From: Chryseobacterium paludis
GTDB lineage: Bacteria; Bacteroidota; Bacteroidia; Flavobacteriales; Weeksellaceae
Assembly: GCF_025403485.1 (NCBI RefSeq)
Contig: NZ_CP099966.1
Span: 434,001-498,000 of the forward strand
DNA length: 64,000 nt
Direction: 5' to 3'
The position numbers and the translations under genes are program-made. The notes under the pieces are model-generated. The model worked only from the letters and a program-made list of their open reading frames with translations, had not been told where the DNA came from and ran no database searches. This document shows positions 1-64,000 of this stretch, piece after piece; the stretch's first letter is position 1, and each line of letters starts with the position of its first letter.

Positions 1-180
1 GTTGTCGATCTGCTCATACTGTCCGTCTTTTACGAGATAATCCAATGTAACACCAAAAGGATCTGCAATTTTTGTAGCGACATCAATTGACGGCACGTTA
101 TCCCCACGTTCGTACTTGTCAATCATTACACGAGACACTTCGTTTTTATCTGCCAAATCGCTTTGGAGTTTCGCAAAGAG
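1..180 (-). pseudogene. XRE-family HTH regulator remnant, 5' end lost
   Basis: Read on the minus strand, this stretch encodes about 60 residues of a Cro/C1-type helix-turn-helix protein: MIDKYERGDNVPSIDVATKI followed by a GVTLDYLV motif. It aligns with the XRE gene at 40.9-41.2 kb (IIGKYERGEAIPSVDVAKKI, GVSLDYLVGG). The first helix, from about base 180 upward, is not continued by matching sequence and no start codon fits, so the 5' end looks truncated. The 3' end runs off the window, so its true stop is unseen. Function would be DNA binding, but this copy is probably dead. Confidence 0.75.
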
Positions 181-210
181 ATGCCAAGGTGGATCATATT
201 GAAAATAAAA

Positions 211-240
211 AGTCTGCAGAATTTGAAAATAATGCAGACT
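211..240 (-). terminator. terminator-like hairpin (minus strand)
   Basis: AGTCTGCA and TGCAGACT form an 8-bp stem with a 14-base loop, followed on the minus strand by TTTTTATTTT. This is a good intrinsic-terminator shape. No minus-strand gene lies directly upstream of it. Confidence 0.55.
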
Positions 241-361
241 CAAAACTAAGATATGAATTATCATTTATAGGGCATTTTTTAAATAATTCAGTAAATGGCC
301 TGGATTATACCAAGCCCCTAATAACCTGTGTTTATAGAGAAAATGACTTGATCAATATAAA

Positions 362-381
362 ACCGGTATAAGAACACCGGT
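362..381 (-). terminator. terminator-like hairpin (minus strand)
   Basis: ACCGGT is repeated around an 8-base loop (a 6-bp stem) and the minus strand continues TTTTAT. It is the second member of the ladder between 211 and 1063. Confidence 0.4.
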
Positions 382-794
382 GGAGGAATTTTTTTTGATA
401 ACAATTGCACTAAGAAAAGTACTCATATCATCAAAGTTTCCAATTTTTATATCCTTTAGCAAAGTTATATCTTACTTTCTTCAAAAACTTATTCAAATTA
501 TTCAATTGTTTTTTTTATTTATTCCGTTTTTCGGAAGGTCTCTTAGATCTTATTCAATCAACAAAAATAGAATATACATATTGTTGACATGAAAACGTCT
601 GTTGAGGTTTATTGATAACTTTATAATATTTGATTTTAGACATTAAGTTTAGAAATATCAAAATCTTAGTGTACTCACAAAAATGATTAATCTATAAAAT
701 TATGCTTTTAGGAAGAAACTTACTACAGTTGAAAACTTATCAAAATTTTTAGTTCTAATCTTAAATCTCAACAAAAAAAGCTAAAAAATTAAAA

Positions 795-823
795 GCCTGC
801 AATTCAATTGGGAGACTGCAGGC
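795..823 (-). terminator. terminator-like hairpin (minus strand)
   Basis: GCCTGCA / TGCAGGC gives a 7-bp stem with a 15-base loop. On the minus strand it is followed by TTTTAATTTTTT. A TAATTTTG sequence that resembles the flavobacterial -7 box lies just upstream on the same strand near 840, so a very short transcript is conceivable. Confidence 0.5.
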
Positions 824-959
824 CTTCATAAGCATAAACAAAATTATAAGATGATTACTTCTATAAGAATAGCAAATAACTGAACTAAAGACATATTGGA
901 ATTATTAAAAGTATTGTGCATATATTATTTGTTATTGTATTTAATGAACAATTTAAAAA

Positions 960-989
960 ACCTGGTATGATCAAATTTTCACACCAGGT
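960..989 (-). terminator. terminator-like hairpin (minus strand)
   Basis: ACCTGGT / ACCAGGT pair over 7 bp and the minus strand continues directly with TTTTTTAAATTG. There is no upstream gene on this strand. Confidence 0.55.
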
Positions 990-1030
990 ACTGATAATAA
1001 TATGTAGATAGTAATAAGTGATCAATTAAA

Positions 1031-1063
1031 AAGCCGGTAAGAAAACTAACTAATTACCGGCTT
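1031..1063 (-). terminator. terminator-like hairpin (minus strand)
   Basis: AAGCCGGTAA / TTACCGGCTT is a perfect 10-bp stem with a 13-base loop; the minus strand then reads TTTTTAATTG. It is the strongest member of the ladder. Confidence 0.6.
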
Positions 1064-1890
1064 ACCCATAACAAATTATACTATTTATAAAGAATAGTAA
1101 AAACTTCTATGTACGAAGGTAGCTAATGAGTAGAAATTTGGGTATCAAGAATTATTCAACAACTTTCTTATTTTATGCCTGAATTAAATTTTTATTGTTG
1201 AAGAAGGTATGATATAATGATAAGGTGGGTTATAGAGTAGCTAAGTCAACTAACATGAGATTTTCTTAGAAATAAATTTAGATGGATTGTGAAATAGTTA
1301 AATCACCGAATTATATGGAAACTTATCTGATGAATTGAGAGTTGATAATATGTTTATGTTAGGTAAAAAAGAATGTGTGTTAGAATAAAATATGACAAAA
1401 AGGTATTAATTAAAAAGCTTTGCAGATGAATTGCTAAATAGTAATCAGCGGCCAAAAATAGAATAATTTAAGTGTAACATAAATATAATATAGGATGACT
1501 ATTAAGTTTGTACCGCTGATTAGTTTAATTAAGAGTAATTTTAAAAAAAAATAAAAATGCCCATTTCCAAGGCAAAGTTTATTTGCTAATGTTTACAGAT
1601 ACAAATTTACAATCTGTAGTAGTATATATTTAGTCAAATTTATTCTATTACTTATTGACTTTATATTATCTTAGTGTATGTTACTATGGGAGGACTATTA
1701 TTTTTTAGTAAATTTTCCTTATCCATCTGATCTCACTCTTATTCATTTAAATAAACATCCATTTTATTACATAAGATGGTTTGAAGTCATATTCATAGAT
1801 TTCGAAGTAAAACTATAATTTAAAAAAGTTTAATTGGTTCCGAATCCCTATCTTTAAACGGTAATTTTTTTATCATTTGTGTTTTTTCAA

Positions 1891-1919
1891 GTCTCTCAAT
1901 ATGAGAGGCTTTTTGTTTA
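1891..1919 (+). terminator. terminator-like hairpin (plus strand)
   Basis: GTCTCTCA and TGAGAGGC pair over 8 bp (one G-T wobble) around a 3-base loop, and CTTTTTGTTT follows on the plus strand. No plus-strand gene is recognisable upstream. Confidence 0.5.
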
Positions 1920-2030
1920 TACATCTATCAAAATAATTTTATTCTAAGTGTTAGATAAAATTATTTTAGAAAGTAATTTGATTATAGTTTATAATGTGCT
2001 TATGCAAAAGATGCTACAGGAGTACAATTT

Positions 2031-2060
2031 AAAATCCTCTCATTTATGAGAGGATTTTTT
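2031..2060 (-). terminator. terminator of the secreted-protein operon
   Basis: AAAATCCTCTCAT and ATGAGAGGATTTT form a near-perfect 13-bp inverted repeat with a run of T on both strands. It lies about 60 bases past the stop codon of the gene ending at 2122 and would end that operon. It could also act for plus-strand transcripts. Confidence 0.75.
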
Positions 2061-2121
2061 TGGATTATATTCATTGAGGATAAAAAATATGAATTAACCT
2101 AGTATATTGAATTTGTATTTT

Positions 2122-2661
2122 TTAAGGTTTCCAATAGGACCATTTACTTCCGTTGAAAACGGCAAGTCTTTTTGCCCCTGTTTTATTTATATATACCATC
2201 ATTCCGGGGGCAGGATTTGGTATATTATCTGTGTTCTCTACATAAGGTAGAATCATTGCCTTGGATGCTGATTCCAATACAAGAACTCCTTCTGCTGTTG
2301 AAACTGGATTTCCGATCACGACTTTTTCGTCTGTATTTTCTATTGCTTGAGAGGTAGTTGGTTGAGAAGCCAATGCAGATGCAACATTGGCACCTTGACC
2401 ACTTAGATCAGTCCACGATCCATTATAAAATTTAACTCTGGCATCACTTGCAGTTGTTGCATCCAATATTATTGTTCCTTCAACAGGTGATGTAGGAAGC
2501 GAACGTGTATAGGGTAGAACGATACCTTTGTTTTGTCCCTGCGCGAATTCTAGTAAAACAGAAGTCTTATTTTGCGCCGTTCCAGAAGCATTACCAATAA
2601 TAACTTGGGTAAATGCGCATTGGAAAGCCAGTAGTAGTGTTATAGAAAGGATATTTTTCAT
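2122..2661 (-). CDS. small secreted surface protein, unknown function
   Basis: Predicted product of 179 residues with a clear N-terminal signal peptide (MKNILSITLLLAFQCAFTQ, cleavage after TQ). The mature part starts VIIGNASGTAQNKTSVLLEF and has two short repeats of the kind 'KGIVLPYT...VKFYNGSW' and 'KAMILPYV...LAVFNGSKW', a layout common in small exported proteins of Chryseobacterium. No catalytic motif is visible. The gene starts 32 bases after the DUF11-type gene that ends at 2693, so the two are probably co-transcribed. A broken relative lies at 24.1 kb. It is probably exported and surface associated; the role is unknown. Confidence 0.8.
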   Translation of the reverse strand: MKNILSITLLLAFQCAFTQVIIGNASGTAQNKTSVLLEFAQGQNKGIVLPYTRSLPTSPVEGTIILDATTASDARVKFYNGSWTDLSGQGANVASALASQPTTSQAIENTDEKVVIGNPVSTAEGVLVLESASKAMILPYVENTDNIPNPAPGMMVYINKTGAKRLAVFNGSKWSYWKP

Positions 2662-2692
2662 ACTTATTTATATTTTTATAAATTTTAATTTA

Positions 2693-4168
2693 TTAATTAC
2701 AAGCGGGTTTTGAAAAACACTGCCAAGCTGAATCTGAATAAATTTTAAGACATTTATCTGTTGTGTCGTATACTAGCATGCCTTCAACAGGAACTGTAAT
2801 ATTAGATAAATCTGATTTTGCCATTCTTGTAATAACAAATCCTTTAGAATTGGACTCCATTACTAAATGAGCTGATTTTCTAACCATGGGCCAATTTTCG
2901 CCTGCTCTTTTTAGTAAGGTAATTCCAAATTTTGAATCTATTCCGGGATTGTCTGTATTCGCATCATTATAGCAGACACATCTATTGTTGATTGTTGGAG
3001 TAACCGAACCATTGTTATTTGTTGTATTGGGGTCACGAAGATTTCCTATTATAGAGGCTGTATTTGTATAATTACCATCACAATTCACAAGAGCTGTAAT
3101 TGTAAGTAGTGCCGATACACCATCATTAAGTGTTCCAATATTCCAAATGCCTGATGAACTGTTGTATGTTCCTGTATTGGTTGAAGCACTGATAAATGTA
3201 TAGCCGTTGGGAAGTAAATCAGTAACAGATACATTGCTATTATTAGATGCTCCCTTATTTTGTGCAGTTAATGTGAAATTAACATTGGTTCCTGTATTAG
3301 GACTTTGAGTATCAACCATTTTTGTTATCGAAAGATCACTTTCCAAAGCTGAGATTCCCAGTGTAAGCTGATCCCCAACACCATTTTGCCACCTTGAAGC
3401 ACCTCCGGTACCCTTAAAAGTTAGTTTTAATTTCAGTGTACCTATTCCTGTCCCTGACACCAAGACTGAACCTGAAGCAGAAGCAGTACCCGTGGAATTG
3501 GGATTTGATGCAGAATTATTTATAGTTGTTGAAGTCACGCTGAAGCTATTTGAGTTTCCTGATAGCCTGGAAAATGATACTGGGACATTGGAAGAAAGAT
3601 ACTCAAACCCCGCTGTTATTCCCATCGTTTCCTGAAATCCACCCATTCCGCCAATATGAAGTATAGGATTGTCAACTGGTCTATTGAACGTGATTGTCAG
3701 GTCTGCCATGTAATAGGTGGCATTCGTAGGTCTGGTACCTAAAATAGCACCATTAAGAAATAAGTTGACTCCTCTGTTAACAGATGTATTTATTCCCTCG
3801 CCTGCCTGTGCACCGGAAGACGAAAAACTATTATTGGGTGGACTACCTGCAGAATTCAACAAAGGAAAAATAGGTGCAGAACCACCATTTGTCGTACTTC
3901 CTATGCTGGCTGCGTTACTATACTGTTGGTTTGATATTGTAAAGGTTGCACTTAATCCTGGGGAATATAATACAAAATTTGATCCTGAGGGATTGTTGGT
4001 GTTTTTTACAAAATTGAGTGTTGTAGTGGTCACTGGTCCATTGCCTGTTGGATTTCCATCACTATTAACCGATGCATATTCTAAATTCGGCGAATTCTGT
4101 GCAGTAATGGAGGTTAGAGAAAATATGAACAATAATGCACCATATTTTTTTGTTTTGTTATTCTTCAT
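2693..4168 (-). CDS. secreted protein with DUF11-type repeat domain
   Basis: Predicted 491 residues beginning with a signal peptide (hydrophobic GALLFIFSLTSITAQ). The first half is Ser/Thr/Asn/Gly-rich and beta-sandwich-like. Residues about 280-395 match the DUF11 / CARDB-like pattern (SDLSITKMVD..., VSVTDLLPNGYTFISAST, ALVNCDGNYTNTASI), a bacterial Ig-like adhesin module. The C-terminus (FVITRMAKSDLSNI, EGMLVYDTTDKCLKIYSDSAWQCF) resembles the repeat of the downstream small secreted protein, so both may belong to one surface structure. A TAGTTTTG box lies about 45 bases upstream. The exact ligand or partner cannot be told. Confidence 0.8.
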   Translation of the reverse strand: MKNNKTKKYGALLFIFSLTSITAQNSPNLEYASVNSDGNPTGNGPVTTTTLNFVKNTNNPSGSNFVLYSPGLSATFTISNQQYSNAASIGSTTNGGSAPIFPLLNSAGSPPNNSFSSSGAQAGEGINTSVNRGVNLFLNGAILGTRPTNATYYMADLTITFNRPVDNPILHIGGMGGFQETMGITAGFEYLSSNVPVSFSRLSGNSNSFSVTSTTINNSASNPNSTGTASASGSVLVSGTGIGTLKLKLTFKGTGGASRWQNGVGDQLTLGISALESDLSITKMVDTQSPNTGTNVNFTLTAQNKGASNNSNVSVTDLLPNGYTFISASTNTGTYNSSSGIWNIGTLNDGVSALLTITALVNCDGNYTNTASIIGNLRDPNTTNNNGSVTPTINNRCVCYNDANTDNPGIDSKFGITLLKRAGENWPMVRKSAHLVMESNSKGFVITRMAKSDLSNITVPVEGMLVYDTTDKCLKIYSDSAWQCFSKPACN

Positions 4169-4210
4169 TTATTATGCTCTTTTTGGTTTTCTTTATTTCT
4201 AAGGACATCG

Positions 4211-4218
4211 CAAAACTA
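4211..4218 (-). promoter_or_regulatory. possible -7 box of the secreted-protein operon
   Basis: On the minus strand the sequence TAGTTTTG fits the Bacteroidota -7 consensus TAnnTTTG, about 45 bases before the start of the DUF11-type gene. No good -33 TTTG was found at the usual spacing, so the call is weak. Confidence 0.35.
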
Positions 4219-4491
4219 GAATTTTTCACTCTTTTAGATGGGTTCAATTCTATGCAATAACTTGTTTGTTTTATTACAATTTGCGTATGAGTAATTGAAA
4301 ATGAAATAACTCAGCATATGTAAAATATAAATAGTTTCAAAAATGTTCTGTATTTGACATCATGAATACTCTCTCTACATGAATCAATGAATGATATGTA
4401 TTTGATTTGCAGCATGATAATGCTTGGGTAAATGGGTCGTGCTTATGATAACTTATGAGATTCCTACAAAAGAAATAAGAGGATTAAAAAA

Positions 4492-4547
4492 GTAAACCGG
4501 CACAAAAAAATATATTGTTATTATTGAAATTAAATTGGCCGGTTTAC
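4492..4547 (-). terminator. long-loop terminator-like hairpin
   Basis: GTAAACCGGC / GCCGGTTTAC form a perfect 10-bp stem around a 36-base AT-rich loop, and the minus strand continues TTTTTTAATCC. It lies about 150 bases beyond the stop of the AraC gene at 4695. Confidence 0.55.
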
Positions 4548-4581
4548 AGCCTATAAGATGTTTTCAAAAAAGAATTTTAGG

Positions 4582-4597
4582 AGCTACCTTGGTAGCT
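4582..4597 (-). terminator. short hairpin, possible terminator of the AraC gene
   Basis: AGCTACC-TT-GGTAGCT is a near-perfect palindrome about 100 bases past the AraC stop codon. The minus strand then reads CCTAAAATTCTTTTTT. The same stem sequence recurs at 24722-24766. Confidence 0.4.
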
Positions 4598-4694
4598 GTC
4601 ATTTAATTCGTAATGTAAAAATACAATTTAAACCCTTTGATAGTTATATGTATATTATTCAAGTATTTATTTGTTTTATCTCATTATATAGATA

Positions 4695-5582
4695 TTAGTT
4701 TTGTTTTGGTCTTCTATGCAAATCTCTAAAGTTTTTAGGTGAGATGCCTGTTATTTTTTTAAAAAATTTACTAAAGTATGCATGGCTTTTAAAACCAAAA
4801 TCATCAGCGATATCCCTTATATTATCATTAGATTCTATAAGATGAAGTTTGATTATTTCAGTTATTTTAGTATGGATAATTTCCATTGCTGTTTTATTAA
4901 AATGTTTACGACAAAGTACATTTAGGTAATTAGCTGTAGTTCCTAATTCTTTTGCATATGATCCAACCATTTTATTTCCGTGGTATTTCTTCTTGATCAG
5001 TTGTAAAAACTCAAACAATAATGGATGTTGATAATAGGTATTCAAATCATCGAAATTGGTCTTGATCTCCTGACTGATATAATCGATAATTATTTTTGTC
5101 TTTAAGTTAACGATATGCTTCATAACACAGGACGGATCATCCAATTCATTTTTTATATCCAAAAATTCATGACATAATAGCTCTCCTATATAATGGGGGA
5201 TATTGATGACAGGAAATTTTTTATAGATTCCTTTTGGTAATGGAACCTGTCCGTTCATAAATTCTTCAAAAGCTTTTTTTGAAATAGATAACTGATGTAA
5301 TTTAGTCGATCCTGAAATGTTCCAGGAATGGACAGAGTCAGAGAATATAATGTGAATTTGAAATGCCTGAATATTATATTGTTTTTCATCTATCCGGTGT
5401 ATTCCAAATCCGCTTTCAAAAAAAATGATGGAAACAAAGTCGGATTTAAGGTGCTGATTACTCGGATATAGTCTTTCTGGAGAAATTGAAGAATAGATTA
5501 TATCATTCGTGACTTTATGTTTCGATTGTATATCATGCAGAGATTCCAAAAGAACATTATTTATATTTTTAACCATATTCAA
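4695..5582 (-). CDS. AraC-family transcriptional regulator
   Basis: 295 residues. The N-terminal half has a cupin-like sensing layout (FESGFGIHRIDEKQYNI, then HIIFSDSVHSW), and the last 100 residues form the double helix-turn-helix of the AraC/XylS family: VGSYAKELGTTANYLNVLCR for the first helix pair, and NIRDIADDFGFKSHAYFSKF followed by the family signature FFKKITGISPKNFR. It would bind DNA and switch nearby genes on in response to a small molecule; the ligand is unknown. It is one of five such genes in 22 kb and resembles those at 5871 and 25192 most. A second in-frame ATG two codons in is an equally possible start. Confidence 0.88.
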   Translation of the reverse strand: MNMVKNINNVLLESLHDIQSKHKVTNDIIYSSISPERLYPSNQHLKSDFVSIIFFESGFGIHRIDEKQYNIQAFQIHIIFSDSVHSWNISGSTKLHQLSISKKAFEEFMNGQVPLPKGIYKKFPVINIPHYIGELLCHEFLDIKNELDDPSCVMKHIVNLKTKIIIDYISQEIKTNFDDLNTYYQHPLLFEFLQLIKKKYHGNKMVGSYAKELGTTANYLNVLCRKHFNKTAMEIIHTKITEIIKLHLIESNDNIRDIADDFGFKSHAYFSKFFKKITGISPKNFRDLHRRPKQN

Positions 5583-5870
5583 TCATGAAATAATTTGATT
5601 ATTTTTTATATACAATATTTATTAATATTAATACATAGCAAGGTATCACGTTAGTAATCGACAATAAAGTTACTTCTTCATGTAGTTTTAGACTTTATCT
5701 AAATATTTAATAAGTTGCGTGAATTATAATTATTAGTGAAAATTGATAGGGAAAACACAGTATGTGATAGTATGGGAATGTAACTCCTAAACTTTCTTTT
5801 CTAATAATGTCATTTGAGCACAGGTAAATGAACTTATTGAAAATTTTCTGATTGATATGAACATCTATGT

Positions 5871-6734
5871 TTAGAACAATTTAATATTCTGGTTCTGGAT
5901 GACAAAATCTCTCGGAGATAATCCCGTATGCTTTTTAAAGAAACTTGAAAATGAAGACATACTTTGGAAGTTATAGTCATACACCAGTTCTTTTATTGAC
6001 TTATCTGATGTCATCAAGGTTCTTTTTACTTCAAGAAGGATTTCATTAATTATGATAGATGTTGCGGTTTTACCAAATTGTCTTTTGCATAGAATATTCA
6101 GGTAATTAGGGGATATGAAAAGCTTATCTGCATAGAATTTTATGCTTCTTTCCTGTTTGTAGTGAGTAAGCATCAAAGTAATGAAATTTGCCATAAGAGA
6201 AGAAGCAGTATTATTGTTTTTTTTCATGTATAACCGGCAAGCTTCCTTACTAATCATTAAAGTAATTATCCTTATTCTACCGTAGATAACTTCCCAGAAA
6301 TCAATATTGCTTTTCATTGTTTTTTCAACGTTTATTAATTCATATAGAATTCTGTGGAAATTATCCTCACTTAAGTTAAATACTGGGTTTTCCCGATAAA
6401 ATGAAAAAGGAAACATCATGTAATTACTAAACTTTTCAATAATGTTTTCATTGATCTCAATATGAAAAATTTCATGCTCTCCAACAAGATTTAATTGGTG
6501 TGTAACATTTGGAAATATGAAATGGATTTGGTAATCATTAACAGGAAATTTTTTACTATCAATTAAATGGATACCTTCTCCTTTTTCGATAAGTATCAAT
6601 TGAAAGAATGCCCGAGATATTTTTTTATCCATACAAATATCTCCAACGGAAAATAGCGAATCTTTTATTTCAGTATTTAGCCCTAGAAGAGTTGATAGTT
6701 TTTGGCTTTTTTTTGTTTTCTTTTTAGTATCCAT
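5871..6734 (-). CDS. AraC-family transcriptional regulator
   Basis: 287 residues. The N-terminal region contains the cupin-like segment LIEKGEGIHLIDSKKFPVND and HFIFPNVTHQ. The C-terminal DNA-binding domain has SIKFYADKLFISPNYLNILC and SIKELVYDYNFQSMSSFSSF with the family signature FFKKHTGLSPRDF. It is in tandem with the AraC gene at 4695 (about 290 bases apart, same strand), so one is probably a diverged duplicate of the other. The N-terminus is unusually Lys-rich (KKKTKKSQK). The target is unknown; no adjacent operon shares its strand apart from the other regulator. Confidence 0.87.
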   Translation of the reverse strand: MDTKKKTKKSQKLSTLLGLNTEIKDSLFSVGDICMDKKISRAFFQLILIEKGEGIHLIDSKKFPVNDYQIHFIFPNVTHQLNLVGEHEIFHIEINENIIEKFSNYMMFPFSFYRENPVFNLSEDNFHRILYELINVEKTMKSNIDFWEVIYGRIRIITLMISKEACRLYMKKNNNTASSLMANFITLMLTHYKQERSIKFYADKLFISPNYLNILCKRQFGKTATSIIINEILLEVKRTLMTSDKSIKELVYDYNFQSMSSFSSFFKKHTGLSPRDFVIQNQNIKLF

Positions 6735-7338
6735 TTGTATGTTATATAATTTGGGATAAAAAACAAGACTTTACAGGGGAAATATGTAAAGCCTTGTATT
6801 CATCATTTAATATTATATAGAATCGTGTTTAAAATTATAGCATGGCAATATGAATCATTGATAATATCATAAGCAAAAACTGTCAAGTAGTGCTCTGATT
6901 AATTACTTAACAAATTTAAATCGCATAATGATTTGCAGTGTACTTAATATTATTTAAAAGGTTTATTAAATTATTCCAATACTCAAAAGCTCATATCTTT
7001 GGACTGACTGATAAAAGATCTTTACATTTTGCATGTGGAAAAAGGAAGGTTTTTAAAATGCCGTGAAGTTTTGTCACACTAATGTTTAGAATGAATTTTT
7101 AAGTTACTGGCTGAAACTTTATAAATAGGTAACTGATTATGAAATTTCATTTTTTGCACAACTAATTGAATAGTTTGTACTAACAAAGAATAGTTACATT
7201 TAATAGATTTGCTTTAATTATTTAGCTATATAAATTGGTGTTGTTAATTTATATTTTTAAATAATTTTTTTCATCATAAAGTTTTTTAAGGCCTATTCTG
7301 TAAAGAAAAGGCCTTTTTATTTTAGAGCTATATTATTG
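6735..7338. other. AT-rich intergenic stretch, no gene seen
   Basis: About 600 bases without a credible open frame on either strand. The only clear structure is the plus-strand hairpin at 7288-7320. It separates the AraC pair from the VOC/DyP pair and may contain their promoters, but no TAnnTTTG with a well-placed -33 box was identified. Confidence 0.5.
7288..7320 (+). terminator. terminator-like hairpin (plus strand)
   Basis: AAGGCCT / AGGCCTT (7 bp, 15-base loop) followed by TTTTTATTTT on the plus strand. The adjacent gene (ending at 7339) is on the minus strand, so the T-tract is on the wrong side to be its ordinary terminator. Confidence 0.45.
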
Positions 7339-7818
7339 TTAATTGGCGGAAAATAAATCAAAAGAAGCATGTCTTTTTTTTAGGTTCTTATCATAAATAA
7401 TCATCCAATTAATTCCAAATGGGTCGATGACCATACCCAGATAATCATTCCATAAAGTATAAGAGGGAGGAATAAGTATTTGACCTTTTTCAGCTAGTTT
7501 ATCAAATAATCCTTTAGTACCTGATATAGTTGAGTCAGAAACGGAAACGGAAAAATTATTGCCTTTAATCATGGGATTTACCCATTTGTCCTGGATATCA
7601 CAACCAATGAGTACGGAACTACCAATGAATAGTGAAATGAATACGATCTTATCGCACTCATTGCAGGAATCGAAATTTGAGATATTATTTTTAATATCCC
7701 TGAAACGTATTATTTGACCAAAATCTCCTCCAAAAATAGATTTGTAATAATTGAATGCTTGTTCACAATTGCCATCAAAACTCAGATAAATACCTGCTGT
7801 TCTCATTTTATTTTGCAT
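7339..7818 (-). CDS. VOC-family (PhnB/YjdN-like) protein
   Basis: 159 residues with the layout of the PhnB/YjdN branch of the vicinal-oxygen-chelate (glyoxalase-like) superfamily: GIYLSFDGNCEQAFNYYKSI near the N-terminus, a central GSSVLIGCD strand, and LWNDYLGMVIDPFGINWMI at the C-terminal repeat. Members are small cytosolic proteins, often annotated as 3-demethylubiquinone methyltransferase-like without shown activity. Two cysteines in a CNEC motif sit in the variable loop. It follows the DyP peroxidase gene by about 45 bases on the same strand, suggesting co-transcription. Confidence 0.82.
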   Translation of the reverse strand: MQNKMRTAGIYLSFDGNCEQAFNYYKSIFGGDFGQIIRFRDIKNNISNFDSCNECDKIVFISLFIGSSVLIGCDIQDKWVNPMIKGNNFSVSVSDSTISGTKGLFDKLAEKGQILIPPSYTLWNDYLGMVIDPFGINWMIIYDKNLKKRHASFDLFSAN

Positions 7819-7863
7819 TTGGTTTTAATACTTTCTTTATTAGGTGCATCAATAAGAATTATG

Positions 7864-8790
7864 CTAATTTGAAAAACGATCTAGCATTTCCAGTGAAGGA
7901 ACAAAAAAAAGGGTGCCGGTTTTTGCAGTACTAAAGTCAAGTATTCTATCATAATTCCCTGGTGGATTTCCTACGAACATATTTTCAAGCATTTTTTCAA
8001 TTGTTGAAAATGTACTGGCATATGCCAAAAAATAAGTACCCATCTCATTTGTTGTTGTATTTCCAAATGGCATATTATCCCGTACGATTTTAAAGTCATC
8101 ACCAATATTGGCAAGAGCAATGTGCGAGTTAGATGGCTTAGAAGTATCATCCATTTCAATGTCATTCTCTTTTGAGCGTCCAATCACATTTTCCTGTTCT
8201 TTAACAGAAAGATTTTTCCATGCATTCATATTATGGATATATTTTTGAACAAAAAGATAGCTGCCACCTTTGTACACTGGATCAGTATCATCAATCACGG
8301 AGAAATAGCTACGGTCTTCTCCGTGAGGATTTTCTGTGCCATCAACAAAGCCAAGTATGGACCTTCCATCCCAGTACCGAAAACCATGTACTTCAACAAT
8401 GCAATCGGCATAAGCTCTTAAAAAGTCTGAAATAATGGTCGATATGTCATAGGCATAGCTTTTTTTATCGGAACGGATATGAAAATGGAGATCTCCAGGA
8501 GTAGCTGGTGCGGTATGCTTGCTCCCTTTAATCTCATTAAAGGGTTTAAGTTCTTTTGGGAGTGGTTGGCATAAACTCAATTTAACCCATGCATCATAGC
8601 TTATACCTAAAGTACAGCTTGATCTTGAATCAGGAAAGCGATCAAGGGCAGAATTATTTATATTTGTTATTAATGCACATATTCTTTTAAAAATATTTAC
8701 TACATCAACATTAGGTTTAAAATTCCATACTAAGAAATAGGTATTATCATTAGGATAGTCTGTAACATTCTGCGCTTGATATTTCATCAT
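7864..8790 (-). CDS. DyP-type haem peroxidase
   Basis: 308 residues, the usual length of the short cytosolic bacterial class of dye-decolourising peroxidases. The family motif GFVDG is present at residues 147-151 with catalytic Asp150. The proximal haem ligand is His223 (NSHIALANIG) and the distal Arg is Arg237 (IVRDNMPFG); EMGTYFLAYAS matches the C-terminal haem-pocket strand. It would oxidise substrates with hydrogen peroxide. There is no signal peptide, so it is cytosolic or loaded into an encapsulin; no encapsulin gene is seen nearby. The start is one of two adjacent ATG codons. A decayed fragment of a second copy lies at 11.9 kb. Confidence 0.93.
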   Translation of the reverse strand: MMKYQAQNVTDYPNDNTYFLVWNFKPNVDVVNIFKRICALITNINNSALDRFPDSRSSCTLGISYDAWVKLSLCQPLPKELKPFNEIKGSKHTAPATPGDLHFHIRSDKKSYAYDISTIISDFLRAYADCIVEVHGFRYWDGRSILGFVDGTENPHGEDRSYFSVIDDTDPVYKGGSYLFVQKYIHNMNAWKNLSVKEQENVIGRSKENDIEMDDTSKPSNSHIALANIGDDFKIVRDNMPFGNTTTNEMGTYFLAYASTFSTIEKMLENMFVGNPPGNYDRILDFSTAKTGTLFFVPSLEMLDRFSN

Positions 8791-9245
8791 TTGTTTATTA
8801 TGTGTAAGTTAAAATTAAAAAAATCTTTTTGTTCAGTCCAGCAATAAGTATAGCTATAATGTAATTATTACTAAAGTAAAGCGAGTACAGCAGCTTAGTT
8901 TAAAGCTTGTCAAATAGGCTATTCCTCAAATTTACTAAATGATGACTATGTAATTTATTTAAATCCTGAAAAAATTATAAAATGGGTAAGTTAATTCACG
9001 ATATGTAATATATTTTCTATTGTACTCATTTTATTATATTCCTATTATTGTGTTTTTAAAATACTTTAGATTAATCTTAATTCAAATAAAATGGATACGT
9101 AATAATTTCATATAGTATTTAAATTTATTATTTATATAGTGTTCTGGAGGTAATTTAACAAAAATATCATTTCAACTATACTGGTTAAAATCAGAGGGTT
9201 ATATCTAAATAAATGATAATTGAATATAATAAAATGAATGAATAA
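8791..9245. other. intergenic stretch between divergent genes
   Basis: About 455 AT-rich bases between the minus-strand DyP gene and the plus-strand AraC gene. They must hold both promoters. No gene or clear hairpin is seen. Confidence 0.5.
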
Positions 9246-10109
9246 ATGAGTAATAAGAAAAATGCATCTTCTGTTAATTCAATTTCAAAAACTTCTTTAT
9301 TGGAGGATTCTAAAGAACATTCTTTTGTGATTTATGAAGATTTTGTGGATTCGGCCCAACTTAATTCTTTTCCTGAAAGATCTTTTACGATTGTTTTATT
9401 GGATCATTGCTCGGGAGATTGCCATACAAATGCAAATACCTACAAGGTTGAATCAAAACAAGTATTTATTCATCTTCCGGATGAGAAGATTGTTTGGGAT
9501 CTCCGTCGTAATTCTTTTGGAAGGCGGCTTTTGATCAATAATATTCTAATGGAATCATTTACTTTACCTATAAGACATACATTTTCTTCTGCTAATGACT
9601 ATATAAGCCTAAATCTGGATACAGACGCTTACCAAAAACTCAGTACAGAGTTCAATGCAATAAAAAAAGAAATTGAATCCAGTTTGGTATTTCCTGAGCT
9701 AATAAATGCGAGAGCTAGACTGATTGCATTAATTGTTCATTTATTGATTTCTCACCGATATGGTCAGAAAGTAGTTAATCACAACAGTCTCCCACATAAA
9801 TTTCATGCATTGGTGGATAGGCATTACAAGACGGAGAAATCCGTTGCCTTTTACGCGAATGAATTATGTATAACTCCCAATTATCTTGGAATTTTATGCA
9901 GAAAACAATATAATATGTCACCTTTAGCCTTTATTCATGAAAGGATTCTGCTAGATGCAAAAAAGCTACTTCATAGTACAAATATGTCTATCAAAGAGAT
10001 TGCCTACAGCCTTGGGTATGAAAATCTTGCTTATTTTTCTTCATTATTTAGATCACATACTGGTATAGGTCCTAAAGAGTATAGAAAGTTAATGCAAAAA
10101 ATTAACTAA
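9246..10109 (+). CDS. AraC-family transcriptional regulator
   Basis: 287 residues. The C-terminal AraC/XylS domain is complete: SVAFYANELCITPNYLGILC, then NMSIKEIAYSLGYENLAYFS and FRSHTGIGPKEYRK. The N-terminal sensing half (SFTIVLLDHCSGDCHTNANT, SKQVFIHLPDEKIVWDL) is closely matched by the AraC gene at 23225 (SFTIIILDECIDGNCITDID, SKQLFVHLPKRKYIWEL). These two are recent paralogues that lie on either side of the molybdenum-cofactor region. It is divergent from the DyP/VOC pair, which makes that pair a plausible but unproven target. Confidence 0.88.
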   Translation: MSNKKNASSVNSISKTSLLEDSKEHSFVIYEDFVDSAQLNSFPERSFTIVLLDHCSGDCHTNANTYKVESKQVFIHLPDEKIVWDLRRNSFGRRLLINNILMESFTLPIRHTFSSANDYISLNLDTDAYQKLSTEFNAIKKEIESSLVFPELINARARLIALIVHLLISHRYGQKVVNHNSLPHKFHALVDRHYKTEKSVAFYANELCITPNYLGILCRKQYNMSPLAFIHERILLDAKKLLHSTNMSIKEIAYSLGYENLAYFSSLFRSHTGIGPKEYRKLMQKIN

Positions 10110-10647
10110 GATCTCATTGGTATCTTTGAGTAATCTAAAAGCATTGCTATTATAAGTATTCATGTTTCCAATGCACTTTTGGCCAATGTGTATCAAGGAT
10201 ATTTTGTCATATGTAAAACTACATTTCAATTTCACTCCTTTGTAAGTAGATTACTCCCTTTTTTTATATTTTTTACTTTAAAAGAATATCAGCTTGTTTA
10301 CCCATACTCTTTATATGGTAAAGGTTTTTAGTCATTAATTTTTTATTTAACATATATGCTGTTTTATGGGATTTCTGACGCTTTTTGAGATAATATAGTA
10401 TAATTGAGATAATATAGAAAAGAATTCAGATAAATAGAGCTAAAAAAAATCACATCATATTCATAATTTAGAGGCTGTATTACATGGTGTTTACAGAGAC
10501 TTATAACTCTCTGTAAGAACCTTATAATATAAATTATAATATCAATAAAAATAAAATAGGTGTGTAGGAGTTGAAATTAAGATATGATGTTTATATAAAA
10601 TTCATATCCAATTCATATCCAATTACCATAAAATTAAATGTTGTAAT
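10110..10647. other. AT-rich intergenic stretch with short direct repeats
   Basis: No gene seen. TTGAGATAATATAG occurs twice about 18 bases apart near 10385-10416, and ATTCATATCCA occurs twice in tandem near 10600-10625, just before the small ORF at 10648. These may be binding sites or simple slippage products. Confidence 0.45.
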
Positions 10648-10938
10648 ATGCCCTTGGATTTAATAGTAAATAGTGTCTTAGTTGTAAAATCAGATAGAAC
10701 TTTAGCCATCACAACAATTCTGAAAAATAATTTTGAACAGCAAGTTGATTTTGGAAAATCTAAATTTTTATTAATTGATGGTATTGAGATACCTGTAACT
10801 ATATACAGAGAATCTTCTTTAAATAATTCCTATTATAAAATATTTATATTTGCCTTAGACAATTTAGATCAAAATGTTTTATTCAAACTGGTTGCTATCA
10901 AGCAAGGGAAGGAAATACAAATGCTCAGTTATACATAA
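10648..10938 (+). CDS. hypothetical protein, 96 aa
   Basis: A 96-residue open frame starting at ATG with ordinary amino-acid composition (MPLDLIVNSVLVVKSDRTLA at the start; alternating hydrophobic strands after that, such as KIFIFALDN). It has no signal peptide, no membrane segment and no motif that I recognise. The alternating pattern suggests a small beta-rich domain. It stands alone between the AraC gene and a decayed secreted-protein gene. Confidence 0.45.
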   Translation: MPLDLIVNSVLVVKSDRTLAITTILKNNFEQQVDFGKSKFLLIDGIEIPVTIYRESSLNNSYYKIFIFALDNLDQNVLFKLVAIKQGKEIQMLSYT

Positions 10939-11039
10939 AGATATTTGTCTATATAATTATTAATGCTGTTTATTTCAATTTCATAACTATTTCCTTTCTA
11001 GAAATTGATAAGCAATACTTGACGTTACTAGAGAACCTA

Positions 11040-11747
11040 CTAAAAAAATGTATCAGATGTGCTTATTGCTCCTAGAATAACCGGTAGTGAACTGAAAAAT
11101 AAGGACGACATGTATACAGTTGAACAGAATGGTACTATCATCTATGTGACTGATGAGCTTGATGGTTCTTCTACAACTGCAAGAACCAGAAATGTACTAC
11201 GGAAAGGGTATTATAGCTTTGACTCTTCCAAAGGAAGTGATGGTGAATGGGTGAGGTGTTTGATAATGCACTGCTGGTGCTAATGGAGTGAATGCCCATC
11301 AGGTGCAGCGATAACAGTAAGCGCAGCAAATAATAATACAGGCGGATCAACACTGTTGACTCGTACATTTACTGTCAAAGAAAGGTCATTGGTCACATTT
11401 AGAGTTTCTGTACCTGCATCAGAGATCTTAATTGCGAACGATTCAAATCTTACAGATGGAGCATCAAAAAACTATGGATTCAATCTGATATTAAATGTGG
11501 GAAGTTTTAATAATTACCTGTTTACAAGGCAAGGAGCAGCTTTTTCAAATAGTGGAAATTTCTATGCTATGGGCATTTATCACATTTATCAATTGAACTC
11601 ATCGAGTCAGTTGTATTGGCTTCTGGATCTTATAACGTTAATCTTCAAGTTTTTGTCTTTGCGAGAGACTCTACAGGAATAAGGGCATCATTTGGTTGGC
11701 TTGCAATAGACACGGTATTAGATATTATTGGTTACGGTACACTATAA
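11040..11747 (+). pseudogene. decayed secreted C1q-like protein gene
   Basis: Three frames have to be joined to read this gene. First frame: SDVLIAPRITGSELKNKDDM through KGYYSFDSSKGSDGEWVR, up to about 11255. The middle part (AAITVSAANNNTGGSTLLTR, FTVKERSLVTFRVSVPASEI, GAAFSNSGNFYAMG) occupies another frame. After a further shift near 11575-11590 comes LASGSYNVNLQVFVFARDST ending IDTVLDIIGYGTL at TAA 11747. The middle and end look like a jelly-roll (C1q/TNF-like) domain of the sort found in exported Chryseobacterium proteins, and the first part recalls the repeat of the 2122-2661 protein. No start codon or signal peptide remains. Confidence 0.7.
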
Positions 11748-11865
11748 TGATTATGGTATAATATTAATTTAATAATGGAAGATGGGAGTATCCAAAATTT
11801 TAAAACCTTTAAGAAGTAAGTTCTATTTAATATTGTATTGACATGTTAGTAAACATTTATTTTAA

Positions 11866-11955
11866 AAAGGCATTTTGTTACGCACAGCCTTGAGCTCATT
11901 ACCAATGTTAGCAAGTGCGATATTACATCATCATCCATTTTAATATCAAGGTATT
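11866..11955 (-). pseudogene. fragment of a second DyP peroxidase gene
   Basis: On the minus strand this reads IALANIGNELKAVRNKMPF, matching IALANIGDDFKIVRDNMPF of the intact DyP gene at 7864-8790, preceded in a shifted frame by DIKMDDD (intact: DIEMDDT). About 90 bases of the region around the haem-ligand His and Arg are all that remain. It is non-functional, a relic of a duplicated or replaced peroxidase gene. Confidence 0.8.
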
Positions 11956-12098
11956 TGACTTGCTTGTTACTTTTATCTATAAGATAAACAATTCAGAATA
12001 TTATTCTCACAAATTACTACAGAAACTTTTTACTATAACTCCATATGACGGCTTAAAAATGAGTATTATTGTAAGAAAATTAATTTCTGCAAAAATAT

Positions 12099-12848
12099 AT
12101 GGGGTATTGGGAGATCTTTGTGTTTTTTTTAATCATCGCTTTTATTTATTCTTCTGTTGGGTTTGGTGGTGGGTCCAGTTATCTAGCAGTTTTGGCAATG
12201 TATAACCTTCCTTACCAAGAAATACGCTTAATGGCACTTATTTGTAATGTTATTGTGGTAGTAGGAGGTGCATTTATTTACATCAGAAATAAGCAGACTG
12301 ACTGGAAGAAAATACTGCCGCTTACGATTGTAAGTGTTCCTATGGCATACCTTGGAGCTGTTTTAAAAATAAGCCAGGAAACTTTTTTTCTGATATTGGG
12401 TATTACTTTAATTATTGCGGCATTGTTGCTGTGGATAAGGACAGAATCAAAAAATGGAGAAGACCCATCAGAACATACAGAAACCTCTCTCTTCAAAAAC
12501 GGATTTTTAGGAGGTGGAATAGGATTTTTATCAGGATTGGTTGGCATTGGTGGCGGAATTTTTCTTTCACCTCTATTAAACCTTATGAAATGGGATACCC
12601 CACGAAAGATTGCAGCAACATCAAGTGTTTTCATATTGGTAAATTCAATATCAGGGATTTTCGGACAATTATCCAAACTGTCTGCGGATATGGATTATTT
12701 CAGAATTCTGAGTTTATGTTTTGCCGTATTCATTGGGGGACAGATAGGTTCAAGGATGTCCCTAAAATGGAATCCTTTGGTCATCAAAAGAATGACTGCT
12801 GTCTTGGTTTTGGTAGCCGGGATAAACGTTTTAATAAAATATTGGTAA
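12099..12848 (+). CDS. tauE: TauE/SafE-family membrane transporter
   Basis: 249 residues, strongly hydrophobic with about eight predicted membrane segments and the two glycine-rich repeats of the family: SSVGFGGGSSYLAVLAMYN near the N-terminus and GFLSGLVGIGGGIFLSPLLN in the middle. Members export or import small sulfur-containing or organic anions (sulfite, sulfoacetate). It is the first gene of the plus-strand molybdenum-cofactor operon, 16 bases before moaD, so an anion linked to the cofactor or its enzyme is plausible. The substrate cannot be read from the sequence. The ATG at 12099 matches the usual start just before the first membrane segment. Confidence 0.88.
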   Translation: MGYWEIFVFFLIIAFIYSSVGFGGGSSYLAVLAMYNLPYQEIRLMALICNVIVVVGGAFIYIRNKQTDWKKILPLTIVSVPMAYLGAVLKISQETFFLILGITLIIAALLLWIRTESKNGEDPSEHTETSLFKNGFLGGGIGFLSGLVGIGGGIFLSPLLNLMKWDTPRKIAATSSVFILVNSISGIFGQLSKLSADMDYFRILSLCFAVFIGGQIGSRMSLKWNPLVIKRMTAVLVLVAGINVLIKYW

Positions 12849-12864
12849 TAAGATAAAGTTAAAA

Positions 12865-13107
12865 ATGATACTTAAGATATTAGCATTCGGAATAACGAAA
12901 GATATTTTCGGAACTTCAGAAAAAGAAATAGAAATAAACGAAGGTGCAAATATTAAAGCACTAAAAGAGCTTTTGGAAGAAGATTTCCCGGAGCTGAAAA
13001 AATTAAAATCTTATTTTATTGCCGTTGACGATGAATATGCGGAGGACGATCAGGTAGTAGCAATTTCTAACGAAATAGCAATAATCCCGCCGGTAAGCGG
13101 CGGATAA
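12865..13107 (+). CDS. moaD: molybdopterin synthase small subunit MoaD
   Basis: 80 residues with the ubiquitin-like fold of MoaD and the obligatory C-terminal Gly-Gly (PPVSGG) that is adenylated by MoeB and then carries the sulfur as thiocarboxylate. The core EGANIKALKELLEEDFPELK and AIIPPVSGG match the family. With MoaE it forms the heterotetramer that puts two sulfurs into precursor Z. It lies directly between tauE and moaE (10 bases to moaE). Confidence 0.95.
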   Translation: MILKILAFGITKDIFGTSEKEIEINEGANIKALKELLEEDFPELKKLKSYFIAVDDEYAEDDQVVAISNEIAIIPPVSGG

Positions 13108-13117
13108 TAGAATAGAT

Positions 13118-13534
13118 ATGATTGATATAAAAATAACAGAAAATATACTGGATCTTACTGATTGTTTTACACTTGCTTCGGATCCTGCGTGCGGAGGGAT
13201 AGCATCATTTATAGGAACAGTAAGAAATCATACCAAAGGTAAATCTGTCATTCATCTGGAATATGAATGTTATGAATCTATGGCAGTTAAGGAAATACAA
13301 AAAATAGCGGATAAAGCCATTTCTTTATTTTCAGTAAAAAATATTGTAGTTCATCACCGTACTGGAATTTTGTTTCCTGGGGATACAGCCATTATATTAG
13401 TAGTGAGCGATGGTCACAGGGATTCTGTTTTTGATGCGTGTAGCTATATGATCGAAAATGTTAAAAAAACCGTTCCCATCTGGAAAAAAGAAATTTTTGA
13501 GAATGGAGAAGAATGGGTTTCTGCACACCCGTAA
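13118..13534 (+). CDS. moaE: molybdopterin synthase catalytic subunit MoaE
   Basis: 138 residues. Family hallmarks are present: GGIASFIGTVRNHTKGKSV, LEYECYESMAVKEI, VVHHRTGILFPGD and the active-site lysine region VKKTVPIWKKE. With MoaD it converts cyclic pyranopterin monophosphate into molybdopterin in the cytosol. It is 10 bases after moaD, so the two subunits are translated together. Confidence 0.95.
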   Translation: MIDIKITENILDLTDCFTLASDPACGGIASFIGTVRNHTKGKSVIHLEYECYESMAVKEIQKIADKAISLFSVKNIVVHHRTGILFPGDTAIILVVSDGHRDSVFDACSYMIENVKKTVPIWKKEIFENGEEWVSAHP

Positions 13535-13579
13535 TTTAAGGAACAAAATTTTGTACCTTTACTATACAGCTATTAAATT

Positions 13580-14455
13580 ATGAAAACTCATCTGTTATTA
13601 AATAAGTCTGTAAAACAGATAGAAATTGTCAAAGTTAAGGCCAACAGCAGTTTTCCTTATATGGATGATGTTTCTGTAGAAGAACCTTTGGAGATTAGGG
13701 TTTCTTATTATGCAGGAGATAAAAAAGAGTTTAAAAGTATATCTGTGACTATGCGAACTCCGGGAAATGATGCAGAGCTTGCTGTCGGTTTTCTATTTAC
13801 AGAAGGAATTGTTTCCAGCCGCCAACAGGTTAAAAACATATATTTTGCAGAAGTAGAATGTTCAAGAAACAGTGAAAATATTGTCACTGTTGAGCTTACA
13901 GAAGGTTTTGTTCCTGAACTTATGAAGGCTGATAGGAATTTTTATACAACCTCCAGCTGCGGTGTATGTGGAAAAGTATCCATAGAATCCATACGGACAG
14001 TAAGTTCATTTCATAACCATAAAAAAGGAAAGACAGATATCTCTCTTGAAACTCTGTATCAATTATCCGAAAAATTACAGTCTTTTCAGAATAATTTCAG
14101 CGCTACTGGCGGTATACATGCTTCCGGTATATTTGATTCGGAAGGCAATCTTCTGGCGCTACGTGAGGATGTCGGAAGACATAACGCATTAGATAAACTT
14201 ATAGGATATGCACTATCTGCAGATTTGCTTCCTCTTAACGATAAAATTTTAGTTTTAAGTGGAAGAGCCAGTTTTGAACTCATTCAGAAAGCAGCAATGG
14301 CAGGAATTTCCATTGTTGCAGCAATAGGAGCACCATCTAGCCTTGCGGTAGACTTGGCAAAAGAATTTGATATCACTTTATTAGGCTTTCTTCGGGATAT
14401 CAGGTTTAATATTTACCATTCCGGCAGCCATTTTAAAATTGAAAATTTGTTATGA
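13580..14455 (+). CDS. fdhD: formate dehydrogenase sulfurtransferase FdhD
   Basis: 291 residues. The CxxC motif (SSCGVCGKVS, Cys127 and Cys130) that passes sulfur from a cysteine desulfurase to the molybdenum cofactor is intact, as are the family blocks RTPGNDAELAVGFLFTEGI, GGIHASG and REDVGRHNALDKLIGYA. It activates FDH-type enzymes, here most likely the molybdo-oxidoreductase two genes downstream. Its last 4 bases overlap the start of the next gene (ATGA), showing tight translational coupling. Confidence 0.95.
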   Translation: MKTHLLLNKSVKQIEIVKVKANSSFPYMDDVSVEEPLEIRVSYYAGDKKEFKSISVTMRTPGNDAELAVGFLFTEGIVSSRQQVKNIYFAEVECSRNSENIVTVELTEGFVPELMKADRNFYTTSSCGVCGKVSIESIRTVSSFHNHKKGKTDISLETLYQLSEKLQSFQNNFSATGGIHASGIFDSEGNLLALREDVGRHNALDKLIGYALSADLLPLNDKILVLSGRASFELIQKAAMAGISIVAAIGAPSSLAVDLAKEFDITLLGFLRDIRFNIYHSGSHFKIENLL

Positions 14456-14802
14456 AAATAAGAATTAAAGACAACTCAATAAGATTCCGCCTAACCCAAT
14501 CCGAAGTTGCAGAATTAGGAAAAAACGGAAGTATCTCAAGCTTTACAGAATTTGTAGACCGTCCGTTTATTTATTCTATCGAAAGAACGGAGGACGAAGA
14601 GCTTTCAGCAGCTTTCATCGAAAACAGAATTGTACTGAAAATGTCTAAAACTATGATAAATGAGTGGATTTCCACAGACAGAGTTGGCTTTGACGGACAA
14701 GTCGGATTGGTGAAAATTTTAATAGAAAAGGATTTTGTATGCATTGATAATACGCTGGAAGATCAAAGTGACAATTATCCCAACCCTAATTTAAAATGCT
14801 AA
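14452..14802 (+). CDS. small conserved protein of the fdhD neighbourhood
   Basis: 116 residues, starting MKIRIKDNSIRFRLTQSEVA. It is predicted soluble, beta-rich and without Cys motifs. It resembles a small uncharacterised family (I recall it as DUF7009, not checked) found beside fdhD in Bacteroidota. The start codon overlaps the fdhD stop codon by 4 bases and the gene ends 28 bases before the molybdo-oxidoreductase, so a role in maturing or inserting the cofactor is a reasonable guess. No biochemical function can be read from the sequence. Confidence 0.7.
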   Translation: MKIRIKDNSIRFRLTQSEVAELGKNGSISSFTEFVDRPFIYSIERTEDEELSAAFIENRIVLKMSKTMINEWISTDRVGFDGQVGLVKILIEKDFVCIDNTLEDQSDNYPNPNLKC

Positions 14803-14829
14803 TTTTTCATTTTTAAAAATTTAGAAATC

Positions 14830-17226
14830 ATGGAAAACAAAGATTCATTTGATAAAATAAAAGAAGGCAGTAGATTACCTTCTGCAGAACCTCCATATAA
14901 ATTGCTGGATTTGAAACTGAAACCACCAAAAGCCTGGGCAGCTGGTATTCCTGCTGTTATCCATTCATTGGACCAGTTGGTTCTCAATGCCTCTGTTCTT
15001 CGTGGAGGAAGGGCTCTTTTCAGTATGAATCAGTTTGACGGATTCGATTGCCCAAGCTGTGCATGGCCCGACCCGGATGATGAACGTTCCAGATTGGGTG
15101 AATACTGTGAAAACGGAGCAAAGGCCTTAGCAGAAGAAGCTACCTCAAAAAAAATAGATGCAGCATTTTTCAGAGAAAATTCAGTGTATGATTTAGCAAA
15201 ATTAACAGATTTTGAAATCAGTCAGTTGGGAAGAATTGCAGAACCTATGTATCTGCCGCAAGGAGGAACCCATTACCAGCCGATAAGTTGGGATGATGCC
15301 TTTTCAAAAATTTCTCAAAAACTAAACACTCTTGATTCTCCCAACGAAGCCATATTTTATACTTCAGGCAGAACAAGCAACGAAGCAACCTGGGTGTATC
15401 AGTTGTTTGCACGTGAATTCGGAACCAATAATTTTCCAGACTGTTCCAACATGTGCCACGAGACTTCCGGTTATGCACTTTCCAGAAGTATAGGTATTGG
15501 GAAAGGGACAGTAAAGCTAGAAGATTTCTATGATACAGATCTTATCATTATTATAGGTCAGAATCCAGGAACCAACTCACCTAGAATGCTTTCTGCATTA
15601 TCTAGAGGAAAGAAAAACGGAGCAAAAATTATGGCTGTTAATCCACTTCCCGAAGCCGGATTGAAAGGTTTCAGAAATCCTCAGGAGGTTCGTGCCCTGC
15701 TTAATAAGCCTTATGAATTGTCAGATTTATATCTTCCTGTCAAGATCAATGGAGATATGGCGCTTTTAAAAGCACTGCAAATTCTCGTTTTGGAAGAAGA
15801 AACAAAAAATCCGGGAAAAGTTCTTGACCAGGATTTTATCGCTAATAAAACTGAGGGTTTCAATGAATTGGTTGAAGAATTAAAATTGTATGACCTCGAT
15901 TATTTATCGGAAGAATGTGGAATTCCGATTGAAAATCTTCGGGAAGCGGCGCAAATGATTGCCTCAAAAAAACGTATTATCATTTGTTGGGGAATGGGAA
16001 TCACTCAGCAGCATAACGGAGTGGAAATGATTTATAATATCGTGAATCTCCTGTTGATGAAGGGAAGTATAGGAATTCAGGGGGGAGGAGTTTGTCCTGT
16101 TCGTGGTCATAGTAATGTGCAAGGAAACCGAACATTACTTATTAATCATCATCCTACAACTGAGCAATTAGATAAGCTTCAGGAGTATTATGGCTTTGAA
16201 GTACCGAGAAATGGGGGTTATGATGTTGTAAATGCGATTAAAGCGATGCATGAAAGTAAAGTGAAATTTATGTTCTGTATGGGAGGTAATTTTCTTTCTG
16301 CAGCACCTGATACAACGTTTACAGCAGAAGCGATGCGCAATCTGGAAATGTCTGTGATTGTTTCTGTAAAATTAAACAGAAATCATCTTATACATGGGAA
16401 AGAAGCTCTGATCTTACCAGTAATCTCCAGAAGTGAGAAAGATATAATTAATGGAGAGCTTCAGCACGTAAGCACGGAAAATTCAATGGGAGTTGTGGAA
16501 TGGTCAAGAGGGGTTCTCGAACCTATTTCCAAACATCTGATTAATGAAACACATGTTGCCTGCAGAATGGCAAAAGCGGTTTTGGGGGAACGTTCAGTAG
16601 TGAATTGGGATAAGTTTATCAACAGTTATGATGCCGTTCGTAATGATATTGAACAATGTATCCCCGGATTTGAAAAATATAATGACAGAGTAGTACAGAA
16701 AGGTGGCTTCTATCTTCCGAATGGACCAAGAGATGGTATTTTCAATAGTGAATTTTACCCGGGAAAAGCTGCTTTCAATATAACAGCTGTACCGGATAAT
16801 TCGCTTGCAGATGACGAATATCTGATGGGGACGACCAGAACACATGATCAGTTCAATACGGTTGTTTATGGTTTGAATGATCGTTACCGTGGGATTTTCA
16901 ATGAAAGAAGGGTTGTCATGATGAATGAAAAAGATATCGAAAAGGCTGGTCTCAAAGAGGGTGATCATGTAGACCTTTTCAATTATGATGATGGAATCGA
17001 AAGAATCGCACCACTTTTTATTGTAGTAAAATATCCTATTCCGCAGAAAAGTACGATGACTTATTTTCCGGAAACTAATGTTTTGGTATCTATTAATAAT
17101 GTGGTAAATGGAGCCAATATGCCGGCTTCTAAGTATGTTCGTATCAAAATCCGAAAGCACAGTCCCAACATTTTTAAAAAGATTGACGACCATGTAATTG
17201 CAGCCGCCGGAACAAGCCTTGAATAA
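14830..17226 (+). CDS. FdhF/YdeP-type molybdopterin oxidoreductase
   Basis: 798 residues, close to the roughly 760 of the FdhF/YdeP family. An N-terminal CPSCAWPDP motif (Cys74, Cys77) replaces the usual four-Cys [4Fe-4S] signature. The molybdenum-ligand loop NMCHETSG has Cys at about residue 209 in the position of the Cys/Sec of formate dehydrogenases. The bis-MGD binding blocks IIIIGQNPGTNSPRML, GGVCPVRGHSNVQGNRT and the C-terminal dinucleotide-binding domain are all visible. It has no signal peptide, so it is cytosolic. Relatives include E. coli YdeP, linked to acid tolerance with unknown substrate. Placement behind fdhD supports a sulfurated Mo cofactor. Formate as substrate is possible but not shown. 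Confidence 0.88.
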   Translation: MENKDSFDKIKEGSRLPSAEPPYKLLDLKLKPPKAWAAGIPAVIHSLDQLVLNASVLRGGRALFSMNQFDGFDCPSCAWPDPDDERSRLGEYCENGAKALAEEATSKKIDAAFFRENSVYDLAKLTDFEISQLGRIAEPMYLPQGGTHYQPISWDDAFSKISQKLNTLDSPNEAIFYTSGRTSNEATWVYQLFAREFGTNNFPDCSNMCHETSGYALSRSIGIGKGTVKLEDFYDTDLIIIIGQNPGTNSPRMLSALSRGKKNGAKIMAVNPLPEAGLKGFRNPQEVRALLNKPYELSDLYLPVKINGDMALLKALQILVLEEETKNPGKVLDQDFIANKTEGFNELVEELKLYDLDYLSEECGIPIENLREAAQMIASKKRIIICWGMGITQQHNGVEMIYNIVNLLLMKGSIGIQGGGVCPVRGHSNVQGNRTLLINHHPTTEQLDKLQEYYGFEVPRNGGYDVVNAIKAMHESKVKFMFCMGGNFLSAAPDTTFTAEAMRNLEMSVIVSVKLNRNHLIHGKEALILPVISRSEKDIINGELQHVSTENSMGVVEWSRGVLEPISKHLINETHVACRMAKAVLGERSVVNWDKFINSYDAVRNDIEQCIPGFEKYNDRVVQKGGFYLPNGPRDGIFNSEFYPGKAAFNITAVPDNSLADDEYLMGTTRTHDQFNTVVYGLNDRYRGIFNERRVVMMNEKDIEKAGLKEGDHVDLFNYDDGIERIAPLFIVVKYPIPQKSTMTYFPETNVLVSINNVVNGANMPASKYVRIKIRKHSPNIFKKIDDHVIAAAGTSLE

Positions 17227-17261
17227 CTGTAAAGTATATATTACTTAAATAAATAATAATC

Positions 17262-17750
17262 ATGAGGAACTTTTTTTTTGTTATTATATTTTCTTTTTGC
17301 AGTTTGGTACCAGCACAAACTAATTTCAAACTAAAGGTTTCGGGAGAAGTTGCTCATCCTTTGGAATTGAGTTTATCCGATCTTTTGAAAATGTCCCGAA
17401 AAGAAGCTATATTAAAGGATAAAGAGGGGAACTCTCATACTTTCAGTGGAGTTCCGATCATGGAAGTTTTGGAAAAGGCAGACGTTCCATCTGGAAAAGC
17501 GCTTCATGGAGCAGAAAATTTTTCAAAATATGTGCTGATAAAATGTTCTGACGGTTACCAGGTTTTATTTTCACTTGCAGAACTGGATTCCTCTATTCAG
17601 GATAAGAATGTCATTATTGCTGATATTGTAGATGGAAAACCTTTATCGGTAGAAAAAGGTCCGTTACGTATCATCGCTGAGGGAGAAAATAAGCCTGCTC
17701 GCAGCAGTTATCAGGTTACGGAGCTTGTCATTGGATCAGTAAAAAAATAA
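17262..17750 (+). CDS. secreted small SUOX-fold molybdopterin-binding-domain protein
   Basis: 162 residues with a signal peptide (FFFVIIFSFCSLVPAQ). The mature part follows the oxidoreductase molybdopterin-binding fold (sulfite oxidase-like): LKVSGEVAHPLELSLSDLLK, SGVPIMEVLEKA, VLIKCSDGYQVLFSLAELDS, EKGPLRIIAEGE. The single Cys in KCSDGY is not at an obvious Mo-ligand position and the domain is the short stand-alone form, so it may bind cofactor weakly or not at all. It is a periplasmic partner candidate for the locus, 35 bases after the large oxidoreductase. Confidence 0.75.
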   Translation: MRNFFFVIIFSFCSLVPAQTNFKLKVSGEVAHPLELSLSDLLKMSRKEAILKDKEGNSHTFSGVPIMEVLEKADVPSGKALHGAENFSKYVLIKCSDGYQVLFSLAELDSSIQDKNVIIADIVDGKPLSVEKGPLRIIAEGENKPARSSYQVTELVIGSVKK

Positions 17751-17773
17751 TTACAAATAATTATCATTTAATA

Positions 17774-18691
17774 ATGATCATAAGAAAAAAAGAACACTGG
17801 TTCAGAATGCTTTTTGTTTGGCATGGCTCTGTTCTGCCGGCACTGCTTCCCCGTTTGGGATTACTTTTGATTCTTTCTTTATTGGTGACCTATTTTCATG
17901 GAATAATTCTTTCGTTTAAAGTTCCGTTAAATCCTGCTCCACTCACGCTGTTCGGTTTTGTATTGGCCTTATTCCTTGGATTCAGGAACAACGCCAGCTA
18001 CGATAGGTTCTGGGAAGGACGAAAATTATGGGGTACCTTGTTGAATACTGCACGTGCATTGACTCGTCAGGCAATGACTCTGAGCCATATAAAGAATGAT
18101 AGCGTGTCTGTTCACGACTTTGTTCAGTTGCTTAGTGCCTTTGTTTTTGCTTTGAAACATCAACTTAGAGGAACAGATGCTTATGAAGATTTAAAATTTA
18201 AGCTTAATGAAGACCAACTGAGAGTTGTTGCAGTATCAAAGTATAAGCCGGCAGTTATTATGCGGCTGCTTGCAGAATGGGTTCAGAGAGCAAAAGATGA
18301 AAGTTGTTTAGATTCTATCCAACAGGCTCGTTTCGATGAAAATTTTGATAAGCTTTCTGATATTTTGGGAGGTTGTGAAAGATTAATTTCTACCCCGATT
18401 CCTTACAGTTACCGTGTTCTGTTGCATCGGACGGTGTATATTTATTGTTTTTTGTTACCTTTCGGTCTTGTAGATTCGCTTGGATGGTTTACTCCTCTTA
18501 TTGTTGTATTTGTAGCCTATACATTTGTTGCATTTGAAGCAATAGCTGATGAAATTGAAGAGCCATTTGGAACAGATGCGAATGATTTAGCTCTTAACAA
18601 CATGTGCATTATGATTGATGAGACCATTCACGAGATGGTGGGAGAGAATATTACCATTTCTCAAAAAATAACTCAGAATATTATTGATTAA
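17774..18691 (+). CDS. bestrophin-family (YneE-like) ion channel
   Basis: 305 residues. It carries the bacterial bestrophin signature FVLALFLGFRNNASYDRFWE and GRKLWGTLLNTARALTRQ, a second hydrophobic block FLLPFGLVDSLGWFTPLIVV, and the acidic stretch EIEEPFGTDANDLALN. Bestrophins form pentameric anion or cation channels of the inner membrane. It closes the plus-strand molybdenum operon (24 bases after the previous gene). It may help move anions or balance charge, but the link with the enzyme is only by position. Confidence 0.9.
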   Translation: MIIRKKEHWFRMLFVWHGSVLPALLPRLGLLLILSLLVTYFHGIILSFKVPLNPAPLTLFGFVLALFLGFRNNASYDRFWEGRKLWGTLLNTARALTRQAMTLSHIKNDSVSVHDFVQLLSAFVFALKHQLRGTDAYEDLKFKLNEDQLRVVAVSKYKPAVIMRLLAEWVQRAKDESCLDSIQQARFDENFDKLSDILGGCERLISTPIPYSYRVLLHRTVYIYCFLLPFGLVDSLGWFTPLIVVFVAYTFVAFEAIADEIEEPFGTDANDLALNNMCIMIDETIHEMVGENITISQKITQNIID

Positions 18692-18746
18692 CTTTTAAGA
18701 GAAGATGATTATTACTTTTTAATTGTTATAAAGTAAGAAAATATTA

Positions 18747-19790
18747 TTATTGATAATATGTTTTTGGAATGCCGTCTTTTAAAGAAAACACTTCTTTTTC
18801 AGGAAAAATGTTTTTAATTTTTCTCACCGCTTCTGCACTGCGTTTCCCGGATTTACAATATAATACAATAGAGTCTGAACTGCTAGAAATATAATGTAGA
18901 TGATCCTGTAATTCTTCTAGAGGAATATTGATTCCTCCAATATTGAACTGTTCATGCTCTTTTGGTGTACGAACATCTATGATTTCAAAACGATCTTTTT
19001 CCTGTATCAGCAGTTCAAATGTAATGGTCTCAATAGTCTGAGGTAAACTTGTAATTTGCATAGAAGTTTTTCTTAATTTAATAATTTGGGTACTACCATT
19101 CAGAACATTCATCATCCAGAGTTTTCCTGCCAATGAATCTTCGGGATTTGTAAAATATTTTATAGCTTCATTAGCCTGCATACATCCAACAATTCCTGCC
19201 AGTGTAGGGATTACACCGCCTTCTCTGCAGTTGGGAACCTGTGATTCTTCCGCATTCGGAAAAATATCACGATAATTGGGCGAGTAAGTACCGTCTTCCT
19301 GTAAAACATTCCAGATGCTTACTTGGCCTTCATATTGATAAATAGCGCCATAAATTAAAGGCTTTCCTGTCAATACACAGGCGTCATTCAATAAGCATTT
19401 TGTTTCGAAATTATCTGTTCCTTCAATAACCAAATCAAATTCCGAAATCAAATCCATAACATTGGAGGAATTAACCCTCAGGTTGTAAGGAATTATGGAA
19501 ATGTAAGGATTTTGTTGTTGCAGTTTTTTTACTGCCACATCCACTTTATAGGTTCCGATATCATTAGAGGTATATAGGATCTGGCGATGCAGATTACTTT
19601 CAGAGACTATATCATCATCTGCAAGCCCAATTGTTCCTATACCTGACGAAGCAAGATATTGTGCCGAAGGGCAGCCAAGCCCTCCCATGCCTACTATCAG
19701 AACTTTGGCATTTTTGAGTAGTTCCTGAGAGGAAGCCCCAAATCCGGGTAAAGCCATCTGGCAATGATAACGTTCAAGTGGGTTATTCAT
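18747..19790 (-). CDS. moeB: MoeB/ThiF-type adenylyltransferase fused to rhodanese
   Basis: 347 residues in two domains. Residues 1 to about 245 form the E1-like adenylating domain (VLIVGMGGLGCPSAQYLASS, NLHRQ, and a Cys in VPNCREGGVIPTLAGIVGC), which activates the C-terminal Gly of MoaD. Residues about 255-347 form a rhodanese domain with active-site Cys in YCKSGKRSAE, supplying sulfur. The zinc-binding CxxC pairs of classical MoeB are missing: the first site reads YSPNYRDIFP. It is the last gene of the minus operon and is convergent with the bestrophin gene. It could also serve ThiS, but no thiamine genes are present. Confidence 0.88.
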   Translation of the reverse strand: MNNPLERYHCQMALPGFGASSQELLKNAKVLIVGMGGLGCPSAQYLASSGIGTIGLADDDIVSESNLHRQILYTSNDIGTYKVDVAVKKLQQQNPYISIIPYNLRVNSSNVMDLISEFDLVIEGTDNFETKCLLNDACVLTGKPLIYGAIYQYEGQVSIWNVLQEDGTYSPNYRDIFPNAEESQVPNCREGGVIPTLAGIVGCMQANEAIKYFTNPEDSLAGKLWMMNVLNGSTQIIKLRKTSMQITSLPQTIETITFELLIQEKDRFEIIDVRTPKEHEQFNIGGINIPLEELQDHLHYISSSSDSIVLYCKSGKRSAEAVRKIKNIFPEKEVFSLKDGIPKTYYQ

Positions 19791-19813
19791 ATATTTCAGT
19801 CTTCAATTACAAT

Positions 19814-20416
19814 CTACTTTTTTAAAATCTCCTGTGCTTTTGCCATATCTTCAGGAGTATTCACATTCATTAAAGAATCCGGGTTAGTGGGTTTCAGGAT
19901 TAGTGTGTCACTGTTGATCAGAACTTTCCTCGGACAGGTATTTCCTGATCCTAAAAAATTCAGGAGCAAAGAATAGCTTTTAGGTTCCCAGATGGTGATC
20001 AGTGGCTCCGGTAAACCGTCAAAGGGACTTTCATATGTTGTTGCTGCTTTTTCCGGGTTTCTGGATTGTATTAGAAACTCTAATGCACTTTTATCCAGCA
20101 AAGGAAGATCACAGGCTACCACCAGCCATGCTTTATCTCTCTGAGAACGCAATGCTGAAAGTATTCCTCCAAAAGGCCCCATATTTAGAAAAGTATCAGT
20201 CAGGGCATTGTAATCCATATCAAAATTTTCCAGCTGGTCTTGTCTGCAGGAAATAAATACCTTGTCACAAAATGGAACTAAAAGATCAGCTGCATAATAC
20301 CGCTGCTCTTTGCCATGCCAGTTGATTTTATCTTTAGGATTTCCCATTCGCTGGCTTTTTCCTCCTGCCAGCACCAATCCATTTAATTGGGGAAAATCAG
20401 TCTCTTTTGAAATCAT
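19814..20416 (-). CDS. mobA: molybdenum cofactor guanylyltransferase MobA
   Basis: 200 residues with the nucleotide-binding signature LVLAGGKSQRMGNPKDK, the GPFGGILSAL loop and VVACDLPLL metal-binding Asp motif. It attaches GMP to molybdenum cofactor to make the MGD form that FdhF/YdeP-type enzymes need. Its start overlaps the end of moaC by 20 bases, so translation of the two is coupled. Confidence 0.92.
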   Translation of the reverse strand: MISKETDFPQLNGLVLAGGKSQRMGNPKDKINWHGKEQRYYAADLLVPFCDKVFISCRQDQLENFDMDYNALTDTFLNMGPFGGILSALRSQRDKAWLVVACDLPLLDKSALEFLIQSRNPEKAATTYESPFDGLPEPLITIWEPKSYSLLLNFLGSGNTCPRKVLINSDTLILKPTNPDSLMNVNTPEDMAKAQEILKK

Positions 20417-20873
20417 TTTTTCCTCCTGATTTTTCGATGAGTTTTATTTCTTTTATCATAATATCATGACTCATTGCTTTGCACATATCATAAATGGTAA
20501 GTGCGGCAATAGATACACCTGTCAAAGCTTCCATTTCGATACCTGTTTTAGCTTCAATCTCAACAGTACAATAGATTTCAATTTCGTTTTGAGAGTTGAT
20601 TTCAATATCTATTTCACAGTTATCCATACCAATAGGATGGCAAAGAGGAATCAGGTCATCTGTTTTTTTTGCTGCCATTATTCCTGCAATGATGGCGGTT
20701 TGGAAAACAGAGCCTTTTTTAGTTTTAAAGTCATCTTTTTGAAGCGCTTTCAGAATATTTTCAGGAAGTATTACAATGGCTTTGGCAATTGCTTTTCGGT
20801 GGGTAATTTTTTTACTACCCACATTGACCATACCTGGCAGTTCCTTTTTATTAAGATGTGAAAAATTCGTCAT
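20397..20873 (-). CDS. moaC: cyclic pyranopterin monophosphate synthase MoaC
   Basis: 158 residues of normal MoaC length. MVNVGSKKITHRKAIAKA and LIPLCHPIGMDNCEIDIE, the substrate-binding core, are intact, as is KTGIEMEALTGVSIAALTIYDMCKA. It performs the second step of cofactor synthesis after MoaA. Unlike the MoaC-MoaB fusions seen in some Bacteroidota there is no MogA/MoaB domain here, and no separate mogA is found in the window. Confidence 0.94.
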   Translation of the reverse strand: MTNFSHLNKKELPGMVNVGSKKITHRKAIAKAIVILPENILKALQKDDFKTKKGSVFQTAIIAGIMAAKKTDDLIPLCHPIGMDNCEIDIEINSQNEIEIYCTVEIEAKTGIEMEALTGVSIAALTIYDMCKAMSHDIMIKEIKLIEKSGGKNDFKRD

Positions 20874-20881
20874 GAGTAAAA

Positions 20882-22081
20882 TTAAAAATTATATTTCCAG
20901 ATTTTATACACTTCGCCTTTTTTAAACGCATTTTTTTCCAAGGGAAGCTCTATGAATGCATTGGTTTCTGCAAGATGGGAGAAATCTCCGGAACCGTTGG
21001 TATTTACAGATTCTGCAATTAATTGTCCCGATTGATTCACGCTGAGTTTTACCTGTGCAAAATATTGTAACGAAAAAGGAAAATTTATATCATTTTGTAG
21101 AACAGCATACTGTGTTGTTTCCGGAATCTCCAAAGATTTCTCCAGCCAAGGAACAAAATACCTATATAGGCACATAAATACGGATACTGGATTTCCCGGG
21201 AATGCGAAAACCAATTTTTCGTTTTGGCTTTTTCCAAACCAGAACGGTTTTCCCGGTCTTTGCTTTATTTTATGAAAAAGCTTTTCTATTCCCAGCTCTT
21301 CGCAGGCTTTGGGTAGATAATCGAATTTTCCCATAGAAACCCCACCACTCATCAGTAAAACATCATAATTGTCAATGCAGTGGGAAAGTTCCTTCTTTAT
21401 TAATTCAAAGTCATCATTCCAATGTAGCCAATCAGCATTGATCCTGTATTTTTCCAAAACTGATTTTATAGTAATTCCATTGGAACGTCTTAGCTGAAAT
21501 GGAGTAGGAATAGTTTCAGGTGACACCATTTCATCTCCTGTGGAAATAATGGCTATCTTGGGAAGCCTTTTTACTGTTAAAAATGTTTTTCCGACTGACA
21601 CAGCAATCCCCAGAATAGATGGCGTTATTACATGATCGGCTTCTACCAATGTTTCTCCTGTTTTTTTATCCCTTCCTTTCAGATGGATATTCTGTCCTTT
21701 TTTAACATCGATATTAATACTTGCGACATTATTATTTATAAAAATATCTTCATAACGAATTACAATGTCCATTGAAGAATGCAATGCTGCTCCGGTCATA
21801 ATTTCAACACAATCATTTTCTTCATTAATAGAAACCGGAGCTTCTCCCGCTGCTTGCACAGCTTTAATGGTAAAGTCACGCACTCCTTTTTCATAGGATT
21901 TAGAACTGATCGCAATTCCATCCACCGTCGACCTGTCAAATGGCGGCAAATCGCGATCGGCCAAAATATTTTCAGCTAAAATTCTTCCTGAGGCATTTTC
22001 ATAGAAAATTTCTTCTGTTCCGAAGTTTATGACCTGGGAAAAGATAATTTCTTCTGCCTGCTTTACACTGATCATATGCAT
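20882..22081 (-). CDS. moeA: molybdopterin molybdenumtransferase MoeA
   Basis: 399 residues when started at the ATG at 22081 (MHMISVKQAEEI). That start has the sequence GGAGG six bases ahead of it; a longer upstream in-frame extension covers the end of moaA and does not look like MoeA. Family blocks: LPPFDRSTVDGIAI, MTGAALHSSMDIVIRYED, ISTGDEMV, LLMSGGVSMGKFDYLP, KQRPGKPFWFG and FAFPGNPVSVF. It inserts molybdenum into adenylated molybdopterin. It begins 2 bases after the moaA stop and ends 9 bases before moaC. Confidence 0.94.
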   Translation of the reverse strand: MHMISVKQAEEIIFSQVINFGTEEIFYENASGRILAENILADRDLPPFDRSTVDGIAISSKSYEKGVRDFTIKAVQAAGEAPVSINEENDCVEIMTGAALHSSMDIVIRYEDIFINNNVASINIDVKKGQNIHLKGRDKKTGETLVEADHVITPSILGIAVSVGKTFLTVKRLPKIAIISTGDEMVSPETIPTPFQLRRSNGITIKSVLEKYRINADWLHWNDDFELIKKELSHCIDNYDVLLMSGGVSMGKFDYLPKACEELGIEKLFHKIKQRPGKPFWFGKSQNEKLVFAFPGNPVSVFMCLYRYFVPWLEKSLEIPETTQYAVLQNDINFPFSLQYFAQVKLSVNQSGQLIAESVNTNGSGDFSHLAETNAFIELPLEKNAFKKGEVYKIWKYNF

Positions 22082-22083
22082 AA

Positions 22084-23070
22084 TTATCCTCCTATTGTTG
22101 CCATTGACTGATGTATTTGTGATGCGGTCAGACTTGATTTTTGAGCTTCCCAACCGTCTTTCGGTTTTTTGTGTACACTGTTGATAATTATATTTTTCAG
22201 CTCTTCATTTGATCTTCCCATACGGATTTCGTCTTTCAGATTTACACCGGTTCCTTCATATAAACAGGTTCTGAGAATACCGGAAGGAGTGATTCTGATC
22301 CTGTTGCAGTCCCCACAAAATGAACGGGTATAAGCTGCAATTATCCCTATATCTCCTTTAAAGCCCGGAATTTTATAGTTGTATGACGTTGAACTTTTAG
22401 GATCGTCTGCCTTTTGGATTTCAGGAAAAAATTCTTTTATATAGTTGTAAATTTGCGTGAAATTCCATTTCAGGGAAATATCAGTTTTGCTACCGTTAAA
22501 AGGCATTTCTTCAATAAAGCGGACATCTACTGGAAGATCTTTTGTAAGCATTACCAAGGGAATAATATCCTCAGTATTTTCCCCTTCCATGACCACCGTG
22601 TTGATTTTTACTTTTATATCATGCTGTAATAAGCTATCTAAAGTTTTCATAACCTTATCAAGACTATTTCTTCTTGTAATTTTGAAAAAGCGTTTCTTAT
22701 CAAGTGTATCAAGACTTAGGTTGATAGATTTTATTCCATATTTTTTCAGTTGAGGAATATAGGGTTCTGTAAGAAGACCATTGGTGGTTATACTGATGTC
22801 AGTAAGTCCGTCTAATTGTGATATATTTCGGATAAGTTCAATACTATTTTTTCTAACAAAAGGTTCTCCTCCCGTTATCCTGATTTTATTTACTCCCATT
22901 TCTGTAAATACCGAGCAGATTCTGAGCATTTCTTCATCAGTCATTAATTCATTTTGCTTAATCCAGGTAAGACCATTTTCCGGCATGCAATATGTACAAC
23001 GCAGATTACACCGGTCTACAATAGCAAGCCTTAGATAATTGATGTTCCTTCCAAATTTATCTGTCAACAT
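22084..23070 (-). CDS. moaA: GTP 3',8-cyclase MoaA (radical SAM)
   Basis: 328 residues. The radical-SAM cluster motif is Cys21, Cys25, Cys28 (DRCNLRCTYCMPE). The C-terminal second [4Fe-4S] cluster is FCGDCNRIRIT plus a Cys in RTCLYEG. The chain ends in Gly-Gly (MATIGG), the flexible tail that inserts into the active site. It converts GTP to 3',8-cyclo-GTP, the first step of cofactor synthesis, and is the first gene of the minus operon. The last two Gly codons together with the stop codon also form the ribosome-binding site of moeA. Confidence 0.96.
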   Translation of the reverse strand: MLTDKFGRNINYLRLAIVDRCNLRCTYCMPENGLTWIKQNELMTDEEMLRICSVFTEMGVNKIRITGGEPFVRKNSIELIRNISQLDGLTDISITTNGLLTEPYIPQLKKYGIKSINLSLDTLDKKRFFKITRRNSLDKVMKTLDSLLQHDIKVKINTVVMEGENTEDIIPLVMLTKDLPVDVRFIEEMPFNGSKTDISLKWNFTQIYNYIKEFFPEIQKADDPKSSTSYNYKIPGFKGDIGIIAAYTRSFCGDCNRIRITPSGILRTCLYEGTGVNLKDEIRMGRSNEELKNIIINSVHKKPKDGWEAQKSSLTASQIHQSMATIGG

Positions 23071-23092
23071 TTAAATAGAATAAGTCCTATTA

Positions 23093-23123
23093 CAAATATA
23101 CTGAATGTTTCCCTTTCAAAGGG
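23093..23123 (-). promoter_or_regulatory. moaA promoter with palindromic operator candidate
   Basis: On the minus strand TATATTTG (23093-23100) fits TAnnTTTG and would start transcription about 16 bases before moaA. A perfect palindrome CCCTTT-C-AAAGGG (23111-23123) covers the TTTG that would serve as the -33 element (spacing about 16, shorter than usual). A repressor or activator binding there would control the whole moa operon. The divergent AraC gene at 23225 is the nearest regulator. Confidence 0.5.
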
Positions 23124-23224
23124 ATAATTCTATACTTGCAGATAATAGACAATATTTATTTCACAATTCCGGATATAGATGAGTATTAATATCGAATTAA
23201 GTAACTTTATCGGACATTAAATAA

Positions 23225-24070
23225 GTGATGCAACAAAAGAGTAATTTAGCTGTATTAAAAAGAGAGGATAAAAAAGATATTGATGTTATTTATCAGGGTG
23301 AAATAAGTTCTTCCGAGCTTAATCGTTTTCCTGATAATTCTTTCACAATCATTATTTTAGATGAATGTATTGATGGTAATTGTATTACGGATATTGATAC
23401 TTATGCTTTAAATTCCAAACAATTATTTGTCCATCTTCCTAAAAGGAAATATATATGGGAGCTGCCTATGCGTTCGAGTGGTAGAAGGTTGATCATTAAT
23501 GACTCTATTCTTGAAACATTTTCTCCGACATTAAAACATACTTTTTCTCCTCATAGTAAATACGAAATGATCCAGTCAAACGAAGAAGCTTATGAAAAAT
23601 TCAGTATGGAGTTTGATGCGATTCGTAAAGAAATAGATTCAGAAGTTGTATTTCCAGAACTTATTAATGCAAGGGTGAGACTTTTGGCGCTGATGATTAA
23701 TCTTTGGATAGAGCAGATGTATGGAAAATCTGCATTGAGTGATTACAATAATCCTGCTTTCCGTTTCCATGAACTTGTTGAAATCTATTACAAAACGCAA
23801 AAAGGTGTTGCCTTTTATGCTAACGAGCTATGCATTACTCCCAATTATCTAGGAGTTTTGTGCAGAAAACAATATAAAATATCTCCATTGGAGTTTATAA
23901 GACAAAGAATATTATTGGAAGCAAAGAAATTATTACATAGTTCAAATAAATCAATTAAAGAAATAGCCTTTGATCTCGGATTTAATAATTTATCTCATTT
24001 TTCATATTTTTTCAGAACACAAACAGGTTGGACTCCCAAGAGTTATAGAATGACTATGAGAAAAAGTTAA
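23225..24070 (+). CDS. AraC-family transcriptional regulator
   Basis: 281 residues, a close paralogue of the regulator at 9246: both have SSxELNRFPDNSFTIIIL-like N-termini and nearly the same DNA-binding domain (GVAFYANELCITPNYLGVLC, SIKEIAFDLGFNNLSHFSYF, TGWTPKSYR). It is divergent from the moa operon with 154 bases between the starts, so it could control moaA, but regulators of this group here more often sit beside secreted-protein genes, and a broken one follows directly. The ligand is unknown. Confidence 0.88.
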   Translation: MMQQKSNLAVLKREDKKDIDVIYQGEISSSELNRFPDNSFTIIILDECIDGNCITDIDTYALNSKQLFVHLPKRKYIWELPMRSSGRRLIINDSILETFSPTLKHTFSPHSKYEMIQSNEEAYEKFSMEFDAIRKEIDSEVVFPELINARVRLLALMINLWIEQMYGKSALSDYNNPAFRFHELVEIYYKTQKGVAFYANELCITPNYLGVLCRKQYKISPLEFIRQRILLEAKKLLHSSNKSIKEIAFDLGFNNLSHFSYFFRTQTGWTPKSYRMTMRKS

Positions 24071-24075
24071 ATTTA

Positions 24076-24300
24076 TTAGACATAGAAAGGGACATATCTT
24101 TTAGAGTTTGAATGACATAATCCCTTGTTTTGTCGTTCAAACTCTAAAAGAATTGAAGTTTTATTTGATGGTCTTGTTGTTTTGCCAGTAATAACTTGAA
24201 AAAAAAAGTACTGGTAAAAAAACATTAGTGGGAGTGAAATTATAACTTTTTTTATATGTATATCTGAGAACGACATACCGGAAGTAGCTAATTCTTTCAT
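24076..24300 (-). pseudogene. broken copy of the 2122-2661-type secreted protein gene
   Basis: The minus strand reads QVITGKTTRPSNKTSILLEF then ERQNKG, matching QVIIGNASGTAQNKTSVLLEF and QGQNKG of the secreted protein at 2122-2661. After NKG the frame is lost (a base is missing relative to the expected KGIVLPY) and the reading soon stops. The signal peptide region is degraded (KKVIISLPLMFFYQYFFF). About two thirds of the gene is gone. Confidence 0.75.
24098..24154. repeat. 21-bp inverted duplication inside the pseudogene
   Basis: TCTTTTAGAGTTTGAA on the left is the exact reverse complement of TTCAAACTCTAAAAGA on the right, and pairing continues for about 5 more bases with one mismatch, around a loop of about 15 bases. 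The right arm is the conserved SILLEFE coding sequence; the left arm is an inverted extra copy. It lies 28 bases past the AraC stop codon and may now act as that gene's terminator. Confidence 0.85.
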
Positions 24301-25191
24301 TAAATTGCTTGTTGGATTTATAATCAGAAATTATGATAAGTGAAGAAAGCCACAGTTGTCAAACAATTATAAAACCATTAAATTTTCTGCTGACAACCGG
24401 GCTATTCAAGCTAGTAACAAATTGACTGTTTACAAAATTACGATCAAATTTGTCTTTAGTAAAGTCTCAATTATTCAATTACTTGTGTATTTTATAACAG
24501 GATTATAAGAATTAAGAAATCTACACAAGAAGATTATATTGAATTTGATATCATTCAAATTCCGAAATACATACCGTTTGTCCAGCATTTTTAAAAAAAT
24601 ATATAACGTAGTAGAGATTCGATCCATACAAGATTTGATAAGAATTAGTAGGTTTATGGTAGTATTTATATAGATTATTCAAAAAGATGCTGCTACCTGA
24701 ATAAGGGCAAAAAGTCGTAACAGCTACCTGGAAAATGGACTACCAAAACCATCATTTACGGTAGCTATTAGACTTGAGGACTTAAAATGAAATATATATG
24801 AAAATACAAATATAACTTGATCAAAACTTATTAATATTACCTTTTTTATTCAATTATTTGGTCAATTCATTCCAAAAAATAAACTATTAATAACGAAAGT
24901 ATATCCCAGATGATATGAAATAATGAATGTCTATTTAGTTAGTTAATAATCCTTCTGTAATTCATAATTAAGTACACTAAATTCTAAGTCATCTTGTTAA
25001 GCAACATCTCTTGCTAGTTAATTAGGGGGCACCCACAGGCTTTATAGGTATTTTGTCTCATTTCATATTAATACCTGATTATTATCTTAAAGTATTCAAA
25101 TGCTTTCGATTTTTATTTTTTTTTTTATCATAATTATTGAAAGGTATGGATGTTGAATTAGTAAAGTGAAATAAAAGTGTAATAGTAATAA
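24301..25191. other. long AT-rich intergenic stretch
   Basis: Almost 900 bases without a recognisable gene. It includes AGCTACC (24722-24728) and GGTAGCT (24760-24766), a 7-bp stem identical in sequence to the hairpin at 4582-4597, and an isolated GC-rich patch AGGGGGCACCC near 25025. It is probably the remains of accessory DNA. Confidence 0.45.
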
Positions 25192-26022
25192 ATGAATAGC
25201 AAGTTTATTGAGAAGGATTTAGAGTTTGAAGCTCAGATTAAAGATCATGTTACGTATTTTCCTTTAGCTGGTGAAAGTGAGATTTCTGGTTTTAGAGCAC
25301 CAGATAGTTATGTTTTTATATTTTTTGAAAAAGCCTCTGGTAATCATTTTATTGACTTCGTTGAGTACGAAGAGAAAGATAACCAGGTACATATCTCATT
25401 TCCTGGACAAATTCATTCCTGGAAAACAGAGATAGGAGCTAGAGGACATAAGTTGATTTTATCTAAAGAGTTTATAGAGAAGCGGCTATACAATTCAAGA
25501 TTTTCTTCTTTACTTCCCAATAAATTTCCTGTTCTGGATATTCCAATAGAAATCAGCAAAAAGCTGTCACGCGAGTTTAAAATGATCCAAGAAGAGTTTG
25601 GAGAAGAGCCTGTCAACTGGGATGTAATAAGCTTTAGGGTAGAAATAATTTTCTCATTTATTAATATGTGTATTGATGACGCAGAGCGGGATACAATAGT
25701 GACGAACAGAAGAAACCCAATTATTTTGAGTTTTATTGAATTGATTGAAGTGAATTTTGTTGAGTCAAAAGCAGTAGCGTTCTATGCGGAAAAATTACCA
25801 GTAACCCCCAATTACTTAAATATTCTTACAAAAAGCACATTGGGAATTACTGCAAAGGAGCTTATTGATGCAAGGATTATTCTGGAAGCAAAGCGGCTTC
25901 TAAAGGGTTCTAACCAAACAGTCAAAGAGATTGCTTTCAATCTGGGTTTCTATAGCATTTCATCATTTTCTTCATACTTTAAGGGAAATACAGGGTTGTA
26001 TCCCACCAAGTTTCGTGAATAA
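25192..26022 (+). CDS. AraC-family transcriptional regulator
   Basis: 276 residues. The cupin-like N-terminal part shows YVFIFFEKASGNHFIDFVE and HISFPGQIHSW, like the regulators at 4695 and 5871. The C-terminal domain has AVAFYAEKLPVTPNYLNILT, QTVKEIAFNLGFYSISSFSS and YFKGNTGLYPTKFRE. It has no co-directional neighbour; the nearest intact gene is the secreted protein at 26798 on the other strand. Confidence 0.87.
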   Translation: MNSKFIEKDLEFEAQIKDHVTYFPLAGESEISGFRAPDSYVFIFFEKASGNHFIDFVEYEEKDNQVHISFPGQIHSWKTEIGARGHKLILSKEFIEKRLYNSRFSSLLPNKFPVLDIPIEISKKLSREFKMIQEEFGEEPVNWDVISFRVEIIFSFINMCIDDAERDTIVTNRRNPIILSFIELIEVNFVESKAVAFYAEKLPVTPNYLNILTKSTLGITAKELIDARIILEAKRLLKGSNQTVKEIAFNLGFYSISSFSSYFKGNTGLYPTKFRE

Positions 26023-26263
26023 GAATTTAAAAGTATCAGACGAAGATCGACTTCGCATAGTACTTTAAAATCTCATAAAAGCAAGTTGTTTTCAATTTCT
26101 GACAGCACTTAAATTATAGTGTCCGGGAAAAGGCTACAAGTGAAATCATAACAAAGTATAATAAACCATTGCTTAGGAATTTATATTTTTACTGGGATTT
26201 AGCTAGAACATCTTTTAATACTACATGGAGCTGAAAAACTTAAAAAGTTGCAATAGAATAAAA

Positions 26264-26309
26264 ATTCCGGCGAAAAATAATAAGCTGAACCAAATTATAT
26301 CGCCGGAAT
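26264..26309 (-). terminator. terminator-like hairpin (minus strand)
   Basis: ATTCCGGCGA / TCGCCGGAAT form a perfect 10-bp stem with a 26-base loop, and the minus strand continues TTTTTATTCTATTG. It lies about 115 bases past the stop of the decayed frame at 26425-26580, the only upstream minus-strand coding trace. Confidence 0.55.
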
Positions 26310-26424
26310 AATATCAAAAACAGATCCTCACTCTGTTTCAAGAATACCAGTACAAATTAATGTTCTCTTTTTGATTAAAGTATATTCAAATCATTCAGAA
26401 TATTATTGTATTTATTCTAATTTA

Positions 26425-26580
26425 TTAAACAATCGAAATCTTATTCTTAATAATTCGGTTTAAATTTAGATGGTCAAATTGTTCAAAGATCGTTGCTGTC
26501 ATAGAATTTTTGCCAATACGCTGAAAGGAATCTGCAATATCATCTGAGATGATATTATGCTTTTTAATCGTAGAAAGTTA
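26425..26580 (-). pseudogene. C-terminal relic of an unidentified gene
   Basis: The minus strand has a 50-codon open frame without start codon: SDDIADSFQRIGKNSMTATI then FEQFDHLNLNRIIKNKISIV and stop. The composition is protein-like and helical, unlike the AT-rich noise around it, so it looks like the tail of a deleted gene. I do not recognise the family. The segment AATATCATC-TGA-GATGATATT (26536-26556) inside it is an accidental or functional 9-bp palindrome. Confidence 0.4.
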
Positions 26581-26710
26581 AGGGAAGATGATAAGCTACT
26601 ATATGAGGAAGTGTCTTTGCCAAGATAATACCATTGAATATATAGAATTTTATAATGCCAGACTTTTGATTGGTTACTTTATATTATAAACTTATAAGTA
26701 ATCATTTATA

Positions 26711-26740
26711 AATAGCAAAACACCGACATAAGCCGGTGCT
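26711..26740 (-). terminator. terminator of the secreted-protein gene at 26798
   Basis: On the minus strand CACCGGCTTATGTCGGTG forms a 5-bp GC stem followed by TTTTGCT, about 60 bases after the stop codon. Confidence 0.5.
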
Positions 26741-26797
26741 CTTATTCTAATTTTTCGTAGAAATCTATGAATACTTGATGTAAGATTTTGTAAAGAA

Positions 26798-27610
26798 TTA
26801 GTCACCAATTCGAAAGACGAGTACCTGAGTAGATCTTGCAGCCAACTGCATACCTGCTCCAGAACAGTTGCCTGATTGTCCTCTTCCTAGAGCTATTTTC
26901 CAAGTTCTATTGGCGGGAATGGTCGTGGCATATGTGATCGTTCCTCCATGATTAGATAATGCTCCTTGTGAATGTGCTGCAGTACTATGAACTCTTGAAG
27001 TTGTATCATTGAGAGGGAAATCTACAAAGTATGAACTGATAGTACATCCTGTAGCATTATGGGTTGCTTCATACACAAAAGTAATCTGATATGTTCCTGG
27101 GGGGAATGTAATCGTACTAGTGCTTGTATCATAACTCATTCCAGGAATCGTATTTTTAACAACAGACATAGGAACCAGCTGCGATCCACCCGCACCCTGT
27201 GCCTGTAGAAAATTAGTTTGCGCATTTTCTAATCGGAAAACTGCTGGGTTAGGAATAGATAGTCCTCCCAATGTACCAATGTTCCTTATAACACCAGTAG
27301 AGTCGATTACAACAAGATGATCTGTAGTTGTATTCCCAGCCGAAACTCCTTGCAAACGTAATGGATCAGTTCCATTGATATGAAGTTTATTAGTAGGTGC
27401 TGTGGTACCAATACCCATGTTACCAGTGAATGTAACTGTTATGTCGTTGGCCTGCTGTGCTGCTGACGGCACTCCAGTTGATGGGTTATCTTTGGCTGCA
27501 TCAATATTAAAAACTCCTTGTGGGTTTGTGGTCTGAATTCCAACTTGGCTGAATAATAAAGTACAATTACCTAGCAAAAGGATTAGGTAGTAAATGAATT
27601 TCTGTTTCAT
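26798..27610 (-). CDS. secreted protein with C1q-like C-terminal domain
   Basis: 270 residues with a signal peptide (FIYYLILLLGNCTLLFSQ). The mature start VGIQTTNPQGVFNIDAAKDN and the GNMGIGTTAPTNKLHINGTD block are the repeat style of tail-fibre-like or cell-surface proteins in this group. From about residue 125 on the sequence (NPAVFRLENAQTNFLQAQ, TITFPPGTYQITFVYEATHN, KIALGRGQSGNC, STQVLVFRIGD) looks like a compact beta jelly-roll, the same type of domain as in the broken gene at 11.0-11.7 kb. It is probably surface exposed; the ligand is unknown. Confidence 0.75.
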   Translation of the reverse strand: MKQKFIYYLILLLGNCTLLFSQVGIQTTNPQGVFNIDAAKDNPSTGVPSAAQQANDITVTFTGNMGIGTTAPTNKLHINGTDPLRLQGVSAGNTTTDHLVVIDSTGVIRNIGTLGGLSIPNPAVFRLENAQTNFLQAQGAGGSQLVPMSVVKNTIPGMSYDTSTSTITFPPGTYQITFVYEATHNATGCTISSYFVDFPLNDTTSRVHSTAAHSQGALSNHGGTITYATTIPANRTWKIALGRGQSGNCSGAGMQLAARSTQVLVFRIGD

Positions 27611-27776
27611 AATGAATTTTTTTTTGTTAGTATTAAAAAAATATTCTTTGAAACCGAGAAATGAGGATCTGTCTTAACATAATTGCAACTTCTAGTGAAA
27701 GAATCACTTTATGTTGAATCAAATATAAATAAAATAATGATTGAGTTTATTAAATTTTTAATTAAAAGACCAAAAA

Positions 27777-28015
27777 ATGTTTTTTATTCAAGAAATAGAT
27801 GTCTTTTATTTTATGGTTGCAGGTTATGTTGCTGGTAAGGAAAGAGAAGAATATGGATTGTTCGTTGATGAATTTTCTAAATATTTATCAAAAAAATATA
27901 ATTTTAAAGAAGAAGTTCATGTAATCTAATAATCAAATCAATGTCAGTATATGATGAAATTTCTTTAGAAGTACTGAAAGAAGAGTTGTTTTATTTCTTG
28001 AATACATGCATTTGA
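27777..28015 (+). pseudogene. two short frames, remnant of a small accessory gene
   Basis: A 50-codon frame (ATG at 27777, stop at 27927-27929; MVAGYVAGKEREEYGLFVDE then FSKYLSKKYNFKEEVHVI) is followed 11 bases on by a 24-codon frame (27941-28015; MSVYDEISLEVLKEELFYFL). Both are protein-like and could be pieces of one small acidic protein of the immunity type, broken by frameshift or deletion. The family is not recognised. They fill the otherwise empty gap between the secreted-protein gene and the NUMOD4 gene. Confidence 0.4.
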
Positions 28016-28089
28016 AAAAACTGATTCCTAAAACTTTTAATTGATAAGTTACCATAAGTATCTTAACTCTTAGTACCATTTGTTTTTTA

Positions 28090-29268
28090 TTACAGGCTTT
28101 TTCCTTTAAGTAAAGAAATTCTGGTTTTTAATTTAAGCTTTGATACATCGAGATTCCATCGAGGTTCATTTTCATTAACTATGACCAATGTTTTATCATT
28201 CATGTCAAATTCTTTTACAAAAGAGTAATAAAGCAGTCGTGATATCGATAATAGGATCTTCTGGCCTTTACGGTTTAACAGGATGTAAAAATAAGGGTTA
28301 TGGCTACCATATTTATTTCTAAGATTAATGGACATGATCCTTTCTTTCCAAAAGCTTTTATTTTTGCTGGTAGTCCAGCTACCAAGGCGCTTTACCCTTC
28401 CTTTATTGGAAATTAAATATCCATTTTCAAGACCGGTTACCGGTTTCCAATGTTCCCTGGGAAGATCGTTAAGCGACAGGTTCATGCATGCTGGCGGGCT
28501 GTTCTTGTCAATGGGTGGTTTACCCAACTTTTCCCAGAGTGACTTATTGAGTAATTTACCTGAAGAATCCGACTTGCTTTCTGTGGAAATTATAAAATCT
28601 TCTTTTTTAGGGGTGTAATCTTTAAAAAACCATCTATATCCTCCTGCCGTAAGACGTTCCTTGTTTAATGCATAGAGAATGTTCCTGTCACCAATGCTAA
28701 GAGTATCATTCGCAGCACCAATATTTTCAAATGTACCTATCAATTCACCTTCAACAGTATATTGACTAATAGCCCTTTCGTGATCGTTTTGACTATTTCT
28801 AACTCTATTTTCCCTAACTCTTTTAAAGCGATCCTCGCTGATGGAGAGTTTCTCCAGATTGTCAGCATGCAGGTGAAACCGGTTGCCATCTTTAAATGAG
28901 ATAAGAAAAGGCTCAATTCCCGAATCCAGTTTTTCAACAAAATGATGATACACCAAACGTGGCACTGACTTTCGGGATCTTCTTCCTTCCGATGATAACA
29001 GACAAGTGATATTATAAAAGTTCTCATTCAGATATTTGTTGAAAAATTTCATGAACTGTAACTTCATAATCCGATCCGGTGCTTTCCGCTCTTTCCCGTT
29101 TAGTGATGTAATCCAACGTTCAAGGCTTTTCACACGGCCATAGTTGGAAATCGCATAGTTTTCAAAATTTTCAATAGGCTTCCACTCTTCACCCGGAAGG
29201 TTTAGAAGGGAAATATTGTAAAGGACGTTTTTTACATATTGGTCTTCTAGTTCAATAGGTATTTTCAT
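28090..29268 (-). CDS. NUMOD4/NUMOD1 homing-endonuclease-like protein
   Basis: 392 residues when started at MKIPIELEDQYVKN (29268); a longer upstream extension to 29325 is less likely. It has two NUMOD4 motifs (EEWKPIENFENYAISNYGRV near residue 22, and REHWKPVTGLENGYLISNKG near 285), each followed by a domain in the place of an HNH nuclease, with a NUMOD1-like segment (AISQYTVEGELIGTFENIGA) between. The HNH core is degenerate: FKDGNRFHLHADNLE lacks the metal-binding His of the usual HIDGNxxNN...NLE, and the second copy keeps even less. It may bind DNA without cutting. It stands alone on the minus strand, divergent from the Rhs locus. Confidence 0.75.
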   Translation of the reverse strand: MKIPIELEDQYVKNVLYNISLLNLPGEEWKPIENFENYAISNYGRVKSLERWITSLNGKERKAPDRIMKLQFMKFFNKYLNENFYNITCLLSSEGRRSRKSVPRLVYHHFVEKLDSGIEPFLISFKDGNRFHLHADNLEKLSISEDRFKRVRENRVRNSQNDHERAISQYTVEGELIGTFENIGAANDTLSIGDRNILYALNKERLTAGGYRWFFKDYTPKKEDFIISTESKSDSSGKLLNKSLWEKLGKPPIDKNSPPACMNLSLNDLPREHWKPVTGLENGYLISNKGRVKRLGSWTTSKNKSFWKERIMSINLRNKYGSHNPYFYILLNRKGQKILLSISRLLYYSFVKEFDMNDKTLVIVNENEPRWNLDVSKLKLKTRISLLKGKSL

Positions 29269-29523
29269 GAAAATTCTTTGCAAATGAATAACTATATATG
29301 TACCGTAAAGGCTATAATAGGGCAAAATTATAAAACTTTAACTATTAAAAAAAGACCTGACATTGTTTAAGGACAAGTTAGATTTTATGCGACATGTTTT
29401 GGCGCTTTGGTGTACTACTTTTGCAATGGGATAAGGAGTAGTGGTTTGTGAATGAATAATTAAGCATGATGAAATTCATATTAAATTATTTTAACATAAA
29501 ATTAACAAATGCTAAAAAAAAGT

Positions 29524-29531
29524 TAAATTTG
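29524..29531 (+). promoter_or_regulatory. -7 box ahead of the Rhs operon
   Basis: TAAATTTG fits the TAnnTTTG consensus about 50 bases before the ATG of the first gene. The -33 region is A-rich without a clear TTTG. Confidence 0.45.
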
Positions 29532-29581
29532 CAAGGTTTTAAATCAATATAAATAAAACTAAAAATATAAAACATAAACAG

Positions 29582-31114
29582 ATGAAAAAACTCTACATGG
29601 GTGCATGTACTTTATGCATAAGCCTAGGCCTCTCAGCACAGGAGATAGTCTGGGAAAAGAATATCAAATCCAGTACTCAGGATTTTCTAAGCCAGGTTAC
29701 GACAACCATAGATCAGCAGTATTTAATTACTGGAAGCGCTATTCAGGCTTCTAAAACTGAAGATAAACAAAACAATGGATACGATTTTCACTTGGTGAAA
29801 CTAAACCAGCAGGGCGACCAGGTTTGGGAGAAATACTTTGCAGGAAATAATCATGATTATTTATCCTCTACAGTGACTACTCAGGATGGAGGATCGCTTT
29901 TGGGAGGTACCTCGTATTCAGGAAAAGGTCTGGATAAAAAAGAAGATTCTAAGGGTGGATCAGATATTTGGCTCATTAGAATCAATGAATTTGGTGATGA
30001 ATTGTGGCAGAAAACTTTAGGAACTTCTTCTGATGAAGAAGCCAGAGCTGTTATTCAAACAACGGATTTAGGATTTTTTGTTGCTGGAAATGTTCAAAAC
30101 TCAACTAAAGGTTATGGCTCAAAAGATATTTTAATCATCAAACTTGATAAAAACGGAAAAGAACTATCACAACTGGTTTTAGGCGGAAAAGGGCTGGATG
30201 AAGTTGAAAAGATGATTCCAACCCGTGACGGTGGAGCTTTGTTAGGAATCTATTCCAGAAGCAGTACTGGAGGTTCAAAACAAACTGAAAACTTTGGAGA
30301 AGGAGACTATTGGATTGTCAAATTGGACAAATCAGGAAAAGTAGAATGGGAAAAGAATTTTGGAGGAAAAGGTGATGATCATTTAAGAACACTTGCTTTA
30401 ACTTCAAACGGATATATTATTGGAGGTGAAAGTCGTTCTGAACGCTCAGGAAATAAAACAGTTGGGATTGAAGAAGGAACTGATGTATGGTTAATCTCTT
30501 TAAATGAAAGAGGAGAGGAGCAGTGGCAGAAATCTTACAATTTTAAGAATAGAGATATCCTTATGGGAATGAGCGCAATTCATTCTGCGGATGATAAAAC
30601 AAAAGGAATTTTATTAGGTGGCTATACCCAGGCCGAAGGAAGAATAGAAGCTGATGATGAGAAATTCTGGATGCTATATCTGGATCAAAACGGAAATGAA
30701 CAGTGGAGGAAACATGTGGAAGGGAAATCCAGAAAGAGAGAGGAAAGGTTATCTGATATTAAGCTCAACAGAGATGGTTCAATCATCTTGGCAGGAACAA
30801 GTGCTGAGGAATTAGGAAAGGAGAACTGGAAGATCGTGAAATTGGGTGATAAACAATTGGATCAGTTAATAGAGAAACAAGATATCAAGATCTATCCTAA
30901 CCCTGTGTCAGAGTATGCTTATGTAGAAATTGGATATGATTTCAAAGAAGCTGATATTACTTTGTATGATATGAGTGGGAGACAATTGCAGAGTTTGAAG
31001 ACGAAGAATAAGGTAACAAAGATCAATACACAGCCATTGATACAGGGAGCTTATCTTATTGTTATCAAAACGGATACTAATAAAACGGCGAATGCTAAAA
31101 TTATTAAAAGGTAG
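29582..31114 (+). CDS. T9SS-sorted beta-propeller-like secreted protein
   Basis: 510 residues with a signal peptide (LYMGACTLCISLGLSAQ). The body is a series of 50-60 residue repeats of the type DIWLIRINEFGDELWQKTLG, DYWIVKLDKSGKVEWEKNFG, DVWLISLNERGEEQWQKSYN, predicting a beta-propeller. The last 75 residues (IYPNPVSEYAYVEIGYDF ... TLYDMSGRQLQSLK ... GAYLIVIKTDTNKTANAKII) form a type A sorting domain for the type IX secretion system, so it is exported across the outer membrane. It ends 6 bases before the first Rhs gene, so it is co-transcribed and probably part of the same surface or toxin-delivery apparatus. Confidence 0.88.
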   Translation: MKKLYMGACTLCISLGLSAQEIVWEKNIKSSTQDFLSQVTTTIDQQYLITGSAIQASKTEDKQNNGYDFHLVKLNQQGDQVWEKYFAGNNHDYLSSTVTTQDGGSLLGGTSYSGKGLDKKEDSKGGSDIWLIRINEFGDELWQKTLGTSSDEEARAVIQTTDLGFFVAGNVQNSTKGYGSKDILIIKLDKNGKELSQLVLGGKGLDEVEKMIPTRDGGALLGIYSRSSTGGSKQTENFGEGDYWIVKLDKSGKVEWEKNFGGKGDDHLRTLALTSNGYIIGGESRSERSGNKTVGIEEGTDVWLISLNERGEEQWQKSYNFKNRDILMGMSAIHSADDKTKGILLGGYTQAEGRIEADDEKFWMLYLDQNGNEQWRKHVEGKSRKREERLSDIKLNRDGSIILAGTSAEELGKENWKIVKLGDKQLDQLIEKQDIKIYPNPVSEYAYVEIGYDFKEADITLYDMSGRQLQSLKTKNKVTKINTQPLIQGAYLIVIKTDTNKTANAKIIKR

Positions 31115-31120
31115 AAACAA

Positions 31121-34100
31121 ATGCTCAAAATAAAAAAAACAATACTTCTAATTTCAACTTTCACTGTAATATTAGCTAATTCACAGTCAATTATACAGAA
31201 TGCTGTTAATAATACAGCTGTCCAATCTCCTAATGCTGCAGCACTGTTCAGGTACTCTGAAACTCCGATTTCTTTATATACAGGAGTGCCTAATATCAGT
31301 ATCCCTATTTACACAATCAAAGAAGGGGATATAGAAGTTCCAATATCTATTTCATATCACGCAGGGGGAATTAAAGTAAATGATGAAGCTTCTTCTGTTG
31401 GACTCGGATGGTCCTTGAACGCGGGAGGGCGGGTTTCTCATATTATAGCGGGAAGTAATGATTTTAGTACAAATGGATATTATAATATTTACCCTAAAAG
31501 TGCTAGTGGCTATATTGGCTCAATATCAGGATGCCCTACACCTCCTTGGAATAACAGCACTGCTGTAAGCTCTTATTATACTAATAATTTTCGTTTAATT
31601 ACAGATCCAAATTATAGCACTCTATATCCTGGAGATGATTTTCAACCTGATTTGTTTTTAATCAATCTTCCGACTAAAAGCTATAAAGCATATTTAGATA
31701 TGCCGAAAACAACTAAAACTGATTATCCAAAATTTGCAATAGCAGAACAGCCAAATATAGATTTTAAATTAATTCCTAGCTCAGGAAGCTTTATTCCACA
31801 TTCTAATGGTGCAAACAAATTTACAGTTATTGATGAAACCGGCCTTAGTTATTATTTTGACAGTGTACAAGAAATTAGTACACCACTTACAGGAACTTAC
31901 ATTACCGGAGTTTCTCAATATCTATCTAAAATAGAAGACGTTAAAGGAAGAAAAATTAATTTTTATTATACAGCTAAATTGCATGCTGATAGAATAGCCG
32001 GATGTAGGACGACAAGATATAGTTATACTTATCCTCCCAATGACCCAAGTAATCCACATTTCACAAATAGCTCTCCGGGTTTGACACAATGTAATAAACA
32101 GACAATCGATGAAAGTTTTATCGAAAAAATAGAGTTTTCTAATGGTCGAATAGAATTTGTTTGGGTTGATAGAGAAGATGTTAATAAATCCAAAAAACTA
32201 TCTTCTATTAAGATCTATAATAATTATAAATTAATAAAACAGTTTGATTTTAATTATGATTACTTCATTGCAACCGACAATCTAGATACAAATTCCTTAG
32301 TTACTTGGCTTGGAGCATCAAATAATAAAATATTTACACACAGACTTCGATTACTAGGTTTGACAGAGTCAATAACCAATGAAAAATATTTGTTTGATTA
32401 TAATTCTACTTACAATTTACCCAATAAACTAAGCTTTTCTTCGGATTTTTGGGGATACTATAATGGCCAGGCTAATAGTGATAGCTTTATTCCTAATCCA
32501 GATAAATATATAAAAGGAAGTAGTCCTTTTACAGTTAACTCATTCAATCAAGATCAATCAGGATATTGGTACAATGCATCTGTTTATTATCCAGGACCTG
32601 TTCCAGACAATGAAATACGGCATATCAACTTTACTACTGACAATAAACATTATTTATCCGATAGAAGAGCATCACTGTATTCACTGGCAGGTCTTTTAAC
32701 AAGTATAAAATATCCAACAGGCGGAAAAACAGAATTTGAATATGAACCTAATACTTTCTCTAATTATCCGATACAATCATTACTGGATAATGTAAGTCCT
32801 GGTGTTGAGCGCAATTATAGTTATGGGGGAGGTATAAGAATTAAAAGTATCAAAACAACAGAAAATGTTGGATCGAATCCCCTAATTAAGAACTATATCT
32901 ATGATGAGTCTATAGATAACGGAACAAAAATTATATCGAATGGTAATTTATCTGAATTTCCAAAATTTTATGAAGTAGAGAATAGATGCTATATTGTGAA
33001 AGGAGGAAATAGTTATCAGATTTTATCCAATACAGCTTGTCCTACTGTATATATTCCCAATATTGGTGTTCCAGACCATCCTTTTAAAATTTCGGTTTTT
33101 GAAGGAGCACAATCTCAGGGAGTATCTACGCTTCCACAAGGAGGTCTTGTTGGTTATTCTAAAGTTATCGAAAAAGTAGACGGAAAAGGAAGAACAGAAT
33201 CTTTTTTCACTAATACCTATAGTCCTACCTGTTTAAGTATGATACCCAGAGGTTCAGCTTTGATTATTGGAAATGGTAATCTTGTTAATGAGAGTCATTA
33301 TGATAATAATAATTCTTTACTAAAAGAAACAGTTTATAATTATAAATTTAATTATCCTGATAACTTAAACACTTATTTTATCTCTGGAGCTATTTTAGAG
33401 CCTGTCACTAGATTTACACCTGAATTTGGTGGCTCACAAGATAATTATCCACCATTTGGTGGACTTATTCATAGCTATAGTGTGAATCTCTATAGATCGT
33501 TATTAGAATCTGCCACGACAAAAGAATATTTTCCCCCAGGATCTAGCAATTTTGTAAAAACGACTACCTTGAATACTTACAATAATAAATATTTGCCTAG
33601 TACACAAAAAATTACATATCCTGATAATGTCATTAAAGAAACAAGTTATAATTATGCACAAGAGGATGGCAATCAATTAATGATCAGTAAAAATATGGTA
33701 GGAATACCACTGGAAACAATTATTACACAAACAAGTAATGGAGTTACAAAAATGTTATCAAAAACAAAGAAAGTTTATCCATCCTCGTTACCTGATCCTC
33801 AAGTAGGAAATTTTGTACTACCTAAATCTATACTGTCATATGACATTTCAAACAATAATAATTCTTTTACAGAAGTAACATTAGATAAATATGATGCTAC
33901 AGGAAACCTTATCCAATATACAAATAAAGAGGGAATGCCAGTTTCTATTATTTGGGGCTACAACTCAACAATGCCAATCGCAAAAATAGAAGGTACAAAA
34001 TACAGTGATATTATAACTTATGTTCAGAATATTATTACATTATCAAATAGTGATGCTGCAAATCCATTAAAAGAGGCAGAACTATTGGAAGCAGGGGATA

Positions 34101-34828
34101 ATCTAAGAAAAAATACTAATCTCAACAATTATCAAATTACAACCTACACTAATGATCCCTTAATAGGAACCACTAGTGTTACACCTCCTTCCGGAATTAG
34201 AGAATATTACAAATATGATACAACCAACAGATTGGAAAAAATTGTTGATTCAAATAATAAAATACTAAAGGAATACAAATATAGATATGGAAGTCCTTCG
34301 TCTTCCCCTATTCCAAATACTGAAAAAAGTCAAATATTTACAAGAACAAATTGCACCGGAAATACAGTTGGGGGCACTTACAATTATATAGTTCCTGCAG
34401 GTACGTATTTTTCTGATGTAAGTGAATTGGCAGCCAATCAAAAAGCATTGGATGATATAAATAGTAATGGTCAGAATGTCGCAAATCTAAATGGTCCTTG
34501 TATCCCAGTAATTTCTTGTGCATTTACATTTGTAATAAATCCTCAGTTTAGCTATAGTTCAACAAACTCAGTAGGTAATGATGTGAATTTTTATGTATCG
34601 TTTTCCAGTTACGGTATCTGGCAAAGCTGGACGAATGGCATAAATATAGGTAAAGTAGGCACAAGCTGTGTTCCTAGTGTTAATAGGGAAATAACATATG
34701 ATTCAGCTGGACGCCAATGGAAAGTTTTCATAGATACATCTGGAAATTGTACTGTAAGACTAATTTCAGGAACTGTTGATGCATCATCTTCTACTTCATT
34801 AAACTTTATGTTCCAATATCAAAAGTAA
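31121..34828 (+). CDS. large secreted Rhs/YD-repeat protein, N-terminal partner
   Basis: 1235 residues with a signal peptide. The start SPNAAALFRYSETPISLYTG, SISYHAGGIKVNDEASSVGL and GLGWSLNAGGRVSHI is typical of SpvB/TcB-like Rhs proteins of Flavobacteriia. The middle has scattered YD-type repeats (YDATGNLIQYTNKEG, REYYKYDTTNRLEKIVDSNN). The C-terminal part, from about residue 1070, has the DUF5977-like pattern CTGNTVGGTYNYIVPAGTYF and ALDDINSNGQNVANLNGPC. It carries no toxin domain; it probably forms the shell or carrier with the next gene, 12 bases downstream. Confidence 0.85.
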   Translation: MLKIKKTILLISTFTVILANSQSIIQNAVNNTAVQSPNAAALFRYSETPISLYTGVPNISIPIYTIKEGDIEVPISISYHAGGIKVNDEASSVGLGWSLNAGGRVSHIIAGSNDFSTNGYYNIYPKSASGYIGSISGCPTPPWNNSTAVSSYYTNNFRLITDPNYSTLYPGDDFQPDLFLINLPTKSYKAYLDMPKTTKTDYPKFAIAEQPNIDFKLIPSSGSFIPHSNGANKFTVIDETGLSYYFDSVQEISTPLTGTYITGVSQYLSKIEDVKGRKINFYYTAKLHADRIAGCRTTRYSYTYPPNDPSNPHFTNSSPGLTQCNKQTIDESFIEKIEFSNGRIEFVWVDREDVNKSKKLSSIKIYNNYKLIKQFDFNYDYFIATDNLDTNSLVTWLGASNNKIFTHRLRLLGLTESITNEKYLFDYNSTYNLPNKLSFSSDFWGYYNGQANSDSFIPNPDKYIKGSSPFTVNSFNQDQSGYWYNASVYYPGPVPDNEIRHINFTTDNKHYLSDRRASLYSLAGLLTSIKYPTGGKTEFEYEPNTFSNYPIQSLLDNVSPGVERNYSYGGGIRIKSIKTTENVGSNPLIKNYIYDESIDNGTKIISNGNLSEFPKFYEVENRCYIVKGGNSYQILSNTACPTVYIPNIGVPDHPFKISVFEGAQSQGVSTLPQGGLVGYSKVIEKVDGKGRTESFFTNTYSPTCLSMIPRGSALIIGNGNLVNESHYDNNNSLLKETVYNYKFNYPDNLNTYFISGAILEPVTRFTPEFGGSQDNYPPFGGLIHSYSVNLYRSLLESATTKEYFPPGSSNFVKTTTLNTYNNKYLPSTQKITYPDNVIKETSYNYAQEDGNQLMISKNMVGIPLETIITQTSNGVTKMLSKTKKVYPSSLPDPQVGNFVLPKSILSYDISNNNNSFTEVTLDKYDATGNLIQYTNKEGMPVSIIWGYNSTMPIAKIEGTKYSDIITYVQNIITLSNSDAANPLKEAELLEAGDNLRKNTNLNNYQITTYTNDPLIGTTSVTPPSGIREYYKYDTTNRLEKIVDSNNKILKEYKYRYGSPSSSPIPNTEKSQIFTRTNCTGNTVGGTYNYIVPAGTYFSDVSELAANQKALDDINSNGQNVANLNGPCIPVISCAFTFVINPQFSYSSTNSVGNDVNFYVSFSSYGIWQSWTNGINIGKVGTSCVPSVNREITYDSAGRQWKVFIDTSGNCTVRLISGTVDASSSTSLNFMFQYQK

Positions 34829-34840
34829 AGTATATAGATA

Positions 34841-37800
34841 ATGAAAAGACACTTAATAATAAAAGCTCTATTCGTGTTTGGCCTGTTATCTATAGCAAGT
34901 CAGACCTATGCACAGACCGGTACGCAAAATTATATCGAGTCGATAACTCACCTAGACACAATAAATATAAAAAAAATACGTACCGTACAATATTTTGATG
35001 GATTAGGGAGGTCAAAGCAGATCGTTAATGTGAAGGCTTCTCCAACAGGAAAAGACGTTGTAACTCCTATTCTATATGATGGATTTGGAAGACAGACAAG
35101 GGATTATCTTCCAGTTCCTCAACAGTCAACAACCAATGGAGCTATTTATGGACAGAACTCAGATTTGATTGATTTTCCAGTGGGTGATCCAGCTGGAATT
35201 TATCAAGGAGAAAAAGCCTTTTCAGAGAAAACGCTTGAAAACTCGCCTCTTGACAGGTTATTAGAACAAAAACAAGTTGGGACCGCTTGGAATGGTAAAC
35301 CTGTAAAGTTTGAGTATGCCACAAATACCTCAACAGATATCAGAAAGTATGTTACAACCACGACTTCTATAGGAGACATAACTACTTCTGTATTAAATGT
35401 ATCTAATGATTCTAATTCTTTAAATGGATTTTACAAAGCCAATCAGCTTTATAAAAACTCTGTAAAAGATGAAGATGGTAATGAAACGATAGAATTTAAA
35501 AATGGACGAGGACAAACCGTTTTGGTGAGAAAAGTAATTAATGCGACAGATAATGCAGATACCTATTATATCTATAATGAATATAGTCAACTTGCATTTG
35601 TAATTCCACCAAAGGCTTCTTTTGCCATTAAAGGTTTGGGTGTGGGATTACAGATTGCTGATACTACTTTAAACGATCTTTGTTACCAATACCGATATGA
35701 TGGTAAAAATAGATTGGTGGAAAAGAAGCTTCCGGGTAAAGGTTGGGAGTATATGGTTTATGACAAAGCAGATCGGCTTATTTTGACACAAGATGCTGAG
35801 CTGCGCAAGATCAATAAATGGCTTGTAACAAAGTATGATCTATTGGGGCGTGTGGTTTATACCGGGATTTTCTCTTCTTTAGAAGGCAGACCAAGTCTTC
35901 AGAGTTTACTGAACAATTATGTAATTACTGAATATAGAAATGCGCAGGGATTTACCAAAAACGGGATGCAGATTTATTACAGTAAGGATTTTGTGGATTT
36001 AGAAACTGTCTTATCAGTTAATTACTACGATAACTATCTCACAGGTGATCCTTTTCCTACTCTGGTATTCGATCAGACTGTACTCCCTTCGGATGTACAA
36101 CAATACGGGCGGAGTACAAAAGGCCTGCCTGTTTCCAGTTTCGTGAAGAATATCGAAGATGATAGCTGGACTAAAAACTATTTTTATTACGATCTTAAAG
36201 GAAGGTCTATAAGAGAATTTACGCTTAACCATTTGGGAGGATATACCAATGTAGAAAAACAATTGGATTTTTCAGGAGTAGTGAAAGAAATTTTAACCCA
36301 ACATAAAAGACTCGCTACAGATACCGAAAAGACAATAAGAGAAAAATTTACTTATGACGATCAGAACAGGCTTATATCTCATAGCCATCAGGTGGGTGCT
36401 GGAGCTATTGAGTTTTTGGCAAGAAACAAATACAACGAGCTTTCCCAATTAGAATATAAAAAGGTAGGGGGTACTGTTACAGCTCCGCTTCAGCAAGTAG
36501 ATTATAAATACAATATCAGAGGTTGGGTGACCCAGATCAATGATCCTAACGCCTTAGGAGGTGATTTGTTTGGATACAAAATCAAATACAATCAGGTTGA
36601 GGGACAAGAAAGTCCTAATATGGATTATTCTACTCTCAAAGTACTTCCAAAATACAATGGTAATATTGCAGAAGTAGACTGGAAAACCTCTACCATCCCT
36701 AATGATAATCTTAGAAGATATGGATACGTATATGACAATCTGAACAGACTGGTAGCTGGATTTTACCAAAAAGATACCAATCCTTCCGCGAAAGAATATT
36801 TCGAGATGATGGAATATGATCTTAATGGAAACATTACCAATCTGAAAAGATCGGCAGATGTACTTTCTGGGGATCCTAATACAAAATTAATAGATAATCT
36901 TAAGTATGATTATACAGGTAACAAACTGACAAAAGTAACAGAGCAACAACAAAACTCTACAGGTTACCCTTATTTTGTAGCTCCAAATGAAATTGGTTAT
37001 GATTTAAATGGGAGTATGATCAGTTACAAGGACAAAGATTTAGAATTAATTGAATACAATTTTTTAAATCTCCCAAGTAAAATAACAGGAAAACCAGGTC
37101 AGACACAGAAAAACACCACTAACCTTTATAGAGCAGACGGTGTAAAAATTCGGAAGATTTTTTCTGCCAGCTCGGCTATGATAACTCAGACAGATTATTT
37201 GGATGGATTTCAATATAAAGATGCCGTATTACAGTTCGTTCCTTCAGCCGAAGGTTATTATGATTTTGTAAAAAATAAGTACATTTACAATTATACAGAT
37301 CATTTAGGAAATGTAAGATTGAGTTATCAGAAGGGTACATCAGGATTGGAGGTTATTGAAGAAAATAATTATTATCCATTTGGATTAAAGCATGAAGGAT
37401 ATAATGGTTTAGCGGGTAATTCTGCTTATCAGTGGAAGTACAACGGGAAGGAGTTGCAGGAGACAGGGATGTATAATTATGGCGCAAGATTTTATATGCC
37501 GGATATCGGAAGATGGGGAGTTGTTGACCCACTGGCAGAAAAAATGACTCGTCATAGCCCATACAATTATGCTTTTAATAATCCTTTACGATTTATAGAC
37601 CCTGATGGACGAGATCCTATTGATTATGTTAATGAAAATGGGAAGAAAATTGGAACTGATGGGACTGATGTTGAGGGTACTTTAATGGTTAAAAATAAAG
37701 ACGATCAGAAAGCTATTACCACAGCAGAAAAGAACGGACAACATATTGGTACAGATAAGTTAAGTGAATTGAACATTGGTATGGTTGTTCCTCCTGATTC

Positions 37801-38284
37801 TACATTAAAAGAATCTTTAAACGTGTTAGCTAGAGGCGATGCAAATGGAGGCTTACGAGAAGAATCTTCATCAATTGCAGGAGATGGAGTGATAACACAA
37901 GGCACGACAGGGCCTTTGCCTACAGTCGATGCAAATGGTATTGGAACTGCACCAGCTTCATTACCGACTAATGCCAATACTCATACAACAATACATCTTC
38001 ATCCGACTGGTATGTTTGAAGCAAATGGATTGGCGTATCCTTTTAACGCTCTAACTCCTACACAAGGAACAGATAGTGTAACCTTCTCAGGAAAAGGAAC
38101 AAATATAATTGTAGGTAGATTGGAGGTCGCAAATGCAACGAACGTGACGAAAAATCCCAATGGTACTTATAATGATTATAGACCTGTAGGAGCAGCTATT
38201 TATAGGGGAGGTAATGCAACTACGCCAGCAATGGTTTTAACTAAACAAGTAATGCAAAATATAATTAATAGAAATGGAAAATAA
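34841..38284 (+). CDS. Rhs toxin protein: DUF6443, Rhs core, JAMM-like C-terminal toxin
   Basis: 1147 residues. Signal peptide, then a DUF6443-type N-terminus (IRTVQYFDGLGRSKQIVNVK, TPILYDGFGRQTRDYLPVPQ), many YD repeats, and the Rhs-associated core at about residues 840-925 ([33 protein letters not shown]). After the core comes a variable 220-residue tip. It contains LREESSSI, then IHLHPTG (about residue 1052), TPTQGTD and TNIIVGRLE, a Glu...HxH...Asp order like JAB/JAMM (MPN) metallopeptidase toxins. That would make the tip a zinc peptidase, but the match is by eye. The stop overlaps the next gene by 11 bases, as toxin-immunity pairs often do. Confidence 0.85.
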   Translation: MKRHLIIKALFVFGLLSIASQTYAQTGTQNYIESITHLDTINIKKIRTVQYFDGLGRSKQIVNVKASPTGKDVVTPILYDGFGRQTRDYLPVPQQSTTNGAIYGQNSDLIDFPVGDPAGIYQGEKAFSEKTLENSPLDRLLEQKQVGTAWNGKPVKFEYATNTSTDIRKYVTTTTSIGDITTSVLNVSNDSNSLNGFYKANQLYKNSVKDEDGNETIEFKNGRGQTVLVRKVINATDNADTYYIYNEYSQLAFVIPPKASFAIKGLGVGLQIADTTLNDLCYQYRYDGKNRLVEKKLPGKGWEYMVYDKADRLILTQDAELRKINKWLVTKYDLLGRVVYTGIFSSLEGRPSLQSLLNNYVITEYRNAQGFTKNGMQIYYSKDFVDLETVLSVNYYDNYLTGDPFPTLVFDQTVLPSDVQQYGRSTKGLPVSSFVKNIEDDSWTKNYFYYDLKGRSIREFTLNHLGGYTNVEKQLDFSGVVKEILTQHKRLATDTEKTIREKFTYDDQNRLISHSHQVGAGAIEFLARNKYNELSQLEYKKVGGTVTAPLQQVDYKYNIRGWVTQINDPNALGGDLFGYKIKYNQVEGQESPNMDYSTLKVLPKYNGNIAEVDWKTSTIPNDNLRRYGYVYDNLNRLVAGFYQKDTNPSAKEYFEMMEYDLNGNITNLKRSADVLSGDPNTKLIDNLKYDYTGNKLTKVTEQQQNSTGYPYFVAPNEIGYDLNGSMISYKDKDLELIEYNFLNLPSKITGKPGQTQKNTTNLYRADGVKIRKIFSASSAMITQTDYLDGFQYKDAVLQFVPSAEGYYDFVKNKYIYNYTDHLGNVRLSYQKGTSGLEVIEENNYYPFGLKHEGYNGLAGNSAYQWKYNGKELQETGMYNYGARFYMPDIGRWGVVDPLAEKMTRHSPYNYAFNNPLRFIDPDGRDPIDYVNENGKKIGTDGTDVEGTLMVKNKDDQKAITTAEKNGQHIGTDKLSELNIGMVVPPDSTLKESLNVLARGDANGGLREESSSIAGDGVITQGTTGPLPTVDANGIGTAPASLPTNANTHTTIHLHPTGMFEANGLAYPFNALTPTQGTDSVTFSGKGTNIIVGRLEVANATNVTKNPNGTYNDYRPVGAAIYRGGNATTPAMVLTKQVMQNIINRNGK
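37438..37611 (+). repeat. Rhs core segment, copy 1 (in the full gene)
   Basis: It encodes [20 protein letters not shown] through DPDGRD. The same segment recurs in front of the tips at 38763 and 41430 and is the likely recombination region for exchanging tips. Confidence 0.85.
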
Positions 38285-38753
38285 ATTTTTAAAACAATAT
38301 TTTTTGTTGTCATTTTTACTTTTTTCAACACTTTTTCTCTCGCAGACAAAAAAAATAAATTTAATTATTTTAAATGATAGAGAGATTTCTAGAAGCATTT
38401 ATGATGTTACGTTAAAACCTATTACTGATGATTCTTTAGCTAATCCAATTATTGGGAAGTATGTTCCTGGAGATTTAGTTTTAGAATCTAAAGATTTTGA
38501 TAAACTATTATCTAGTAATAATAAAGATTTTGAAATGTCATTTACAGCAATATCAACTGTAAATCCAAATTTGGTTAAGGAAATTAATTATAATATAGTA
38601 ATGCCTAAGATTTATTTAAATTATGAGTATTTAATTATAAATGTTTTTAATATGTATGATAAGGTTTCTAAGAAAAAATATAATAAATTAATAAAGAATA
38701 ATAAAGAGTATTATGTGGTAATAGAAACTCCAGGTTCTATGAAGTTCGATTAG
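38274..38753 (+). CDS. candidate immunity protein for the main Rhs tip
   Basis: 159 residues, starting inside the last 11 bases of the toxin gene. It has its own signal peptide ([15 protein letters not shown]) and a mature part rich in Lys, Asn and Ile, including [19 protein letters not shown] and [18 protein letters not shown]. No known immunity family is recognised. The position and overlap argue for immunity; the export signal says it would protect in the periplasm or at the surface, so the toxin should act there. Confidence 0.65.
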
Positions 38754-38762
38754 AAAGAACTA

Positions 38763-38945
38763 TAAGTACAACGGCAAAGAGTTACAAGAGACCGGAATGT
38801 ATGATTATGGTGCAAGATTTTATATGCCCGATATCGGGAGATGGGGAGTTGTTGACCCGCTGGCGGAGAAATCTAGAAGATGGTCGCCTTATACTTACGC
38901 TCTGAATAATCCGATTTATTTTACCGATCCCGATGGAATGGACGT
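38763..38945 (+). repeat. Rhs core segment, copy 2 (orphan tip)
   Basis: Homology to the main gene resumes at [20 protein letters not shown], 10 bases after the immunity stop codon, and runs through DPDGMD. There is no start codon before the internal Met, as expected for a displaced tip. Confidence 0.85.
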
Positions 38946-39663
38946 CGTAGAATCGGCTTCAGGTACAATGTATACTGGAGCAGATGCACAATCAGCATTT
39001 TTAGCATTAAGAAATCAATTAGGAGGTGGTCCTGGACCAAAAATTATTTCTAGAAAAGAATGGGGAGCAAAATCTCCCATTTTAGGAGGTGGACGGTCAT
39101 ATGAAAAACTTAGTCCTAATATGAAAATGTTTGGCGCGTTTGATGTTCCAGTAGGAGGAGTTCCTATTGATTTAGCTAAATATTATAATACGATAACGGT
39201 ACATCATTCAGGAAATGGAGATAATTATATGTCCATACAAGAATTACAGGAAAAAGAACAAAATGATGGTTACGCAGATATTCCATACCATTTTGCTATT
39301 GACAGTAAAGGTAATATTTATGAAGGTAGACCTATAGATGTAAAGGGCTCTCATGTTAAAGGAGGAAACACGGGAAATATAGGTATTGTTTTGCTATCTG
39401 ATCTTGATACGGAAAATAAAGGATTAGGATATGTTAATAGTATAGTTGAGAGCTTAAGGGGTAATGGTGGTGCAAGTACAGCAATGCGTCAATCATTAAC
39501 AGATCTTGTCTCCCACTTGAATGGTAAATATGGTATTCAATATTTAGGAGGTCATAAAGAAAAAGCAACTGATCCAAGAAATTGTCCTGGGAACGGAGGC
39601 ATGAAAATAGTGGAATATTTAAGAAATAAATTACATATGTTATCCCCAAAAAATGAAAACTAA
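38797..39663 (+). CDS. orphan Rhs tip with peptidoglycan amidase (PGRP-like) toxin
   Basis: 288 residues from the first Met. Residues 1-48 are the Rhs core end. Then comes a linker shared with the third tip ([17 protein letters not shown]) and, from about residue 83, an N-acetylmuramoyl-L-alanine amidase / PGRP domain: [26 protein letters not shown] (zinc ligand His136/137), [49 protein letters not shown] (His253, Cys263). All zinc ligands are present. It would cut cell-wall peptide crosslinks in the periplasm. It lacks an export signal, so it is probably silent until recombined into the full Rhs gene, or it is expressed from internal starts. It overlaps the next gene by 11 bases. Confidence 0.85.
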
Positions 39664-40063
39664 AAAACCAATTGCATTTTATTTACTAAGCTTTATATCA
39701 TTAGTTTTAATCCTGTTAACTAATAAAAGTTTTCATGATGATGGGACAGAACTGTTAGATAAAATCATAATCTCAACTATAATATTTAATCTCCTATTAT
39801 CTTTTTTTTCTTTTGAAAATAAAATATTGATTTATATAGTTGCTTTACAATTTTTATATACAATTTTTACAGTAAGCTATAACGATGAAATGGATAGTTA
39901 TTTTTATAGAATAAGCTATGTTTTTAGCATAGGTAAAATACATAATAACTCATTATCGGCAATGATACAAAATATTTGGTTTATCTCTTTCTTACTATCA
40001 ATAATCTTAGAAATTATTTTTTTGATAAAGACAGTTTATAGAAAAATAGTAAATAAACATTAA
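39653..40063 (+). CDS. membrane immunity protein candidate for the amidase tip
   Basis: 136 residues with about four hydrophobic segments ([66 protein letters not shown]). It starts within the end of the amidase tip. An inner-membrane protein is a natural place for protection against a periplasmic cell-wall enzyme. No family is recognised. Confidence 0.6.
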
Positions 40064-40102
40064 CCCACTACGCAAAGGAGTTTCCCGACTTTGAGCGGAT
40101 AA

Positions 40103-40573
40103 AATAAACCCTCGCAAAATGCGAGGCTTAGAGATCGATATGGTTACGGAAAGGGAGTGTTAAGTGATATACAAGGTGTTGGAAAATTAATTATGGATGT
40201 TCCAAGCCTCTTATCTGATTCTTTTAGTTCAATTGGCGAAGGTGAAAGTGGAGAGGAAACAGTTATTGCAACTGCAGTTTTACTAATGAATGTGAGAAAA
40301 GGCAAGTTTGGAAATGTTGCTAGAATGGGAAATTTAGGAGGTAAGTTTATGAAATTAGCCAGAACTCTTAAATTAAATATACATAGCCCTACTACAATGA
40401 GTATATTGGAAAATGCAGATAATACAGTGCAAGAATTTATATCCGCACATAGACAAGGTAGTATAAAATCTGTTTTTCCAGCAGAACATTTAAACAGTAC
40501 TGTTAAAGAAGCTTTACAAAGTGGTAATACAACTGTGCGAAAATTATTAACAGATAGTAGATTTTTAAAATAA
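40103..40573 (+). pseudogene. orphan toxin tip of unknown type, no start
   Basis: The frame opens at 40103 without an ATG and reads ARLRDRYGYGKGVLSDIQGV and on; a GTG at 40157 is the only early start. A glycine-rich pretoxin-like part (GGKFMKLARTLKLN) is followed by a distinct C-terminal module: DNTVQEFISAHRQGSIKSVF, AEHLNSTVKEALQSGNTTVR, KLLTDSRFLK. The Rhs core in front is missing, so it is a 5'-truncated silent cassette. The toxin family is not recognised. The stop codon TAA overlaps the ATG of the next gene by one base. Confidence 0.6.
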
Positions 40574-40842
40574 TGGAAAATAAAAATACTGAAATAAACA
40601 AATTACTTATCAAAATAAGTAAAGAATCATTGCAGAATTATAAAATTGTTGATTTTTGGGAAGCAGATACTACAGCAATAGGTATTCAAATAGACGAAAT
40701 TTTAATATATGTATCCACATTTAATTATGATAAAGCCCATAAATACAATGTAATTATCGAAGAATATGATACAGGCAAATTAATAGATGAAGAGAAAGAA
40801 AGTTCATATGATGAATTAGTTGAAACTATTAATAATCTGTAA
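40573..40842 (+). CDS. candidate immunity protein, 89 aa
   Basis: 89 residues, acidic and soluble (VDFWEADTTAIGIQIDEILI, VIIEEYDTGKLIDEEKESSY). It shares one base with the stop of the preceding toxin tip, the usual arrangement of polymorphic toxin-immunity pairs. There is no signal peptide or membrane span, so the cognate toxin should act in the cytosol. No family is recognised. Confidence 0.55.
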   Translation: MENKNTEINKLLIKISKESLQNYKIVDFWEADTTAIGIQIDEILIYVSTFNYDKAHKYNVIIEEYDTGKLIDEEKESSYDELVETINNL

Positions 40843-41195
40843 AATAAAATCCCCCCGCTACGCAAGGTCATAGACTTTGCTAATCTATAATCACGGATAT
40901 AAATGTCTATCAGATCGTAAAGCGTTTGTTTTTTACTTTCTTCCAGTTGTTCCAAATCCTTAATTCTTTCTACGGTTCTTTTATCAAAAGAAACCTGATT
41001 GGTCCCACCTACCAAATAATCTAAACTTACGCCAAGAGCATCTGCAATTTTTTTTGCAACATCAACAGAAGGAATCGCTTCCCCTCTTTCGTACTTGCCG
41101 ATAATATCACCGGAAGTTCCAATGGTCTTTCCAAGATTACTTTGTTTTATTTTTTTCTGCTTACGAGCAAAAGCCAATCTGTCTGCAAAAGCCAT
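40725..41195 (-). CDS. XRE-family HTH regulator with run-on C-terminus
   Basis: 156 residues as read. Residues about 1-64 are a normal Cro/C1 domain (AFARKQKKIKQSNLGKTIGT, IIGKYERGEAIPSVDVAKKI, ALGVSLDYLVGG) followed by a helical tail (RTVERIKDLEQLEESKKQTL) that usually ends near residue 110. After RLAKSM the frame continues antisense into the immunity gene (MTLRSGGILFYRLL...), so the natural stop seems lost where a tip cassette was inserted. It is a homologue of the remnant at 1-180. It probably still binds DNA; its target is unknown. Confidence 0.7.
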   Translation of the reverse strand: MAFADRLAFARKQKKIKQSNLGKTIGTSGDIIGKYERGEAIPSVDVAKKIADALGVSLDYLVGGTNQVSFDKRTVERIKDLEQLEESKKQTLYDLIDIYIRDYRLAKSMTLRSGGILFYRLLIVSTNSSYELSFSSSINLPVSYSSIITLYLWALS

Positions 41196-41429
41196 AAATA
41201 GGTCGTTTTTATTAGTTATAAACTAAGAATAAATTTATTTGACATTAATTGTTTTTTTTAATTGAAATAAAAAACTTTGCGAATAAAAATCGCGCGCCGC
41301 CGAAATTTTTATTTTTCAAATGAATAAATCTGTATTTTTGAAAAGTGACAGAAAAGCGTTCAAAAAATAAACCCTCGCGCGAGGAAAAAATGAAGTAGAG
41401 AAATCCCGAAAAATACAGTAGAGTACGGT

Positions 41430-41575
41430 ATGTATGATTACGGAGCGAGATTCTATATGCCTGATTTGGGAAGATGGGGTGTTATAGATCCATTAGCAGA
41501 AACATCTCGTCGTTGGTCTACCTATAATTATGCTCTTAATAATCCTATTCATAACATTGATCCTGATGGTAGAGC
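41430..41575 (+). repeat. Rhs core segment, copy 3 (orphan tip)
   Basis: It encodes [20 protein letters not shown] through DPDGRA. The homology with the other copies starts abruptly a few bases before the Met, shorter at the 5' side than copy 2. Confidence 0.8.
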
Positions 41576-42297
41576 TGTAATAGGTAGTGGAGATAATATC
41601 ACTTATACAGGAGAGGATGCACAGTCTGCTTTTTTACAACTCAAAAATTCAATGTCAAAACCTTCTGATGACATAACTGTTAATAATAAAGGACTTATTT
41701 CAAATATTCTTAGAAATGGTCAGCCTAATAGGTTTTTTGATCAAAGTGGAAAACAATTGTATTTCAATGACTCAAAAAATGATGATAAGTATATGCTTTC
41801 TCAAAATTTTAATATTGGAGATCGGTTATATTATCCTATTTCATATTTTGATTTAAGTTCTCAAGTGACTGGGGTTTTTCATAATAATCAGTTAATGCTT
41901 ATGAATAGCTTAGATGGAATAGGAAGTAAATTTAATTCTTATTTTGATATGTTTTTAAATTCCTATAATGTTGGAGCTGGAAAAAGGCTCTGATTTTACC
42001 TATAGTTTTTTAGTTCCTGTTCTACAAAGTAACAATGTTGAAATTACGAATGAGAATTTACAGGATAAGTTCATTCCAAATGCTTTCTTTAGGTTTGGCA
42101 ATGTAAATGTGGTTTATAATACTTTTGATGCTGGTAATTTTATGTGGGGAGCATGGACTAAATATACAGGTCTTTCGGCTGAAAAAGCCATGTGGGGAAC
42201 TAGAATAAATGAATTTGGTAGTGATAGTTCCAGAGATCAAATGCTATATGGAGAGGGCATAGATATTTCTATAAAGGGACTTACAAAAAATGATACT
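41430..42297 (+). pseudogene. third orphan Rhs tip, frameshifted
   Basis: It begins with the Rhs core end, then the linker [20 protein letters not shown] shared with the amidase tip, then a novel region ([40 protein letters not shown]). At about 41983 the frame breaks in a run of five A: one frame ends VGAGKRL-stop, while the next continues [20 protein letters not shown] to NFMWGAWTKYTGLSAEKAMW and DSSRDQMLYGEGIDI. Removing one A restores GAGKGSD and a single toxin. After the break, the toxin frame runs without a stop into the following membrane gene. The C-terminal block looks like a small polymorphic toxin; family unsure. Confidence 0.65.
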
Positions 42298-42582
42298 ATG
42301 AAAAAGAAAAGTTTTTTTTTATTACTAATTTTAATAATTTGCTTATTAGTAAGATATAGACTATACAATAATTTAATACCTAATTTTGTTTTTAACGTAG
42401 TAAATCCAAGACAATTACAGGGGATTTTTAATATAATATTTTATTTAGGTATAGTATTTCAAACAATATTAGTTATTACAATAATAGCTGATTACAAGAA
42501 AATGAAAATTCTGGATTTTATAATAGCAGGATTTTCATTACTATTTCTGATATCCTTCATTATTTTGATATTTACTATTTGA
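42298..42582 (+). CDS. small membrane protein, immunity candidate for the third tip
   Basis: 94 residues from the ATG at 42298 (MKKKSFFLLLILIICLLVRY), with about three hydrophobic spans (GIFNIIFYLGIVFQTILVITII, IIAGFSLLFLISFIILIF in part). It is in the same frame as the second half of the broken tip, so a stop codon between toxin and immunity protein is lacking in the present sequence. The position suggests immunity; no family is recognised. Confidence 0.5.
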   Translation: MKKKSFFLLLILIICLLVRYRLYNNLIPNFVFNVVNPRQLQGIFNIIFYLGIVFQTILVITIIADYKKMKILDFIIAGFSLLFLISFIILIFTI

Positions 42583-42624
42583 CATTATATTTAGAACTAA
42601 TAGATATTTCTTTTTTGATGATAA

Positions 42625-42860
42625 CATAGAAAATATAAGAATTTCTTTCTTGATTCAGGTTATAAATCTTCTCAAGCATCTAATAATATTAATTTTAAAA
42701 GGGGAGATATATTATTATGGGAAGGACATATGATGGAAGTTGTGGGTTCAAAAGAAGGCGGGGATATATATAATTTAGAAACACCCATAATTAACATTAA
42801 AGCCACCAAATTGGTGGCTTTCTGCATTTGCAAATATAACAGCAGAGTGAGCAATTGATG
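42625..42860 (+). pseudogene. remnant of a CHAP/NlpC-like toxin tip
   Basis: The open frame, without start, reads KYKNFFLDSGYKSSQASNNI then NFKRGDILLWEGHMMEVVGS. The GDILLW...GHMMEVV pattern is that of a CHAP or NlpC/P60 cysteine-peptidase C-terminal half (the catalytic His strand); the catalytic Cys half is missing. It is probably the fourth, mostly deleted, tip of the array. The frame then runs through a hairpin and stops. Confidence 0.55.
42799..42821. terminator. hairpin at the end of the tip array
   Basis: AAAGCCACCAA-A-TTGGTGGCTTT is a near-perfect palindrome and could end transcription on either strand. It marks the right end of the Rhs array. Confidence 0.6.
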
Positions 42861-42996
42861 AAATAGGGAGTATTGAAGGGTGTAATAAATGGGGGGATTC
42901 TTAGATCCGAAAGTAAAGGATTCTCAATGCCAAACATTACCAAATTATACTTTAATATCCTCATTATATCCTACTGCTTTATAACTTCATTCACTT

Positions 42997-44304
42997 ATGT
43001 ATGAAGAAATGAAAAAAGAAAACAACATAAATGATACGGTAGAAAAAGTAAAAGATACTTTACTGGTATTAAACAATACGATCAATACCATCAGACTTGT
43101 TCAGGGTGTTGATAAAGAAGGCAATCTCAAAGAAGTTTTACCTGAAAATACAAGCTCCCAACAAATGATCCGTATTGATGCCGATGAAGGCTCATTCACC
43201 AGTTTCTTTACGGATTTTTACAGTCAGCTTAAAAGCCCTTCTGATTTCTCATTTTTCAAAGTAACGGAATATGAGGCTACCCAGACAGCTACAGAACTAC
43301 AGGAGTATGTTAAGAATGCTTCTGTAGAGGAAAGAAGGAATCTAAAACAGTATGAAGTTTCTATAGAAAGGGTAGAGGCTCATAAAACCCAATCTCCAAT
43401 AAATAATACATCAACTAAAGAAGATGCCTTATACCGTTATGAGGCAGAGCAGATTGATTGGAGCACGATGGAAAAGCTGGGCCTTAACAGGGAGATGCTT
43501 GAAAAGATGAATGCGTTAGATCCATTATTAAGAGGGTTTAAAACGCCTATACTTGTTCCTGTTACCATTAATCTGGGAACAGCGGTCAGTACAATGGAGG
43601 TAAGGCTTTCCCTTCAGGTGCAGGATTCAGGAGAAGTAGGAGTGCTCCTGCATGGAGTGCGTAAAGAGCCTGATCTTAATTCGAAGTTCTTTGGGCATGA
43701 GTTTACCCGGGAAGATAAGAGAAACCTTATTGAATCCGGAAATATGGGTAGGGTGGTTAATCTTATCAATCCCAAGACTGATGAAGTGATTCCCTCTGTG
43801 ATCAGCAGGGATCGGCTGACCAATGAACTGATTGCCTTAAGGGCTGAATTTATGAGGGTTCCACTGGTCATTAAAGGAGTGACATTGAATCTGGAGCAAA
43901 GGCGGACTCTTCTGGAAGGAAAACCTTTGTTTATTGAAAATATGCTTTCCAAAAGAGGAACATTATTTAATGCTACGCTTCAGTTTAATGCTGATAAAAG
44001 GTATGTGGAGTTTCAGTTTAAGAAAAATATTAAGAGCCTTTCGATGAAGGATTTGAATAGTAGAGAAAGAGCGGAGGTTCCGAGTGTATTCAGAGGGCGG
44101 AAGTTATATTCATGGCAGATGGATAAATTAAAGGCAGGAGAGACGGCGTATATCAATAGTCTTACGGATGGGAAAGGGAAGAAATACCAAGGGTATATGA
44201 CGTTTAATAGGGAGGTGGGAAAGATTGAGTTTTCGTTTCGGAATCCGAGGAAGCAGTTGGGTAATACAGAGAACAAAACTATATCAAAGGGTAAAAGGAT
44301 TTGA
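42997..44304 (+). CDS. DUF4099/DUF3945 protein of integrative conjugative elements
   Basis: 435 residues; the better start may be MKKENNINDT, four codons in. The middle (YRYEAEQIDWSTMEKLGLNR, ALDPLLRGFKTPILVPVTIN) is DUF4099-like. The C-terminal half has two related blocks (LRAEFMRVPLVIKGVTLNLE / RREL-type GKPLFIENMLSKRGTLFNAT, then AEVPSVFRGRKLYSWQMDKL / YINSLTDGKGKKYQGYMTFN), the DUF3945 repeat. Such proteins are encoded on conjugative transposons of Bacteroidota beside a topoisomerase and helicase, with unknown molecular role. Its codon use is visibly richer in G and C than the Rhs array to the left. Confidence 0.82.
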   Translation: MYEEMKKENNINDTVEKVKDTLLVLNNTINTIRLVQGVDKEGNLKEVLPENTSSQQMIRIDADEGSFTSFFTDFYSQLKSPSDFSFFKVTEYEATQTATELQEYVKNASVEERRNLKQYEVSIERVEAHKTQSPINNTSTKEDALYRYEAEQIDWSTMEKLGLNREMLEKMNALDPLLRGFKTPILVPVTINLGTAVSTMEVRLSLQVQDSGEVGVLLHGVRKEPDLNSKFFGHEFTREDKRNLIESGNMGRVVNLINPKTDEVIPSVISRDRLTNELIALRAEFMRVPLVIKGVTLNLEQRRTLLEGKPLFIENMLSKRGTLFNATLQFNADKRYVEFQFKKNIKSLSMKDLNSRERAEVPSVFRGRKLYSWQMDKLKAGETAYINSLTDGKGKKYQGYMTFNREVGKIEFSFRNPRKQLGNTENKTISKGKRI

Positions 44305-44779
44305 TATGGTGTAGTCTCTTTAATGATATTAGTATAATCAATAGTGAGCTTATATTGAAACATTTTGTAGTTGATAGTGAACAAATGTCGAAAGTTTCAA
44401 AGTAATCAAACTTGCCTAGTGGACTTGACAGTATTATCTTCGAACACTTTTATAAATGATTTGGATTGTTTGAATCAAAATATATTAGAATTACAAAGTT
44501 CATTTTTATCAAACAATTTTCTTGTAGACTAAAACTTCTTGCAATATAATTTTAGGTATTTGAAACAATCGAAGTTGGTAGTTTGACTTTAGTTTACCTC
44601 GATTGTCTTTTAATTCAAAACTGCTATTATGTGCTGTTTATTTTTTAGTTTTTATTTATTCAGTATCTTGCTCTTTAGATCCGGATTGTAGGATTTAATC
44701 AATTTAAAAAAACAAAATTAAATCCACAGGAGATTCACTATTAATTGCTATCTTATATTCTCTCATTAATGACTAACTA
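44305..44779. other. gap between the DUF3945 gene and the SEC-C gene
   Basis: No complete gene. Around 44422-44531 the plus strand has a short protein-like run (INDLDCLNQNILELQSSF) without start, probably debris. The rest is AT-rich apart from the hairpin at 44565. Confidence 0.45.
44565..44611 (+). terminator. terminator-like hairpin (plus strand)
   Basis: ACAATCGA / TCGATTGT (8 bp) with an inner GGTA / TACC pair, followed by CTTTT. It lies 260 bases past the DUF3945 stop. Confidence 0.5.
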
Positions 44780-46252
44780 ATGGCAATTGAAAAATCAACA
44801 GGTTATACTGAAACAGAAAGGATTTTGGCAAATCTTTGCGACGCTACTTTCTTAAAACTATGGTCTTATCCAAATCCTTACAAAGAAGATACAAAAGAAT
44901 TGTGCGATTTAATGGCTGTTTTTGACAATAAGATTTTTTTATTTTTTGATCGTGAAAGTAGGAAATTCGATAATTTGGAAGGAGATATTAATGTGCAATG
45001 GAAACGCTGGCACAAAAATGTAATTGAGAACCAAATAAGAACAGCGGAAGGAGCAAGAAGATATGTACTTGAAAATCCCAATAAAATATATTTGGACAGT
45101 AAAAAAACAATACCTTTTCCGATACTCATACCTCATGAAAATCTAACTATATATAGTATTATTATTGCCCATGGAGCTGCGGAAGCTTGTTTGTGGCATT
45201 CACCCGAAAATATTAACGGAAGTCTTGCTGTGACTTACAGTAAAATGGAAAAATTAGGGCTTGATATTCCTTTTCTCGTGGAGCTCGATAGTAATAAACC
45301 TATTCATATTTTTGATACCTTTAATTTAGAAATCATTCTTAAAGAATTAGATACTGTATACGATTTTTCTGAATATCTTTCAGAGAAAGAGAAGGCTTTA
45401 AAGCACTATGACAGTATTACTTATTGCGGAGAAGAAGATCTGTTAGCTAATTACTTTCAAAACTTTGATTCGGTAAAGCAAAAATATTTTGTTGGAATAA
45501 GAGATGAAAAAGCAACAAGTATTATGATTTCTGAAGGTGCGTGGAACTCTTTTGAAAATTCAGTTTTATACAAAAGGAGAAAAGAAGCAAATAAAATATC
45601 TGAACTGTGGGATAATTTACTTCAATATACTACTCAAAATGCCTTAGATGAAACGCTGAAAGGTAATAGTAACATCTTTAAAGGTGAAAGCGCCATTTGT
45701 GAAATGGCCAAAGAACCTAGATTTTTTAGAAGAACACTGTCTGATCTTATGATACGAGCTATAGAAGGATTTCCTGGAGATGGGACGATGCTTATGCGTA
45801 ATTTATCTATTATGCCATCCTTTTATAAAAACACAGTTTATGTCTTTTTACAATTACACGATCCCAGAAATAAGGATTACGATAATGAATATAGACCTAA
45901 AAGACAAGCACTGCTTGAAATCGCCTGTGGTGTTACAAAAAATAAATTTCCTATGTATGAAAAAATAATAGGGATTGCTATTGACGCTCCTAAATTTACC
46001 CAAACTAATTCTGAGGATTTCATTCTACTTAACGCAAAGGATTGGTCCGAAGACGATATTTTATATTATTCGGATTCAAATAAAAACATTAATTTCTTAG
46101 AAACTAAAAAAATGGTTCGGGAAACATTGACTGTTAGTGATTTTCCAATTAAAAATAATTTGAGCAGTCATAAAAAAATTGGTAGAAATGATCTATGTCC
46201 TTGTGGCTCTGGAAAAAAGTATAAGAAATGCTGTATTGGTCTCAAGAAGTAA
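44780..46252 (+). CDS. SEC-C motif protein, unknown function
   Basis: 490 residues. The last 25 form a SEC-C zinc motif (KIGRNDLCPCGSGKKYKKCC; Cys473, Cys475, Cys484, Cys485), as found at the end of SecA and in many accessory proteins. The remaining 460 residues have no motif that I recognise; they are mostly helical and contain FLFFDRESRKFD and CEMAKEPRFFRRTLSDLMIR. It is a single gene ahead of, and convergent with, the SF1 helicase gene. SEC-C proteins of this size occur in bacterial defence regions, but a role cannot be assigned. Confidence 0.7.
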   Translation: MAIEKSTGYTETERILANLCDATFLKLWSYPNPYKEDTKELCDLMAVFDNKIFLFFDRESRKFDNLEGDINVQWKRWHKNVIENQIRTAEGARRYVLENPNKIYLDSKKTIPFPILIPHENLTIYSIIIAHGAAEACLWHSPENINGSLAVTYSKMEKLGLDIPFLVELDSNKPIHIFDTFNLEIILKELDTVYDFSEYLSEKEKALKHYDSITYCGEEDLLANYFQNFDSVKQKYFVGIRDEKATSIMISEGAWNSFENSVLYKRRKEANKISELWDNLLQYTTQNALDETLKGNSNIFKGESAICEMAKEPRFFRRTLSDLMIRAIEGFPGDGTMLMRNLSIMPSFYKNTVYVFLQLHDPRNKDYDNEYRPKRQALLEIACGVTKNKFPMYEKIIGIAIDAPKFTQTNSEDFILLNAKDWSEDDILYYSDSNKNINFLETKKMVRETLTVSDFPIKNNLSSHKKIGRNDLCPCGSGKKYKKCCIGLKK

Positions 46253-46383
46253 TATTGTTGGTCTATAATCGTTGATACAGAGATGGTTTTTATTAAACAC
46301 TTATCTATCTGTGTATTTAAGCATTATATAATTTTATCTTCCAAAAAAGAAACCGGTTTGTAACTTTTGTAAGGGGCTTACTA

Positions 46384-48942
46384 TTAGCCCATTAATGTTT
46401 TTAGTACGCTTATCAGCTTCTCTCTTTCCCCACTTCCAGTCGTCGAAAACCTTACCAAAGGAATTTTATACTTCTCCAAGATCTTATTTTTCATGACATC
46501 TCTTTCAGCTTGTCGGCTTTCCATTTTATGGTATTCATACCCATCTACTTCTATAACTAATACAGGACTTTTTCCCAGCTTATTGAAAATAAGGAAGTCA
46601 AGATGTGCAGCGTGATGTCTGGCATATCGTTCTTCTTCAGCAGTTAATTTGGAAAAATCTAACAATAGATTTCTCAATGGATGATGCAGAATAACGTCAT
46701 ATTTTGAAAATTGCTCGTGAGACAATATTTCTTTGATAAGTCTATACATTAGATTCTCACTGTCGAAAATAGATTTCTTTTTTTGATCCGATAACAGCGT
46801 TCTTCTTTTTTCTTCATACCCTTTGTACAGGTAATCAAAAATAGAATGTACTTCACTGTTGATAACCTTGAAATTATTGTAATCAATATAGCGGATCAGA
46901 TCTGAGATGTTCGTGTCATTATCACTTTCATTTCCGTTCACCAATAGAATCAGTTGATCTTTGGCTCTGGAAATGGCTACATTCAGGCGGTTCGGGTTGT
47001 CGGTGAATTGTGAGATTTCATTATCTACTGTGGAGAGAATGATCACATCATTTTCTCTTCCCTGGAATTTATCCACCGTATCTGCTTTGATATCTGTTCC
47101 CTGAAATGTTCTTTGTAGTGCTAAGGTCTGATTACGGTATGGCGTTACAATTCCCAGATTGACACCTTCCAACTTTTGTTGTGGAATGATCTCCTGAATA
47201 ATCACATCAATCTGCCGCTGATTCTCTCTTTGCCGGGCATGATTGCCTTCAGTTGTTTTATAGACTAATAAAGGTTCTCTTTCCGTCTGTCCTTCCGAAA
47301 GAATAATCAACTGATCATGATAAAACTTACGGTTACAAAAATCAATGATTTTAGGATGGCAGCGATAATGTTCTTTTAAGAGTGTTTTAGGAACCCTCGG
47401 AAATACTTCCATCACAGAAGAAAGCAAGCTATGATTGGAATAACGATAAGGTTCCGGTATATCATAGTTTTTAAAGATCTGATCTGTATTTTCTGCTGTT
47501 TCGGAATCTACTACATTAGGAAGTTGTTTTAAATCTCCTACAATGACAGCCTGTTTTGCGCAGGATAATGCGAGCACACCCGTTGCAAGATCCACCTGTG
47601 AAGATTCATCAACAATAACATAATCGTAGACTACATTTTCAGCAAGACTTCTTCTTAATGAGTAGGTCGTACTCATAATGACAGGATAATCTTGAATAAA
47701 TTCTTCTGATTTAAAACGAAGATCCCATTCGGTATATTCTGAACGTTCTTTTCCTTTATATTTTTGGTAGAGTTTGTTTTTAAACAGTTGCATCGATCCT
47801 TCAGTATATTCTTTCATTTTATCATTGAAGGAAAAATGCTGTAACGTATTTTGCAGCTCTTGCTTTCTGAGATCAAGCTCTGAAACTTTTACTTCATAGT
47901 ATTTTGACTGGACAATTCTGATCATTTCTTCATACGATAAAGTATAAAAAATCTTATCTCTTATCCCATACAGAAAAGGAAATATGAGTTTGCGCCACCA
48001 GTAAAATCTCTTACCTGTTTTTTCGTACTCTTCCAACGTAACCCATAATGAAAGCAGCTGATCTGAGCTGACATTCTTTTTAAAACGAATTTCACTTGCC
48101 AAAGCGACATCATCCGTGAAATGCTGATGCTCTGTTTTGATCTTATCTATTTCCAGTTTGAGTAAAGCCAATTCATTCTTTAGTTCCAACTTATCAGTCA
48201 GTTCAGTAAAAAGAAGGACAGTAGATTGAGTAAGGGATTGCTCCTGTTCTTCCTCTAATATAAAACCGGATAAATCCGGGATTTCGGTCTGACTATCGAT
48301 AAATTCTTTTTTATTCTGGCTGCTTCCTAACAAAGCTGCTATAAAAGAAACTCCATTACTTTCCAGCTTCTCAAAAACATTTTTTGTCGCCGAATTATTA
48401 CTTGAAACAACAGCCACACTCTGATTATTCATCACTGCATTGGCAATAATATTTAGAATAGTCTGGGTTTTACCTGTTCCGGGAGGACCTTCTATAACAC
48501 TTAGCGGATTTGAAAATGCATTATCAACTCCTGTTCTTTGGCTTAGATTAAAACCAAAAGGAAAGATTTCAATAGGAGAGGCGTGGTAATTCTTATCGCG
48601 TTCTTTCTCATTAAGGAAATTGTAGAGAATAGAAGTCTCAGGAATAAAACTGATACTCCCATAACTATTGGTAAGAATATTATTGCCTTCCTCTGTCTTC
48701 AAACCAATACTTTCTGCAATCGCCTTCAGATAAGAAAAAATATTTCCGGCTCTCTCACTCTGAATAGCAGATCTCACCATCTTAATTCTATGGTGAGGGT
48801 AAGAATATGCTTTACCACTACTTTTATACACGACTACACACTTATTGCCCTCAAAAGAATAAGATTCTATCTCCTCAGTTCTGTCTTTGCCATCAATGTA
48901 GATTGCTTCTTTTCTAAGAGGATGTGGAGTAGATTTTTGCAT
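46384..48942 (-). CDS. SF1 (Upf1-like) helicase with C-terminal DUF2726-type nuclease domain
   Basis: 852 residues. Walker A GPPGTGKTQ at 152-160, motif Ia VAVVSSNNSATKNVFEKL, DESSQVDLATG (motif II), VGDLKQLPNV (III), KEHYRCHP (IV), DKFQGRENDVIIL (V), NRLNVAISRAKDQL (VI). A coiled insertion occupies residues about 225-400. The last 120 residues (HLDFLIFNKLGKSPVLVIEV, DGYEYH, RDVMKNKILEKYKIPLVRFS) fit the DUF2726-like PD-(D/E)XK fold. The N-terminal 60 residues resemble a KTSC-type beta domain. It would unwind and perhaps cleave nucleic acid. It lies in a defence-type island, so an anti-phage role is likely but unproven. Confidence 0.85.
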   Translation of the reverse strand: MQKSTPHPLRKEAIYIDGKDRTEEIESYSFEGNKCVVVYKSSGKAYSYPHHRIKMVRSAIQSERAGNIFSYLKAIAESIGLKTEEGNNILTNSYGSISFIPETSILYNFLNEKERDKNYHASPIEIFPFGFNLSQRTGVDNAFSNPLSVIEGPPGTGKTQTILNIIANAVMNNQSVAVVSSNNSATKNVFEKLESNGVSFIAALLGSSQNKKEFIDSQTEIPDLSGFILEEEQEQSLTQSTVLLFTELTDKLELKNELALLKLEIDKIKTEHQHFTDDVALASEIRFKKNVSSDQLLSLWVTLEEYEKTGKRFYWWRKLIFPFLYGIRDKIFYTLSYEEMIRIVQSKYYEVKVSELDLRKQELQNTLQHFSFNDKMKEYTEGSMQLFKNKLYQKYKGKERSEYTEWDLRFKSEEFIQDYPVIMSTTYSLRRSLAENVVYDYVIVDESSQVDLATGVLALSCAKQAVIVGDLKQLPNVVDSETAENTDQIFKNYDIPEPYRYSNHSLLSSVMEVFPRVPKTLLKEHYRCHPKIIDFCNRKFYHDQLIILSEGQTEREPLLVYKTTEGNHARQRENQRQIDVIIQEIIPQQKLEGVNLGIVTPYRNQTLALQRTFQGTDIKADTVDKFQGRENDVIILSTVDNEISQFTDNPNRLNVAISRAKDQLILLVNGNESDNDTNISDLIRYIDYNNFKVINSEVHSIFDYLYKGYEEKRRTLLSDQKKKSIFDSENLMYRLIKEILSHEQFSKYDVILHHPLRNLLLDFSKLTAEEERYARHHAAHLDFLIFNKLGKSPVLVIEVDGYEYHKMESRQAERDVMKNKILEKYKIPLVRFSTTGSGEREKLISVLKTLMG

Positions 48943-49029
48943 GGATTAATAATTACTTATAAATATAAGAAGTAATAACTAAAAATAAATTCACAAAATT
49001 AAAAGATAAAAAAGAGAGGATTAAAAAAT

Positions 49030-49052
49030 AAGCAAGGTTAAAAACCTTGCTT
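49030..49052 (-). terminator. terminator overlapping the end of the small Arg-rich gene
   Basis: AAGCAAGGTT-AAA-AACCTTGCTT is a perfect 10-bp hairpin followed on the minus strand by ATTTTTTAATCC. The stop codon of the 46-residue ORF lies inside it. Confidence 0.7.
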
Positions 49053-49178
49053 AAATCTGTGTTGTCCAGGCCTCGATCTGCAATGTTGAATCACATATTC
49101 TAGACGTCCAAAACGTATTCTAGTATAAGCTCTTACAAAAACAGGTCTCCATCCGGAGCAAAAAAAACAATTTTCCAT
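49038..49178 (-). CDS. 46-aa Arg-rich CxxC mini-protein
   Basis: A short frame starting ATG at 49178: MENCFFCSGWRPVFVRAYTR then IRFGRLEYVIQHCRSRPGQH and RFKQGF. Eight Arg, a CFFC pair and several aromatic residues give it a real-protein composition, unlike the surrounding AT-rich DNA, and the intrinsic terminator overlaps its stop codon exactly as expected for a genuine small gene. It is higher in G and C than its neighbours. The function is unknown; a nucleic-acid-binding zinc-type peptide is possible. It lies upstream of and on the same strand as the SF1 helicase gene. Confidence 0.5.
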   Translation of the reverse strand: MENCFFCSGWRPVFVRAYTRIRFGRLEYVIQHCRSRPGQHRFKQGF

Positions 49179-49509
49179 TACGGGCAATATTTAAAGTTAG
49201 CATCTTTAAAATGCCCCGTTAAATTGTTTGTTATGACAAATATAGCTAATTATGATATTAATTCAAAATTGATTCGCCTTGAATCAATTTGTTTTAAATC
49301 TTTGTAAAAAGTGATCTGAAAAATGTTTTTCATTTATTACCGATTTTAACAACGTCACATGACTTTCTTCGCGATTTATATTCTATAATCCTATTTTATT
49401 GGAATATCTATCCCGAAAACACATCATTGCTAGTAAGTTTTTTCATAGAGTTAAGTATGTTGTAAATAGGTGTAAGTTATTTAAATTGCATTTATAAAAA
49501 TATCAGAAG
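49179..49509. other. AT-rich gap with no gene
   Basis: About 330 bases between the mini-protein and the plus-strand hypothetical gene; it must contain their divergent promoters. TTGATTCGCC and GGCGAA-type half repeats around 49270 are the only structure noticed. Confidence 0.4.
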
Positions 49510-50340
49510 ATGACAAAAAGAGTTGAATATTACTATTTGCCTAAAAAATACTGGAAAAAGCATAGCTACTGTGAGTTTGTTATAAGTCAAATCGAAGAAC
49601 TTATCATGGATGAAAGATTTATTGAACTAAAAGTACAAACATTTGAATTTTCCAAAGATATAATTGACAAAATAAATGTTTCAGATGAACATCTGTTTGA
49701 TAGAATGTCAGAATTAGGATTTACTAATGAATTGACCAAGGTTGTTAGAACACAGTTGATTCTTTCTCTAATAATGGAAACCTGTTACTTTATACAAGAA
49801 AGTCTTTTATGTTCACTGAAAATGCGCATGACAGTGTGTTTTACATTGCTTAGAAAACCTTTTTTGGAAATTTTGATTCTTGTTATGAGAATTCTAAACG
49901 AATCTGATTTTATTGATAAATTCAACAACCTTGAAGGCTTTGACCCAATAAAAACTACACCAAATGAAAAAAGAGATTTAATAATAAAGACAAACTACTT
50001 GCTTAATGATTTATTTAATAATGAAGACTTGTATCAATATATTTTTGATAAAGATTTTGGAGATAGTTTATTTAACATAACGAATAATGCAATTCACTTA
50101 TATACAGATAGAAATCCAGTATCAGCAACAGAGAAACAAAACTTAAATTTCATATTTGGTACTCAGGAAAATATTGATGATATGTGGGAATATATATACT
50201 ATAATATTCCGATGCTTTTAACATTTTTAGCTTTTTCTATTGACTTATTAGTATTTAAATCTACTACAGTAGATGAAGGCGTTTTTTTGAAAAGACATAA
50301 AATGAGAGAAAAGCTAAGAAAAAGATATAAAGTTGATTAG
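49510..50340 (+). CDS. hypothetical protein, 276 aa, island gene
   Basis: 276 residues, soluble to weakly amphipathic and mainly helical, with a conserved-looking core LCSLKMRMTVCFTLLRKPFL and EILILVMRIL, and a basic C-terminus (FLKRHKMREKLRKRYKVD). No signal peptide and no motif I can name. It is on the opposite strand to the nuclease-like and HEPN-like genes and converges with them. The all-helical pattern would fit a HEPN-type or regulatory protein, but this is only a guess. Confidence 0.5.
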   Translation: MTKRVEYYYLPKKYWKKHSYCEFVISQIEELIMDERFIELKVQTFEFSKDIIDKINVSDEHLFDRMSELGFTNELTKVVRTQLILSLIMETCYFIQESLLCSLKMRMTVCFTLLRKPFLEILILVMRILNESDFIDKFNNLEGFDPIKTTPNEKRDLIIKTNYLLNDLFNNEDLYQYIFDKDFGDSLFNITNNAIHLYTDRNPVSATEKQNLNFIFGTQENIDDMWEYIYYNIPMLLTFLAFSIDLLVFKSTTVDEGVFLKRHKMREKLRKRYKVD

Positions 50341-50379
50341 ATAAAACTAAGAATTAATGCTAAAAAATCCTTTGCTGAT

Positions 50380-50927
50380 TTAAAACAAATTATTGTAATT
50401 TTTTGAAAAATAGCTACAAACTATTAAATCACAATAATTTTTTTTGTCAAAGGTGATGTTAATTCTATTACAGTTTTTTTCAATATCAATTTGTAAATCA
50501 CAATTCTCTTTTATTCTGTAAAAATAAGAATACCACTTATCGCAATCTGTAGGAATAGGAAATGAAACAAATGCAATAATTCCAAAATTCGAATTAAGCT
50601 TTTTGTGTCTGATATAATAGAATTAAAATTCTTTGTTATAGGTCTTCGACAACTTTTCACATCCGGTATATTCCAATTTGTGTTTGGTGTTTTTAGTTCT
50701 ACGCTGTAGAAATCATTATCTTTGAAAAAAGATAAATCATATCTATCTTTCCGTCTTTCATATGAGCTTTCAACAAAAACATCCGTGAATCCTTGTAACT
50801 CTAATTTACTGTCTAATTCAAACTTAAGCCAGCCTTCAAATTTATTTCGACTTTTTACGGCGATACTGATCACTTCAGAATTCTCAGGAATAATTTCGGT
50901 AATTAATTGTCTTATTAATTGATCCAA
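50380..50927 (-). pseudogene. PD-(D/E)XK-like small protein gene with one-base frameshift
   Basis: The first frame encodes MDQLIRQLITEIIPENSEVI, then ERRKDRYDLSFFKDNDFYSV followed by ELKTPNTNW. The Asp...Glu-x-Lys spacing looks like a PD-(D/E)XK nuclease core. At about 50605, in a run of five A, the frame breaks. In the next frame a normal protein continues (KLNSNFGIIAFVSFPIPTDC, DKWYSYFYRIKENC) to a TAA at 50380. Adding one A gives a 182-residue protein. It is either a decayed gene, a sequencing error, or slippage-controlled expression. It is the last gene of the minus-strand OLD/UvrD operon. Confidence 0.6.
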
Positions 50928-50984
50928 TATTTATTATTTTTTATGATTTAATTAAAAATAAGTTTTAATTGCAGAATTTTATTA

Positions 50985-51812
50985 TTATGATTTTTGTTCC
51001 TTTTCTATATCAATTTTTCTATATCCGAAAAAGCCAGAAATTACAAATAAAAGATCATCCGTAATTTTTTTTACTTTTTCAGGTTGTTGATCTTCTTCTT
51101 TTAACTGATCCTTTATTAATACAAATTCTTGGCTAAAAAACTGATGAAAACCAACCATAAATAGAATGCTTAAAATTAGCTGACATTGCGCTGCCAAATT
51201 ATCAAGGTCTGCTTTAAATTCAGATGATTCAATTTCGATTTTTTTTGAACTATCTAAATTTTCTAAATAATCTGGGATTGGCTTCTTAATAGGGAAGCCG
51301 TCGTAATGCTTTACACAATTTGAAATCCAATTTATTTTCTCAGAAATTTTAAATGAGTTAATTGTTTTGAGTAGATCTTTATCAATTAATTTCTTTAGAT
51401 ATGAATTTAAGTCCAAAAAATTGTTTTCAAAATCAATCTCTTTAAAAAACTCATTTAGAATTCGTAAAAGATCTTTGAGATAACTTTCATATTTATGATA
51501 TGCGCCGATATATCCTAATCTGATTGTTTCATAATAGTTTTCTTTAAGTTCCGTACTAGTGATGTTGATTAAATGTTTATATTTTGAAGCATTTAAATTC
51601 CTTTGGAAATCCTGAGAAGCTCTTTTTGCCGCTGGTAAATAATATTGGATAAACAAGTTCTTAAATGAGTTCATTTCCGAAATATGTTTAACCACAAAAT
51701 TAAACATCTTATTACCAAGAGGATCATCTTGTGTTAATGAAAAATTACTTATTTGAGAAAATTGTTTTGCTAAATTTTCTACTAAAATGTCAATGGGATT
51801 ATTTTTTTTCAT
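50985..51812 (-). CDS. hypothetical helical protein, HEPN-like features
   Basis: 275 residues, almost all helix. The segment RLGYIGAYHKYESYLKDLLR and later ISNCVKHYDGFP give an Asn-x-x-Lys-His motif after a Tyr/His-rich helix, as in several HEPN-type RNase or scaffold families; the usual R-x4-H is not seen exactly. It follows the UvrD-like gene by 126 bases and precedes the nuclease-like gene by 57, all on the same strand. If it is a HEPN RNase it could be the toxic arm of the defence operon. The call is tentative. Confidence 0.5.
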   Translation of the reverse strand: MKKNNPIDILVENLAKQFSQISNFSLTQDDPLGNKMFNFVVKHISEMNSFKNLFIQYYLPAAKRASQDFQRNLNASKYKHLINITSTELKENYYETIRLGYIGAYHKYESYLKDLLRILNEFFKEIDFENNFLDLNSYLKKLIDKDLLKTINSFKISEKINWISNCVKHYDGFPIKKPIPDYLENLDSSKKIEIESSEFKADLDNLAAQCQLILSILFMVGFHQFFSQEFVLIKDQLKEEDQQPEKVKKITDDLLFVISGFFGYRKIDIEKEQKS

Positions 51813-51938
51813 CAGATTATTTGAGTTACGAGTTAGATCTATAACAAACTATTCCACTTGTTTTATAGCTTTAAAAATAACATCAAGTGTATGTTCAGGA
51901 TAGTTGTACAGATTAATATTAATTTATTAAAGATTTTA

Positions 51939-53750
51939 TTAGGTTATGTTTAGAAATGAATAATCATAATCATATTCTAATAGATGTGGGGTGGGACTTT
52001 TTCCGTCTGGATTATAATAGTTTATTCCTCTTGATGTTTCTGAAATCAGATGTAAATTTTTTCTCGCTCTTGAAGCTAAAACATAGAGTAGTTTTTTTGA
52101 ATTTTCATACCCATTTGTGTCATTAAAATGAGGAACATAATCATCAAGCAAGGCGAAACCAATTACAGTATCATATTCTTCCCCTTTCACGCCGTGAATA
52201 GTTGAAACCGTTATGCCGTCTTTTTGCCTAAATACTTTTCGAAAATTTTCAATCTCTCCAATAAAAGGATTTCCTTCATCAATAAGCCTTTGTATACGAC
52301 TTTCAGAACTCGCAAAAAATGAAGTATGGTGTTCTTCTAGTAATGGAAAATTATTAATGTTTATTTTTAATCTTTCACAAATTTGGTCAAAGAAAAACCG
52401 TAGATATGTTAAACCATCATTCTCATCTATCTCAATAGAATTACAAATTTTTAAAAATTCTTTATTTGAGAATTTTGTTATGTCAATCCCTGCAACATCA
52501 AGCTCATTTAATACTTCTTTACTCCACCTGAGCCTTCGAACATACATAAAAGGAGAAGGTTCTGTTAGAACTATTCTTGCAATTTTGAACCAAAAATTTT
52601 CAATATCACGAGAAAAGGGTGCCATTCCAGGACCATCGAAACTATAATCAGGAAGGCTAACCATCAACTTTCTGGTAATGCTTGCAATATGTACCCATTG
52701 TGGTGCCACAATACAAATTTCATTAGGACTTATGCCTGCTTCTTGTACATTAAATAAGATTAGTTTCGCAATTTCTTCTATTAAGTTATCTAAAGAAACT
52801 GAAAAATTATAAGTGATTAAACTCCTATAATCTTTATTATTTCCAAAAGCTATAATTGGCGTTGCAAAGGTTTTATAATGGTCAAAATAATTAATTACGA
52901 CTTCCGATGACCTGTAATTTTTGTCTAAGATCAATTTCTTTAATTCAAATCCCAACAATTTTTCTAATTCATTTTTAGGCATTGGATAACCACCTAACGA
53001 ATTATAAATTGACTGATTTGGGTCGCCAACAATTAGAGTTTTAGAGCAACCCTTATTGGCATTTAATATCTTTGTGATGATGTGATATTGTATTTCTTTA
53101 GTATCTTGATATTCATCAATTAATATAAATGGAAATAATTTACAAAGAATAGAACTGATTACAGGTTTTGTCTTTAACAAATCATAAGCATAAAAAAGAA
53201 TTTGCTCAAAATCGAGCTGATTGTTTTTTTCTAAAATTGAAAAATACTCCTTAAGTATAGCTTTAATATGATTGTTTTGATTGCTGGTTTTTGAAGTGAA
53301 TTCATACGTTCCATTGATGGTAGCATAATACTGAAAGTCATAAAAAGTAACCTTTGGATTACTATATTTTTTACATATCTCCGTTAAAAGCTTTTCGCTA
53401 TCAAATGAATTACAGACCTTAAAACCATTTTTTAATCTATCAGAATACAAATGATAAGGCTTTAATATCCATTCCATACAAAATGAGTGGATGGTACCAA
53501 TCCATAATTGAGTGGTATCTACGCCTAATAATTCAATACGGTCTTTAATCTCATCCGCAGCGTTGTTGGTATAAGTTATTGCAATGACAAACTCTCTGTC
53601 TGTTTTTAATCTGCTAAGTTCATAAGCAATTTTAAAAGTTAAGGTACGAGTTTTGCCACTACCCGGACAGGCTATGAGAAGCACACTTTTATCTTCTAAA
53701 ATTGCATTTTCCTGTTCATCATTGATGCTACCTTTTTCCCAAACAAACAT
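51939..53750 (-). CDS. gajB-like: UvrD/PcrA-like helicase, GajB-like
   Basis: 603 residues. SF1A motifs in order: ACPGSGKTRTL (27-37), AITYTNNAADEIKDRI, LIDEYQDTKE, VGDPNQSIYNSLGG, LDKNYRSSEV, VSTIHGVKGEEYDTVIGF, LLYVLASRARKNLHL. Such helicases are encoded next to class 2 OLD nucleases, as in the Gabija anti-phage system (GajA/GajB). It starts 2 bases after the OLD gene stops, so the two are translated together. It is somewhat longer than the roughly 500-residue GajB of Bacillus, so it is Gabija-like rather than a proven Gabija. Confidence 0.85.
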   Translation of the reverse strand: MFVWEKGSINDEQENAILEDKSVLLIACPGSGKTRTLTFKIAYELSRLKTDREFVIAITYTNNAADEIKDRIELLGVDTTQLWIGTIHSFCMEWILKPYHLYSDRLKNGFKVCNSFDSEKLLTEICKKYSNPKVTFYDFQYYATINGTYEFTSKTSNQNNHIKAILKEYFSILEKNNQLDFEQILFYAYDLLKTKPVISSILCKLFPFILIDEYQDTKEIQYHIITKILNANKGCSKTLIVGDPNQSIYNSLGGYPMPKNELEKLLGFELKKLILDKNYRSSEVVINYFDHYKTFATPIIAFGNNKDYRSLITYNFSVSLDNLIEEIAKLILFNVQEAGISPNEICIVAPQWVHIASITRKLMVSLPDYSFDGPGMAPFSRDIENFWFKIARIVLTEPSPFMYVRRLRWSKEVLNELDVAGIDITKFSNKEFLKICNSIEIDENDGLTYLRFFFDQICERLKININNFPLLEEHHTSFFASSESRIQRLIDEGNPFIGEIENFRKVFRQKDGITVSTIHGVKGEEYDTVIGFALLDDYVPHFNDTNGYENSKKLLYVLASRARKNLHLISETSRGINYYNPDGKSPTPHLLEYDYDYSFLNIT

Positions 53751-53752
53751 AA

Positions 53753-55894
53753 TTATTTCAATTTTTCAATGATGGTTAATATTTGATCATTGGGAATTAC
53801 TAAATCCAAGTCGATTATTAAATCTTCTAAAGGTATTTCTGCATTACGATATTTTAATAATTGTGCACGGCAAGTGGTAAAATCCAAGACATTATTATTC
53901 TCAAAATTTTTGGTTATCCTAAACTCAATAATGTCTGCAATGATGTGCGATGAATAGCTGTCTTTAGCAAAAAAGATTGCATCCAAAATATACTCAGGAA
54001 TGATGGTTTTAAAGAATATATGTTTGCCAAGCATTATTGCAAACCAACCTTTGCCTTCTTGCTTTGCCATTGTAAGCACTCGTTTACCAGATACAGCTAC
54101 ATCTGCATTTTCCAAATCCAATTTTGCTTGGTCGCGAGTAGCTTTATCTACATAAACTTGTTTTATTATTCTTTGAACTTCCCAGTCATTTCCTTCAATA
54201 ACAAAATCAACTTCAAAAGTATGCTTTGCATAAAATGTCTTAACCCATATATTACCTGTTTCAAACAAATCAAGTTTTGCCTTCCTTTCCAAGCCTTTTT
54301 TCTGCGATCCGGCAACTTTCTTTTTAAATTTTATGATGTCATCCGTATCGCCTGCAACTACTGTTGTATTGCAAATAGCATCATCTAAATCAGTAAGTAT
54401 TGCGCATTTTCTCTTAATTCTATCACTATGGAAAAGTTGAGCTACATTTTCAAAACCGGTGCTTCGAATATTTATCAGGCTTATTCCTAATTCATCAAGT
54501 CCCACACCAAGAACTTTTTTTACCATTATTGGTATTAAAATTTCCTCGGCATCACCTTCAACTAAAATTACCCCCTTTGCAAAAAGTAGGTTAGTTCTAA
54601 CCGCATCTAGATAGCGTTGTATTTGGTTAATATTTTCTGGTAATAAACCTGTTGAAGGTTGATAGACTTCAGCGTAATTGAGTTTCTTGGCAAGAATATT
54701 TATGTTCTCAACGTTACTGACTTCTGAAATTTGTGTTGAATGTGTCGAATAAATAATTTGCGTGTCGCCATAATTTAACTTGTCAAAAAGTGTCTTTTGA
54801 ATGTGATTATGAATATGGGCTTCTGGCTCCTCTATAATCAGGAAATTTGCAAAAGTATCTTTAGATTTTCTATATTTAAATTCTAAAAGTTTTAGGGTAA
54901 GAAATATAAGATTTGCACCTCCTAAACTTAATTCGTGTATTCCCCCTTCGTAATCTTCTCCAGGTTCGCCGATAAAAAGTTTTAACGACTGCAGAAGCTT
55001 TTCTGCTTCATCTGGTACACTAGATTTAATGGAAAGAGACGATGGTGAGTAAGTCAATCCAACCGCGTCTTGTATAGTAGATTTAATATCTCCTCTGATG
55101 TTTTGTACATCAGGAAGTGCTTCAATATTTTCATTTAAATCGTTAACTAAATCACTTATTGGCTTATAATCAACTTCTTTAATTTCTCCACTTTTATTTT
55201 TTAATAGTGTAAGTAAAGGGTTAGTTCTATTGTTATGAAAATCACTTACAACATCTCGCAAAGCTTGAATAAATGTAAAGGAAATTTCTTTGGCAACAGA
55301 TAATTGATGTGGAATTCTTGAGCCAAATTTAGAAGTATCAATCGATACAGGAAAAATTACATTTTCGAAATCACCAACAAGCTCTTTATAAACCTCAGGA
55401 TCATTGAAATTGGCCATACTTTTTCCTGTGAAGAAAGTTTCATAATTATCTTGGATGGTAATGTCATCTAGTATTGCTTGCAAACTTTCTTGATCTCCTT
55501 CTTTCAGTTCAGATAATTTTTGTCTAATATCTGCTTTTGGTCGAAAAAATAAATTGTAAGTAGCTTTTTTTACATAATCTTCTTCCGCAATTCCGGCACC
55601 GTGAATAAAAAGAGATTGTATAGCCTCTTCATTATTAAGTTCATCAAATTCAATGCTAATGATTATCCAATGGCCTTTCCATTTATTTTTATCCAATTGC
55701 CTATTGAAATCTCCTTCTCCTAATTTATAAGCAAATTGCATTGAAGCATCTTCTAGAAGAAGCCGAATAGCTCTGAATACATTTGTTTTTCCAGAACCAT
55801 TTTCTCCAATAACTGTGTTTATACCTTTCTGAAAGTAAAAACTTGCATTTGAAAAATTTCTATAATTGATGAGTGAAACTTTAGATATGTGCAT
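53753..55894 (-). CDS. gajA-like: class 2 OLD-family ATPase/TOPRIM nuclease, GajA-like
   Basis: 713 residues. N-terminal ABC-type ATPase: Walker A GENGSGKTN (30-38), signature-like ELSLGGANLIFL, Walker B FLIIEEPEAHIH, and H-loop QIIYSTHSTQISE. After it comes the TOPRIM domain: GVILVEGDAEEILIP (catalytic Glu) and CAILTDLDDA (Asp-x-Asp). This is the OLD nuclease layout, and the adjacent UvrD-like gene makes it class 2. Gabija GajA nicks DNA when nucleotide levels fall during infection; the same is expected but not shown here. It is longer than Bacillus GajA (about 578), with about 180 additional residues at the C-terminus (ILDAIFFAKDSYSSHIIADI). Confidence 0.87.
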   Translation of the reverse strand: MHISKVSLINYRNFSNASFYFQKGINTVIGENGSGKTNVFRAIRLLLEDASMQFAYKLGEGDFNRQLDKNKWKGHWIIISIEFDELNNEEAIQSLFIHGAGIAEEDYVKKATYNLFFRPKADIRQKLSELKEGDQESLQAILDDITIQDNYETFFTGKSMANFNDPEVYKELVGDFENVIFPVSIDTSKFGSRIPHQLSVAKEISFTFIQALRDVVSDFHNNRTNPLLTLLKNKSGEIKEVDYKPISDLVNDLNENIEALPDVQNIRGDIKSTIQDAVGLTYSPSSLSIKSSVPDEAEKLLQSLKLFIGEPGEDYEGGIHELSLGGANLIFLTLKLLEFKYRKSKDTFANFLIIEEPEAHIHNHIQKTLFDKLNYGDTQIIYSTHSTQISEVSNVENINILAKKLNYAEVYQPSTGLLPENINQIQRYLDAVRTNLLFAKGVILVEGDAEEILIPIMVKKVLGVGLDELGISLINIRSTGFENVAQLFHSDRIKRKCAILTDLDDAICNTTVVAGDTDDIIKFKKKVAGSQKKGLERKAKLDLFETGNIWVKTFYAKHTFEVDFVIEGNDWEVQRIIKQVYVDKATRDQAKLDLENADVAVSGKRVLTMAKQEGKGWFAIMLGKHIFFKTIIPEYILDAIFFAKDSYSSHIIADIIEFRITKNFENNNVLDFTTCRAQLLKYRNAEIPLEDLIIDLDLVIPNDQILTIIEKLK

Positions 55895-56073
55895 TTAAAA
55901 AAAAATAGTATGTAATAATTATTAATTATTATTATAAATCTTTATTAAAAGTTTTCTGTACTAATATTTATACTAGCGCAGTACTGTAAAAATCAAGATT
56001 ATAACTCATTGTCTTCTCATAAAATTTCTACTATATAATAACATTTGCGAACTCTTAAATCAATTTATATGTA

Positions 56074-57066
56074 CTAAACTAGATGGGATTTTAATGTAAC
56101 ATATTTTTCAGTAATATCAATGACTTCATGTTTGTAATTTAATTTACTTACTATAATGTTATTCTTAACATCTCTATCAATTTGAAATAATCTATCATTA
56201 TAGTTTTTAGCTATTTCTAAAAAAAACAAAAATAAATACAAACTATCACTTTTAAAATAGTATTTTTTAGAAAAATTGTTAATTACTTCAATCTTTGAGA
56301 ATCTTGAATTGCTGAAAAATAAAGTAGAAACTATTACTTTTTGAATCGAATCTTTATCAAAGAAAATGTTACGATTTTGTAGATTATCGATCTCTGTGGT
56401 ATTTTGTTTTTCGTCAATAATGCGAAGGGGATGTGAAACTTTCCCGAGATCATTTTTTTTGATCATCAACCGCCATTCTCTTTCATAATTCCAAATTACA
56501 TCTTTAACAGAAATTGAATATATCATTGGAAGTAAAGCCTCTACAGTCATTTTACTTCCATTTAATATCCTAACTATAAACTTTTTAAATTCAATCCTTT
56601 CCAAAGGTTTATAATCTATTGGATACAATAATTTATTATCGCAAACTATTGAATCGAAAAACATTTCCTGTTTAAATTCTACGCAAAAGCCTAATTCGGA
56701 GGTGTAATGTGGCCAAAAAAGATTATTATCAAATGAATCTGTCAAGCATAAGACCCCTCGATGGGCAAAAAAATCTTCAGGAATATTTTTAGAGATATAA
56801 TCAAACATGTACTGCCAATCATTTCCTGTCTCAAGTGTATATTCATCGATAAATGACTCCAAGTTCCAAAGTTGACTACTTCCTTCCATTATATCATTGA
56901 GCTTAAATGGATTCGAAAAATGCACTTTGCTTGTTATAAAGTTATTAATACTATTTTTATTAATCGAAAAATATTTATAAAGCTTATCTGGTAAAGGCTC
57001 GTGCACTTCAACTGCTAAATCATTATTATACAGGGTGAATGATTTGCGATCTAATGGTAAATTCAT
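56074..57066 (-). CDS. DUF2971-family protein
   Basis: 330 residues. The DUF2971 pattern is clear: KLYKYFSINKNSINNFITSK, VHFSNPFKLNDIMEG, GVLCLTDSFDNNLFWPHYTS, LGFCVEFKQE, and VIWNYEREWRLMIKK. The family is common in phage-defence islands and prophages; its activity is unknown. It is 180 bases upstream of the OLD gene on the same strand and may belong to the same transcript. Confidence 0.82.
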   Translation of the reverse strand: MNLPLDRKSFTLYNNDLAVEVHEPLPDKLYKYFSINKNSINNFITSKVHFSNPFKLNDIMEGSSQLWNLESFIDEYTLETGNDWQYMFDYISKNIPEDFFAHRGVLCLTDSFDNNLFWPHYTSELGFCVEFKQEMFFDSIVCDNKLLYPIDYKPLERIEFKKFIVRILNGSKMTVEALLPMIYSISVKDVIWNYEREWRLMIKKNDLGKVSHPLRIIDEKQNTTEIDNLQNRNIFFDKDSIQKVIVSTLFFSNSRFSKIEVINNFSKKYYFKSDSLYLFLFFLEIAKNYNDRLFQIDRDVKNNIIVSKLNYKHEVIDITEKYVTLKSHLV

Positions 57067-57334
57067 TTCTGATTATTAGTTAACCAAAAATACAAAAATT
57101 TTGATCTGTTTATTTTTTAAGGATGGGTTTTTATTTAAATATTAAAGAAAAATGTAGTATTTATTACACTTTATCAATATTTTAGAGAATTTTGATTAGT
57201 TTAAAATATAAATTCTTTATAGAAGAATTAAAAGAAATGTTGCAACTATTTTCGGATCTTTTCTACAAATATATCGGGTTTAAAAATCCCAACTCTTTTC
57301 AAGACCATGCCATATAGCATTTTTTCAGAAGATC

Positions 57335-58072
57335 TTATTTTAAATCGAGGTAAGTTAGAATAAATTTTCTTTCTGTGCTTTTGGGTATGATTGGAATTAT
57401 AATTTCTCCAGTTTGCTTAAGCCTATTGTCTTTCATAGTCTTTGACGTTTTATTTTCTTTAAAATTAATTGTTATTAAAAAACCTTTCAAAAGAAAAGAA
57501 TAGCAAGTTTCCGTTTCCAATTTACTTCTAAATGGTTGAACAATTAATTGATCAAATTCGGAGTTTTTATCAAGTTTCAATATATTTAATTGGAATTCTA
57601 AGTCATCGGTAAATGTATTTTCATATACAATTTTTCGAATCTTCTCATTATAAGGACCTAAATTGATGTCAGTAAATTCCTCAAACGTACAAATGTCAGC
57701 TCTAAATAAAATTGAAAGAAAGAAATTTTTAAATCTTTCATAATCTAAGTTTTCAACTTTTAGAGTTTCAATGTCTCCTGATTTTCCCTTAGTACATTTT
57801 ACATCTTTATTTTTTCCTGACAATATATCAGCAAGGTAAGATTCATATTTTCCACCAATTAATCTATTTTCACAATCGCTGCATAATAGTCCTCCCTCAT
57901 AAACACCTGACGAAGGTCTACTAATTTTAGGATTTTTCTTAATGATTTCTTCTGTGGATACTTTAATAATCTTATGATTTTTATCGTACAAATCTTTGTA
58001 TAAAAAATCGGGGTAAATATGTGATTTCTTAACTAAAGTCTTTTCTATCTTGCATAACCTGCAGTTTTTCAT
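57335..58072 (-). CDS. HNH-like zinc protein
   Basis: 245 residues. The N-terminus has CRLCK (4-8), KSHIYPDFLY (a His of HNH type) and LLCSDCENRLIGGKYE, giving a Cys2-His-Cys2 layout seen in HNH-like endonucleases of accessory islands. The C-terminal 150 residues are unrecognised. It might be a DNA- or RNA-cutting effector. It is on the same strand as the DUF2971 and OLD genes, 268 bases upstream. Confidence 0.6.
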   Translation of the reverse strand: MKNCRLCKIEKTLVKKSHIYPDFLYKDLYDKNHKIIKVSTEEIIKKNPKISRPSSGVYEGGLLCSDCENRLIGGKYESYLADILSGKNKDVKCTKGKSGDIETLKVENLDYERFKNFFLSILFRADICTFEEFTDINLGPYNEKIRKIVYENTFTDDLEFQLNILKLDKNSEFDQLIVQPFRSKLETETCYSFLLKGFLITINFKENKTSKTMKDNRLKQTGEIIIPIIPKSTERKFILTYLDLK

Positions 58073-58192
58073 AAATGATTTATTTAATTATTTTTAACCA
58101 ACTGTTACATCCGCTTAAAATCAATATTAATGAAAAAACTAAGTATAGTCAAAATTTTTTAAACATTTAATAACTTTACAAAAACCACAAAT

Positions 58193-58339
58193 ATGAAAGC
58201 ATTAAAAATCTACAGTATTATTTCAACTATTGCAATTATTGTATTTTCAGTTTCAGTTTACAATACAAATAAAGATGTTAGCAAAATAAAAAAAGAATTA
58301 AAAGAAACAGAAGAAGTTCTTGATCAATGTTCTGATTGA
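58193..58339 (+). CDS. 48-aa membrane-anchored mini-protein
   Basis: A small frame, MKALKIYSIISTIAIIVFSV then SVYNTNKDVSKIKKELKETE and EVLDQCSD: one N-terminal membrane span, then a charged coiled-coil-like helix ending in a Cys. It has typical protein composition and an ATG start, and a palindromic terminator follows 26 bases after the stop. The function is unknown. It is convergent with the XRE gene. Confidence 0.5.
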   Translation: MKALKIYSIISTIAIIVFSVSVYNTNKDVSKIKKELKETEEVLDQCSD

Positions 58340-58365
58340 TACTATCAGGAAGTTAATAAGTAAAA

Positions 58366-58389
58366 AAAATCCTAACTAGTTAGGATTTT
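58366..58389. terminator. bidirectional terminator
   Basis: AAAATCCTAACT-AGTTAGGATTTT is a perfect 24-base palindrome flanked by A and T runs. It serves the mini-protein gene on the plus strand and the XRE gene on the minus strand, whose stop codon lies inside it. Confidence 0.75.
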
Positions 58390-58637
58390 ATCTTTTTATA
58401 CTTGCAAAAAAAATCTTCCAAAGTCATTTTCTTCTTTTGACAGATTTTAATTAAAGTTTTTAGGGACATATTGTAATCAGTCTTTGATGTTCCTAATGCA
58501 ATATTTTTAATTCTTCTCACTGTACTTTCTTCTACACCGCATTTTGATGCAAAATCTCGCTGTGATTCCGCAGTTGAAATCCAGTTTTGGTAAATGTATT
58601 TACAAATAGCAATAATAACGTCTTTCTCATCGTCCAT
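58380..58637 (-). CDS. small HTH (XRE-type) regulator
   Basis: 85 residues with a helix-turn-helix: AESQRDFASKCGVEESTVRR and IKNIALGTSKTDYNMSLKTL, ending in KKKMTLEDFFCKYKKIKS. The spacing fits the Cro/C1 domain with a long last loop. It is the first gene of the leftward defence-type cargo and the most likely regulator of it, reading away from the SusC leader. Confidence 0.72.
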   Translation of the reverse strand: MDDEKDVIIAICKYIYQNWISTAESQRDFASKCGVEESTVRRIKNIALGTSKTDYNMSLKTLIKICQKKKMTLEDFFCKYKKIKS

Positions 58638-58707
58638 TACAACAAATTAAAAGAAAGAGCAAAAAAATAGTGCGGTTTTCTGTGCGCAATAGTGAAATAT
58701 TGTTATA

Positions 58708-58740
58708 TTTGTAAAATAGGTTACAATTAATGTAACTTTG
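58708..58740 (+). promoter_or_regulatory. strong Bacteroidota-type promoter
   Basis: TTTG at 58708-58711 and TAACTTTG at 58733-58740 match the -33 TTTG and -7 TAnnTTTG boxes with a 21-base spacer, the usual spacing for this phylum. Transcription would start near 58747, directly ahead of the structured RNA. It is the best promoter in the window. Confidence 0.75.
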
Positions 58741-58769
58741 CGATACTTCAAAGAATAATAGAAGCTATT

Positions 58770-58953
58770 GCTTAGAATCTCGCTTAGAAAACTGGTAATT
58801 TACGGAACGAGAGGATAAGTACTAAGCTCACGACCTAGGCGTGGGCTCTCTTATCTGTTCCAAGGTATACCAGTACCCCTAAGCTGATAACGTAGAGTCC
58901 CACGCCGTCTTTTTCCAATGCTGTTCGCTTTATCTCTACGTTACAATCTAAGC
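58770..58953 (+). ncRNA. structured RNA element, candidate new class
   Basis: The sequence pairs with itself in a nested three-way junction. P1: GCTTAGA (58770-58776) with TCTAAGC (58947-58953). Arm A: GCTTAG (58782) with CTAAGC (58879); inside it ACTGGTA with TACCAGT, GGAAC with GTTCC, GATAAG with CTTATC, and GCTCACG with CGTGGGC. Arm B: AACGTAGAG with CTCTACGTT. GGCGTGGG in arm A is also the exact complement of CCCACGCC in arm B, so an alternative fold or tertiary contact is possible. It has no long ORF and a higher GC content than the flanks. It is not tmRNA, RNase P, SRP or a tRNA by motif. Confidence 0.65.
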
Positions 58954-58987
58954 CCGCTTCCTAAAATAGTATCAGATTTACACGATA

Positions 58988-59010
58988 CAATAGGATTGTA
59001 CAACCTATTG
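58988..59010 (+). promoter_or_regulatory. hairpin after the structured RNA
   Basis: CAATAGG and CCTATTG pair, with TTG-TA-CAA continuing the stem inside (10 bp with one bulge). No T-tract follows, so it is unlikely to be a terminator. CAATAG can also pair with CTATTG just upstream of P1, giving an alternative closing stem. Confidence 0.5.
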
Positions 59011-59080
59011 CGGCTTTACAGCTTTCACGGGAACACAAATTTCATTCATATTCATTCATTCATTTTTTGATGGGTGCTTT

Positions 59081-59128
59081 GGGCAGGAGGTTTTGCTATG
59101 TCCTTAATAAAACTTCCTCCCAAGCCTC
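59081..59128 (+). promoter_or_regulatory. leader hairpin sequestering a ribosome-binding site
   Basis: GGGCAGGAGGTTTT (59081-59094) pairs with AAAACTTCCTCCC (59109-59121) with one bulge and one G-T pair. The left arm contains the ribosome-binding site AGGAGG of the tiny ORF at 59098; the right arm lies inside that ORF. A second copy of GAGGAGG near 59231-59237, ahead of susC, could compete for the same right arm. This resembles translational attenuation leaders. A (TTCA)n tract lies just before it (59041-59066). Confidence 0.5.
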
Positions 59129-59133
59129 ATTAA
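59098..59133 (+). CDS. possible leader peptide MSLIKLPPKPH
   Basis: An 11-residue ORF with a perfect AGGAGG seven bases ahead of its ATG, unusual in a phylum that rarely uses strong Shine-Dalgarno sites. It is rich in Pro and Lys (LPPKPH), and consecutive Pro codons slow ribosomes. It sits within the hairpin just described. It could couple ribosome progress to expression of susC downstream, or be chance. Confidence 0.4.
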   Translation: MSLIKLPPKPH

Positions 59134-59274
59134 ATAAATACATAACAACTAAAAACATTATCTAAGAAACAGAAAGTAACCAGTAACCATAGAAAAAAGA
59201 AAAGCCCTTTCCACAAAAGTTGACTGCTTGAGGAGGAAAGAGCAAAGTTTAACGAATTAAACCTTTTCAAAAGT

Positions 59275-62200
59275 ATGAAAAAAAACTTTTGCAGCCTAAG
59301 CTATCTTCAAATGGCTTTTGGCTTCACATTGCTCGTCTCGGGTATTGCAATAGGGCAGGAGCGGAGTATTTCCGGTACTGTCACGGGGAATGACCGGCCT
59401 TTAAGTGATGTTTCCGTGTTTCAGGAAGGGAGCGATAAGGTCACTATGACCAACAAAAGCGGATTTTATCAGATAACAGTTTCAGGGAAAGACCCCGTCC
59501 TTATCTTCCGGTATCCGGATTATCCACAGCAAAGAATAGCGGTGGTTGATGACAAGCCCCTCGTTAATGTTTCCTTTAGTGAAAAGATTAAAGGGATTGA
59601 AGAAGTCGTGCTCAATGCAGGCTATTACAGGGTAAAAGAGAAAGAGAGTACGGGAAGTATAGCCAAGGTTTCGGCTAAGGATATAGAGAATCAGCCTGTC
59701 ACTAATGTGCTTTCTGCGGTACAGGGAAGAGTGACAGGGGTAAACATTACCCAGAATTCAGGGGTTGCGGGTGGAGGCTATGATATACAGATCCGTGGGA
59801 GGAACAGCCTTCGTAACCTGACCAACAGTGTAGTGGATGGTAACCAGCCTTTGTATGTGATTGATGGCGTACCGATGGGAGGCCAGCTTAATTCAGCTTT
59901 CTCGGTAAGCATTATGCCCCTCCGAAATATAAGCCCTCTGAATGCCATCAGCCCGAATGATATTGAGAGCATTGAAATTTTAAAGGATGCTGATGCAACG
60001 GCTATTTACGGTTCAAGAGGAGCCAATGGGGTAGTGTTGGTTACAACCAAGAAAGGCAAAAGAGGTAAATTGGGAGTATTACTCAGTACCACCTATAGCA
60101 TAAGCAGCGTGGGGAGTCATATGGATATGATGAACACCGAGCAGTATCTATCGATGCGAAGGCAGGCTTATGCTAATGATGGAATTACCGCATTGCCTGC
60201 TACCGCTTATGATGTCAATGGGGTATGGGATGTGGGCAGGTATACCGACTGGCAGCAGGAACTGATAGGGAAAAGGGCTACAGGAAGCATGACGCAGGCC
60301 AGTGTAAGCGGTGGGACGGATACCAATACTTTTTTAGTGAGCTTTTCCCATAATGACCAGTCTACGGTATTTCCGGGGGACTATCATTACAAGACTAATA
60401 TTTTAAATTCATCATTCAGCCACTCTTCCTTAGATAAGAAGTTCAGGATTGAAGTGTCCAATATGTTTTCATCGCTTTCCAATAATGTGGTCAATACCGA
60501 TCTTACTTCCAAAGCTTTAACCTTGAGTCCCAATGCTCCTATATTGTATGATTCAAATGGCGGCCTGAATTGGGAGAACAATACCTTTACCAACCCATTA
60601 GCCTCTTTAGTCAGTACCTATTCGAATAAGGTACTGCAATGGAACACTAATGTCAATACATTGTATAAGTTCTGGAAGGATTTTGTTTTTAAGACAAACG
60701 GTGGGATCAACTACCAGAACTTAGAGGAAGTTTCCCTGATGCCCAGTACGATGTACAATCCGGCCTATGGGATTACTCCGGAGAGTTCTTCTGCCTCGAA
60801 GAGCAGCAACACAGTATTCTCTTACATCATAGAGCCCCAGCTCTCATGGGCAAAGAGACTGGGTGACCATAAAATGGATATCCTTGTCGGGACTTCTTTT
60901 CAGCAGAGCACCAGCAGGCAGTCTTCCATGACGGGCGTAGGCTTTGCCAGTAATGCACTGATTAATAATATCGGTGCGGCCACTACAAAAATTATTTCGA
61001 ATCAGATTACAAATCCCTATAAATATGCAGCCTTATATGCGCGGGTCAACTATCAATATAAAAACCGGTATATAATTAATATAACCGGCAGGCGTGATGC
61101 GTCCAGCAGGTTTGGACCCTACAACAGAGTTGCGGACTTTGGGGCTGCGGGCGGGGCATGGCTCTTTACCAAAGAAGTCCTGTTTGATAAAATCAAGTGG
61201 CTGAGCTCTGGTAAGCTAAGGGCAAGCTATGGGATTACGGGAAGTGATTTTATAGGGGACTACCAGTTCCTTAATACCTACACCATCGGTACTGTGAATT
61301 ACAATGGGGTTACAGGATTGTATCCATCGAGGCTTTATAACCCTGCTTACAGCTGGGAGAAGACCAAAAAGCTGGAAGCGGCTCTGGAGCTGGGGTTTTT
61401 AAAAGACAGGATCACGCTGACCACTGCTTTTTACAGGAACCGCTCTTCAGATCAGTTGGTAGGGATTCCATTGCCTTCCATAACAGGCTTTTCCAGTGTT
61501 CTGGCTAATCTGGATGCTACTGTGGAGAACAGGGGCTGGGAAATGTCGCTTAATGTCAATGTTCTTAAATCCAGTGCATTGAAATGGGATTCCGGGATCA
61601 ACCTGAGCATTCCTAAAAACAAGCTGATCTCATTTCCGGGGCTGGAAGGCTCTACCTATGCCAATACGTATAAAGTAGGCTATCCTACATCGATCGTAAG
61701 GGTATTCCAGTATGAGGGTATTGATCCGGTTACCGGACAGTATACCTTTAAGGATTTTAACGGGGATGGAAAGATTTCTTCCCCTGATGATGCGCAGGCC
61801 ATAGAAAAAATAGGGGTTAAATATTATGGAGGCTGGCAGAACCAGGTTTCCTATAAAAATATCAGCCTTTCATTTCTTTTCTATTTCGTGAAGCAGAGAA
61901 ACTGGAACTATATCCGCACCATGGCGGTTCCGGGTACAATGAACAATATGCCTGAAGAATTTGTAAACGTATGGTCCCAGAATAACCCGGGCGGAATGAT
62001 CATGCCGTATTCAGCAGGCTCGAATGCGGTGGTCAACAGTCTAACCAATAACCTGAAGAACAGTACGGCTGCCATAGGGGATGCTTCATTTATCCGCCTG
62101 AAGAATGTACAGCTTAACTACCGTATAGAAAGCAAAGATAAATTCTTTAAAGATATAACGCTTTATGTGCAGGGACAGAACCTGTGGACCTGGACGAAGT

Positions 62201-62286
62201 ATTTCGGGCTTGACCCGGAGTTCAGCGTATCGGGTTACCTGCCGCCGCTTAAAACCTTTGCTTTTGGAATGCAGTTGAACTTTTAA
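59275..62286 (+). CDS. susC-like: SusC/RagA-type TonB-dependent outer-membrane transporter
   Basis: 1003 residues, the usual SusC length. Signal peptide (LQMAFGFTLLVSGIAIGQ), a carboxypeptidase-regulatory-like domain (RSISGTVTGNDRPLSDVSVF), the SusC plug with IQIRGRNSL and DATAIYGSRGANGVVLVTTK, then the beta-barrel ending in KTFAFGMQLNF. It imports a substrate across the outer membrane together with the SusD lipoprotein encoded 2 bases downstream. Substrate unknown; no glycoside hydrolase is seen. The gene is clearly richer in GC than the region to its left, consistent with it being part of an integrated element. The 530-base leader is described separately. Confidence 0.92.
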   Translation: MKKNFCSLSYLQMAFGFTLLVSGIAIGQERSISGTVTGNDRPLSDVSVFQEGSDKVTMTNKSGFYQITVSGKDPVLIFRYPDYPQQRIAVVDDKPLVNVSFSEKIKGIEEVVLNAGYYRVKEKESTGSIAKVSAKDIENQPVTNVLSAVQGRVTGVNITQNSGVAGGGYDIQIRGRNSLRNLTNSVVDGNQPLYVIDGVPMGGQLNSAFSVSIMPLRNISPLNAISPNDIESIEILKDADATAIYGSRGANGVVLVTTKKGKRGKLGVLLSTTYSISSVGSHMDMMNTEQYLSMRRQAYANDGITALPATAYDVNGVWDVGRYTDWQQELIGKRATGSMTQASVSGGTDTNTFLVSFSHNDQSTVFPGDYHYKTNILNSSFSHSSLDKKFRIEVSNMFSSLSNNVVNTDLTSKALTLSPNAPILYDSNGGLNWENNTFTNPLASLVSTYSNKVLQWNTNVNTLYKFWKDFVFKTNGGINYQNLEEVSLMPSTMYNPAYGITPESSSASKSSNTVFSYIIEPQLSWAKRLGDHKMDILVGTSFQQSTSRQSSMTGVGFASNALINNIGAATTKIISNQITNPYKYAALYARVNYQYKNRYIINITGRRDASSRFGPYNRVADFGAAGGAWLFTKEVLFDKIKWLSSGKLRASYGITGSDFIGDYQFLNTYTIGTVNYNGVTGLYPSRLYNPAYSWEKTKKLEAALELGFLKDRITLTTAFYRNRSSDQLVGIPLPSITGFSSVLANLDATVENRGWEMSLNVNVLKSSALKWDSGINLSIPKNKLISFPGLEGSTYANTYKVGYPTSIVRVFQYEGIDPVTGQYTFKDFNGDGKISSPDDAQAIEKIGVKYYGGWQNQVSYKNISLSFLFYFVKQRNWNYIRTMAVPGTMNNMPEEFVNVWSQNNPGGMIMPYSAGSNAVVNSLTNNLKNSTAAIGDASFIRLKNVQLNYRIESKDKFFKDITLYVQGQNLWTWTKYFGLDPEFSVSGYLPPLKTFAFGMQLNF

Positions 62287-62288
62287 AT

Positions 62289-63686
62289 ATGACTATCATG
62301 AGAAACTATAAAAAAAATATATACCACATCACAGGTCTGCTGTTGATCATGCTGCTGCTCCTGCTTGGATGTGAAAAGATGGTAGAGATTGATGATCCGA
62401 CCGATCAGATCAGTACGCCATCTGTTTTTGAAGACACCCATACGGCTGATGCGGCTCTGGCAAACCTGATGGCTGAGATCAGGGATAATTCCATGTTTTC
62501 AGGGGGAAGCAGGGGAATGTCTGCTTTACTGTCAAGCTACACCGATGATTTGGATGGGTACTTTATCAATAACAACAATGCTGCTATGGATATTTATCAT
62601 AACCAGCAGCTGGCTGGGAATACAAGCATTGAATCGTTGTGGCGCAATGCCTATAAGGAGATCTATATCGCCAATTCGATTATGGAAGGAGTGGAAGGTT
62701 CTACCTCAATACCGGTAAAGGACCGGCAACGGATTGCTGGAGAGGCTATGCTTTTACGCTCCCTTATCTATTTTAATCTGTATCGGATATTCGGAGACAT
62801 TCCTTATACCGTAACAACAGATTTCAGCATCAACAGGAATTTAAAGAGAATACCGGAAAACGAGCTTTTAGCGCATCTTGAAAATGACCTTCAAAAATCC
62901 TCCGGGATGTTAAGCGATGAGTATTCGGTAGCAGAGAGATTATACCCTAGCCGGAAAGTGGCTCAACTGGTATTGGCTGAACTGTACTTAACAGAGCATA
63001 AATGGCAGCAGGCAGAACTAATGGTAAAAGAAGTAATCGGTAGCCCTTTGTATGTTTTTGAAACGGATATCACCAAAGTATTTTTAAAATCGGGTAAACA
63101 TATCCTCTGGCAGCTAAAGCCCCAGAATACAGGTGATGCTACCGCTGAGGCATTATTGTACTACTTTAATAATGCTGCGCCGCCTTCATATGCTATGTCT
63201 AATAATCTGGTATCTGCTTTTTCGGCTTCTGATCTCAGGAAGCAGAACTGGATGGTGCCTGTTACTTTTAACCAGCAGACGTGGTACAGCCCCTATAAGT
63301 ACAAAAGCCTCTCACCGAATACCACAGAGCACTCGATTGTATTCAGGCTGGAACAGGCGTATTGTATTTTGGCAGAAGCCTTAGCGGAGCAGGGAAGGGT
63401 AGGAGAAGCAGTACCCTATATCAATGCTATAAGGCAGAGGGCAGGCTTAACAGCTCTGGGGCAGAATATTCCGAAAGACGCCTTTCTAAATGAACTGTTA
63501 CAGGAAAAGCGCCGTGAGTTTTTTACAGAATCGGGGCAGCGGTTTTTTGATCTGAAGCGATTTAACCGATTGCAGGACCTTGCTGTGATTAAACCCAACT
63601 GGAAGTCCTACCATAAGGTGTGGCCAATCCCTTTAAGTGAACTATTACTGAATCCTAATTTAAACCCACAAAATGAAGGTTATTAA
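62289..63686 (+). CDS. susD-like: SusD/RagB-type surface lipoprotein
   Basis: 465 residues. The lipobox LLLLLGC follows a hydrophobic leader; the more likely start is MRNYKKNIYH, three codons in. SusD features: TADAALANLMAEI, LWRNAYKEIYIANSIMEGVE, AGEAMLLRSLIYFNLYRIFG, LYPSRKVAQLVLAELYLTEH and the C-terminal LLQEKRREFFTESGQRFFDL followed by KRFNRL. It captures the substrate for the SusC-like barrel at the cell surface. It overlaps the next gene by 14 bases. Confidence 0.92.
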   Translation: MTIMRNYKKNIYHITGLLLIMLLLLLGCEKMVEIDDPTDQISTPSVFEDTHTADAALANLMAEIRDNSMFSGGSRGMSALLSSYTDDLDGYFINNNNAAMDIYHNQQLAGNTSIESLWRNAYKEIYIANSIMEGVEGSTSIPVKDRQRIAGEAMLLRSLIYFNLYRIFGDIPYTVTTDFSINRNLKRIPENELLAHLENDLQKSSGMLSDEYSVAERLYPSRKVAQLVLAELYLTEHKWQQAELMVKEVIGSPLYVFETDITKVFLKSGKHILWQLKPQNTGDATAEALLYYFNNAAPPSYAMSNNLVSAFSASDLRKQNWMVPVTFNQQTWYSPYKYKSLSPNTTEHSIVFRLEQAYCILAEALAEQGRVGEAVPYINAIRQRAGLTALGQNIPKDAFLNELLQEKRREFFTESGQRFFDLKRFNRLQDLAVIKPNWKSYHKVWPIPLSELLLNPNLNPQNEGY

Positions 63687-64000
63687 AATTATATACATCA
63701 TTCTGTTATTCTTTTTTTCTCAGTTTAAAAGCCAGGCCATAAAAAAGGACAGATTGACTCCCGGACACCATAACCTTAAGTATACCATCATTTTTCAGGC
63801 GACTTCCCCGGACAGGAAATGGACGGTATTCCGGAAAGCCTACGAAGAAAACAGGGACACCATTGTTTTGGTGAATCATAAAGACCCCGGTATTGTCAAG
63901 CAATATACAGGAATTATAAAGTATTATTTTACGGGACGTTCCAATCTGCTTTTGGTAAGGAAGAATACCGCTGAACTTATTGGTCTTGGCAATAATGGGA
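63673..64000 (+). CDS. secreted protein, partial (runs off the window)
   Basis: It starts inside the end of the SusD gene: MKVIKIIYIILLFFFSQFKS is a signal peptide. The mature part begins KKDRLTPGHHNLKYTIIFQA and includes WTVFRKAYEENRDTIVLVNH. About 109 residues are visible, without a stop. In related elements the third gene is often a thioredoxin-like or peptidase protein; nothing here proves either. Confidence 0.65.
   Translation, partial: MKVIKIIYIILLFFFSQFKSQAIKKDRLTPGHHNLKYTIIFQATSPDRKWTVFRKAYEENRDTIVLVNHKDPGIVKQYTGIIKYYFTGRSNLLLVRKNTAELIGLGNNG

Follow-up and report, generated by a model that had tools for sequence, protein, structure and literature searches.

We analysed a 64,000-nucleotide (nt) stretch of the Chryseobacterium paludis genome, hereafter referred to as the window, in which a region of nested complementary segments lies between a defence-gene cargo and a SusC/SusD operon, the placement reported in a preliminary description of this DNA. 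The features of the locus, in window coordinates, are as follows.

51939–55894, − strand: Gabija pair forming the defence cargo of the window, a GajA-like AAA_15/OLD-TOPRIM ATPase and a GajB UvrD helicase (PADLOC GajB, E = 5.7e-255)
58380–58637, − strand: divergent helix-turn-helix (HTH) gene of 85 amino acids (Pfam HTH_36, E = 1.1e-5), the likely repressor of the leader promoter
58708–58711, + strand: −33 box TTTG, read directly, 21 bases from the −7 box
58720–58736, no strand assigned: palindrome GTTACA-N5-TGTAAC spanning the −7 box, a putative operator
58733–58740, + strand: −7 box TAACTTTG, read directly
58761–58959, + strand: leader RNA core (model R1, 210.5 bits), with covariation
58770–58776 and 58947–58953, + strand: closing helix P1, GCTTAGA/TCTAAGC, its 3′ strand past the T-run
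58782–58787 and 58879–58884, + strand: stem GCTTAG/CTAAGC, read directly
58791–58797 and 58868–58874, + strand: stem ACTGGTA/TACCAGT, read directly
58804–58808 and 58857–58861, + strand: stem GGAAC/GTTCC, read directly
58814–58819 and 58850–58855, + strand: stem GATAAG/CTTATC, read directly
58826–58832 and 58840–58846, + strand: stem GCTCACG/CGTGGGC, read directly
58889–58897 and 58934–58942, + strand: hairpin B, AACGTAGAG/CTCTACGTT, enclosing the T-run
58988–59010, + strand: conserved downstream hairpin CAATAGG/CCTATTG, seen by eye in the alignment
59275–62286, + strand: SusC-type TonB-dependent receptor, the first gene after the leader (Pfam Plug, E = 6.4e-22; CarbopepD_reg_2)
62289–63686, + strand: SusD-type lipoprotein (Pfam SusD_RagB, E = 1.1e-21)

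The downstream hairpin occurs as CAATGAG/CTCATTG and in other variants in Chryseobacterium copies, as judged by eye in the alignment. Two more inverted repeats lie between the leader and susC, at 59066–59117 (GGCAGGAGG and CCTCCC at its ends) and at 59204–59244 (GCCCTTTCC and GGAAAGAGC), the latter present in other SusC-type copies too. At the far end of the defence cargo, 42997–44304 (+ strand) encodes a DUF4099/DUF3945/Toprim_Crpt protein, a kind known from Bacteroidota conjugative elements.

All the stems and the promoter listed in the preliminary description are present in the sequence, the promoter exactly (TTTG, 21 bases, TAACTTTG) and of the Bacteroidota type. The RNA from 58747 to 58960 folds at −64.2 kcal/mol (z = −4.05), better than all 200 shuffled sequences, and the opposite strand of the region folds equally well (z = −4.25); the strand was therefore chosen by promoter, gene order and T-run and not by folding energy. 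Since energy says little when both strands fold well, comparison among copies was needed as evidence. RNAalifold on a plain, unfitted MAFFT alignment predicted 49 pairs and compensatory changes at 12 of these. Among 72 distinct sequences fitted to the model, 95.7% of cells are paired. Double changes occur at 37 of the 49 pairs (mean of 18.0 after shuffling) and in 351 cells (86.9 after shuffling), and the covariation score reaches 0.342, compared with 0.132 for shuffled alignments; the signal is lost when the strands are slid. Helix 1 (P1) has double changes at five of six pairs with 92.9% of cells paired, helices 6–8 (strands a and a′) are paired in 98.1, 87.3 and 99.2% of cells, and helix 9 (hairpin B) has double changes at all eight pairs with 90.2% paired. 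Because this alignment was fitted to the structure, pairing was checked on the raw strings as well, where all 72 sequences form at least 5 bp of the variable helix P3b (shuffles: mean 26.4, maximum 36). The covariation among copies shows the leader to be a real structured RNA under structural selection.

The RNA had been described as an unclassified three-way junction, and it remains without a match in Rfam while its stems covary. No Rfam 15 family matched anywhere in the window at gathering scores; at E ≤ 10, the interval 58200–59300 gave eight sub-threshold hits, none within 58700–59020 and one beginning at 59020. Flavo-1 did not match at the leader, and a tRNA/tmRNA search with ARAGORN reported none on the leader RNA. 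No account of the leader RNA was found in the literature searched, including the available text of PMC9723704 and PMC13418256.

By blastn, the leader is present in 53 of 99 related genomes (51 of 60 Chryseobacterium and 2 of 39 outside the genus), at up to six separate places per genome (G003). A covariance model trained on 40 copies from the Chryseobacterium group detected it in 46 of 395 Bacteroidota genomes, spanning 21 of 170 genera, and a pattern scan of named genomes returned at least 119 stretches, 80 of them listed. The genera among the matches listed include Chryseobacterium, Flavobacterium, Maribacter, Muricauda, Salegentibacter, Mucilaginibacter, Chryseolinea and a Siphonobacter metagenome-assembled genome, with others. 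The genome of the window carries the window copy and a weak second copy (59.6 bits, G000:C1:3297828). No leader match was found by blastn in plasmid and phage collections or, with one exact pattern, in viral contigs. The earlier proposal of a regulatory RNA belonging to one mobile element does not hold, as the leader RNA is phylum-wide and precedes several kinds of operon. The leader RNA is the founder of a new, phylum-wide family absent from Rfam.

To define the genomic context, we laid out the surroundings of 20 Chryseobacterium loci, 20 distant loci and the 80 named-genome leaders listed, excluding from the gene-order tally two 23-bit matches (the plus strand of L198, and L199). Among the matches listed, an assigned gene follows on the same strand in 59 of 80 by a tally of rows, which places the leader 5′ of an operon in the manner of attenuators and riboswitches. 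The first gene belongs to SusC/SusD in 35 (in some cases with a TlpA-like or ~100-amino-acid gene in between), to a 180-amino-acid Chryseobacterium protein family in 9 (two tandem leaders in L157 sharing one gene), to sigmaE in 7, to response regulators in 7 and to an ECF gene in 1; the remaining 21 rows have no assigned gene, 7 of them because of the slice end, and L179 has opposite-strand open reading frames (ORFs) only. In a check of 26 of the 35 SusC leaders, another TAnnTTTG box precedes susC in only 2, so the leader promoter is the sole visible housekeeping promoter in the other 24. TAnnTTTG is the flavobacterial −7 consensus given in PMC9723704. Gene content alone suggests no ligand for a riboswitch reading.

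The two L157 leaders lie ~660 nt apart on one strand, both followed by the one 180-aa-family gene. This protein (174–200 amino acids; L047:10220–10744 (+) and relatives) directly follows the leader in 11 of 20 loci; it has no sequence relative in the PDB and no Pfam match reaching the cut-off, its predicted fold (17 sequences) has a mean pLDDT of 53.5, too low for a structure search, and among 120 listed of its 361 homologues the species-named ones are Chryseobacterium. The ~100-amino-acid proteins in L087 and L089 resemble it by eye. A response-regulator leader subfamily comprises L151, L154, L166, L140, L143, L182, L092 and L127, several copies having two co-directional genes (~103 and 97–115 amino acids) upstream instead of a divergent HTH gene. 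A DUF6520 small protein (L031:16191–16457 (−)) and a MauE-like membrane protein (L034:17222–18703 (−)) are convergent, behind a SusC/SusD/S9-peptidase operon.

Upstream of the leader, a −7-like box is found in 116 of 132 leaders, with TTTG 15–23 nt further upstream in 67 of these 116, and in the window transcription of the leader probably starts near 58747. A palindrome with perfect 5-bp arms accompanies the box in 64 of the 116 (shuffled mean 17.9, maximum 30), with arms of the types GTAAC, GTAGC, GTAAT, ATATA and others. In 73 of 114 leaders, a divergent ORF of at least 65 amino acids begins no more than 170 nt upstream of the core; where inspected it is usually an HTH gene, its family differing between close copies. 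Further upstream the cargo is variable and defence-rich: among the 125 proteins scanned (of 133 collected), five to six match each of the AAA-ATPase models of Gabija, Septu and AriA, which overlap, six match reverse transcriptase (RVT_1) and three match N6 methylase. The leader as the partner of a reverse transcriptase was rejected, as RVT_1 occurs in only those 6 of 125 upstream proteins. Even close copies differ in their upstream DNA as far as the edge of the promoter, the HTH family included, and this, with the richness of the cargo in defence genes, is what might be expected if the conserved block were a DNA recombination or attachment site at a variable cargo edge and its RNA-like appearance a by-product; but stems of quite different sequence (P2, P3b) are still paired, which a DNA site does not need, and the covariation contradicts this explanation, which we consider extremely improbable.

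The leader contains a second set of pairings. The preliminary description had pointed to a complementarity between two arms as a possible switch, and this complementarity is present and does have the look of a switch. Beyond that description, we found the palindrome at 58720–58736, a T-run behind CCCACGCC and an alternative 5′ hairpin, H1. The segments involved are the following.

58763–58782, + strand: 5′ strand of H1 (AGCT, GCTTA, TCTCG), with its partner at 58808–58828 in the OFF fold
58814–58832, + strand: strand a, GATAAG...AGCTCACG, which pairs with a′ in hairpin A
58838–58855, + strand: strand a′, GGCGTGGGCTCTCTTATC, the switching strand, its first 11 bases identical to the dCas12f guide
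58838–58845 and 58899–58906, + strand: alternative pairing of GGCGTGGG with CCCACGCC
58886–58906, + strand: strand b, GATAACGTAGAGTCCCACGCC, the other partner of a′
58907–58914, + strand: terminator-like T-run, GTCTTTTT, immediately 3′ of strand b

The a′/b helix (helix T) and hairpin A share nucleotides, and the two folds are therefore mutually exclusive. Counted on an alignment fitted to the opposing fold, helix T is paired in 94.1% of cells and shows double changes at 9 of 15 pairs (shuffled mean 3.6). The final two bases of a CTCN element (columns 168–169) pair in helix T only, and among 72 sequences the element and its partner read CTCT/AGAG in 36, CTCA/TGAG in 13, CTCC/GGAG in 1, CTAT/TTAG in 1, CTCT/TGAG with one mismatch in 6 and other combinations in 15. 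Because a regular expression recovered strand b in no more than 68 of 112 leaders, we turned to a best-partner search, in which strand a′ was located in 114 of 117 leaders examined, 113 of them with at least six of seven pairs. As this search selects the best window, the pairing count is not independent proof, but the T count is: at least six T occur within the 10 bases past strand b in 95 of 113 leaders, as against 12.9% of control windows, a count that omits L139, L144 and L146, which run off the end of their slices. Some leaders (for example L089, L097 and L125) have a weak T-run or none, and in many Chryseobacterium copies the T-run is interrupted (for example GTTTTTATTTT).

Folding of transcripts ending at the T-run revealed H1, a 5′ hairpin that captures strand a. 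We counted H1 in 138 of 142 distinct leaders, the other 4 having no recognisable strand a; the 23-bit matches excluded above were left out here too. Its outer helix of at least 4 bp forms in 129 of 138 (shuffled maximum 85) and its inner part, TCTCG/CGAGA, in 130 of 138 (shuffled maximum 106); pairing of its middle part is not above shuffles in the same 138. The key position of H1 is T-A in 61 of 117 leaders, A-T in 37, G-C in 2, wobble in 10 and unpaired in 7, with exchanges also within families (L018, L083).

Thermodynamic folding up to the T-run preferred hairpin A in 11 of 12 leaders, the leader of the window preferring the T fold, and placed the two folds within 2 kcal/mol of each other in L084 and L093; the T values of L042 and L082 in this set are void, the wrong strand having been taken. 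As hairpin A is mostly the minimum-energy fold, the energies do not settle the direction of the switch. In a simple terminator scan the hit was hairpin A with CTCTTATCTG behind it; helix T, whose loop is larger than the scan allows, was not listed. Hairpin B encloses the T-run and thus forms only in read-through RNA. The leader accordingly has two mutually exclusive folds, one of them a helix followed by a T-run, and from its pairing and arrangement it looks like a bistable transcription attenuator.

These data bear on two other accounts of the RNA. The folding might serve the read-through RNA only, through protein binding or mRNA stability, with the a′/b rearrangement occurring without termination. 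The greater stability of hairpin A in 11 of the 12 leaders and the interrupted Chryseobacterium T-runs are compatible with this, but it accounts neither for the enrichment of T behind strand b nor for the covariation of both helix T and the a′-freeing H1, and we regard it as unlikely. Alternatively, a free, trans-acting small RNA of ~165 nt could end at the T-run and act on other RNAs or proteins, the operon being expressed by other means. The leader indeed has its own promoter and T-run, and some leaders, such as L179, have no assigned same-strand gene. However, the 3′ strands of P1 and hairpin B covary beyond the T-run, so that a longer RNA has been selected too; few gene families stand behind the 59 leaders with an assigned gene, all on the same strand; and the SusC-first leaders mostly have no second TAnnTTTG box. 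The alternative pairing followed by a T-run is better fitted by an attenuator-type leader, and a free small RNA is, in our judgement, quite unlikely.

A pair of genes for sigmaE and nuclease-dead Cas12f (dCas12f) directly follows the leader in L081 and L084, and the L081 proteins match 'Nuclease-deactivated Cas12f' (9n9c_A, E = 3.3e-156) and 'RpoE' (9n9q_C, E = 2e-82). Among the 99 relatives, dCas12f occurs in 15, all of them leader carriers. A leader lies upstream in 10 of the 18 dCas12f slices searched, and none was found in the other 8; in the phylum sample, full-length dCas12f is present in 7 of 395 genomes, 5 of which have the leader. In Chryseobacterium, 36 of the 51 genomes with a leader gave no dCas12f match at the sensitivity of the search, and the leader is therefore not dependent on dCas12f.

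In all 12 aligned loci, a conserved Cas12f-type scaffold RNA lies 3′ of dCas12f. The scaffold ends with TATACAAC (TATACAGC in L110), after which come GGCGTGGG, a C/T-rich segment and a T-run, and the guide is thus the start of strand a′, in the sense of the leader. The guide of L084, from another family, is longer (GCGTGGGCTCTCTTATT) and is again a′, and in L187 (Chryseolinea lacunae) and L117 the guide GGCTC(A/G)CTTAT.. represents the next register of a′. Among 23 dCas12f loci (L186 being probably the same genome as L103, and L118 a remnant), 15 have the first-register a′ guide and 2 the second register, whereas 4 have other guides (L115, L116, L159 with two guides, and L201) and 2 have no readable guide (L114, L122). 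In L159 (Galbibacter), tandem guide-RNA copies 3′ of dCas12f carry different guides, neither matching its own leader. In L118, the remnant locus in the window's own genome (G000:C1, about 4786060–4786420, − strand), ~80 amino acids of dCas12f are matched, with one stop, and the guide-RNA gene retains an intact guide, GGCGTGGGCTC, on an altered scaffold.

The guides match the leader on its sense strand above chance: none of 400 shuffled guides reached the match score for L084, L186, L187 or the guide of the window's genome, and 7 of 400 did for L117; the L081 guide (59 of 400) matches the leader of L081 no better than shuffled guides do. The scaffold plus guide pattern occurs in 16 of 99 relatives, comprising the 15 dCas12f genomes and one three-mismatch match. 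Exact matches to the 11-mer GGCGTGGGCTC number 34 in the 12 dCas12f genomes searched (of 15), namely 25 leaders, 6 guide genes and 3 others, and the reversed 11-mer has none; the genome of the window has two sites, the window leader and the guide gene beside the decayed dCas12f. Targets of dCas12f–sigmaE are reported to have a 5′-G adjacent motif; here the base 5′ of the target is G if the guide starts with GCGTGGG (L084) and other bases if it starts with GGCG or CGGCG. Because the guide equals a′ and the 11-mer sites are nearly all leaders or guide genes, the leader is very probably a natural target of RNA-guided transcription, and the unrelated guides indicate that dCas12f systems can have targets other than the leader.

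Two other relationships between leader and guide were weighed. That the leader RNA is itself the dCas12f guide RNA was rejected: it stands directly before sigmaE–dCas12f in 10 of the 18 slices, but it holds no scaffold, the scaffold sitting elsewhere with the guide at its 3′ end, and most leader-bearing Chryseobacterium genomes have no detected dCas12f, so we give this reading almost no weight. An interaction at the RNA level is also conceivable, in which the 3′ end of the guide RNA mimics a′, binds strand b of the leader and blocks the terminator in trans, with dCas12f optional. The guide is identical to a′ and complementary to b, and in the window's genome its gene persists beside a decayed dCas12f; yet the guide forms the 3′ end of a Cas12f-type scaffold whose neighbours are two proteins matching the solved DNA-binding dCas12f–RpoE complex, and scaffolds of other lineages carry unrelated guides. 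We therefore judge it very unlikely.

On this basis we propose a working model. The divergent HTH protein would act at the palindrome spanning the −7 box to repress the promoter. In the ON state, hairpin A, with P2, P3, P3b and P4, would allow read-through into the operon, and in the OFF state H1 would capture strand a and free a′ to form helix T, which with the T-run would terminate transcription; a signal would choose between the two. dCas12f–sigmaE reportedly recruits RNA polymerase and starts transcription at a fixed distance downstream of its R-loop. Bound to leader DNA at a′, it would start transcription downstream, and a transcript starting past a′ lacks a′, so that no helix T terminator is possible. 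Such RNA-guided starts would switch on leader-bearing operons, often sigmaE–dCas12f itself, past the attenuator. In the strain of the window, where dCas12f is a remnant, the leader part alone likely works. That the leader is a cis-acting transcription attenuator of the SusC/SusD operon, with a′ also the site for dCas12f–sigmaE starts that bypass the terminator, is the reading we hold to be probable. The fuller picture, in which a′ serves two machines, as the terminator/read-through choice in RNA and as the DNA protospacer of an RNA-guided activator yielding terminator-proof transcripts, and in which the scattered leaders form one regulon of chiefly SusC/SusD operons and the activator, we put forward tentatively, at slightly less than an even chance.

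An orphan leader RNA of ~200 nt with two covarying folds and a phylum-wide span is a rare find, and it precedes outer-membrane uptake operons, whose control is often unknown. For natural RNA-guided transcription it would provide a concrete set of targets across whole genomes and a circuit that can be tested, and it raises the question of the signal to which the leader responds in the many genomes that have no dCas12f.

Transcription attenuators and riboswitches with an intrinsic-terminator platform are 5′ leaders with two exclusive folds. The leader shares with them its 5′ position, exclusive folds, a terminator-like helix with a T-run and a conserved, sensor-like domain, but differs in having no Rfam family, a closing helix that reaches past the T-run, a switching strand that is also a guide target, and a phylum-wide occurrence before SusC/SusD and sigmaE–dCas12f. 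Structured 5′ elements of Flavobacterium psychrophilum likewise have no Rfam hits and are conserved in Flavobacteriaceae, but those in section 19 of PMC9723704 precede pheA, hisG, ftsY, acsA, alaS and rimP, unlike the leader. The TnpB-derived, nuclease-dead TldR repressors, which exert RNA-guided control of transcription, share nuclease-dead RNA guidance with the present pair, but TldR represses, whereas the pair here includes a sigma factor, and the available part of PMC13418256 mentions no leader RNA. In the dCas12f–sigmaE system (PDB 9n9c, 9n9m, 9n9o and 9n9q), the chains match the proteins behind the leaders and a guide RNA likewise lies 3′ of dCas12f, whereas the present work describes its target, the gene of a structured leader RNA.
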